The notes under the pieces: model-generated
What the model saw: the letters and a program-made list of their open reading frames with translations, nothing else
What the model was told of the DNA's origin: nothing
Database searches by the model: none
Program-made: the position numbers and the translations under genes
Assembly: GCA_013812145.1 (NCBI GenBank)
Contig: JACCTY010000136.1
Coordinates: 1 to 35,787, forward strand
Reading direction: 5' to 3'
Source of the DNA: Geodermatophilaceae bacterium
GTDB lineage: Bacteria > Actinomycetota > Actinomycetes > Mycobacteriales > Geodermatophilaceae
DNA: 35,787 bases
Shown: positions 1 to 35,787 of the stretch, piece after piece
How positions within the stretch are numbered: position 1 is the first letter of the stretch
Layout of the letters: every line of letters starts with the position of its first letter

Positions 1-153
1 GAGTTCCCGGCGATCGAGGAGATCATGGCCCCGATCAGCGAGGCGCTCACCGACGAGGAGATCACCGCGCTGAACGCCCTGGTCGACGTCGATGGCGAGA
101 CCGAAGAGGACGTCGCCCGGCAGTGGATGGAGGACAACGGCTTCGTCGGCTAG
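1..153 (+). CDS. Glycine betaine/choline ABC transporter substrate-binding protein, C-terminal end (partial)
   Basis: Only the last 50 codons are inside the window, in frame from base 1 to the TAG at 151-153. The peptide contains APISEALTDEE, NALVDVDGE and EDVARQWM, and ends NGFVG. This pattern of a predicted final helix, then 'L..LN..VDVDGE..E.VA..W' is typical of the C-terminus of OpuAC/ProX-type periplasmic or lipid-anchored binding proteins that capture glycine betaine or choline for an ABC importer. The rest of the gene and any permease or ATPase partners lie upstream, so substrate specificity cannot be judged. The family call rests on a short C-terminal match and is moderate. Confidence 0.65.
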   Translation, partial: EFPAIEEIMAPISEALTDEEITALNALVDVDGETEEDVARQWMEDNGFVG

Positions 154-203
154 CAGCAGACCACGCTTCAATCGGCTAGGCCCCGACGGAGCACCACTTC
201 GTT

Positions 204-248
204 GACGTCCGTACGTTTGGCTGCCATGCCAGCCAGACGTACGGACGT
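204..248. promoter_or_regulatory. Near-perfect 18-bp inverted repeat before the nitrilase gene
   Basis: Bases 205-222 and 231-248 are reverse complements with one mismatch (T217 opposite G236, a wobble in RNA), around an 8-base centre. The arms read ACGTCCGTACGT then TTGGCT. The right arm ends 23 bases before the start at 272 and is followed by a strong Shine-Dalgarno GGAAAGGA (259-266). There is no T-run, so an operator or a 5' UTR hairpin is as likely as a terminator for the upstream transporter gene. Confidence 0.55.
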
Positions 249-271
249 AACGCTGTCCGGAAAGGACGTCG

Positions 272-1114
272 ATGCGAATTGCCGTTGCGCAGGTGGACTG
301 CGTCCTCGGTGACCTGCCCGCGAACATCGACATCGCCGCAAAGGCGATCGCCGCTGCCCGGGCCGACGGAGCCGAGCTGCTGGTATTCCCGGAACTCAAC
401 ATGTCTGGGTACTCGGTGGGTGAGGTGGAGGACGACCTCGGGATGCGGGCCGACGATCCGCGGTTGCGCCGGCTGGCCGAGGAGGCAGGCCCGATGGGCC
501 TACTTGTCGGCTTCTGCGAGGACGGCGCCGGCGTCCACACCTACAACAGTGCGGCGTATTTCCAGGACGGCCGGCTCCTGCACGTGCACCGCAAGCTGTA
601 CCTCCCGACGTATGACATCTTCGAGGAACGCAAGCACTTCAGCCCTGGCCAGCAGATGCGCGCCTTTGACACCTCGCAGGGCCGGTCCGCGATCCTGACC
701 TGCAACGACGCCTGGCAGCCGCAGCTGGCCTTCCTTGCCGTCCAGGACGGCGCCCGGATCCTGCTCGTTCCGACCAGCAGCGCGCAGAGCCGCTTCCCCC
801 AGCGTTACGACTCCCCGACGTACTGGCGGGACATCACGACGTTCTACGCCCGGATGTTCCAGGTCTATGTGGTGTTCGCCAACCGGGTCGGCGTGGAGGG
901 GCCGCTGCACTTCTGGGGCGGTTCGCACGTGGTGGACCCCTGGGGTGGGGTCGTCGACGAGGCGCCGCTGGATGAGGTGTCGGTGCTGACCGTGGACATC
1001 GACCTGGCCAGCGTCCGGCGACGGCGGCGGGAGGTCCCGCTGGTCAAGGAGGCTCGCCTGGCCATGGTGCTGCGCGAGGTGCAGCGACTCGTCGAGGAGG
1101 GCGGCGACCTATGA
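272..1114 (+). CDS. Carbon-nitrogen hydrolase (nitrilase superfamily)
   Basis: This 280-residue protein has the nitrilase-superfamily layout. The catalytic triad is visible as Glu41 (FPELNMSGY), Lys108 (HRKLYLPTY) and Cys144 (LTCNDAWQP). The family hydrolyses non-peptide C-N bonds in amides, carbamoyl compounds or nitriles through a Cys thioester; the length and an N-terminus beginning MRIAVAQVD resemble amidases more than true nitrilases. The substrate cannot be read from sequence. The cysteine context CNDAW differs from the common CYDxRFPE context. The start is ATG at 272 with GGAAAGGA just upstream. The gene follows a betaine-type transporter but is separated from it by a large inverted repeat, and its 3' end overlaps the convergent DedA gene by 6 bases. 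Confidence 0.9.
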   Translation: MRIAVAQVDCVLGDLPANIDIAAKAIAAARADGAELLVFPELNMSGYSVGEVEDDLGMRADDPRLRRLAEEAGPMGLLVGFCEDGAGVHTYNSAAYFQDGRLLHVHRKLYLPTYDIFEERKHFSPGQQMRAFDTSQGRSAILTCNDAWQPQLAFLAVQDGARILLVPTSSAQSRFPQRYDSPTYWRDITTFYARMFQVYVVFANRVGVEGPLHFWGGSHVVDPWGGVVDEAPLDEVSVLTVDIDLASVRRRRREVPLVKEARLAMVLREVQRLVEEGGDL

Positions 1115-1774
1115 CTGGCCGGAGGACTGCTCGACGGAGCCGTCGAGGATGTCGCCGACCAAGGCGGGGCGCTCGCGGCGGCGTCGGCGGATCTCCAGTG
1201 CCACCACGACGATGACCACGATCCCGACGACCGGGATCGGGCCCAACCGCAAGTACTTCTCGACGGTCGGCAGCGAGGCGGCGAAGGCATAGCCCAGGGC
1301 GACGCAGCCGGCACCCCATAACAAGCCCCCGGCGGCGTTCCACGGCAAGAAGACCCGCCGGTAGGGCATCCGGGCCATCCCGGCCATGCTCGGCACCAAC
1401 GCGCGCAGTAGGGCGGTCGCGCGCCCGATGAACACCGCCTTGCCGCCGTGCCGCAGGAGGAAGGCATCCCCGGCGCTCCAGCGATGGGGACCGACCCACC
1501 TGCCCACCCGCGATCGCCGCAGTGCCGGGCCGAAGTGCCGGCCGAACTCGTACCCGACCGAATCGCCGGCGATGGCACAGACCACCGCGACGACGCCCAT
1601 CACCCAGACGTCCAGAACTCCCGCGTGCGCGAGAAACCCGCCGACCAGCAGGGCTGTCTCTCCCGGCAACACCATGCCGAGCAGGAAAGCCGCCTCGGCG
1701 AAGGCCAGCCCGCCGAGGAGCGCATAGAGCCACCATCCCCCGTGCGTCCCCAGTTCTTGGAGGAACTCCGTCAT
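1109..1774 (-). CDS. DedA family integral membrane protein
   Basis: This 221-residue, highly hydrophobic protein has DedA (SNARE-associated) signatures. It has an N-terminal acidic segment with LLGMVLPGET (about residues 31-40) and a C-terminal FIGRATALLRALVPSMAG followed by an FLPWNAAGGLLWG stretch. DedA proteins are polytopic inner-membrane proteins linked to proton-motive-force homeostasis, and some to lipid-carrier or phospholipid flipping; the exact substrate here is not predictable. The tail after the last membrane segment is basic (RRRRRERP). The start is ATG at 1774 with TGAGG two bases upstream. It lies 13 bases downstream of the MocR remnant on the same strand, so it may once have been its operon partner. 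The 3' end overlaps the nitrilase gene tail to tail. Confidence 0.88.
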   Translation of the reverse strand: MTEFLQELGTHGGWWLYALLGGLAFAEAAFLLGMVLPGETALLVGGFLAHAGVLDVWVMGVVAVVCAIAGDSVGYEFGRHFGPALRRSRVGRWVGPHRWSAGDAFLLRHGGKAVFIGRATALLRALVPSMAGMARMPYRRVFLPWNAAGGLLWGAGCVALGYAFAASLPTVEKYLRLGPIPVVGIVVIVVVALEIRRRRRERPALVGDILDGSVEQSSGQS

Positions 1775-1787
1775 GGCCTCAGCGTAT

Positions 1788-3171
1788 TCACCGGTCCGTC
1801 AGTCCGGTCATGTCGTCCAGAACGTTTCCCAGCACACGGATCCCACGGGTCAACGTGGGCTCGTCCTCGGCGCAGTACGTGAGCCGCAGGTGCGGGGCGG
1901 GTGGTTCACCCGCGTAGTACGGCGTACCGGCGGTGACGAGGACGCCGCGGACGGCGCAGCGCTGCGCTACTTCGAGGTCGCTGATCCCGTCCGGCAACCG
2001 CACCCAGAGGCTCAGGCCGCCCTCCGGTACCGCAGTCAGGTGCGCTCGTGGCAGGTGCTCGGCCACCGCCGCGATCATCGCGTCCCGACGCGACACCAGC
2101 GCGCGGCGCAGCCGCGACAGGTGCCGCGGCCAGGCGGCTGATGTGAGCAGGTCCAGCGCCGTCTCCTGCAGTGGCAGCGGCACGAAGAAGTCGTCGACGA
2201 CGCGCAGGCCCCGCATCCGCAGGGCCGCCGGCCCGCGCGCCGCGAGGGCTCCGATCCGCAGTCCCGGGGCGGCCGGCTTGGTCAGGGACATCAGGTGTAC
2301 GACGTTGCCGTGGCGATCGTCGCGGATCAGCGGCGGTGGGGGATCGGGGCGATAGGACAGCTGCCGGGCCCAGTCGTCCTCCAGCAGGAACGCGCCGGCG
2401 TCGTGCACGACGTCCAGCACCTCGCGCCGCCGGCTGGCGGCCAGGACGGTCCCGGTCGGGTTGGCGTACATCGGCTGGCAGCACACCAACCTCGCGCCGG
2501 TCATCGCCAGGGTCTCGGCCAGCAGGTCGGGCCGGATTCCAGCTGAGTCGGTGGCCACCGGGACGGGGCGCGGGCCGGCCGAACGGGCCAGCGCGAGCAG
2601 GCCGAAGTACGTCGGCGACTCGACCACCACCGTCCCGCCGATCGGCGTGAGCGCGCGCAGGCTGTGGACAGGCCGGCCTGCCCACCCGGGACGATCAGGA
2701 CGTCAGCGGGGGAGACGCCGATCCCGGTGGCCAGCGTCGCGCGGAGTTCTGCCAGGCCGGCCAGTGGCGCCCGATTCCACACGCCCGGCCGCCGCGCCCC
2801 CGGGCAAGCGCATCGGCCATCGCGCGGGTGGGCTGCAGGCTCGGGTCGAGGTAGCCGGTGGACAGCACGATCGCGCCGCTGTCGGGCAGCGCCACCTGCC
2901 GCATCAGATCCTCGGTGTCCACCGCTCGACCCTGCAGCGCGACGGTCTGCCAGCCGACGTCGATCGGCTGGGTCGCGGCGGAGCCGGCGGCCGCAGCGAC
3001 GAACGTGCCGCGCCCGGGCTCCGTCACGATGATGCCCTCGGCGCTCAGCTGGGCCAGCGCCCGGGACACGGTCACCGGTCCCACACCGTGCCGCGCGGCG
3101 AGTTCGCGCGTCGAGGGCAGCGGCTCACCGGCACTCCTGGCACGCACCTGGCGCCGGAGCTCGTCGGCCAC
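1788..3171 (-). pseudogene. MocR/PdxR-type regulator (GntR wHTH plus aminotransferase fold), two frameshifts
   Basis: Three consecutive minus-strand frames together spell one MocR-family regulator. Bases about 3171-2800 encode the GntR winged helix (PLPSTRELAARHGVGPVTVS, then GRGTFVA) and the linker. About 2790-2665 encode the start of the fold-type-I aminotransferase domain (VSPADVLIVPGGQAGLS). 2660-1788 encode the rest, including VESPTYFG, YANPTG, LLEDDWA and the PLP lysine context SLTKPAAPGLRIG. Joining these frames needs one missing base near 2796-2802 (a G/C-rich run) and one near 2660-2664. The best start is GTG at 3171, which lies inside the opposite-strand EamA coding region. MocR proteins usually use PLP to regulate vitamin B6 or amino-acid genes. 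Sequencing error is possible, but damage also clusters in the neighbours. Bases 2630-1788 could still be annotated as a 280-residue fragment. Confidence 0.8.
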
Positions 3172-4040
3172 TACCTGGTGTGGGGTTCGACGTACCTGGG
3201 CATCGCGTATGTCATCGAGACCCTGCCGCCACTGACCGCCATGGGCGGCCGGTTCGCCCTCGCCGGCCTCATCGTGCTGATCGCTGTCAGCATGCTCCGC
3301 GGCCGAACGGCGCTCGTCGCGACACCTGCTCAACTGGCGACTGCAGCGGCCTCCGGTGTCCTGCTCCTGCTCGGCGGAAACGGGCTCGTCGCGGTTGCGC
3401 AGCAGGGCGTCTCCTCGGGCCTCGCGGCGCTGCTCGTCGCCTGTGCGCCCCTTTGGGTCGTCGTCCTGCGCGCGCTGTTCGGGGACCGCCCCGCGCTGCC
3501 GACCGTCGGGGGCGTCCTCTTGGGCTCGTCGGCACCGCGGTGCTGCTGCTTCCCGGCGGTGGCGGCCGAACGGATCCGGCGTACGCCCTGCTGGTCGTGT
3601 TCGCCTCGCTCTCGTGGGCCGCCGGGGCGTTCCTGTCGACCCGGCGTCCGGTCCCGAAGGATCCCTTTCTGCTGACGTCTGTGCAGATGCTCGCCGGCGG
3701 TACGACGATGCTCGCCGTCGGGGCGGTAGCAGGGGACTGGGTCGGGCTGGACCTCGGCGAGGTCTCGCGGGCCTCCTGGATCGCGTTGGGTTACCTGGTC
3801 CTCTTCGGCTCCATCGTTGCGTTTACGGCGTTTGCCTGGCTGTTGCAGAACGCGCCGGTCTCCCAGGTCATGACCTACGCCTATGTCAATCCCGTCGTGG
3901 CCGTCGCGCTGGGTGCATTGCTCCGTGACGAGGAGGTCACCGGGACGGTCCCCGCCGGCGGCGCGATCATCGTGGCCGCGGTCGCCGTCGTGGTCAGTGT
4001 CGAGGGCCGTCGCCGCAGCTCGGTCGCGGCGGCGCGCTAG
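3148..4040 (+). pseudogene. EamA/DMT-superfamily transporter, frameshifted and lacking a clear start
   Basis: The first part (about 3163-3520) encodes EamA hallmarks: VWGSTYLGIAYVIETLPP, then RFALAGLIVL and a second half-helix series ending GVLLG. From about 3522 homology continues in the next frame (LVGTAVLLLPGG through AWLLQNAPVSQVMTYAYVNP) to TAG at 4038-4040. Restoring one G to the GGG at 3521-3524 rejoins the frames. EamA proteins are ten-helix drug/metabolite exporters. No ATG stands before the first helix; the first in-frame GTG (3178) would cut into it. The upstream DNA is occupied by the MocR winged helix on the other strand, so the usual divergent intergenic region is missing. Start coordinate is approximate. 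Confidence 0.8.
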
Positions 4041-5050
4041 TAGCTCAGCGGGATGCGGAGCAGGGTGGCGTCGTTGTGGAAGCTCACCCAGACCGCGTCG
4101 AAGGCCACCAGGATGTCGCCGCCAGTACCGATCTCGGCGGAGATCTCCTCGATGATGGCGCCGGTTGCTGCGTCGAGGTGCTGCAGCGTCACGCCGCCCT
4201 TCCGCACCCAGATGCCCCCGGCGTCTGCGCTGATCCCGCCGTCGGTCCCGACACCACCATCGACCGTCGCGGTCACCGCGCTGGTTGCGAGGTCGACGCG
4301 GTAGCTCGCGACCGCGCCGCCCACCCAGAGCGCGCCGGGCACCTCGACGGCCACCCGCGCTCTGTCGAGCCCTTCCACCAGGCGGCCGGCAACGCCTCGA
4401 TCGGGATCGACCTCGACGGCCGCGTTGTCGACGGCGCTGACCACCCACACGCCGTCGGAACCGAGCGCTAGGTCGGTACCCCGGATGGGCAGGGGGATGG
4501 GCTCGCCCGGTGCGTTGGTGTTCAGGTCGATGCCGACCATGGAACTGCCGTCTCCGAGGAGAACCCACACCCGGCCGAAACCGATGATCAGGTGTCCCTG
4601 TTCGTAGGCCTTGGTTGTCGCCACCCGGGCCTCGATGTCGCCGGTAGTCGGATCGAGGCGAAACAGTTCAGAGCGCTCGTCCGCGCCGGAACACGCCCAC
4701 AGACTCCCGTCAGCGGCGCCTAGCCCTTGGCACCGATGTCCGGTCAGTTCGATCGAGCTGAGCACTGCCCCGGTCGCCGGGTCGAGCACGTCCACGCCAC
4801 CCTCGTCGCGCATGATGTAGACGTGCTCGTCGTCGGCCGCGAGCCAGTCGGGCCCACCGGGTATCCGGATCGAGATCGCCTCCCGATTGCCGATCTGCAC
4901 TGTCTGGGCACTGTCCCGGGCCGAATCCGTGTGCGCCGCCGCGGAGGACGCGCTCCCATCGAGGTCGGTCGAGGGCGAACCACCGTCGCAGGCGACACTC
5001 GAGAACAGCAAGCCAGCAACCGCCAACAACCGACATAGCCGTTGTTGCAT
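4037..5050 (-). CDS. Putative lipoprotein with a beta-propeller (Vgb/NHL-like) domain
   Basis: This 337-residue protein begins MQQRLCRLLAVAGLLF and has a probable lipobox at SSVAC (Cys21), so it is predicted to be exported and lipid-anchored. The mature part is a chain of about seven repeats with patterns such as 'DVLDPATGAVLSSIEL', 'FRLDPTTGDIEARV', 'GFGRVWVLLGDGSSMVGIDL' and 'AFDAVWVSFHNDATLLRI', resembling virginiamycin-B-lyase/NHL or YVTN-type propellers. No catalytic function can be assigned; ligand binding or an extracytoplasmic sensor role is possible. ATG at 5050 was chosen because GGAGGG (complement of 5055-5060) precedes it; the open frame reaches 5449 but that extension is arginine-rich and untypical. 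It is divergent from the sensor kinase gene, so it may have been its accessory or target. Its stop overlaps the EamA stop in a shared CTAG. Confidence 0.75.
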   Translation of the reverse strand: MQQRLCRLLAVAGLLFSSVACDGGSPSTDLDGSASSAAAHTDSARDSAQTVQIGNREAISIRIPGGPDWLAADDEHVYIMRDEGGVDVLDPATGAVLSSIELTGHRCQGLGAADGSLWACSGADERSELFRLDPTTGDIEARVATTKAYEQGHLIIGFGRVWVLLGDGSSMVGIDLNTNAPGEPIPLPIRGTDLALGSDGVWVVSAVDNAAVEVDPDRGVAGRLVEGLDRARVAVEVPGALWVGGAVASYRVDLATSAVTATVDGGVGTDGGISADAGGIWVRKGGVTLQHLDAATGAIIEEISAEIGTGGDILVAFDAVWVSFHNDATLLRIPLSY

Positions 5051-5194
5051 TATTCCCTCCCGGATCAGATGAATGGAGACCGTAGGAGGACGAACGGCGA
5101 CGACGCACCGGAGTGATCCCCCAAGCCCCTGAGGGTTTTCCCTGTGGGTGGCCGTTCTCCGATGTGTCAGCATCGTCGGGCGGGAGGTACGTCG

Positions 5195-5892
5195 ATGGCG
5201 GCACGTGTGCTCAGTGGTGTTGCTGCGGTCGCCTTCGCGCTCGTCACGGTCACGGTCGGGGTCAGTCAGGGTGCGCCGCTGCGCTTCCTGTTGTTGGACA
5301 CCCTGTTGGGGCTGACCTTCATCGCAGCCGGGATGGTGTGGCCTGGCGACGGCGGCCCGACGTCCTGACCGGTCCCGCCCTGACGCTGTGCGCCGGCCTG
5401 TGGTTCGTCGGCAGCTACGCCCCCACCGGCATCGGGTGGCTGGCGGCACTTGGCTTCTCGTTCGAGCGCTACTACGACCTTGTGCTCGCCGGGCTGGTAC
5501 TCACCTTTCCGGGCACGCGGCTGGATCGACTCGCCCGCCTGATCGTCGCTGCCCTGGCCGCCAGCATGCTCGTCCGGAGTCTGACCCGGCTCCTGGTCCT
5601 CGATCCGCCGGTCTTGCTTTCCGACTGTGCCGGGTGTCCGTCGAACCCGTTCGCCGTCGCACCCAACGCGACGCTGCTGGAGTCGGTGGAGACGGTGACA
5701 GGAACGGTGATCGTGGCTTGCTTCGCCACCATCATCGGCCTGGTCCTCCGCCGCTGGCGGGCTGCCTCGTCACCGTCGCGGCGCATCCTCTGGCCGGTGC
5801 TCCTGGCAGGTGGAGTGGCGGCGGCGGCGGCTGCCTACCAGAACGCCGACCTCCTTGCATCGGTGACCGTCGACCGCCCGCTCCTCACCTAG
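5195..5892 (+). pseudogene. Broken membrane-sensor half of the histidine kinase
   Basis: ATG at 5195, preceded by GGGAGG, opens a hydrophobic reading frame (MAARVLSGVAAVAFALVTV...LLLDTLLGLTFIAAG) that terminates at 5368. The family-typical continuation, AWRRRPDVLTGPAL, then WFVGSYAPTG and FSFERYYDLVLAGLVLTFPG, lies in the next frame from about 5341. One base is missing near 5335-5345. That frame then runs to a TAG at 5890-5892. The same frame continues past the TAG, without another stop, into the transmitter of the following entry. Multi-helix sensors fused to a HisKA_3 transmitter are common in actinobacteria, so this is read as the N-terminal half of one kinase gene (5195-6969) carrying a frameshift and a nonsense codon. 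Confidence 0.75.
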
Positions 5893-5910
5893 GACGATCC
5901 TTGGATCGAG

Positions 5911-6969
5911 GTGGAAGCGTGGTTGTTGTTCGCCGCTCGTGCGCTCATTCCGATCGGGTTCGTCGTCGGTGTCTTTCGGCTGCGGGCCCCGCACGGCCCG
6001 GCTGCGCGGCTAGCGGTGGAGTTCGGTACCGATCGGGAGCCGCCCGAGCGGATCGAGGCGACGCTCAGGCAGGCCTTGGCCGATCCGACTGTCGAGGTAC
6101 GGCGCTGGGACGCCGAGCGATCGCTGTGGACCGACGAACGGGGAGTGCCCGTGCCGCCTCCGCAGGATAAGCCAGACGACGGCCGCTCGATCCTCATGTT
6201 GGAGCGGAGGGGAAAGCCGGTCGCTGCTGTCGTGCACGATGCTGTGTTGCTCGAAGACCCAGGACTGATCGCATCGGTCGGCGCCGTGCTGCGGTTGAGC
6301 ATGGAAAATGACCGGCTGAACGCGCAGGTGCAGCGCCAACTCGGGGAGGTACATGCCTCCCGCGCCCGCATTCTCGCAGCAGGGGATGAGGAGCGTCGCC
6401 GGATCGAGCGCGACCTGCACGACGGGGCGCAGCACCGGCTGCTGGGAATTTCGATGAGCCTGCAGGACGTGCGCGCACACGCCCGGGGTGTTGGCGCCTC
6501 CGATGTCCTGCTGCAGCATCTCGACGCCGTTGCGGTGGAACTCCGGGAGGCGATGCGCGAGATGCGTGAGCTGGCTCGGGGTATTCACCCAGCCGTGCTC
6601 ACCAACGAGGGGCTGGAGCCGGCCGTTCGAACGCTCGCACGTCGATGCACCGTGCCGGTCGAGCTCCGCATCGACCTAAACGGCCGGCTCCCTGCCGCCG
6701 TGGAGACCGCCGCGTACTACGTCGTCGCGGAGGGCCTCACCAACGTGGCTCGACATTCCTGGGCATCGCATTCGTGCGTACGACTGAGCCTCGACGGGGG
6801 TGCTCTGACGATCGAGGTCAGCGACGACGGATCCGGCGGAGCAAGTCTCGCGATCGGGTCCGGCCTGCGCGGACTGGGTGACCGGGTGGCCGCGCTGGAT
6901 GGGGCAATGACCGTGACGAGTCCGACGTCAGGGGGGACATGGCTACGCGCCGAGATACCTCGACGGTGA
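5911..6969 (+). CDS. Sensor histidine kinase, HisKA_3/NarL type, transmitter portion (probable remnant of a disrupted gene)
   Basis: This frame, opened by GTG at 5911, is in register with the membrane region before the TAG at 5890. It keeps one last hydrophobic helix (AWLLFAARALIPIGFVVGVF, residues 3-22) and a linker with a weak GAF-like region. The dimerisation/phosphoacceptor motif follows at RRRIERDLHDGAQHRL, with His170, then an HATPase_c domain with N-box Asn278 (VVAEGLTNVARHS) and G-box DDGSGG (305-310). Such kinases autophosphorylate and pass phosphate to NarL/LuxR regulators such as the one overlapping its 3' end by 31 bases. The GTG has no good Shine-Dalgarno, so independent translation is doubtful, although the catalytic core itself is intact. 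Confidence 0.65.
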   Translation: MEAWLLFAARALIPIGFVVGVFRLRAPHGPAARLAVEFGTDREPPERIEATLRQALADPTVEVRRWDAERSLWTDERGVPVPPPQDKPDDGRSILMLERRGKPVAAVVHDAVLLEDPGLIASVGAVLRLSMENDRLNAQVQRQLGEVHASRARILAAGDEERRRIERDLHDGAQHRLLGISMSLQDVRAHARGVGASDVLLQHLDAVAVELREAMREMRELARGIHPAVLTNEGLEPAVRTLARRCTVPVELRIDLNGRLPAAVETAAYYVVAEGLTNVARHSWASHSCVRLSLDGGALTIEVSDDGSGGASLAIGSGLRGLGDRVAALDGAMTVTSPTSGGTWLRAEIPRR

Positions 6970-7610
6970 TCGTCGCTGACGACTCTGCCGTGGTCCGGGA
7001 GGGTGTCACCCGCATCCTGACCAGCGGCGGTTTCGAGGTCGCGGGACAAGCGCGCAGCGCCGACGAACTGCTCGACCTGGTGGCCAGGGAACCACCAGCC
7101 CTCGTTGTCGTCGACATTCGGATGCCGCCTGCCCAGAACGCCGGTTTGCTGGCTGCAGAGCGCATCCGCGAACGCTATGGCCGGCAGGTGGGCGTCCTCG
7201 TGTTGTCGCAGTACCTGGAGCCGGCTTACGCGCTGCGCCTCTTGGGGGCAGGGGTCGACGGTGTCGGGTACCTGCTCAAGGACCGCGTCGCCGAGTCGAG
7301 GGAGCTCGTCGACGGCGCACGCCGGGTAGTGGCGGGCGGTTCGGCGATCGACCCCGACGTCGTCGCCGAACTCGTCCGCAACACACGAGGTGCCGATCGG
7401 CTGGCCAGGCTGGCGCCACGGGAGCGGGCGGTCCTCGCCGCCATGGCCGAAGGACGATCCAACCGGTCGATCGCAGAACGGCTGCACCTGTCCGTCAAGA
7501 CCGTCGAGGGTCTGTCTGCTGGTCTCTTCGACAAGCTCGAACTGCAGCCACGACCTGATGACAATCGCCGCGTCCTCGCCGTGCTCGCCTATCTCGACCA
7601 CAGCGACTAG
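6939..7610 (+). CDS. NarL/LuxR-family two-component response regulator
   Basis: The 223-residue protein has a receiver domain with the acidic pair Asp14-Asp15 (IVADDSAVVREG), phosphoacceptor Asp59 (VVVDIRMPP) and Lys114 (YLLKDRV). A C-terminal LuxR-type helix-turn-helix follows (LAPRERAVLAAMAEGRSN, then SIAERLHLSVKTVEG). The C-terminal tail, DDNRRVLAVLAYL, is typical of actinobacterial NarL-family regulators paired with HisKA_3 kinases. ATG at 6939 lies within the kinase gene and is preceded by a GGGGGG Shine-Dalgarno (6932-6937), so translation can be independent of the damaged kinase. With its kinase apparently broken, it may now be phosphorylated by another kinase or by small phosphodonors, or act unphosphorylated. 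Confidence 0.92.
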   Translation: MATRRDTSTVIVADDSAVVREGVTRILTSGGFEVAGQARSADELLDLVAREPPALVVVDIRMPPAQNAGLLAAERIRERYGRQVGVLVLSQYLEPAYALRLLGAGVDGVGYLLKDRVAESRELVDGARRVVAGGSAIDPDVVAELVRNTRGADRLARLAPRERAVLAAMAEGRSNRSIAERLHLSVKTVEGLSAGLFDKLELQPRPDDNRRVLAVLAYLDHSD

Positions 7611-7619
7611 GTACCCGGG

Positions 7620-7642
7620 CTGTCGGTGGCGCCTGGCACCAT
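7620..7642 (+). promoter_or_regulatory. RecA-NDp/PafBC-type damage promoter of ycaQ
   Basis: CTGTCGGTG (7620-7628), an 8-base spacer and CACCAT (7637-7642) match the mycobacterial TTGTCRGTG-N8-TAnnnT element except for the first base and the first -10 base. The 9-mer is identical to the one before recA in this window. GTG at 7650 begins 7 bases after the -10, which implies a leaderless mRNA. The assignment is by motif only. Confidence 0.65.
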
Positions 7643-7649
7643 CGCTGTC

Positions 7650-8861
7650 GTGGTTTCCCTCCCGCAGCTGAGCGTCGCGGCCGCCCGTCGGGTCGCGCTC
7701 GCGGCGCAGGGGTTCACCGACGCCCAGCCCACCGGGGCCGTCGACGTGCGACATCTGCGCCGGGTCGTCGACCGGGTCGGACTGCTGCAGATCGACTCGG
7801 TCAACGTGCTGTCCCGCTCGCACTACCTGCCGGTGTTCTCCCGGCTCGGGTCGTATGACCGAGCGGCGCTCGACGGGCTGGCCTACCGCCGTCGCGAGCT
7901 GTTCGAGTACTGGGCGCACGAGGCGTCCTTCGTCCCGATCCGGCTGCACCCGCAGCTGCGGTGGCGGATGGCCCGCGCCGAGCACGAGGCCTGGGGCTCG
8001 ATGCGCAGGCTGGTCCAGGACAAGCCGGGGTACGTCGAGGACGTGCTCGCGCAGGTACGGGAGCGGGGACCGCTCAGTGCCGCCGCGGTGGCCGTGGACC
8101 GGCCGAGCCGGCCGGGAACGATGTGGAACTGGCACGACGGCAAGGTCGCGATGGAGTGGCTGTTCTTCATCGGCGCCGTCAGCGCGGCCACCCGCACACC
8201 CGGCTTCGAGCGGTTGTACGACGTCACCGAACGGGTCATTCCGGCCGCCGTCCTCGCCGCCCCAACGCCAGTGCCGGAGGACGCGCAGCGCGAGTTGGTC
8301 CGGGTCGCGGCGCGCGGGCACGGCGTGGGCACCGAGCGCGACCTGCGCGATTACTTCCGGCTTGGGGTCGAGGACTGCCGGGACCGCATTGCCGAACTCG
8401 TCGAGGAGGGGGAGCTCATCCGGGTGCAGGTGCCCGGGTGGCGGCAGCAGGCCTACCTGCATCGTGAGGCGCGGGTGCCGCGGTGGGTCCGTGCTCGGGC
8501 GCTGCTCTCGCCGTTCGACTCGGTGATCTGGGAGCGTTCCCGCACCGAGCGGCTGTTCGACTTCCGCTACCGGCTGGAGATCTACACACCGGCGCCGAAA
8601 CGTATCCACGGCTACTACGTGCTGCCGTTCCTGCTGGGTGATCGGCTGGCGGCCAGGGTGGACCTCAAGGCCGATCGGCAGGCCGGCGTCCTGCGGGCGC
8701 AAGGGGTGTACGCCGAGCCGGGCACCGATCCCGCCGAGGTGTCCGTCGAGCTGGCCGCCGAACTGCGCCTGATGGCCGATTGGCTCGGTTTGGAGCGGGT
8801 GCAGGCAGGCGAACGGGGCGATCTGGCCGAAGCGCTGCACGCGGTGCTGCGTTCGGCCTGA
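7650..8861 (+). CDS. YcaQ-family (AlkZ/AlkX-like) DNA crosslink-repair glycosylase
   Basis: This protein of about 403 residues belongs to the HTH_42/YcaQ family, whose characterised members unhook interstrand crosslinks or remove bulky alkylated bases by N-glycosidic cleavage. The family's catalytic QxD motif is visible as Gln47-Ile-Asp49 (LLQIDSVNVLSRSHYLP). The conserved region SPFDSVIWERSRTERLFDF, then YRLEIYTPAPKRIHGYYVLP, is present near the C-terminus. An upstream GTG (7626) would add eight residues. GTG at 7650 is preferred because it gives the usual N-terminus, with LSVAAARRVALAAQGF close to the start, and lies 7 bases from the -10 of a damage-type promoter. The gene stands alone between the response regulator and a convergent operon. 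YcaQ function for actinobacterial members is inferred from family knowledge. Confidence 0.88.
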   Translation: MVSLPQLSVAAARRVALAAQGFTDAQPTGAVDVRHLRRVVDRVGLLQIDSVNVLSRSHYLPVFSRLGSYDRAALDGLAYRRRELFEYWAHEASFVPIRLHPQLRWRMARAEHEAWGSMRRLVQDKPGYVEDVLAQVRERGPLSAAAVAVDRPSRPGTMWNWHDGKVAMEWLFFIGAVSAATRTPGFERLYDVTERVIPAAVLAAPTPVPEDAQRELVRVAARGHGVGTERDLRDYFRLGVEDCRDRIAELVEEGELIRVQVPGWRQQAYLHREARVPRWVRARALLSPFDSVIWERSRTERLFDFRYRLEIYTPAPKRIHGYYVLPFLLGDRLAARVDLKADRQAGVLRAQGVYAEPGTDPAEVSVELAAELRLMADWLGLERVQAGERGDLAEALHAVLRSA

Positions 8862-8872
8862 CCGCCCGTGGG

Positions 8873-9037
8873 TCATCGGATCAGCGACTGTGCCTGCTGG
8901 GCGCGTCGGCTGGCGCGTTCCGCCCTCCGATGCCAGCGGCGGGCGTTGCGGACCCGCCGTGCGCGGGCGTCGGCTTGGGCATCGTGGTGCAGGTCGCGTA
9001 GGTGCGCGTTGGCGAGGTCGCCATCGAGGCTGTACAT
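8873..9037 (-). CDS. Small basic protein of unknown function (54 residues)
   Basis: ATG at 9037 is preceded by TAGGAGA six bases upstream, an excellent Shine-Dalgarno. The peptide starts MYSLDGDLANAHLRDL and continues as a helix rich in Arg and Ala (RRVRNARRWHRRAERASRRA), ending QQAQSLIR. It is too short for most automatic ORF calling. It is the last gene of a minus-strand operon with the DUF4097 protein 42 bases upstream and an RHH regulator before that. It looks helical, probably amphipathic and possibly nucleic-acid or membrane-surface binding, but no domain is recognised. Short arginine-rich proteins of this kind are found next to other actinobacterial genes and remain uncharacterised. 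Confidence 0.7.
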   Translation of the reverse strand: MYSLDGDLANAHLRDLHHDAQADARARRVRNARRWHRRAERASRRAQQAQSLIR

Positions 9038-9079
9038 GGGTTTCTCCTAACGACTCGGATGGGGTTGGATTCCGCCGGG

Positions 9080-9919
9080 TCAGACCGTGGCGGCGGTGCT
9101 CGGGGTGAGGGTGATGTCCCCACTCATGGTGCGGACGCTGATCGACAACACCTCGCCGGCATCGGCGGGAGCGTCGTCCTGGTGCTCAAGGTCGGAGCGG
9201 GTCCGTCCGGACAGCGTGGACAGGTCCAGCCAGACCACCGTGCCCTGGCGAACGCCCACCCTGACGTCACCGGACATCGTGGTCACGTCGACGCTGCCGC
9301 GTTCGGCCTGCCGCACGGTGACGTCCCCGGAGGCGGTCCTGGCCAGGACTTCGCCGCCGCAGCTTCCGATGTGGACGTCGCCGGAGGCGGAGTTCGTGCG
9401 GCAGCTCCCGTCGATGCTGTCCGCGCGCACGTCGCCGGAGGCTGTCTTGCACTCGACCGAGCCGGAGACGCTGCCGAGCTGGATGTCCCCGCTGGCGCTG
9501 CTGATGTTCACGTCGCCGTCGATCTGGTCGGCGGCGACATCGCCGCTGGCGGTCGACGCCTCGATTCCGCCGAGTGATCCTCGGCAGCTGAGGTCGGCGG
9601 ATGCGGTGCGGACGTTGACGATGGACCCGATCGGCAGCCGGATGACCATCGCGAGCCGGGCGGCTGAGCCGAAGCGGCGCTCGGGGGCCTCTACGTCGAG
9701 CCGGGTTCCGTCCGCGGACAGTTCGACGCGGATGCTTTCGGCGCTGTCTTGCGCCCAGCCGCCGCGCTCGGCTTGACGCCGGGCGGTGCCACCACGGGGG
9801 ATCACCTCGACGGTGGTTTCAGTTGTCTCGGCGGCGGTGATCTCCACCTGACCGGCCGGATTGTGCACCCGCAGCGTCAGTGGCTGGGGCGTGGGGAAGG
9901 TGTGGGTCCTGGCAGACAT
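9080..9919 (-). CDS. DUF4097 family beta-strand repeat protein
   Basis: The 279-residue protein has an N-terminal beta-rich part ([19 protein letters not shown]) followed by regularly spaced repeats of the type TASGDV or SASGDI about every 17-21 residues (near residues 125, 143, 161, 178, 196 and 216), ending [11 protein letters not shown]. This is the DUF4097 solenoid seen in putative adhesin or beta-helix proteins. There is no signal peptide or membrane helix, so a cytoplasmic location is likely. Its molecular role is unknown; the fold suggests a scaffold or oligomer-forming protein. ATG at 9919 has GAGGAG seven bases upstream. It lies 54 bases behind the RHH regulator and is probably co-transcribed with it and with the 54-residue protein. 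Confidence 0.88.
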
Positions 9920-9973
9920 GGGGACTCCTCGGGTCGTGGTTGGGGGTTTCGGTGGCGGCGGCGGACCGCGAGT

Positions 9974-10486
9974 TCAGCTGCGCGCATAGCCGGTCATTCG
10001 GCGTCCGACGTGCTGCTGCGGGGTGGGTCGCCCCCCGGGCTGCACCGCCGCGGCGATGGCGCGAACCAGCCACGAGTTGACCGACAGTCCCTCGGTGGCG
10101 GCGGCGCGTTCGGCTCTGGTCTTGAGCGTCTCGGGCAGCCGCAACGTGATGCGTGCTGTGGTGAAGTCGTCCTCCTCTTCGGAGGGCGCGTCCGCGCCGG
10201 GCGGGGGAGGAGGTGGCGGCGGCACAGGCGGAGCGGCAAGGGACTCGGCGCCGGTCACCACGACTTGGGGCTCACGGCCGTGCATCCGGATCTCGACCGA
10301 TCCGCCGTCCCACGCGGTGGTCACCTCAGCGGCCAGCGCGGACAGCGCGTCAACCAGACACAACCGGGTGGACGGGTCCAACGCAGCGGCCAGCAGGCGG
10401 GCGGTCTCTCGGGTTTGCTCCGTTCCGGCCGCCGCGGCGTTGAGCAGGTCGTGGCGGAGCGCCTCGACGTACGGTGTCAGTTCCAT
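9974..10486 (-). CDS. Ribbon-helix-helix regulator with N-terminal helical domain and proline-rich linker
   Basis: This 170-residue protein has three parts. Residues 1-80 are helical ([20 protein letters not shown] and onward). [13 protein letters not shown] linker and an acidic patch (EEEDD) follow. Residues about 110-145 then form a ribbon-helix-helix domain: a beta strand ITLRLPE and two helices through [18 protein letters not shown], as in Arc/CopG/HicB-like regulators. It is predicted to bind DNA as a dimer of ribbon-helix-helix units. ATG at 10486 overlaps the first half-site of an operator with six phased TGAC half-sites, which strongly suggests autorepression of the operon it shares with the DUF4097 protein. 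Similar regulator plus DUF4097 pairs occur in actinobacteria, but the signal sensed by the N-terminal domain is unknown. Confidence 0.82.
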
Positions 10487-10552
10487 GACATCACTGTGAC
10501 ATCAAGAGTGACCTCAGTCAAGCGTCATATCGGCGTCACTGCGATGTCATGG
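10483..10552 (-). promoter_or_regulatory. Operator/promoter with six phased TGAC half-sites
   Basis: The outer arms 10483-10500 and 10535-10552 form an 18-base inverted repeat (CCATGACATC core) with 16 matches. TGAC occurs at 10486, 10497 and 10509, and its complement GTCA at 10524, 10535 and 10546, giving 11-12-base phasing about one dyad near 10517.5. On the minus strand, TTGACT (10521-10516) and CACAGT (10498-10493) are spaced 17 bases apart, and CACAGT ends 6 bases before the ATG at 10486. The half-sites therefore cover a likely leaderless promoter. Confidence 0.75.
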
Positions 10553-10648
10553 CGCGCCGCCGCGGAATCGCGGCCACGGCGTCGGTACAGTCGGCGCACC
10601 CGCCCCTTCCCCCCTTGGCGGTGCCGCGCGAGGTCCTCCGGAGTTCTG

Positions 10649-11413
10649 GTGCCCGATAACGTGCCCGACATCGTTCCGCTGCAGGTGCAGGTCATCGCCC
10701 AGACGCAGTTCACCGCTCCACCCGGCATTCCGTGGGAGACCGATTCGGACGGCGGGCAGGCGCTCGCGGAGTTCGCCGGCCGGGCCTGCTACCAGTCCTG
10801 GACCAAGCCGAATCCCGCGACCGCGACGAACGCCGGCTACCTGCGGCACATCCTCGACGTCGGTCATCTGTCCGTGCTGGAGCACGGCAACGTCACCGTC
10901 TACCTCACCGGCGTGTCGCGATCGCTGACTCACGAGCTGATCCGGCACCGGCATTTCTCCTTCAGCCAACTCTCCCAGCGATACGTCCCGGAACGGGACG
11001 CGGCGATGGTCGAGCCGGCGGTGATCGCCGCGGACCGGGAACTGCACGAGAAGTTCCTGGCCGCCACCAAGGCGGCGCAGACGGCGTACACGGAGCTGCT
11101 GGAGGGACTGGAGAAGCGCTTCGCCGATGTCGATAACGCCACCCTGCGCCGCAAGCAGGCCCGCCAAGCGGCCCGCTCCGTGCTGCCGAACGCCACCGAA
11201 ACCCGGATCGTGGTCACCGGCAACTATCGCGCCTGGCGGCATTTCGTCGCGATGCGGGCCACCGAGCACGCCGACGTCGAGATCCGTGAATGCGCCGTTG
11301 CCTGCCTGCGCGAACTTCAGCGGGTGGCCGAAAACGTGTTCGCCGACTTCGAGATCAGCGCGCTGCCCGACGGCACCGAGGTCGCCTCGAGCCCGCTCGT
11401 CGCCGAGGGCTGA
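10649..11413 (+). CDS. thyX: Flavin-dependent thymidylate synthase ThyX
   Basis: ThyX makes dTMP from dUMP using methylene-tetrahydrofolate and NADPH with an FAD cofactor. The 254-residue product has the family signature RHRxxSxxxxSxR at residues 99-111 ([13 protein letters not shown]), the upstream [20 protein letters not shown] region, and the C-terminal [14 protein letters not shown] motif that completes the dUMP/FAD site. GTG at 10649 was chosen because GGAG (10640-10643) sits five bases upstream and the length then matches the family; the frame is open much further upstream but that region is antisense to the RHH operon. A second GTG at 10661 is possible. It is followed by dapA and rnj, the order usual in actinobacteria. 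Confidence 0.95.
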
Positions 11414-11469
11414 GAACTCGCCTGGCGGGATGATTCCGCTCGCAACTGGTCTAGCGATAGACTGCACAT

Positions 11470-11511
11470 GCCCCACCCCGCTCCGGACCCCCGACTGGCG
11501 CGGTGTGGGGC
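11470..11511 (+). terminator. Candidate terminator after thyX
   Basis: GCCCCACCCCGC (11470-11481) and GCGGTGTGGGGC (11500-11511) pair at 11 of 12 positions around an 18-base loop, followed by CTCTTGCGTTT. It sits 57 bases after the thyX stop and upstream of the dapA promoter, so it probably separates the two transcripts. The T-run is imperfect. Confidence 0.5.
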
Positions 11512-11530
11512 CTCTTGCGTTTACGAACGG

Positions 11531-11536
11531 TACTGT
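11531..11536 (+). promoter_or_regulatory. -10 element of a leaderless dapA promoter
   Basis: TACTGT lies 7 bases before the ATG at 11544, and no Shine-Dalgarno precedes that ATG. This is the arrangement expected for a leaderless actinobacterial transcript. No riboswitch-like structure fits in the short gap. Confidence 0.55.
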
Positions 11537-11543
11537 TCCGAAA

Positions 11544-12440
11544 ATGAGCCCCGCGTCTCGCACGCCCTTCGGGCGGGTCTTGACGGCTATGGTCACGCCG
11601 TTCACAGCCGATGGAGCCCTGGACGTCGCCGGAGCCCAACGGCTGGCCAGCCACCTCGTAGACGACGGCTGCTGCGACGGCCTCGTCCTGTCAGGTACGA
11701 CGGGGGAATCGCCGACCACCAGCGACGAGGAAAAGCACACCCTGCTGGCCGCGGTGCTGGAAGCAGTGGGTGACCGGGCGAGCGTCCTGGCCGGGGTCGG
11801 TACGAACGACACCGCGCACACCGTGCAGCTGGCCCGGATGGCCGCGGACGCCGGTGCTGACGGCCTGCTCGTCGTGACGCCGTACTACAGCCGCCCTCCG
11901 CAGGAAGGCCTGGCCCGGCACTTCCAGACGGTGGCCGACGCCACCGACCTGCCCGTCATGCTCTACGACATCCCGGTGCGCACCGGCGTACCGCTGGAGA
12001 TCGAGACGCTGGTCCGGCTAGCCGAGCATCCGCGGATCGTCGCCGTAAAGGACGCCAAGGGTGACCTGGGTGCGGTGTCCTGGACGCTGGCCCGCACCGA
12101 CCTTGCCTACTACTGCGGCGAGGACATGCTGAACCTCCCGATGATCGCGGTGGGGGCGGTCGGCGTCGTCAGCGTCGTGGGGCACGTCGTCGGCCCGCGG
12201 CTGCGGGAGATGCTGGACGCCTACGACAAGGGCGACACCGCTCATGCCGCGGCTGTCCACAGTGGCCTGTTACCGGTCTACACCGGGACGTTCCGCACGC
12301 AGGGCGTCATCCTCACCAAGGCGACGCTCGCCCTGCTCGGCCTGCCGGGCGGGCCGGTCCGCTCACCTCTGGTCGATGCCACCGACGAGCAGGTCGCCCG
12401 GTTGCAGGAGGATCTGCGCGCCGGCGGGGTCACCTGGTGA
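11544..12440 (+). CDS. dapA: 4-hydroxy-tetrahydrodipicolinate synthase DapA
   Basis: DapA condenses pyruvate with aspartate semialdehyde, the first committed step to diaminopimelate and lysine. The 298-residue TIM-barrel protein carries the Schiff-base lysine Lys169 (IVAVKDAKGD), catalytic Tyr141 (MLYDIPVRTG) and the Thr-Thr pair at 52-53 (SGTTGESPT). ATG at 11544 gives the typical N-terminus (TPFGRVLTAMVTPF) and lies 7 bases behind a TACTGT -10 element, so the message is probably leaderless. Its stop overlaps the rnj GTG by four bases (GTGA), which indicates translational coupling with RNase J, an arrangement conserved across actinobacteria. Confidence 0.96.
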   Translation: MSPASRTPFGRVLTAMVTPFTADGALDVAGAQRLASHLVDDGCCDGLVLSGTTGESPTTSDEEKHTLLAAVLEAVGDRASVLAGVGTNDTAHTVQLARMAADAGADGLLVVTPYYSRPPQEGLARHFQTVADATDLPVMLYDIPVRTGVPLEIETLVRLAEHPRIVAVKDAKGDLGAVSWTLARTDLAYYCGEDMLNLPMIAVGAVGVVSVVGHVVGPRLREMLDAYDKGDTAHAAAVHSGLLPVYTGTFRTQGVILTKATLALLGLPGGPVRSPLVDATDEQVARLQEDLRAGGVTW

Positions 12441-14131
12441 CTCAAGCCGGACCGGCGCAGCCACTGGCAGCGCCACCCGCATTGCCGGGTCACGGTCTGC
12501 GCGTGGTCGCGTTGGGTGGTCTCGGGGAGATCGGCCGCAACATGACGGTCTTCGAGTACGCCGGACAGCTGCTCCTGGTGGACTGCGGGGTGCTGTTCCC
12601 GGAGGAGGATCAGCCCGGAGTCGACCTGATCCTGCCGGACTTCGCCTACCTCGAGGACCGCCTCGCCGACGTGGTCGCGTTGATCCTGACGCACGGGCAC
12701 GAGGACCACATCGGCGCCGTGCCGTACCTGCTGCGGTTACGGGCCGACATCCCCGTCGTCGGCTCGCGGTTCACGATCGCGCTGATCGAGGCGAAGCTGC
12801 GCGAGCACCGGATCAAGCCGGTCTGCCAGGTTGTCGTCGAAGGCGAGCATGCGCCGCTGGGCGTCTTCGACTGCGAGTTCTTCGCGGTGAACCACTCGAT
12901 CCCCGACGCGCTGGCAGTCGCGATCCGGACCCCGGCCGGGCTCGTCCTGCACACCGGCGACTTCAAGATGGACCAGCTACCGCTGGACGGCCGGTTGACC
13001 GACCTCGGCGGGTTCGCCCGGCTCGGCGCCGAGGGGATAGACCTGCTGTTGAGCGACTCGACGAACGCCGAGATCCCCGGCTTCGTCACCGCGGAGCGCG
13101 AGATCGGCCCGGTGCTCGACGGGATCTTCCGCGAGGCGAGCCGGCGGGTGATCGTGTCCTGCTTCGCCTCACACGTCCACCGGGTGCAGCAGGTGCTCGA
13201 CGTCGCGGCCCAGCACCGGCGCAACGTGGCCTTCGTCGGGCGGTCGATGGTGCGCAACATGGGCGTCGCGAGCGATCTCGGGCTGTTGACGATCCCGCCA
13301 GGACTCATGGTGGGCATGGACGAGGCGGCGGCGATGCCGCCCGCGCAGGTCGTCCTGCTCAGCACCGGCTCCCAGGGCGAGCCGATGTCGGCGCTGTCCC
13401 GCATGGCGAAGGGGACTCATCACCAGATCCGGGTCGACCCCGGCGACGCCGTGATCCTCGCCTCGAGCTTGGTGCCCGGCAACGAGTCCGCGGTCTTCCG
13501 GGTCATCAACGCGCTGGTCCGGTTGGGCGCCACCGTCGTCCACGGCGGGGTTGCCTCCGTGCACGTCTCCGGCCACGCACCGGCAGGCGAACTGCTCTAC
13601 CTGCTGAACGCCACCCGGCCGAGCAATGTGCTGCCCGTGCACGGCGAATGGCGGCACCTGCGGGCGCACGGCCGGTTGGCCGAGCTCACCGGCGTACCGG
13701 CTGATCGCGTCATCCTGGCCGAGGACGGGGTAGTGGTCGACCTCGTCGACGGGCTCGCCCGGATCACCGGCAAGGTCGAGTGCGGCCTGGTGTACGTCGA
13801 CGGCAACGTGGTCGGAGATGTGGGGGAGGAGTCGCTGCGGGACCGGCGGGTCCTCGGCGAGGAGGGGTTCCTCGCCATCACCATCGTCGTCGAACCGTCG
13901 ACGCGCACCATCGTCCGCGAGCCGCATGTGTCCACCCGCGGCTTCTCCGACGCCCCCGGCGCCTTTGACGACTTGCTTCCGCTGGTCGAGAAGGAGCTGG
14001 CCCGCCAACTCACCGACGGCGTCACCGACACCCACCGGCTCGCCCAGGCCGTTCGAAGGGTGGCCGGCAAGTGGGTCGCCGACACCTACCGGCGCCGTCC
14101 GATGATCCTGCCCACCGTCCTCGAGGTCTGA
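12437..14131 (+). CDS. rnj: Ribonuclease J
   Basis: RNase J is a metallo-beta-lactamase-fold exo/endoribonuclease used in rRNA maturation and mRNA decay. The 564-residue protein shows the zinc motif HxHxDH at residues 86-91 (THGHEDHIGA), the upstream GGLGEIGRNM segment, a beta-CASP domain with LLSDSTNAEIPG and SCFASHVHRVQQ, then STGSQGEP, and the VHVSGHAPAGE and LPVHGEWRHL motifs. The C-terminal domain ends RRRPMILPTVLEV, as in actinobacterial RNase J. The start is GTG at 12437, overlapping the dapA stop. The N-terminal twenty residues are a low-complexity Pro/Ala lead typical of the group. A perfect hairpin terminator follows 38 bases after the stop. Confidence 0.96.
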   Translation: MTQAGPAQPLAAPPALPGHGLRVVALGGLGEIGRNMTVFEYAGQLLLVDCGVLFPEEDQPGVDLILPDFAYLEDRLADVVALILTHGHEDHIGAVPYLLRLRADIPVVGSRFTIALIEAKLREHRIKPVCQVVVEGEHAPLGVFDCEFFAVNHSIPDALAVAIRTPAGLVLHTGDFKMDQLPLDGRLTDLGGFARLGAEGIDLLLSDSTNAEIPGFVTAEREIGPVLDGIFREASRRVIVSCFASHVHRVQQVLDVAAQHRRNVAFVGRSMVRNMGVASDLGLLTIPPGLMVGMDEAAAMPPAQVVLLSTGSQGEPMSALSRMAKGTHHQIRVDPGDAVILASSLVPGNESAVFRVINALVRLGATVVHGGVASVHVSGHAPAGELLYLLNATRPSNVLPVHGEWRHLRAHGRLAELTGVPADRVILAEDGVVVDLVDGLARITGKVECGLVYVDGNVVGDVGEESLRDRRVLGEEGFLAITIVVEPSTRTIVREPHVSTRGFSDAPGAFDDLLPLVEKELARQLTDGVTDTHRLAQAVRRVAGKWVADTYRRRPMILPTVLEV

Positions 14132-14168
14132 CCGGGCGATGCGGTCGAGCGCCACCCGCCGACCGCGG

Positions 14169-14225
14169 AAACCGGTCACAGACGACAGGTGTGAGCGGCT
14201 GCTGCCTGTCGTCTGTGACCGGTTT
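14169..14225. terminator. Strong bidirectional terminator (21-bp perfect hairpin)
   Basis: Bases 14169-14189 and 14205-14225 are perfect reverse complements (AAACCGGTCACAG..., ...CTGTGACCGGTTT) with a 15-base loop. The stem ends in T-runs on both strands (TTTT on plus, TTTC on minus). It lies between the convergent rnj gene and the nuclease-like gene ending at 14240, the classic place for a shared terminator. Confidence 0.85.
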
Positions 14226-14239
14226 TCGGCTGGGCCGGC

Positions 14240-15235
14240 TCACCGACCCTCCCAGCGTGCCCGGAGCCGCGCAGCGCCAGCTGGGGTGAACAGCGACCGG
14301 ACGAGCAGCTGGTGCCAGATCCTGACCCGCTCCGGGCGGTTGACCCGCCCCAAGGCTTCGTCAGCGTCGCGGAGCACGGATCCGGCATTGTGCAGCAGCA
14401 CACCGGAGGTGTACCCGAGGCGTTGCCAACCCAGTCGGAGAAGGAGGCGGTCGCGGATGAGGTCTTGAGCGTGCCGACGTGGGTCCCGGTGCACCTCGCC
14501 GTCGTATTCGGGCAGCCGTCGGGTTCCAAGGATGCGGAGGTCGGCCCGTGCGCGGACGATTCCATCTCGGTCGCGCACGTCGTACTGCGCCTGCACGGGA
14601 ACGTCACAGACGAGGAACAGCAGGCGCAGCACCGACTCCCACGCCGACTCCGACCGCGCGTCCACGTAGGGGAGTGCGCGGCGCAGGGCAGGCGCGCCGC
14701 GTCGGCGCTGTGCCGCCGCCTGGCGCAGGTCGTTGAGCGTGCAGTGTCCAAGGCTCAGCGCAGCGTCGGCGAGGACGACGAGGTCGAGCAGGCCGAGGTC
14801 ACGAGCGGAGGCCAGCAGGATCTCCGGTGGCGTGGCGACCCGCAGCCCGGCCACCGGGTCCCAATCGATTCGTTGGGTGTGCCGGCAGACAACGAGCCCG
14901 GGCCGGCGCGGCCGGGGTTCAGAGTCCATGATCCCCGCAAACACAGGAAGCTCGGCGGGCAAGGGTGGCAGCCACCAGCCCCGCACCATGGCTCCCGTCA
15001 GGTGGGTGAAGGTGCCCGAGTTCGGCAGCACCTGCTGCCAGGACGCCAGGTCGGCCAGGCGCTCGCCGGCAAGCCCGAGAGGACGGTGCACGCCGTAAGT
15101 GACCCGCACCCATCCCGCGCGGCGTATCCGGCCGAGGCTGACCGGCGGTAGGACCGCCAGCTGTGTGGTCATCGGGACAGCCTCGACGCCTGTCGCCGCG
15201 TTGAGGCCTGCCAAGACGAGGTTGTGGAAGGCCAC
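14240..15235 (-). CDS. DUF559/Vsr-like nuclease-fold hypothetical protein
   Basis: The 331-residue protein resembles the abundant actinobacterial family that joins an N-terminal helical 'AbiEi-like antitoxin' region to a C-terminal Vsr/DUF559 endonuclease-like fold. The C-terminal half shows the expected pattern: Glu196/Glu200 (RSESAWESVLRLL), Asp232 (RARADLRILG), Glu243-Tyr-Asp245-Gly (LPEYDGEVHR) and a final 'RDRLLLRLGWQRLGYTS' strand-helix pair. Nuclease activity is inferred from fold only; no substrate is known. GTG at 15235 has AGGG just upstream; ATG at 15172 is an alternative that would drop 21 residues. It is a single gene convergent with rnj and divergent from ftsK. Confidence 0.7.
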   Translation of the reverse strand: MAFHNLVLAGLNAATGVEAVPMTTQLAVLPPVSLGRIRRAGWVRVTYGVHRPLGLAGERLADLASWQQVLPNSGTFTHLTGAMVRGWWLPPLPAELPVFAGIMDSEPRPRRPGLVVCRHTQRIDWDPVAGLRVATPPEILLASARDLGLLDLVVLADAALSLGHCTLNDLRQAAAQRRRGAPALRRALPYVDARSESAWESVLRLLFLVCDVPVQAQYDVRDRDGIVRARADLRILGTRRLPEYDGEVHRDPRRHAQDLIRDRLLLRLGWQRLGYTSGVLLHNAGSVLRDADEALGRVNRPERVRIWHQLLVRSLFTPAGAARLRARWEGR

Positions 15236-15404
15236 GTCGCCCTGTGGAGGGCGCAGTCAGCCGCCAGTCAGCCGCCGACACATCGGTGGCGCCCGCCGCG
15301 TCGGGTCCGCGAGCCCCCGGAACACATCGCTGGTCACGAGAGTCACATGTCAACAAGCGAGGACACGCATGAGGCGGCTGAGGCCCCTGGGGCACGGGTG
15401 CCAC

Positions 15405-15410
15405 TAGCGT
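15405..15410 (+). promoter_or_regulatory. -10 element of a leaderless ftsK promoter
   Basis: TAGCGT lies 6 bases before the GTG at 15417, which has no Shine-Dalgarno. The hexamer is the same as in the recA and clgR promoters of this window, but no TGTCRGTG element stands at the right distance here. Confidence 0.5.
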
Positions 15411-15416
15411 GAGTGC

Positions 15417-17930
15417 GTGACTCCGCCCCCGCCGTCCACCGCGAGCCGTGGTCGCTCGGCGGCCGGCTCCGGGACGGGAACCTCAGCACGCTCGCCCGCC
15501 CGCCCGGCTGGCAGCCGCCCTGCCGGGTCCACCCGAAAGCCGGTCTCGCGCAAGCCAGCCGCTCGCAAACGTGCGCCTCGCCGTGGTCCCGGACCGCTTG
15601 TCGTGGTCGGGAGGGCGATCTGGCGGGCGCTGGCCGGACTGTGGTTGCTGGCCGCCAAGGGCGTCGGGTCGGCGGTGCGCACGATCGGCCGAGGGGCCGC
15701 CAGTGCCCGCGACATCGATCGGCAGCAGCGTCGGGACGGCCTGGGCTTGGCGCTGCTGGGGCTGGCCATCGTCGTGTCTGTAGCGGTGTGGATCGGCGGA
15801 GCCGGCCCCGTGGGTACGGCGGTCCGCGCCGTGTCGTTCTGGGCGATCGGCAACGCCGTATTTTTTGTGCCACTGATCCTTGTCCTCTGCGCGATCCGGC
15901 TGCTGCGCCATCCGGGAGACGAACAGACCCGAGGGCGCGTCGTGATCGGCTGGCTGTGCGTCGTCCTGCCGATCCTCGGTCTCGCCCACATCGCCCAGGG
16001 GTCGCCGACCACGGAGGCCGGGCGGAGTGACGCGGCCGGGGTGTTCGGCGCGGTCGCCGCCGGCCCTGTCGAGAGCGGCGTCGGCACGTACGTCGGCAGC
16101 GCGTTGCTGGTCCTGCTGGCCGCCTTCGGGTTGCTCGTCGTCACCGCTACGCCGGTGCACCAGGTGCCGCAGCGGCTGACCGACCTCGGCCGGCGGCTGC
16201 TCGGGCGCCCCGCCGCGGCCGAAACGCCAGGTGACCCGTCTGCCGATCCGATCCCTGATCCGAGTTCTGCGACCGAGCGCAGCCTCGGCACGCTGCGTCT
16301 GCGCCGGCCGTCTCGCCGCAGGCAAGGCAGTCTCGCCGAGACTGCCGAAGCAGCACCCGGCGAGGAACCGAGCGACATAGGCCAGGAACCCACCCCGGCG
16401 GCAGAGACCGCAGCGTCGAAGCTGATCACCAAGCCGGAGCAGCTGGCGCTGTCCGTGCCGGAGGGAAGCTACCGGCTGCCGCCGTCCAGTGTGCTGAAGC
16501 CGGGTACCCCGCACCGCGCCCGCAGCCGCGCCAACGACACGACGATCGAAGCGATCAGCAGCGTGCTGGAGCAGTTCGTCGTCGACGCAGCGGTCACCGG
16601 GTTCACCCGTGGCCCCACCGTCACCCGCTACGAGGTCGAACTCGGGCCGGCGGTCAAGGTGGAGAAGATCACGAACCTGACCCGCAACATCGCGTACGCC
16701 GTCGCCAACGACAACATCCGCATCCTGGCCCCGATCCCGGGCAAGTCGGCAGTCGGCATCGAAGTGCCGAACACCGATCGGGAGCGGGTCAGCCTCGGCG
16801 ACGTGCTGCGGTCCGCGGTGGCCACGAACGACCACCACCCGCTGCTGGTCGGTCTCGGGAAGGACATCGAGGGCGGCTACATCTGCGCGAATTTGGCCAA
16901 GATGCCGCATCTGTTGGTGGCCGGCGCCACCGGCGCCGGCAAGTCGGTGTGCATCAACTCGCTGCTCGCCTCGTTGCTGCTGCGGGCGACGCCGGAGCAG
17001 ATGCGGATGATCCTGATCGACCCGAAGATGGTCGAACTCACGCCGTACGAGGGGATTCCGCACCTCATCACTCCGATCATCACCGACCCCAAGAAGGCGG
17101 CCACCGCCCTGGTCTGGCTGGTCGAGGAGATGGAGCAGCGCTACGAGGACATGCGGGCCTCCGGCGTACGGCACATCGACGACTTCAACCGGAAGGTGAC
17201 CCGCGGGCAGATCACCGCGCCGCCGGGCAGCGAGCGCATCTATACGTCGTACCCCTACATCCTGTGCGTCGTGGACGAGCTGGCCGACCTGATGATGGTC
17301 GCCCCTCGCGATGTGGAGGACTGCATCGTGCGGATCACCCAAAAGGCGCGGGCCGCCGGCATCCACCTGGTGCTGGCGACGCAGCGGCCCAGCGTGGACG
17401 TCGTCACCGGGCTGATCAAGGCCAACGTGCCGAGCCGGCTGGCGTTCTCCACGTCCAGCCTCACCGACAGCCGGGTCATCCTGGACCAGCCGGGTGCGGA
17501 GAAGCTGATCGGGATGGGTGACGCGCTGTTCCTGCCGGTCGGGGCGGCCAAGCCGGTCCGGGTGCAGGGCGCCTTTGTCTCCGACGCCGAGATCGAGGCG
17601 ATCGTCGCGTTCTGCAAGGACCAGCAGGAGCCGGAGTACCGCGAGGGTGTACTTGACGCCGGCAAGGCGGCAAAGCGGGAGATCGACGAGGACATCGGCG
17701 GGGACCTCGAGGAGCTTTGCCAGGCCGCCGAACTCGTGATCACCACCCAGTTCGGGTCGACGTCGATGCTGCAGCGCAAACTCCGGGTCGGTTTCGCAAA
17801 GGCCGGCCGGCTGATGGACCTGATGGAGAGCCGCGGCATCGTGGGCCCGTCCGAGGGTTCCAAGGCCCGCGACGTGCTGGTCAATCCGGACGAGCTGGAC
17901 GCTGTCCTGCGGAGCCTGCGCGGCTCCTGA
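15417..17930 (+). CDS. ftsK: DNA translocase FtsK/SpoIIIE
   Basis: FtsK is the septal DNA pump that clears chromosome termini during division or sporulation. The 837-residue product has a basic, Pro/Ser-rich N-terminus, four predicted membrane helices (about 109-128, 140-162, 175-194 and 222-243) and a linker. The motor domain has Walker A GATGAGKS (residues 503-510) and Walker B in YILCVVDELADLM (about 613-625). It ends with a C-terminal winged-helix gamma domain (AAELVITTQFGSTSMLQRKL, then RLMDLMESRGIVGPSEG). GTG at 15417 is preceded by a TAGCGT -10 six bases away, which suggests a leaderless mRNA. Only 37 bases separate it from rimO. Confidence 0.95.
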   Translation: MTPPPPSTASRGRSAAGSGTGTSARSPARPAGSRPAGSTRKPVSRKPAARKRAPRRGPGPLVVVGRAIWRALAGLWLLAAKGVGSAVRTIGRGAASARDIDRQQRRDGLGLALLGLAIVVSVAVWIGGAGPVGTAVRAVSFWAIGNAVFFVPLILVLCAIRLLRHPGDEQTRGRVVIGWLCVVLPILGLAHIAQGSPTTEAGRSDAAGVFGAVAAGPVESGVGTYVGSALLVLLAAFGLLVVTATPVHQVPQRLTDLGRRLLGRPAAAETPGDPSADPIPDPSSATERSLGTLRLRRPSRRRQGSLAETAEAAPGEEPSDIGQEPTPAAETAASKLITKPEQLALSVPEGSYRLPPSSVLKPGTPHRARSRANDTTIEAISSVLEQFVVDAAVTGFTRGPTVTRYEVELGPAVKVEKITNLTRNIAYAVANDNIRILAPIPGKSAVGIEVPNTDRERVSLGDVLRSAVATNDHHPLLVGLGKDIEGGYICANLAKMPHLLVAGATGAGKSVCINSLLASLLLRATPEQMRMILIDPKMVELTPYEGIPHLITPIITDPKKAATALVWLVEEMEQRYEDMRASGVRHIDDFNRKVTRGQITAPPGSERIYTSYPYILCVVDELADLMMVAPRDVEDCIVRITQKARAAGIHLVLATQRPSVDVVTGLIKANVPSRLAFSTSSLTDSRVILDQPGAEKLIGMGDALFLPVGAAKPVRVQGAFVSDAEIEAIVAFCKDQQEPEYREGVLDAGKAAKREIDEDIGGDLEELCQAAELVITTQFGSTSMLQRKLRVGFAKAGRLMDLMESRGIVGPSEGSKARDVLVNPDELDAVLRSLRGS

Positions 17931-17958
17931 CCCGGCGGTCGCGGGCCCGCCACGCCGC

Positions 17959-17964
17959 TAGTCT
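17959..17964 (+). promoter_or_regulatory. -10 element of a possible leaderless rimO promoter
   Basis: TAGTCT ends 6 bases before GTG 17971 and 3 bases before GTG 17968. The spacing favours initiation at 17971 on a leaderless message, so rimO-pgsA may be transcribed separately from ftsK. Confidence 0.45.
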
Positions 17965-17967
17965 GCT

Positions 17968-19395
17968 GTGGTGTCACCCCCCGGCCCTGCGCGCTCTGCT
18001 TCTGCCCGCAGAGTCGCGCTGGTCACCCTCGGCTGCGCGCGCAACGACGTGGACTCCGAGGAGCTGGCCGGGAGACTGACCGCGGACGGGTGGACCCTCG
18101 TTGCCGGCGGCGAACCGGCCGATGCCGTGGTGGTCAACACCTGCGGTTTCGTCGAGAGCGCGAAGAAGGACTCGATCGACACCGTGCTGGCAGCGGCGGA
18201 CTCCGCGGCGAAAGTCGTCGCCGTGGGCTGCCTGGCGGAGCGGTACGGCGCTGACCTCGCCGCGTCGCTGCCCGAAGCGGACGCCGTCCTCGGCTTCGAC
18301 CACTACCCGCAGCTCGGTGCCCGGCTCGACGACGTCGTGGCCGGCCGGCCGGTGCCCTCGCACGTACCGGCGGATCGCCGGCTGCTGCTGCCGCTGACGC
18401 CGGCCGAGCGGTCCGCGTCCGCGCGACCCGTACCCGGCCACGGCGTGAGCGACTTGCCCGACGGTGTCGCACCGCCGTCCGGCCCGCGGGTCCTCCGTCG
18501 CCGCCTCGACGGCGGACCGATGGCGCCGCTCAAGCTGGCCAGCGGCTGCGACCGCAGGTGCGCGTTCTGCGCCATCCCGTCGTTCCGGGGGGCGTTCGTC
18601 TCCCGCCCCCCGGCCGAGGTGCTGGCCGAGGCGAGGTGGCTGGCCGGCCACGGCGTTCGCGAGCTGGTCCTCGTCAGCGAGAACTCCACGTCCTACGGGA
18701 AGGACCTCGGGGATCTGCGGCTGCTGGAGACGCTGCTGCCCGAACTCGCCGCGGTCGACGGCGTCGACAGGGTGCGGGTGGCCTACCTTCAGCCGGCGGA
18801 GCTGCGGCCGGACCTGATCCGGGTGATCGCCCAGACGCCGGGAGTGGCGCCGTACTTCGACCTGTCGTTCCAGCACGCCAGCGAGCCGCTGCTGCGCCGG
18901 ATGCGGAGGTTCGGCTCACGCGAGCGCTTCGTCGCGCTCCTGGAGCAGGTGCGGGTGCTGTGTCCCGAGGCGGGCGCGCGCTCGAACGTCATCGTCGGCT
19001 TTCCCGGCGAGACCGAGCAGGACGTGCAGGAGCTCGAGCGCTTCCTGGTCGAGGCACGGCTGGACGCGGTCGGGGTCTTCGGCTACTCCGACGAGGACGG
19101 TACCGAGGCGGCGTCCTACGACGGCAAGCTCGACCACGACACCATCTGCGAACGGGTCGAGCGGGTCAGCGCTCTGGCCGAGGAGCTGACCACCCAGCGC
19201 GCCGAAGAGCGGATCGGCGCCACGATCGCCGTACTGGTGGAAACGACCGACGGGGAGGGGCGGGCCGCGCACCAGGCGCCGGAGGTGGACGGTACGACGG
19301 CGCTGAGCGGACTTCGGGAACTGCGGGTGGGGGACCTGGTGCCGGCCCGAGTCGTGGACAGCACCGGCGTGGACCTGGTGGCGGTGGCCCTATGA
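17968..19395 (+). CDS. rimO: Ribosomal protein S12 methylthiotransferase RimO
   Basis: RimO is a radical-SAM enzyme that methylthiolates an aspartate of ribosomal protein S12, using two Fe-S clusters. The 475-residue protein has the UPF0004 cluster cysteines Cys23 (LGCARND), Cys59 (NTCGF) and Cys88 (VGCLAERYG). The radical-SAM CxxxCxxC is Cys194, Cys198 and Cys201 ([10 protein letters not shown]), and a C-terminal TRAM-like domain ends VDLVAVAL. A linker at 125-185 is longer and more Pro/Arg-rich than in E. coli RimO. Two adjacent GTG codons (17968, 17971) can start it; the second fits the leaderless promoter. Its stop overlaps the pgsA ATG (ATGA), indicating coupling. Confidence 0.95.
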
Positions 19396-20036
19396 GTGCG
19401 CTCGTACCGGATCCGGCTGCCAGCCCGCCGCAGACCGTCAAGATCCTCAACGCCGCCAACGCGTTGACGATGCTGCGGATGGCACTCGTCCCGCTGTTCG
19501 CGGTGACCCTGCTGCACGCCGACGGCAACGACGCCGCAACGCGGATCCTGGCCTGGGCGATCTTCGCGGTCGCCGTCGTCACCGATCATTTTGACGGCGA
19601 GATCGCCCGCAAGCACGGCCTCATCACGAACTTCGGGAAACTCGCCGACCCGATTGCGGACAAAGCTCTCACCGGTGCGGCGTTGGTCGGGCTCTCGGTG
19701 TTGGGCGAGCTGCCCTGGTGGGTGACGGTGGTGATCCTCAGCCGTGAACTCGGCGTCACCCTGCTCCGGTTCTGGGTGATCCGGCACGGCGTGATCCCGG
19801 CCAGCCGCGGTGGCAAGCTCAAGACCCTCGTCCAGGCTGTCGCGATCGGGCTGTACATCCTGCCGCTGAGCGGGTTCCTCGGCACCGTTCGCTGGTGGGT
19901 GATGGCTGTTGCGGTCCTCCTCACGGTCGTGACCGGGTTGGACTATGTGGCTCGTGCGGTGACGCTTCGGCAGACCAGCGACCGGGCGCGTCGCAAGCGG
20001 CTCGCGCGATCGGCCCAGCACAAGCCCCGCTCTTGA
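19392..20036 (+). CDS. pgsA: CDP-diacylglycerol-glycerol-3-phosphate 3-phosphatidyltransferase
   Basis: PgsA makes phosphatidylglycerol phosphate in the membrane. The 214-residue protein carries the full CDP-alcohol phosphotransferase motif: Asp65, Asp68-Gly69, Ala72-Arg73, Gly82, Asp86 and Asp90 ([12 protein letters not shown], then [12 protein letters not shown]). These aspartates bind two metal ions. Several hydrophobic helices follow and the C-terminus is strongly basic ([14 protein letters not shown]). ATG at 19392 overlaps the rimO stop. In most actinobacteria cinA separates pgsA from clgR; here only 140 bases do, with no cinA remnant. A paralogue using a different acceptor (inositol phosphate, for example) is less likely given the context. 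Confidence 0.92.
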
Positions 20037-20085
20037 CCGGGTTTGTCGGAATCCCACGTCCCTGCCGGATGTTTTCCACTCGGTG

Positions 20086-20102
20086 TTACGCCGTCGGCGG
20101 AC
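20086..20102 (+). promoter_or_regulatory. Candidate ClgR operator (CGC-N5-GCG)
   Basis: CGC (20089-20091), five bases and GCG (20097-20099), flanked by TTA and GAC, resembles the ClgR box core described in actinobacteria. It lies about 40 bases upstream of the clgR -10 element, where an autoregulator could act. In GC-rich DNA such short cores arise by chance, so confidence is low. Confidence 0.35.
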
Positions 20103-20123
20103 AGCTCCCCACAGGAGGGTCGG

Positions 20124-20146
20124 GTGTCGGCGGGCCGGGGTAGCGT
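20124..20146 (+). promoter_or_regulatory. Weak RecA-NDp/PafBC-like promoter of clgR
   Basis: GTGTCGGCG (20124-20132), exactly 8 bases and TAGCGT (20141-20146). Seven of nine upstream bases match TTGTCRGTG and the -10 is identical to that of recA. The clgR ATG is 30 bases downstream, with its own Shine-Dalgarno. Confidence 0.45.
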
Positions 20147-20176
20147 GTCACCAAGAAGAACGGAAGGGGGCAGGGC

Positions 20177-20479
20177 ATGCCACTGTTGCGTCAGGTACTC
20201 GGCGAGACCCTGCGCTCACGCCGGCTCGGCCAGGAGCGCACCCTGCGTGAGGTGTCGGGGCAGGCCCGGGTGAGCCTCGGCTACCTGTCCGAGGTCGAGC
20301 GCGGCCAGAAAGAGGCCTCGTCGGAATTGCTCGCGTCGATCTGCGACGCCCTCGGCGTGGAGCTGGCCGAGATCCTCGACGAGGTCAGCCTCATGTTGCG
20401 CCTGGGCGACCTGACCCAGGTTGCCGACGCCGGACCCGTGCGCCAGTCAGGCCCCGTCCTCTCCGCCGCTGCCGCTTAG
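20177..20479 (+). CDS. clgR: ClgR-type XRE-family transcriptional activator
   Basis: The 100-residue protein is almost entirely one helix-turn-helix domain with the highly conserved ClgR core: [19 protein letters not shown] then [20 protein letters not shown]. In Streptomyces, Corynebacterium and Mycobacterium, ClgR activates clp protease genes, and in M. tuberculosis it heads a clgR-pspA-pspM operon that responds to envelope and redox stress. ATG at 20177 has GGAAGGGGG (20161-20169). The C-terminal tail is Ala-rich (VLSAAAA), reminiscent of the AA-type tails that make ClgR a Clp substrate in other actinobacteria; that point is inference. pspA begins 110 bases downstream. Confidence 0.9.
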
Positions 20480-20589
20480 CGCCGTCGAGCCAGACCCCGG
20501 GGACCGGGCGGTCGCCAGGGTCCTGCCGGACCTGAGACGATGGGCGGGAGACCGGCGCCGACAGCGCCGCCGATGAGGAGGACTCCGGC

Positions 20590-21453
20590 ATGGCCAACGC
20601 ATTCGTCAAGTTCTGGAAGTACATGATGGCTTCCTTCTCCAACCAGATCGACGAGCGGGCCGACCCCAAGGTCCAGATCCAGCAGGCGATCGAGGATGCC
20701 CAGCGCCAGCACCAGGCGCTGTCGCAGCAGGCCGCGCAGGTGATCGGCAACCAGCGGCAGCTGGAGATGAAGCTCAACCGCCAGCTCGGCGACGTCGAGA
20801 AGCTGCAGGCCTCGACCCGGCAGGCGTTGACCCTTGCCGACCAGGCCCGGGCCAGCGGAGACGAGACCAAGGCTCAGGAGTACGAGCGGGCCGCGGAGTC
20901 CTTCGCCACTCAGCTGGTCGCCGCCGAGCAGGGCATGGAAGACATGAAGACCATGCATGACCAGGCGCTGCAAGCAGCCGGCCAGGCCAAAAAGGCAGTC
21001 GAGCAGAACGCGATGATGCTGCAGCAGCGCCTCGCCGAGCGGACCAAGCTGCTCAGCCAGCTGGAGCAGGCCAAGATGCAGGAGCAGGTCTCCTCCTCGC
21101 TGCGGCAGATCAGCAACATGGCCGCTCCCGGCAACACCCCTTCGCTGGAGGAGGTCCGGGAGAAGATCGAACGCCGCTACGCCAACGCGTTGGGCTCGGC
21201 CGAGCTGGTCGAGAACTCCGTCGAGGGCCGGATGATGGAGGTCCAGCGCTCGACCCTCGATGTGGCCGGCCGGACCCGGATGGACGAGATCCGAGCCAGC
21301 ATGGCCGGCGGCACGGGCAGCTCCGGCCCCAGTGCGCTCGGTACGTCGTCCACGCCCGCCCTCGACAAGGCCGCGCCCTCGGTGAACCCCACCTCGACGT
21401 CGCAACCGACCGGTCAGCCCGCGACCGCGCCCACCGATGCCGAACGCGCCTGA
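20590..21453 (+). CDS. pspA: Phage shock protein A (PspA/IM30 family)
   Basis: This is a 287-residue ESCRT-III-like coiled-coil protein that binds stressed inner membrane and limits proton leakage. An amphipathic N-terminal helix ([18 protein letters not shown]) is followed by long heptad-rich helices through about residue 220 (for example [20 protein letters not shown]). The last 60 residues are a disordered Ser/Thr/Pro tail, longer than in enterobacterial PspA. ATG at 20590 is preceded by GAGGAGGA. Gene order clgR-pspA-pspM matches the mycobacterial envelope-stress system, where ClgR induces PspA and PspA in turn restrains ClgR. It overlaps pspM by 17 bases. Confidence 0.94.
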
Positions 21454-22162
21454 CCGATCGGGTTGGGTCAGCCGCGGGCTACGGATTTTCGACCCGGCCG
21501 CCCGGGCCGCCCGCAAGCGCCGCCGCGCGCGGAGATCCCTCGGCTACCGCGCGCTGGCGACGTTCGGCTTGGCGTACCTCGCCAGCACCGTCGGCGTCGA
21601 GACGACCGTCGAGTTCGGAGAGCTGTTCTGGGGTACGGCGAGCATTGTGGCCGCTGCTGGCACCGTCGGAGCTGCTGGACGCGTGTGGCGGATCGAACGC
21701 GCACCCCGGCCCGTGCACCTGACGCCGGCGCCCGCACTCCCACCGGAGTCCTCCGCCGCCCGCACCCCGCTCAGCCGGCTCACTGCGCGGGAGAACGCCC
21801 TTGGAGAGCTGCTGACGGTGCTCGGGCCGGTGGCCGGGGACACCTGGGCGGAGGCCTCGGCGGCGGCGCAGGCACTGCGGCGGCTCGGCGACCAGATGGT
21901 CGTACTGGAGGCCGCGCGCGCCGGCGTACCGATCGAGGCTCGTCCGGGGCTGGACTCGGCGCTGTCCGCGCTCCGGTTGCGGCTGGAGGAGGGCGTCTCG
22001 GCGTACGACCGGATGGTCTGCGCGGCTACCGACGCGGTGGCTGCTGCCGCGGGCGGCCATGGCGACGACGTCGGGTCGGTGCGCCGGCTGGCCGACGCCG
22101 CCGACAACCTGACCGGCCTGGCCCGCGGCCTGCGCGAGGTGGCCGTCCTGCCCCGTCAGTGA
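21437..22162 (+). CDS. pspM: PspM-like membrane partner of the ClgR-PspA system
   Basis: The 241-residue protein starts with a basic cytoplasmic segment ([16 protein letters not shown]) and has two hydrophobic helices near residues 37-52 ([17 protein letters not shown]) and 62-82 ([20 protein letters not shown]). A long helical C-terminal domain contains [16 protein letters not shown], the segment typical of actinobacterial PspM (Rv2743c) proteins. PspM is the integral membrane component that anchors PspA at the envelope. Start ATG 21437 lies within the end of pspA, so translation is coupled. No pspN-like (Rv2742c) gene follows; a hairpin region and convergent nei2 come next. Confidence 0.82.
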
Positions 22163-22168
22163 TTGGTG

Positions 22169-22225
22169 AAATCGCATCATTGGAGGCGATTTCGGTCGCT
22201 GGCTCACCCGAATCACCTCCAATGA
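22169..22225. terminator. Overlapping hairpins between convergent pspM and nei2
   Basis: GAAATCGC (22169-22176) pairs perfectly with GCGATTTC (22186-22193). The segment TCATTGGAGGCGATT (22178-22192) can instead pair with AATCACCTCCAATGA (22211-22225), with one mismatch. The two structures share bases and exclude each other. Position between convergent genes favours a terminator role; the AT content is higher than the surroundings. Confidence 0.5.
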
Positions 22226-22274
22226 CGTCGATCCTGCGAATCGAGAAACGCTTCGACGGGCTGACCCGGACGGG

Positions 22275-23087
22275 CTAGGAGACGCGTGGCTCGGCGTTCT
22301 CGACCGCCGGTTGGCAGCTCGGACACCAGTACGCCGGTCGCTGGTACGGCGCGGCGCCCTGGTCGGCGCCGGCGACTGGAGTGCCGCAGCGCAGACACGG
22401 CTGGCCGGCCCGCAGGTACACCCAGTAGTTCTCGCCGCGGCGATTGCTTCCCGTTGTCGACTGCTCGGGCGCGTTCTTGTTCTGGTGCAGCACCCGGTGC
22501 GCCAGGTCGACGAGCGCAGGCAGGTCTGCGACCGCCCCGCTCGGCGTCCACGGGTGCACGCCCCGCAGGAACAGCAGCTCTGCCTTGTACATGTTCCCGA
22601 TCCCGGCCAGCGTGCGCTGGTCGAGCAGCGCCTGCCCGATCTCGCGGTCGGGTTCGGCGAGCAGCCGGCGTACCGCTTCCGGTGCGTCCCAATCGGGACC
22701 GAGAAGATCCGGTCCGAGGTGACCAACGAGTTCACCTTCCCGCTCGGTCGGCACCAGCGTGAGGTCGTGCACGCGGTAGCCGACGCACTCCCATTCGGTG
22801 TTGCCGAGAACCGCACGGGCGGCGTACGCCGGACCGCCGGTCCAGCGCCGGCCGGTGCGCACGATCCGCCAGCTGCCGTCCATCCGCAGGTGGGAGCGCA
22901 ACGTCAGTCCACTGTCCAGCCGGGTGAGTAGGTGCTTGCCCCGTGACACCACTGTGGTCACGGCCATCCCGGCCAGCTCGGTCGTTGCGAGCTGAGGGAC
23001 GCGGAGTTCGGCTCGTGTCAGCGTCCGCCCGGCCAGCGCAGTGTCGAGGCGGCGCGCGGTGAGCCAGACGGTGTCTCCCTCGGGCAT
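22275..23087 (-). CDS. nei2: Fpg/Nei-family DNA glycosylase (Nei2, endonuclease VIII type)
   Basis: The 270-residue enzyme removes oxidised bases and nicks the strand. It shows the catalytic Pro2-Glu3 (MPEGDTVW), Lys51 (SRGKHLL), the helix-two-turn-helix (LAGIGNMYKAELLF, about 160-173) and a C-terminal zinc finger with Cys231, Cys234, Cys255 and Cys258 (CLRCG, then YWCPSC). The MPEGDTVW start is typical of the Nei side of the family rather than Fpg (MPELPEV). ATG at 23087 begins 36 bases after the lhr stop, so lhr-nei2 is probably one transcript; this pairing is recurrent in actinobacteria. The damage-type promoter before lhr would then also drive nei2. Confidence 0.93.
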   Translation of the reverse strand: MPEGDTVWLTARRLDTALAGRTLTRAELRVPQLATTELAGMAVTTVVSRGKHLLTRLDSGLTLRSHLRMDGSWRIVRTGRRWTGGPAYAARAVLGNTEWECVGYRVHDLTLVPTEREGELVGHLGPDLLGPDWDAPEAVRRLLAEPDREIGQALLDQRTLAGIGNMYKAELLFLRGVHPWTPSGAVADLPALVDLAHRVLHQNKNAPEQSTTGSNRRGENYWVYLRAGQPCLRCGTPVAGADQGAAPYQRPAYWCPSCQPAVENAEPRVS

Positions 23088-23123
23088 GCAGTCATCCTGC
23101 CCGCTCCGTTGCCTGCCCCGGCT

Positions 23124-26100
23124 CTAGGCGCGCATCCGCAGGCCTCGGGGGGTGGGGCGGAAGCCGGCCTGCTCCAACGCCTCGGACAACGGTGTGGCGG
23201 CGTAGACGCTCGCGCCGTCGGCCCGCTGGACGGAGATCCGGCCGAGCCCACCGGAACGGACGGCGTCAGCCAGCCCACGGGCGGCGGGTGCAAGGTCGGC
23301 GGGATCGTCACTCCACGACAACAGAGTGCGGCCCCCACGCTCGACGTACAGGATCAGCCGGCCGTCGACCAGGACGACGAGCGCGCCGGCCTTGCGGCCC
23401 GGGCGGTGTCCCGACGGTGCGATGTCCCCGTCGGAGCGCCGGTCGGGCCAGGACAGCGCCGCGCCATAGGCGTTGGCCGGGTCGGTCGCGGCCAGTACGA
23501 CGGCGCTGCGCGCGTCCCGGCCCGGCTCCGACCTGCTGTACGTCCGGACCCGGTCCACGGCGCCGGGAGTGGCGAACTGCGCGGCGCCGAGTGACTCAAC
23601 GAAGTACCCTCGCCGCGCCCGGCCGGAGTCCTCGAACGCGCTCAGCACCCGGTAGACCGCCGCGAATCCTCCTGGCACGTCCTCGGCCGCCACCGCGCCG
23701 CGGGTCAGTACGCCGTACCGCTCGAGCAGGCTCTCCGCCTGCGCGTGCAACCGGCGGGTAGGGTCCTCTGAGCGCCGCGGCACGAGCGACCACCGACCAC
23801 CCACCGTCGGCGGGCCTGTCCGTGATGGCAGGCGGACCCGCCCGGCCCGGCCGTAGCGCGACCGTGCCGCTGCGGCCCGCCGGCTGTGCGCCCCGCGTCC
23901 GGCGGACAGCAGCGTCCGGACCGGTGCAAGCGTGTCGTTGGTCAGCCGTCCGCCCCAGACCAGATCCCACAGCGCCGCGACCAGCCTGGCGTCGTCGACG
24001 CTGCCGACCGCTGAGGACAGGTTGCGGAAGAACAGCGCCTGCCCACCCTCCAGTGCGGCGAGCACCGACTCGTGCAACGGCGAGGCGTCGAAGTGCGTCG
24101 CGAGCGGCAGCAGAAGGTCGGCGGCGTCGGCGGGAGCGAACGACAGCCACCCGTCCTGGCCGGGCAGGTCGCCGGCGCCGCACCACGTCACCTCGCCGGC
24201 GCTGGTGAGTTCGTCGAGCATCGCGGGGGTGTAGCCGGTGACCCGCGACGGCAGCACCAGCGTCTCCAGGGCCGAGGCCGGGAGGACCGCGCCGGCCAGC
24301 TGCTCGATCACGGCAAGCACCGCGTCCGGTCCGCGTGCGGTAGCCCCGACCTGTTGCCACGCCGGCAGGAATCGCGCGAGCGCCTCCGTCGGGACCGGCT
24401 CGACCTCCTCGCGCAGCCGGGCGAGGGACCGGCGCCGCAGCCGGCGCAGCACTTCCGCGTCACACCACTCGAGCCCGCTGCCGCCGGGCCGAAACTCGCC
24501 GCTGACCGCCCGCCCGGTGGTCGCCAGCCGCTGCAACGTCGCCGTGACGACCGCAACGCCGAGGCCCAACCGGGAAGCGCAGTCCCCGACGACGAATGGG
24601 CCATGCGTGCGCGCGAACCGTCCGACGAGATCGCCCAGCGGGTCGGCGACCGGTTCGGTGAACACCTCCGGAACACCCACCGGCAGGGCGACCCCGAGGG
24701 CGTCCCGCACCCGGCCGGCGTCCTCGATCGCGATCCACCGAAGATCTCCGGCGATCCGCACCTGTAGCAGCCGCCGACTCGCCCGCAGTTCCGCCAGCCA
24801 TTCCTCGGTTCCGCCGCGCTCGACGGCCTCCACTGTGGACAGATCACCGAGCAGCCGGAACAGGTCCACAGTGGACTCGACGTCCTTTGCCCGGCGCTCC
24901 GGCGTACGGCGTTGGAGTTCGTCCTCGACCTCGCGCAAGGCATCCGGGTCCAGCAGCTCACGCAGCTCTGCCCGGCCGAGCAACTCGGCCAGTACGGCGG
25001 TGTCCAGCGCGAGCGCCTGCGCGCGGCGCTCGGCCAACGGCGCATCACCTTCGTACAGGAACGCGCCGATGTAGCCGAACAGCAGCGACTGCGCGAACGG
25101 GGAGGCCTGCTGTGTCTCGACGTCGACGAGCCGGATCCGGCGGGCCTGCACGTCCCGCATCAACGTGACCAGACCGGGGACGTCGTACACGTCCTGCAGG
25201 CACTCCCGGACCGCCTCCAAGACGATCGGGAACGACCCGTAGTCACTGGCCACGCCGAGCAGTTGTGCGGCCCGCTGGCGCTGCTGCCACAGGGGAGTAC
25301 GCCGGCGCGGATCGCGTTTGGGCAGCAGCAGGGCGCGCGCCGCGCACTCGCGGAACCGGGAGGCGAACAGCGCCGAGCCGCCGACCTCCGCGGTGACGAG
25401 CGGCTCCACCTCGTCCGGGTCGAGGACGGCCAGCTCGCCGCCGGGAGGGGCGGCGTCGGTGTCCGGCAGCCGGAGCACGATGCCGTCGTCGGAGTGCATG
25501 GCCTGCACATCGGTCCCGTAGTGCTCGCGAAGCCGAGCGGTCAGGACCAGCGCCCAGGGCGCGTTGACCTGCGCCCCGAACGGCGAGTGCACGACCAGCC
25601 TCCAGTCGCCGAGTTCGTCACGGAAGCGCTCCACCAGGATCGTGCGGTCGTCGGGCAGGTGGTCGGTGGCCTGCTTCTGCTCGGACAGGTACGCGAGCAG
25701 ATTGTCCGCGCCCCATTCGTCCAGCCCCGCGGCGGTGACCCGGGCCCGTGCGACGGGTTCGCTCGCCGCCGAGACCTCGCGCAGAAAGGCGCCGAGCGCC
25801 CGGCCCAGCTCGATCGGGCGACCGATCTGGTCGCCCTTCCAGAACGGCATCCGGCCGGGCTGGCCGGGTGCCGGCGACACGATGACCCGGTCGTGCGTGA
25901 TCTCCTGGATCCGCCAGGACGACGACCCGAGCAGGAACACGTCTCCCACCCGGGACTCGTAGACCATCTCCTCGTCCAGTTCGCCGACCCGACGCCCCGG
26001 CGTACCCACTTCTCCGACGAGGAAGACGCCGAACAAGCCACGGTCTGGGATCGTTCCGCCACTGGTGACGGCCAGCCGTTGCGCGCCCGGCCGCGCGGTC

Positions 26101-27668
26101 AGAACGCCGCCGAGACGGTCCCACGTCAGCCGCGGCCGCAACTCTGCGAAGGCATCCGACGGATACCGACCCGACAGCATGTCCAGTACGGCGTTCAGCG
26201 CCGACTCCGGGAGCGAGCCGAACGGCGCCGCCCGGCGGATCACCTGGGTCAACTCATCGACTGTCCACGGCTCCAGGGCGACCATCGCCACGATCTGCTG
26301 GGCGAGCACGTCCAGCGGGTTGCGGAGATACCGCATCGACTCGATCAGCCCGGCCTGCATCCGCTCGGCCACGACGGCGCACTGGACCAGGTCGCCGCGG
26401 AACTTCGGGAACAGCACGCCACGGCTGACCGCACCGACCTGGTGACCGGCCCGCCCGATCCGCTGCAGCCCGGAGGAGACCGACGGCGGTGCCTCGACCT
26501 GTACGACGAGGTCGACGGCGCCCATGTCGATGCCGAGTTCGAGGCTGCTCGTCGCGACGACGGCGGGCAGCTGCCCGGCCTTTAGTGCTTCCTCCACGAT
26601 GGCCCGCTGCTCGCGGGAGACCGAGCCGTGGTGTGCGGCGGCGACGGTCGTCGACACGATGGTGCCGCTGCCGGACTGGCCGATCGCCTCCGCGGCGTTG
26701 CCGCCGGCCTGCGGTGTCTCACCGGTCAGCCGCTCGTGCGCCAGCTCGTTGAGCCGCGCGGTGAGCCGCTCCGCGAGGCGGCGTGAGTTCGCGAACACGA
26801 TCGTCGAGCGGTGCGCCTCGATCAGGTCCAGCACCCGGCTCTCCACGGCCGGCCAGATCGACGTACGCCGCTCCGCTCCGGCCGCGGCCCCGGACACGTC
26901 GCCGCTCGGCTCACCGAGGGCGCTGAGGTCCGGGACGGGCACGACGACCGTGAGTTCGACCTGCTTCTGCGACGCCGGCTGTACGACGGTCACCGGTCGG
27001 CCGCCGCCGAGGAACGTCGCCACCTCGTCCACCGGGCGGACGGTGGCCGACAGGCCGATCCGTTGCGCGGGTTTCTCGAGCAGCTGGTCGAGGCGCTCCA
27101 GGGACACCGCGAGGTGGGCGCCGCGCTTCGTCCCGCACACGGCGTGCACCTCGTCCAGGATCACCGTCTGCACTCCGCGCAATGCCTCTCGGGCGGCACT
27201 GGTCAACAGCAGGAACAGCGACTCCGGCGTCGTGATGAGGATGTCCGACGGCGTACGGGCGAATGTCCTGCGCTCGTCCGCCGGTGTGTCGCCGGAACGC
27301 AGGGCCACCTGGACGTTCGGCGGCGGATGGCCCAGGCGCGCCGCGGCCTGCCCGATCCCGGCCAGCGGCGAACGCAGGTTCCGCTCGACGTCGACGGCCA
27401 GCGCCTTGAGCGGACTGATGTAGAGGACACGGCAACGGCGCAGCCGCTCCTCGGGCGGCGGGTGGGCGGCCAACATGTCCAGGGACCAGAGAAAGGCAGC
27501 CAACGTCTTGCCCGAGCCCGTCGGTGCGACGACGAGCGCGTGCTGGCCGGCCGCGATCGCCTCCCACGCACCGAGCTGGGCGGGCGTGGCGGCGTCGAAG
27601 GCGCCGGTGAACCAGGCTCGGGTCGCCGGGGAGAACCGGTCGAGTATCGACGCAGCTGGCTCGGTCAC
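23124..27668 (-). CDS. lhr: Lhr-type large ATP-dependent helicase
   Basis: This 1514-residue superfamily-2 helicase is the length typical of actinobacterial Lhr. Numbering from GTG 27668, Walker A APTGSGKT is at about 48-55, the DEVH box (VILDEVHAV) at about 172-175 and SAT-type motif III in GLSATVRPV. The second RecA domain carries ATSSLELGIDMG and QRIGRAGHQ. The Lhr-core winged helix and a long Lhr-specific C-terminal domain follow. Lhr translocates 3'-5' on ssDNA, unwinds RNA:DNA hybrids and belongs to DNA-damage regulons. GTG 27668 is preferred over TTG 27686 because it stands 6 bases after CAAGAT, the -10 of a RecA-NDp/PafBC-like promoter; both share the frame. nei2 follows 36 bases downstream. 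Confidence 0.95.
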   Translation of the reverse strand: MTEPAASILDRFSPATRAWFTGAFDAATPAQLGAWEAIAAGQHALVVAPTGSGKTLAAFLWSLDMLAAHPPPEERLRRCRVLYISPLKALAVDVERNLRSPLAGIGQAAARLGHPPPNVQVALRSGDTPADERRTFARTPSDILITTPESLFLLLTSAAREALRGVQTVILDEVHAVCGTKRGAHLAVSLERLDQLLEKPAQRIGLSATVRPVDEVATFLGGGRPVTVVQPASQKQVELTVVVPVPDLSALGEPSGDVSGAAAGAERRTSIWPAVESRVLDLIEAHRSTIVFANSRRLAERLTARLNELAHERLTGETPQAGGNAAEAIGQSGSGTIVSTTVAAAHHGSVSREQRAIVEEALKAGQLPAVVATSSLELGIDMGAVDLVVQVEAPPSVSSGLQRIGRAGHQVGAVSRGVLFPKFRGDLVQCAVVAERMQAGLIESMRYLRNPLDVLAQQIVAMVALEPWTVDELTQVIRRAAPFGSLPESALNAVLDMLSGRYPSDAFAELRPRLTWDRLGGVLTARPGAQRLAVTSGGTIPDRGLFGVFLVGEVGTPGRRVGELDEEMVYESRVGDVFLLGSSSWRIQEITHDRVIVSPAPGQPGRMPFWKGDQIGRPIELGRALGAFLREVSAASEPVARARVTAAGLDEWGADNLLAYLSEQKQATDHLPDDRTILVERFRDELGDWRLVVHSPFGAQVNAPWALVLTARLREHYGTDVQAMHSDDGIVLRLPDTDAAPPGGELAVLDPDEVEPLVTAEVGGSALFASRFRECAARALLLPKRDPRRRTPLWQQRQRAAQLLGVASDYGSFPIVLEAVRECLQDVYDVPGLVTLMRDVQARRIRLVDVETQQASPFAQSLLFGYIGAFLYEGDAPLAERRAQALALDTAVLAELLGRAELRELLDPDALREVEDELQRRTPERRAKDVESTVDLFRLLGDLSTVEAVERGGTEEWLAELRASRRLLQVRIAGDLRWIAIEDAGRVRDALGVALPVGVPEVFTEPVADPLGDLVGRFARTHGPFVVGDCASRLGLGVAVVTATLQRLATTGRAVSGEFRPGGSGLEWCDAEVLRRLRRRSLARLREEVEPVPTEALARFLPAWQQVGATARGPDAVLAVIEQLAGAVLPASALETLVLPSRVTGYTPAMLDELTSAGEVTWCGAGDLPGQDGWLSFAPADAADLLLPLATHFDASPLHESVLAALEGGQALFFRNLSSAVGSVDDARLVAALWDLVWGGRLTNDTLAPVRTLLSAGRGAHSRRAAAARSRYGRAGRVRLPSRTGPPTVGGRWSLVPRRSEDPTRRLHAQAESLLERYGVLTRGAVAAEDVPGGFAAVYRVLSAFEDSGRARRGYFVESLGAAQFATPGAVDRVRTYSRSEPGRDARSAVVLAATDPANAYGAALSWPDRRSDGDIAPSGHRPGRKAGALVVLVDGRLILYVERGGRTLLSWSDDPADLAPAARGLADAVRSGGLGRISVQRADGASVYAATPLSEALEQAGFRPTPRGLRMRA

Positions 27669-27674
27669 CCGGCC

Positions 27675-27697
27675 ATCTTGACTCAACCCACCGACAT
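27675..27697 (-). promoter_or_regulatory. RecA-NDp/PafBC-type damage promoter of lhr-nei2
   Basis: On the minus strand, ATGTCGGTG (27697-27689), 8 bases, then CAAGAT (27680-27675) matches TTGTCRGTG-N8-TAnnnT except for the first base and the first -10 base. GTG 27668 lies 6 bases further, giving a leaderless start. It sits in the gap after the HIT gene. Confidence 0.65.
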
Positions 27698-27720
27698 CTG
27701 GCGTTGCCGACCGCCCAGCG

Positions 27721-28176
27721 CTAGATCCGCAGTGCCGCTCGGACCTTGCCGGCGACGTCGTCCAACTCGGGTCGGTCGCGCACCCTCCATTGCGCCGAGA
27801 TCCGGATCAGCCCGTCACCCAGGAGACGCGGCAGGACGTGCAGGTGCGCATGCCAGATCTCCTGGCCCGCCGCAGCCCCGTCGGCGAGAAACAGGTTCAC
27901 CCCGTCACACGGCAGATCGGTATGGCGCAGCGCGACAGCGAGCCGGTGAGCGAGGGAGAACATCGCCCGGCCCGTCTCCGCCGGCAGCTCGGCGAGATCG
28001 GCGGCGTGCCGGCGCGGTACGACGAGCAGGTGACCGCTGTGCACCGGCTGCAGGTCGGTAAAGGCCAACGCCTCACCCTCGTCGACGACGATGCTGGCGG
28101 GCTGGCTGCCGGCGGCGATGCCGCAGAACACGCAGCGGCCGTCGACCTCGGCGGGCAGCGCGGCGCGTCGGGACAC
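27721..28176 (-). CDS. HIT-family nucleotide hydrolase or transferase
   Basis: The 151-residue protein has the histidine triad His109-Ala-His111-Leu-His113 (WHAHLHVLPR), in which the central histidine forms a nucleotidyl intermediate. It also has an N-terminal CxxC (Cys15, Cys18 in GRCVFCGI) of the zinc-binding HIT/HinT subgroup, and the family segments LQPVHSGHLLVVPRRH and DGVNLFLADGAAAGQ. HIT enzymes act on AMP-lysine, Ap4A or aminoacyl-adenylates; the substrate here is not predictable. The start is GTG at 28176. lhr follows on the same strand but with its own promoter in the 52-base gap. Confidence 0.9.
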   Translation of the reverse strand: MSRRAALPAEVDGRCVFCGIAAGSQPASIVVDEGEALAFTDLQPVHSGHLLVVPRRHAADLAELPAETGRAMFSLAHRLAVALRHTDLPCDGVNLFLADGAAAGQEIWHAHLHVLPRLLGDGLIRISAQWRVRDRPELDDVAGKVRAALRI

Positions 28177-28319
28177 GAGTCACACCGTCGCACACCGCCC
28201 GAAAGCACTCTCGGCTGGCTCACCACGACGAGGACTGGCGTGTACTTGACTGAGAGGGCAACCCGGGGAGTGGACCGGCCCCCTCGACCGGGACAGGTCT
28301 ACTTCTCCCCATGCGATTG

Positions 28320-28784
28320 TTAAACCCCGGGCTCGTCCAACGCTGAGAGGGCGAGCTTGGCAATCTCGGTGTTGATCTGATACACCCGCTTCACTTTGTC
28401 GAACGGCCGCGATTGAACTCCCCGCGTCTTGCGAGCTGCAAAGCCGAAGGAAGACATTGTGCCGGCGTACTCATAGTCCTCGAGGCCGACCTCAGCCCGG
28501 GTGTCGTCGACACTGATCTCGGGGGCGTTCTCTGCCACAACCCGCAAGATCCGCTGTGCGTTGGGCTGTAGGGCCGTGGCGTATCGGCGCATCTTCGAAA
28601 GTGTCCATCCACCAGGCGCTGGTGCGGCGCTTCGACTGGCGTCCTGTCCTAACGGTAACTCGTCGACCTCAGGTTCTTGGTCGAGCAGATCCTGAATCGA
28701 GTCGTATCCGTAGATCGCACTGATCCCGAGCAGCACATCGTGCGGGTTGTCCTCGTCGAGCCTGAAAGTGACCGTGTACTTCAC
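28320..28784 (-). CDS. Hypothetical protein with a winged-helix-like C-terminal region
   Basis: This protein of about 154 residues is not from a family I can name. It begins (M)KYTVTFRLDEDNPHDVLLG and has a variable acidic linker (DQEPEVDELPLG). A C-terminal helical region with LQPNAQRILRVVAENAPE, then VGLEDYEYAGTMSSFGFAAR and KVKRVYQINTEIAKLAL reads like a small winged-helix domain found in uncharacterised actinobacterial proteins, but this is pattern judgement only. GTG at 28784 was chosen because AGGGAGA lies six bases upstream; an upstream ATG (28817) would add eleven residues with no good Shine-Dalgarno. Base composition is visibly less GC-rich than the neighbours, suggesting an acquired gene. 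Confidence 0.6.
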   Translation of the reverse strand: MKYTVTFRLDEDNPHDVLLGISAIYGYDSIQDLLDQEPEVDELPLGQDASRSAAPAPGGWTLSKMRRYATALQPNAQRILRVVAENAPEISVDDTRAEVGLEDYEYAGTMSSFGFAARKTRGVQSRPFDKVKRVYQINTEIAKLALSALDEPGV

Positions 28785-29083
28785 TGTGGATCTCCCTGGT
28801 GCGGTGGCACTGCTCACGCTGTCAGCGATCTACGTCGCGTTCGGCACGACGGCAGTGGTGACTGGGTGAGCGGGCTCTCGCAGTTTCATGATCGTGACCA
28901 GGCCCCACATTGCAGCCGCGACACGCCGTCGATGAGAGTGACACGCCGTCCCTGCAGCCTACTCAGGAGTGATTGTGGGGGCTGGTTGCGATCATGACGC
29001 CGTCCGTGACGAGGGTCGCTGGACGGTTGGCGTGCTCACGTCCTCGTCGTCGGCTGCCGGACTGACGGTGGCACACTCGGGGC
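28785..29083. other. Divergent intergenic region, 299 bases
   Basis: The region separates the hypothetical gene (minus) and the acyl-CoA dehydrogenase gene (plus). It holds the 13-base GACACGCCGTC-type direct repeat (about 28919-28930 and 28939-28950). CACACT (29072-29077), six bases before the ATG at 29084, is a possible leaderless -10 element. I see no tRNA, riboswitch or strong terminator. Confidence 0.45.
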
Positions 29084-30229
29084 ATGGAGTTGTCCCTGTA
29101 CGAGGCCGACCATGAGGCGTTTCGGGACATGGTCAGGTCCTTCGTCGCCAAGCACATCGTTCCCTTCCACGAGCAGTGGGAGGCCGACGGCCTGGTGGAT
29201 CGTGCGGTGTGGCTGGAGGCGGGCAAGCAGGGTCTGCTCGGTTTGGACATTCCCGAGGAGTACGGCGGGGGTGGCGTCCGCGACTTCCGGTACAACGCCG
29301 TACTCACCGAGGAACTCATGAGGGTGGGAGCCACCGGGGTCGGATTCTTCTTGCACAACGACGTGGTCTCTCCGTACCTGCGCGAGCTCACCGACGAGGA
29401 GCAGAAGCAGCGGTGGCTGCCCGGCTTCGTCTCCGGCGAACTGATCAGCGCGATCGCGATGACCGAGCCGAACGCCGGCAGCGACCTGCAGGGCATCGCG
29501 ACAACGGCGCGGCGCGACGGGGACGACTTCGTCGTCAACGGTTCGAAGACGTTCATCACCAACGGAATCCTGAGCGACATCGTCATCGTCGCGGTTCGAA
29601 CGGATCCGGATTCGCCGGGCTCGCAGGGCCTCAGCCTGCTCATGGTGGAGCGCGACATGCCCGGCTTCGAACGTGGCAGGAACCTGAACAAGGTCGGCCT
29701 CAAGGCGCAGGACACCGCAGAACTGTTCTTCGACGACGTCCGGGTCCCCGCGGCGAACCTGCTCGGTGGCCTCAACCGCGGGTTCGCCTATCTGCTGCAC
29801 AACCTGCCGCAGGAGCGGTTGTCCATCGCCGTAGCGGCGGTTGCGGCTTGCGAGTGGATGCTCGAGATGACGCTGGAGTACGTCAAGGAGCGCCGCGCGT
29901 TCGGCCAGCCGATCGGTAGCTTCCAGTACAACCGTTTCACCCTCGCCGAACTCGCCACGAAGGTGCAGATCGCCCGGGTGTTCCTGAATACCTGCATCGC
30001 GGAGTTGAACGCCGGCCGACTGTCGGTCACCGACGCCGCGATGGCCAAGTGGTGGACCACCGACCTGCAGAACGCCGTGGCCGACGCCTGCCTGCAGTTG
30101 CACGGAGGGTACGGCTACATGAACGAATACCCGATCTCCAAGGCATGGCGAGACAGCCGGGTGCAATCGATCTACGGCGGGACGAACGAGATCATGAAAG
30201 AAATCATCGGACGCTCACTCGGTGTCTGA
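29084..30229 (+). CDS. Acyl-CoA dehydrogenase
   Basis: This 381-residue FAD enzyme introduces the alpha-beta double bond of acyl-CoA, passing electrons to ETF. Family signatures are AMTEPNAGSDLQGI (FAD/substrate loop, about 125-138), GSKTFITNG, the helical segment QERLSIAVAAVAACEWML, the RRAFGQPIGSFQ motif, and LHGGYGYMNEYP. The catalytic base is Glu369 in YGGTNEIMKEIIGRSL, the position used by short/medium-chain and glutaryl-type enzymes. Chain-length specificity is not predictable. ATG at 29084 follows a CACACT hexamer by 6 bases and has no clear Shine-Dalgarno. The next gene, an MFS transporter, overlaps its end by 8 bases and is likely co-translated. Confidence 0.94.
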   Translation: MELSLYEADHEAFRDMVRSFVAKHIVPFHEQWEADGLVDRAVWLEAGKQGLLGLDIPEEYGGGGVRDFRYNAVLTEELMRVGATGVGFFLHNDVVSPYLRELTDEEQKQRWLPGFVSGELISAIAMTEPNAGSDLQGIATTARRDGDDFVVNGSKTFITNGILSDIVIVAVRTDPDSPGSQGLSLLMVERDMPGFERGRNLNKVGLKAQDTAELFFDDVRVPAANLLGGLNRGFAYLLHNLPQERLSIAVAAVAACEWMLEMTLEYVKERRAFGQPIGSFQYNRFTLAELATKVQIARVFLNTCIAELNAGRLSVTDAAMAKWWTTDLQNAVADACLQLHGGYGYMNEYPISKAWRDSRVQSIYGGTNEIMKEIIGRSLGV

Positions 30230-31499
30230 GCCAACGCTGGCGGCGCCCGTGCTGGTGCGGGTGCAGGCCGTCCAACGCCGGACTCTGCTGGTGCTGTCGG
30301 CGAGCCAGGTCATCGGCGGTGTCGGACAGGCGATCGGAATTGCGGTCGGCAGCCTGCTCGCCGCGGAGATCGCCGGGACCGCGGCGGTGGCGGGACTGGC
30401 CTCCACGTCGTCGGTCCTGGGGGCCGCGCTGCTCGCGGTACCGGTGTCTCGCGTCATGTCATCCTCCGGTCGGCGAGCCGGACTCGTCGTGGGCTACGCC
30501 GCTGCCGTGCTGGGCGCCGCCCTGGTCGTCGTTGCCGCCTATGCCGATTCGCTGACCCTGATGCTGGTCGGGATGTTCCTGTTCGGGGGCGGCACCACCG
30601 CCGGCTTCCAGGCCCGCTTCGGCGCCACTGACCTGGCCGAGCCGCACCGCCGCGGGCAGGCGCTGTCCCTCGTGGTCTGGGCGACCACCATCGGCGCGGT
30701 GCTGGGGCCGAACCTGTCCCAGCCCTCCGGTTCGCTGGCCCAGGCGTTGGGCCTGGCTCGGTTGGGCGGGCCGTTCCTGATCTCGGCGGTCCTCTTCGCG
30801 CTGGCCGCGCTGTTCGTCGCGGTGCTGCTGCGTCCCGATCCGCTCCTGCTGTCGCGTGAGCTGACCCCCGACGTTCAGGAGCCGTCTGGGAGTCGGCGGT
30901 CCTCGATCCGGCAATCGCTGTCGGCCATCGTGTCGACTTCGGATGGCCGGTTGGGACTGCTCGCGGTCGTCGTCTCGCACTCGGTCATGGTCGCGGTGAT
31001 GGTGCTCTCGCCGATCCACCTGGGACATGGCGGTGCGACGCTCACCGTAATCGGCGTGGTGATCAGCGTGCACATCGCGGGGATGTTCGCCCTGAGCCCC
31101 GTTGTCGGCTGGCTGGCCGACAGGCTCGGGCGTCGCCGTACCGTTCTGATCGGAGCCAGCGTCCTCGCGGTGGCCGTCGTCGTCGCGGGTACGGCGCCGG
31201 CCGACCGCTCCGCCCAAGTCGGAGTCGGGTTGTTCCTGTTGGGGCTTGGCTGGTCCTTCGGTCTGATCGCCGGCTCCACGCTGGTCACCGAGTCTGTCCC
31301 GGCCGGGATCCGTCCGCAGGCTCAGGGGGCCAGTGACCTCACCATGGGGTTGTGCGCCGCCTTGGCCGGCGCGCTTGCCGGGCCGATCCTAGACCTGGGT
31401 GGCTACGGCGGGCTGAACCTCGTGGCCGGCGTCATCGTCGTACCGCTGTTCTTCGTAGCCCTACGAGGTGTGCTCAGTCCCGGTCACGGTACTGCTTGA
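30222..31499 (+). CDS. Major facilitator superfamily transporter
   Basis: The 425-residue polytopic protein has twelve predicted helices in two halves. Motif A is clear in the second half (GWLADRLGRRRTVLIGASVL) and degenerate in the first. Gly-rich helices (LFGGGTTAGFQARFG) lead to a DLAEPHRRGQALSLVVWATT segment typical of actinobacterial efflux-type MFS proteins. Substrate unknown. Translation starts at GTG 30222 inside the end of the acyl-CoA dehydrogenase gene, so expression is coupled. The stop at 31499 overlaps the tail of a tiny membrane-protein gene on the opposite strand. Confidence 0.9.
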   Translation: MSEPTLAAPVLVRVQAVQRRTLLVLSASQVIGGVGQAIGIAVGSLLAAEIAGTAAVAGLASTSSVLGAALLAVPVSRVMSSSGRRAGLVVGYAAAVLGAALVVVAAYADSLTLMLVGMFLFGGGTTAGFQARFGATDLAEPHRRGQALSLVVWATTIGAVLGPNLSQPSGSLAQALGLARLGGPFLISAVLFALAALFVAVLLRPDPLLLSRELTPDVQEPSGSRRSSIRQSLSAIVSTSDGRLGLLAVVVSHSVMVAVMVLSPIHLGHGGATLTVIGVVISVHIAGMFALSPVVGWLADRLGRRRTVLIGASVLAVAVVVAGTAPADRSAQVGVGLFLLGLGWSFGLIAGSTLVTESVPAGIRPQAQGASDLTMGLCAALAGALAGPILDLGGYGGLNLVAGVIVVPLFFVALRGVLSPGHGTA

Positions 31500-31572
31500 T
31501 GAGAAACACCAGAAGCACGCACAGCGCCACGACGATGCCGATCTCGAAGAGCAGCTCGGTTCCCTCGGGCAC
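31474..31572 (-). CDS. Tiny single-span membrane protein (32 residues)
   Basis: GTG at 31572 (or 31575, one residue longer) opens a frame reading PEGTELLFEIGIVVALCVLLVFL in two parts, then IKQYRDRD and TGA. This is one 17-20 residue hydrophobic helix with an acidic N-terminus and a basic C-terminus, the layout of a small membrane peptide with its C-terminus in the cytoplasm. TACGAT (complement of 31579-31584) stands 6 bases before GTG 31572, so a leaderless message divergent from DUF3046 is plausible. Its last 26 bases overlap the MFS gene end. It is too short for standard ORF tracks; function unknown. Confidence 0.5.
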   Translation of the reverse strand: MPEGTELLFEIGIVVALCVLLVFLIKQYRDRD

Positions 31573-31578
31573 CACTCC

Positions 31579-31603
31579 ATCGTAGGTGCGGGCTGGTTAG
31601 GCT
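31579..31603. promoter_or_regulatory. Divergent leaderless promoters (small membrane protein and DUF3046)
   Basis: TACGAT on the minus strand (31584-31579) is 6 bases from GTG 31572; TAGGCT on the plus strand (31598-31603) is 6 bases from GTG 31610. The -10 elements are only 13 bases apart, so the two promoters must overlap and compete. Confidence 0.45.
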
Positions 31604-31609
31604 TGTCGC

Positions 31610-31804
31610 GTGCGGCTGACCGATTTCTGGGCGCGGATGGAGGCCCGGTTCGGTACCCGGTACGCCGAATCGGTGGCCCGGGACCAGGTGTTGCGTCAAC
31701 TTGACGGGCGGACCGTCGTACAGGCCCTGGCGGCCGGCTGGAGCGCGAAGTCGGTCTGGCGGGCGGTCTGTGATGCCTTCGAGATCCCGCCCAAGGAGCG
31801 CTGA
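31610..31804 (+). CDS. DUF3046 family protein
   Basis: The 64-residue protein (MRLTDFWARMEARFGTRYAE, then AAGWSAKSVWRAVCDAFEIP) is a clear DUF3046 member, a short helical family found almost always just upstream of recA in actinobacteria. Its function is unknown. GTG at 31610 lies 6 bases after TAGGCT and no Shine-Dalgarno is present, which suggests leaderless translation. It ends 173 bases before recA, and the two are separated by the LexA and damage promoters of recA. Confidence 0.9.
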   Translation: MRLTDFWARMEARFGTRYAESVARDQVLRQLDGRTVVQALAAGWSAKSVWRAVCDAFEIPPKER

Positions 31805-31830
31805 TCCGGCGCACGGCGTGTCGGCTTCAC

Positions 31831-31846
31831 TCGAACATCCGTTCGG
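31831..31846 (+). promoter_or_regulatory. LexA-binding SOS box of recA
   Basis: TCGAACATCCGTTCGG contains the perfect actinobacterial SOS core GAAC-N4-GTTC inside TCGAAC/GTTCG. It lies 131 bases before the recA ATG and upstream of the second promoter, matching the two-promoter arrangement of mycobacterial recA. Confidence 0.85.
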
Positions 31847-31900
31847 ATAGTTTGTCCACAGCGCCGCCGGCCATCCACAGACCAGCGCGCCGACCGGTTT

Positions 31901-31923
31901 CTGTCGGTGCCTGGTCCTAGCGT
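31901..31923 (+). promoter_or_regulatory. RecA-NDp (PafBC-type) LexA-independent promoter of recA
   Basis: CTGTCGGTG (31901-31909), exactly 8 bases and TAGCGT (31918-31923) match TTGTCRGTG-N8-TAnnnT at every defined base except the first. The -10 ends 54 bases before the recA ATG, so this mRNA has a leader with a Shine-Dalgarno. Confidence 0.8.
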
Positions 31924-31977
31924 CAGCGGCACCGTGTTCGAGCGAGCCGTTCGCTGCGACTGACGAAGGTGGAGACC

Positions 31978-34128
31978 ATGGCCGGACTGGACCGCGAGAA
32001 GTCCCTCGACGTTGCCCTCGCGCAGATCGAAAAGGCTTACGGCAAGGGTGCGGTGATGCGTCTCGGTGACGAGGTCGCGGTGCCGATGAAGGTGATCCCC
32101 ACCGGATCCATCGCGTTGGACGTTGCGCTGGGTGTCGGTGGCCTGCCGCGCGGTCGGGTGGTGGAGATATACGGACCGGAGTCGAGCGGGAAGACCACGG
32201 TGGCTCTGCACGCCGTGGCTCAAGCCCAAGCTGCCGGCGGTATCGCCGCCTTCATTGACGCCGAGCACGCACTGGACCCGGACTACGCCCGGGCGCTGGG
32301 CGTCAACACCGACGCGCTGCTCGTCTCGCAGCCCGACACCGGTGAGCAGGCGCTGGAGATCATGGACATGCTCATCCGCTCCGGTGCCCTGGACATCGTC
32401 GTCGTCGACTCCGTTGCCGCACTCGTGCCCAGGGCCGAGATCGAGGGCGAGATGGGCGACAGCCATGTCGGCCTACAGGCCCGACTGATGAGCCAGGCGC
32501 TGCGCAAGATCACCGGCGCATTGAGCAATGCGGGGACGACCGCAATCTTCATCAACCAATTGCGAGAAAAGATCGGGGTGATGTTCGGCTGTTTGTCTTA
32601 TCACACCCGAGTGACACTAGCCGACGGTTCCCAGGAGAAGATTGGCAAGATCGTCAATCAGAAGCTACCGGTCGAGGTGCTGTCCTATGACCCCGATCTG
32701 GGCGCCATCGTGCCGAAGCGAGTCGTGAAGTACTTCGACAACGGTGTCACTGACACGTTTCTGCAGTTCACCATCGCGCGTCCCGGCGGCAACGGTCGTG
32801 CGCAGATGGGCCTTACCGCCAATCACCTCGTGCGGGTGCCCGGTGGGTGGCAAGAGGCCGGAGAGCTGACGGTCGGCGATCGGGTGATGCTGGCCCAGAC
32901 GCACCGGCTCAGCCCGCAGCAGTGGCAGTTCGTCCTCGGCGGCCTCATGGGCGACGGCGCGCTGTCGCCGAGCCGCATCCCTGGAAGCCTCGGAACTCGT
33001 TACCGCATGGGTCACGGCGCCCAGCAGGTGGAGTACCTGGACTGGAAGGCTTCCCAGTTCGGCAATATCGGTCAGACCCGTATGACGAACGCACGTGGCG
33101 TGGCTTTCGTCGCTCTCACCCCGTTGCCGGAGCTGGCCGAGCTGCGACAGGCGGTGTACCTCGGCGACGGCAAGAAGCATCTGTCCTACGACTACCTCAA
33201 GGCCCTAACGCCGCTGGCGTTGGCGATCTGGTACATGGACGACGGCTGCTTCACACTTCGGGCAAAGGGTCTGCAGGAGCGGACCCGCGACGGAAGCGGC
33301 CGCGCAGAAATCTGCGTTCAGGCGATGAGCGAGGGCACGCGGCGACGACTTGTCGAATGCCTGGCTGGGCAGTTCGACCTACATCCGAAGCTCACTTTGC
33401 GGGGCCAACGACGGCAGCCTGTTCTCATCTTCGGTAAGGACGAGACGGCCAAGTTGCACGAGCTGGTGGCGACATATGTCCATCCATCGCTGGACTACAA
33501 GCTCCTGCCGAGGCTGCGTGGGCGATTCGACGTCACTGCCGAGTTCGTCGAACCGACGGTCCTGCCGGTACCGGCTCCGATTCGGTCCGTGAGGGTCCGT
33601 CCGAAGTCACGGTCGATGCACCGCTTCGACATCGAGGTTGAGGGTTCGCACAACTATCTTGCCGACGGGATCATCGTCCACAACAGTCCGGAGACAACGT
33701 CAGGTGGCAAGGCGCTGAAATTCTATGCGTCTATTCGTCTCGACGTGCGCCGAATTGAAACGCTCAAGGACGGCGGTGACGCGGTCGGCAACCGGACTCG
33801 GGTCAAAGTCGTGAAGAACAAGTGCAGCCCCCCCTTCAAGATCGCAGAATTTGACATCGTTTACGGTCAGGGAATCAGCCGCGAAGGGTCACTGATCGAT
33901 GTTGGTGTCGAGCAGGGGATCGTCCGCAAGTCCGGTGCCTGGTACACCTATGAGGGCGATCAGCTCGGTCAAGGCAAGGAGAACGTCCGGGCGTTCCTGC
34001 GCGACAACCCTGACCTGGCCGACGAGATCGAGAAGAAGCTCAAGGAGAAGCTGGGTATCGGACCGAAGCTCGACGCGGACTCCGGTGACGCCGGTCCCGG
34101 TCCGAGCCCAGTGAAGGTCGACTTCTGA
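31978..34128 (+). CDS. recA: Recombinase RecA with in-frame intein
   Basis: RecA forms filaments on ssDNA for strand exchange and stimulates LexA self-cleavage. The 716-residue precursor has Walker [10 protein letters not shown] (residues 66-74), the [20 protein letters not shown] segment, and loop L1/L2 residues before the break at REKIGVMFG. After the 365-residue intein (Cys205-Asn569), RecA resumes at Ser570 with [20 protein letters not shown] and ends in a Pro-rich acidic tail ([11 protein letters not shown]). Splicing would give a 351-residue RecA, the normal length. ATG 31978 is preceded by AAGGTGGAG; an in-frame GTG at 31969 would lie inside that Shine-Dalgarno. LexA and PafBC-type promoters lie upstream; recX follows 59 bases after. 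Confidence 0.97.
32590..33684 (+). mobile_element. LAGLIDADG-type intein in RecA (RecA-b insertion site)
   Basis: The 1095-base in-frame insert encodes 365 residues, starting at Cys ([19 protein letters not shown], block A) and ending His-Asn ([11 protein letters not shown], block G), followed by extein Ser. Block B contains [13 protein letters not shown]. The homing-endonuclease core has two LAGLIDADG-like helices, [10 protein letters not shown] (about residues 116-126 of the intein) and [11 protein letters not shown] (about 212-222), each with its acidic residue. Block F is [12 protein letters not shown]. All splice-junction residues for a class-1 intein are present. The insertion point GVMFG/SPETT is the RecA-b site of M. 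leprae-type inteins, not the P-loop RecA-a site of M. tuberculosis. Confidence 0.95.
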
Positions 34129-34187
34129 GCCTCGCCGACCGCTCGGACCGCGGCGACTGCACCGACCTGCCCGGCGATCCGGAGTCC

Positions 34188-34688
34188 GTGGCCAGGTTGA
34201 TCTGCCTGCGGCTGCTCACCAACGCGCCACGGACGCGGGCGCAGTTGGCTGCAGCGCTGCACCGTCGCGGCGTGCCGGACCCGGCGGCGAAGGCGGTGCT
34301 GGATCGATTCGGCGACGTCGGCCTGATCGACGACCGAGCTTTCGCCGAGGCGTGGGTGTCCTCGCGGCACAGCGGCCGAGGGCTCGCCGGCCGGGCGCTG
34401 AGTCAAGAACTTCGTCAGCGCGGCGTAGATCGGCAGACCACGGCCGCCGCGGTCGGCCGTCTGGACACCGACACCGAGTGGGAGACCGCCCGCCGGCTCG
34501 TGCGGCGGCGCGCGCAACGGTTGAGCGGCGCGGCGCCCGACGTGGCGTTGCGCCGTCTTGTGAGCATGCTCGCCCGCAAGGGCTACTCGCCCGGACTGGC
34601 CTACGCCGTCGTACGTGCGGAGCTGGCCGAGTCCAATGCCGTGGATGTTGCGGCCCTGTCCGAGTTGGACGAATCCGAGCCTGACTAG
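34188..34688 (+). CDS. recX: Regulatory protein RecX
   Basis: RecX binds RecA filaments and limits their extension and ATPase activity. The 166-residue protein has the three-helix repeats of the family: ICLRLLTNAPRTRAQLAAAL, DVGLIDDRAFAEAWVSSRH, RALSQELRQRGVD and MLARKGYSPGLAYAVVR. The coding frame is open further upstream and its residues (GDPESVARLIC) resemble the usual RecX N-terminus, yet no standard start occurs between the recA stop and GTG 34188. Either a shortened N-terminus or a CTG/unusual start within the gap is possible. It follows recA by 59 bases and is probably co-transcribed. Confidence 0.92.
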   Translation: MARLICLRLLTNAPRTRAQLAAALHRRGVPDPAAKAVLDRFGDVGLIDDRAFAEAWVSSRHSGRGLAGRALSQELRQRGVDRQTTAAAVGRLDTDTEWETARRLVRRRAQRLSGAAPDVALRRLVSMLARKGYSPGLAYAVVRAELAESNAVDVAALSELDESEPD

Positions 34689-34733
34689 CCGGCCTCCGTC
34701 GCCTCGCCCTGCTCGGCGCCGGCCTGCTATCGG

Positions 34734-34739
34734 TAGCGT
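34734..34739 (+). promoter_or_regulatory. -10 element before the terminal dehydrogenase-like gene
   Basis: TAGCGT lies 8 bases before the ATG at 34748, and no Shine-Dalgarno is seen. A leaderless or near-leaderless start is likely, separate from recA-recX. Confidence 0.4.
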
Positions 34740-34747
34740 CCCCGTGC

Positions 34748-35787
34748 ATGGCAGCCCGGATCGTGCTGTTCGGCGCCACCGGCTACACCGGCGAGCTGAC
34801 TGCCCGCGCCCTCGTCGCCCGTGGCCTCACCCCGGTCCTCGCCGGGCGCTCACCCGAGCGGCTGGCCGTCCTGGCCCGAGAGCTGGGCAATCTGGAGGCT
34901 GCGACCGCTGATGTCGGCCGGCCGGACAGCGTTCGGGCGCTGGTCGGCGCGGGCGACGTGCTGATCTCCACGGTGGGCCCGTTCCTCCGGTACGGCGAGC
35001 CAGCGGTCACTGCGGCGGTGGCCGCCGGCGCCCACTATCTGGACAGCACCGGTGAGGCGCCGTTCATCCGAACGGTGTTCGAGCGGCACGGTCCAGCGGC
35101 CGACAGGGCGGGCTGCACCCTGCTCACCGCGTTCGGGTACGACTGGGTGCCCGGGAACCTCGCCGGCGCTCTCGCCCTGCGTGACGCCGGACCCGGCGCC
35201 CGGCGGGTCGACATCGGCTATTTCGTCAGCGGGTCGGTGGCCGGTCTCTCGTTGAGCGGTGGAACGCGCGCCTCCATATCCGGGATCATGCTGGAGCCGG
35301 CCTTCGCCTGGCGCGGCCACCGGCTCGTCACGGAGCCGCCCGGCCGGAGCGTGCACAGGTTCGACGTAGACGGTGTGGCTCGGCGTGCGTTGTCCGTCGG
35401 CGGTTCGGAGCATCTCGCGTTGCCTCGTCAGCATCCGGGGCTGGCCGAGGTGGGCGTCTACCTCGGCGCGCGCGGGTTGGCAGTCGGGCCGGCTGCCCGC
35501 GCCGTACAGGGCGCTTCGATCGCGTTGAGCACGGTGGCCAGGTTGCCGGGCGCCCGCCGCGCTCTGCAGACGGCCGCGAGTCACCTGGTTTCCGGCTCCA
35601 CGGGCGGACCAGATGCGGCAAGTCGCGCGCGGTCGCGCTCAACGATTCTCGCCGTGACGACGGACGGGAACGGCGGCCGGCTCGCGGCGGCTCGGCTGGA
35701 GGGCGTCAACGGGTACGACTTCACTGCGCGCGTTCTCGCCTGGGCCGCGGAGCGTGCAGCTGCTGGCGGGCTGCTCGGATCCGGCGC
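34748..35787 (+). CDS. Saccharopine dehydrogenase-like / trans-acting enoyl reductase family protein (3' truncated by window)
   Basis: ATG 34748 opens a frame that runs past the window end; about 346 residues are visible. The N-terminus is an NAD(P)-binding Rossmann fold (IVLFGATGYTGELTARALVA) with LAGRSPERLAVLARELG, STVGPFLRYGEPAVTAAVAA and GAHYLDSTGEAPFI, the arrangement of Sccpdh/trans-acting enoyl reductase proteins (Rv2449c/Rv2953-like). Mycobacterial members act on lipid or polyketide intermediates; others have no known substrate. The FGYDWVPGNLAGALAL segment follows. In many actinobacteria miaB occupies the position after recX; this gene stands there instead. Confidence 0.85.
   Translation, partial: MAARIVLFGATGYTGELTARALVARGLTPVLAGRSPERLAVLARELGNLEAATADVGRPDSVRALVGAGDVLISTVGPFLRYGEPAVTAAVAAGAHYLDSTGEAPFIRTVFERHGPAADRAGCTLLTAFGYDWVPGNLAGALALRDAGPGARRVDIGYFVSGSVAGLSLSGGTRASISGIMLEPAFAWRGHRLVTEPPGRSVHRFDVDGVARRALSVGGSEHLALPRQHPGLAEVGVYLGARGLAVGPAARAVQGASIALSTVARLPGARRALQTAASHLVSGSTGGPDAASRARSRSTILAVTTDGNGGRLAAARLEGVNGYDFTARVLAWAAERAAAGGLLGSG

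What the first reader, a model, noticed from the sequence alone, without database searches (positions are those of the whole stretch)
10483..10552. Six helically phased TGAC half-sites in an RHH operator
TGAC at 10486, 10497 and 10509 mirrors GTCA at 10524, 10535 and 10546 about one dyad, with 11-12-base spacing. The outer 18-base arms match at 16 positions. The array covers a TTGACT-N17-CACAGT promoter and the start codon of the RHH gene. Ribbon-helix-helix proteins bind such tandem sites cooperatively, so this looks like a tight autorepressed switch, unusually extensive for a chromosomal non-TA regulator.
Basis: partly seen in the sequence, partly recalled or inferred. Interest (0 to 1): 0.6.

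Follow-up and report, generated by a model that had tools for sequence, protein, structure and literature searches.

The report
Self-repression operator of actinobacterial RHH regulator
The repeated TGAC motifs form a row of small DNA-binding boxes, one helical turn apart, that cover the promoter and start codon of a DNA-binding protein's own gene; the arrangement is kept across hundreds of actinobacterial relatives and most likely lets the protein switch off its own operon.

Summary
The array is real and not chance. All six sites fall in one 11-12 bp register; 20,000 shuffles never exceeded three. Its natural reading is not six half-sites about one dyad. It is a row of 8-bp palindromic boxes, TGRYRYCA, on the RHH strand at -7, -18 and -30 relative to the ATG, with weaker ones at -41, -52 and -63. 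The last box ends on the A of the ATG, and the boxes enclose a leaderless-type promoter, TTGACT-N17-CACAGT-N6-ATG. Comparative tests strongly support autorepression. In 69 of 74 divergent homologs at least two of three core boxes are in register (0.06 expected). A gene-blind search of 297 genomes for three phased boxes found 36 sites, of which 33 abut an RHH start codon. The window's genome has one two-box site, this one. Beta-strand residue 114 predicts the box sequence (T/S with TGA, N with TGG). In six homologs without boxes at their own ATG, the operator sits upstream, in at least five over the ATG of a small ORF. The RHH-DUF4097-ABC neighbourhood was already published; I found no paper describing the operator. 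Binding, repression, cooperativity and signal are untested. The array is typical for the family, not unusually extensive.

The parts
10486..10493 (-). Core box C, TGATGTCA, offset -7; last A is the A of the RHH ATG
   Evidence: in 74 divergent homologs 81% have a box (at most 1 mismatch) at this offset
10497..10504 (-). Core box B, TGATGTCA, offset -18
   Evidence: 80% of 74 homologs at -18, 10% at -19
10509..10516 (-). Core box A, TGAGGTCA (1 mismatch to TGRYRYCA), offset -30, next to the -35 hexamer
   Evidence: 54% of homologs at -29 and 28% at -30
10520..10527 (-). Weak box at -41, TGACGCTT (2 mismatches), overlaps the -35 hexamer; this slot is empty in almost all homologs
10531..10538 (-). 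Upstream box at -52, TGACGCCG (1 mismatch)
   Evidence: homolog peak at -50 to -52
10542..10549 (-). Upstream box at -63, TGACATCG (1 mismatch)
   Evidence: homolog peak at -60 to -63
10516..10521 (-). -35 hexamer TTGACT
   Evidence: TTG(A/C) conserved at -35 to -32
10493..10498 (-). -10 hexamer CACAGT, six bases before ATG, so a leaderless transcript is predicted
   Evidence: Homolog consensus CA(T/C)A(A/G)T, built from the end of box B, the spacer and the first T of box C
9974..10486 (-). RHH regulator, 170 aa: N-terminal helical/beta-hairpin domain, proline-rich linker, C-terminal HicB-type RHH domain (strand R112-I-T114-L-R116)
   Evidence: Pfam HicB 24.3 bits, cut-off 21; PDB profile hits (weak) VapB26, Mnt, AtaR, Arc; model
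9080..9919 (-). DUF4097/Toastrack protein, second gene of the operon
   Evidence: Pfam PF13349 E 2e-22; found directly downstream in 80 of 80 named relatives
10649..11413 (+). Divergent thyX (FAD-dependent thymidylate synthase); shared intergenic region, co-regulation not shown
   Evidence: TIGR02170; divergent thyX seen only in 9 of the 80 named loci

Best explanation
The feature is the autoregulatory operator of an actinobacterial RHH repressor. RHH dimers recognise 8-bp palindromic boxes, TGRYRYCA, through their paired beta-strands. Three core boxes, one helical turn apart (-7, -18, -29/-30), enclose the -35 and -10 elements and the start of a leaderless transcript. Bound dimers on one face of the DNA would exclude RNA polymerase and shut down the RHH-DUF4097 operon (with a DrrA-type ABC exporter in most relatives). 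Extra boxes upstream (-52, -63 in the window) would extend the bound array. Shown by sequence comparison: box unit, phasing, position on the promoter, near-exclusive location before RHH genes, covariation with strand residue 114. Inferred: dimer binding, repression rather than activation, cooperativity, the leaderless start. Unknown: the inducing signal; the N-terminal domain or the DUF4097 partner (possibly membrane or envelope stress) are candidates.
For: Six sites in one register, never more than 3 in 20,000 shuffles. In 74 homologs below 80% identity, boxes peak at -7, -18, -29/-30, skip -40 where the -35 hexamer lies, and resume at -50/-51, -61/-62 and -71/-72; 69 of 74 have at least two of three core boxes, against 0.06 expected. 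Gene-blind search for three phased boxes in 297 genomes: 36 sites in 33 genomes, one genome with the reversed control pattern; all 33 genomes carry the RHH family, itself found in 102 of 297; 33 of 36 sites abut an RHH ATG. In the window's genome the two-box pattern occurs once, here; in four close relatives every hit precedes an RHH copy. Residue 114 is the protein column that best predicts half-site base 3 (z 17.5, next 7.4): N114 has mostly TGG in 76 of 78 proteins, T114 in 2 of 89. In three genomes with both paralog types the boxes differ as expected. In 6 of 8 homologs lacking boxes at their own ATG, the operator lies 140-217 bp upstream, in at least 5 over the ATG of a 44-46 aa ORF.
Against: No binding or expression data. 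Covariation is partly phylogenetic: only 4 independent residue switches on the best tree and 1 on well-supported branches. The window's own box A and the upstream boxes are imperfect. The -10 hexamer is weak, and the leaderless start is predicted, not mapped. The predicted model leaves the RHH strand unresolved and Foldseek hits are weak.
Confidence: 0.86

Rival explanations
1. The RHH protein binds the boxes but mainly activates the operon, or switches between repression and activation with a ligand or with DUF4097.
For: Boxes also lie upstream of the -35 element in many homologs, a position compatible with activation.
Against: The most conserved boxes cover -35 to +1, including the -10 element and the start codon, which favours blocking polymerase.
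Confidence: 0.07
2. Another regulator of the cell recognises the boxes; the RHH gene is only its target.
For: TGACGTCA resembles sites of unrelated regulators (own knowledge).
Against: Boxes occur almost only next to RHH-family genes; box sequence tracks strand residue 114 of the adjacent RHH protein, also between paralogs in one genome.
Confidence: 0.04
3. The divergent array mainly controls thyX, or controls both directions.
For: In the window the array lies between RHH and thyX and extends to -63.
Against: Divergent thyX is present in only 9 of the 80 named loci while the boxes are general. A TACAGT element conserved in close relatives lies at 10587-10592, outside the boxes.
Confidence: 0.06
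4. It is the operator of a HicB-type antitoxin in a toxin-antitoxin module.
For: Pfam HicB match; database name 'toxin-antitoxin system HicB family antitoxin'.
Against: The partner gene is DUF4097, not a HicA or other toxin, in 80 of 80 named loci and in the window.
Confidence: 0.03
5. Chance repeats in a G+C-rich intergenic region.
For: None.
Confidence: 0.005

Closest known systems
Arc repressor (phage P22) and its operator
   Same: RHH fold; the profile aligns strand R112-I-T114-L-R116 with Arc Q-F-N-L-R. Arc contacts DNA with Q9, N11 and R13 and binds subsites about 11 bp apart (own knowledge; Raumann 1994 cited in PMC6514445).
   Different: Sequence match is weak (E 0.075). Here there is an extra N-terminal domain, 8-bp TGRYRYCA boxes, and overlap with a leaderless start codon.
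MetJ repressor and met boxes
   Same: Tandem 8-bp palindromic boxes, AGACGTCT against TGACGTCA; self-regulation (own knowledge).
   Different: Met boxes repeat every 8 bp; here every 11-12 bp. MetJ uses S-adenosylmethionine; no such site was looked for here.
HicB, VapB, ParD and AtaR-type RHH antitoxins
   Same: RHH DNA-binding domain, autoregulation of own operon (HicB Pfam match; VapB26 and AtaR).
   Different: RHH domain is C-terminal with no toxin partner; the partner is DUF4097.
RHH-Toastrack(DUF4097)-ABC operons of Actinobacteria (PMC11237479)
   Same: Same gene neighbourhood: Toastrack gene, ABC ATPase and permease with an RHH regulator. The window belongs here.
   Different: The main-text passages read here mention the operon in one sentence and no operator; in the window the ABC genes are absent.

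Membership tests
RHH (MetJ/Arc superfamily) DNA-binding protein | Sequence match to an RHH family | tested here: met
   Pfam HicB 24.3 bits against cut-off 21
RHH (MetJ/Arc superfamily) DNA-binding protein | Dimeric strand-helix-helix fold | tested here: inconclusive
   Monomer model shows the two helices, strand unresolved; top Foldseek hits are RHH proteins but E 0.5-1.5
RHH (MetJ/Arc superfamily) DNA-binding protein | Beta-strand residues set DNA specificity | tested here: met
   Residue 114 best predicts half-site base 3; R112 and R116 invariant; statistical only
RHH autorepressor with tandem operator | Repeated phased sites over its own promoter | tested here: met
RHH autorepressor with tandem operator | Protein binds and represses in cells | not testable with these tools
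   Needs EMSA, footprint and reporter
RHH-Toastrack-ABC operon (PMC11237479) | RHH gene followed by DUF4097 gene | tested here: met
   Window and 80 of 80 named loci
RHH-Toastrack-ABC operon (PMC11237479) | ABC ATPase and permease in the operon | tested here: not met
   Nearest long ORF beyond DUF4097 in the window is a convergent one, 7626-8861 +; an ABC ATPase was found in 59 of 80 relatives' loci. The window holds the reduced two-gene form
HicAB toxin-antitoxin | Adjacent HicA (or other) toxin gene | tested here: not met
   Partner is DUF4097

The most novel reading that the evidence does not exclude
A widespread family of actinobacterial autorepressors has a one-residue recognition code (T/S at the strand centre reads TGA, N reads TGG). 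The code keeps paralogs in one cell apart, and the proteins act on leaderless promoters whose start codon is part of the operator, with DUF4097 as the partner that links repression to envelope stress and, in most relatives, to an ABC exporter.
Probability: 0.4. Interest if true: 0.6.

Novelty: new member of a known kind. Interest (0 to 1): 0.42.

Why it matters
These proteins are annotated as 'HicB family antitoxin' or 'hypothetical'. The operator indicates that they are local autorepressors of DUF4097 (and often ABC exporter) operons, found in about a third of the sampled genomes of the class, and in many Streptomyces. It supplies an exact binding site, a predicted transcript start and a one-residue specificity code, all directly testable, and a handle for finding what DUF4097 systems respond to.

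Tried and rejected
Single large dyad of six half-sites: rejected, since homologs keep 8-bp boxes and not the overall mirror symmetry. Chance: rejected. Toxin-antitoxin module: no toxin partner. Large regulon: the two-box pattern gives one site in the window's genome and few sites away from RHH genes in 30 others; three three-box sites do not abut an RHH start (before an MFS transporter, before a P450, and about 520 bp upstream of an RHH gene). Literature searches for the box with Streptomyces, DUF4097 with RHH or Streptomyces, HicB with thyX, and RHH with leaderless operators found no description of this operator; only openly licensed papers are held. Structure comparison of the single-chain model was uninformative for the N-terminal domain.

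Full report
Observation. Scoring TGAC and GTCA as the two halves of one 8-bp box puts all six in a single 11/12-bp register; 20,000 dinucleotide shuffles never exceeded three.

What the unit is. On the RHH strand the sites read TGATGTCA (-7), TGATGTCA (-18), TGAGGTCA (-30), TGACGCTT (-41), TGACGCCG (-52) and TGACATCG (-63), counted from the A of the ATG at 10486. Close relatives read TTGACTGACGTCA-N4-TGATGTCATAGTGACGTCATGG, and distant ones TTGC-TGGCGCCA-N3-TGGTGCCA-N3-TGGCGTCATGG (Streptomyces) or TTGAC-TGACACCA-N3-TGGTGTCA (Microbacteriaceae, Cellulomonas). The common unit is the palindrome TGRYRYCA. The apparent single dyad in the window arises because the left boxes keep their left half and the right boxes their right half.

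Conservation. I collected 213 distinct homologs from several searches. Of these, 212 start with ATG. In 74 representatives below 80% identity, boxes with at most one mismatch fall at -7 (81%), -18 (80%) and -29/-30 (54% and 28%), skip -40, and reappear at -50/-51, -61/-62 and -71/-72. At least two of the three core boxes are present in 69 of 74, against a mean of 0.06 in shuffled upstream regions. The skipped slot is where the -35 hexamer lies (TTG at -35 to -33). The -10 hexamer, CA(T/C)A(A/G)T at -12 to -7, is made from the end of box B, the 3-bp spacer and the first base of box C. With six bases between it and the ATG, the transcript is predicted to be leaderless; this is inference.

Exceptions that support the rule. 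Eight of 213 homologs lack two boxes at their own ATG. In six of them (L007, L010, L014, L038, L046, L053; Geodermatophilaceae or a Frankiales MAG where named) an operator with at least two good boxes lies 140-217 bp upstream; in five it overlaps the ATG of a 44-46 aa ORF that precedes the RHH gene, and in L010 the small frame was not resolved. The operator therefore follows the promoter and the first start codon of the operon. L112 and L269 remain without a recognisable operator.

Specificity to the RHH gene. A gene-blind search of 297 genomes of the class for three exactly phased boxes found 36 sites in 33 genomes, and one genome with the reversed control. All 33 genomes carry the family, which is present in 102 of 297. 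By coordinates and reading, 33 of the 36 sites end on the start codon of an RHH gene. In the window's 3.08-Mb genome the two-box pattern occurs once, at this operator; in four close relatives every hit precedes an RHH copy. In 30 further genomes sites elsewhere are few.

Who binds. If the RHH protein reads the boxes, its strand should covary with them. Among variable protein columns, residue 114, the centre of the strand R112-I-T114-L-R116, best predicts half-site base 3 (z 17.5; next 7.4), while R112 and R116 never vary, as the flanking TG/CA hardly do. Over all distinct proteins, N114 goes with mostly TGG in 76 of 78, T114 in 2 of 89 and S114 in 4 of 33. Genomes G002, G038 and G048 hold both types as paralogs, each with the matching boxes. 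The statistics are limited by ancestry: the tree needs only four changes of N114, one on strongly supported branches. By alignment, residues 112, 114 and 116 correspond to Arc Q9, N11 and R13, known DNA-contacting residues (own knowledge). RHH proteins insert this two-stranded sheet into the major groove (PMC6514445).

Gene context. DUF4097 follows the RHH gene in all 80 named loci, and a DrrA-like ABC ATPase is found in 59 of them. The operon type was noted in one sentence by a study of phage-shock partners (PMC11237479). The window has the two-gene form without ABC genes and a divergent thyX, an arrangement limited to a few related lineages. Records name the protein 'HicB family antitoxin' or 'hypothetical'; no toxin gene is adjacent.

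Mechanism. Most likely, RHH dimers occupy boxes one turn apart on one face of the DNA and cover the -35, the -10 and the transcription start, repressing their own operon. Occupancy of the boxes, repression, cooperativity and the releasing signal are inferred and need the experiments listed.

Verdict. Real, conserved and well explained: a previously undescribed (as far as the openly licensed literature shows) operator of a known kind, with a testable recognition code.

Noticed in passing
L007, L014, L038, L046, L053 (small ORFs starting 140-217 bp upstream of RHH): A 44-46 aa leader ORF sits between the operator and the RHH gene; in L046 and L014 its start (MTFDPYVEELRSQLG, MTHDPYVEELRSQLG) resembles the RHH N-terminus.
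   Followed up: partly
L151:2001-2033 (G067:C10:97429-97458): A three-box operator ends 2 bp before the ATG of an MFS-transporter-like ORF, in a genome whose RHH gene has its own copy elsewhere; possible second target.
   Followed up: partly
L152:2001-2030 (G324:C4:485420-485449): A three-box site about 44 bp upstream of a cytochrome P450-like gene; possible extra target or chance.
   Followed up: no
L282:1501-1519 (G038:C1:285441): Two exact boxes just before an uncharacterised ORF (MSRDDVNEMRGVPGRH...), not an RHH gene.
   Followed up: no
L275:1501-1519 (G304:C1:12890-12908): A second pair of boxes between RHH and DUF4097, close to the DUF4097 start; possible internal operator.
   Followed up: no
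window 10587-10592 (+): TACAGT, a likely thyX -10 element, is conserved in close relatives (L035, L036, L041) and lies outside the boxes.
   Followed up: partly
window 9974-10486 (-), residues 1-80: N-terminal domain (two helices and a beta hairpin) has only a sub-threshold match to Trypsin-co-occurring domain 2 and no solved relative found; candidate sensor domain.
   Followed up: partly
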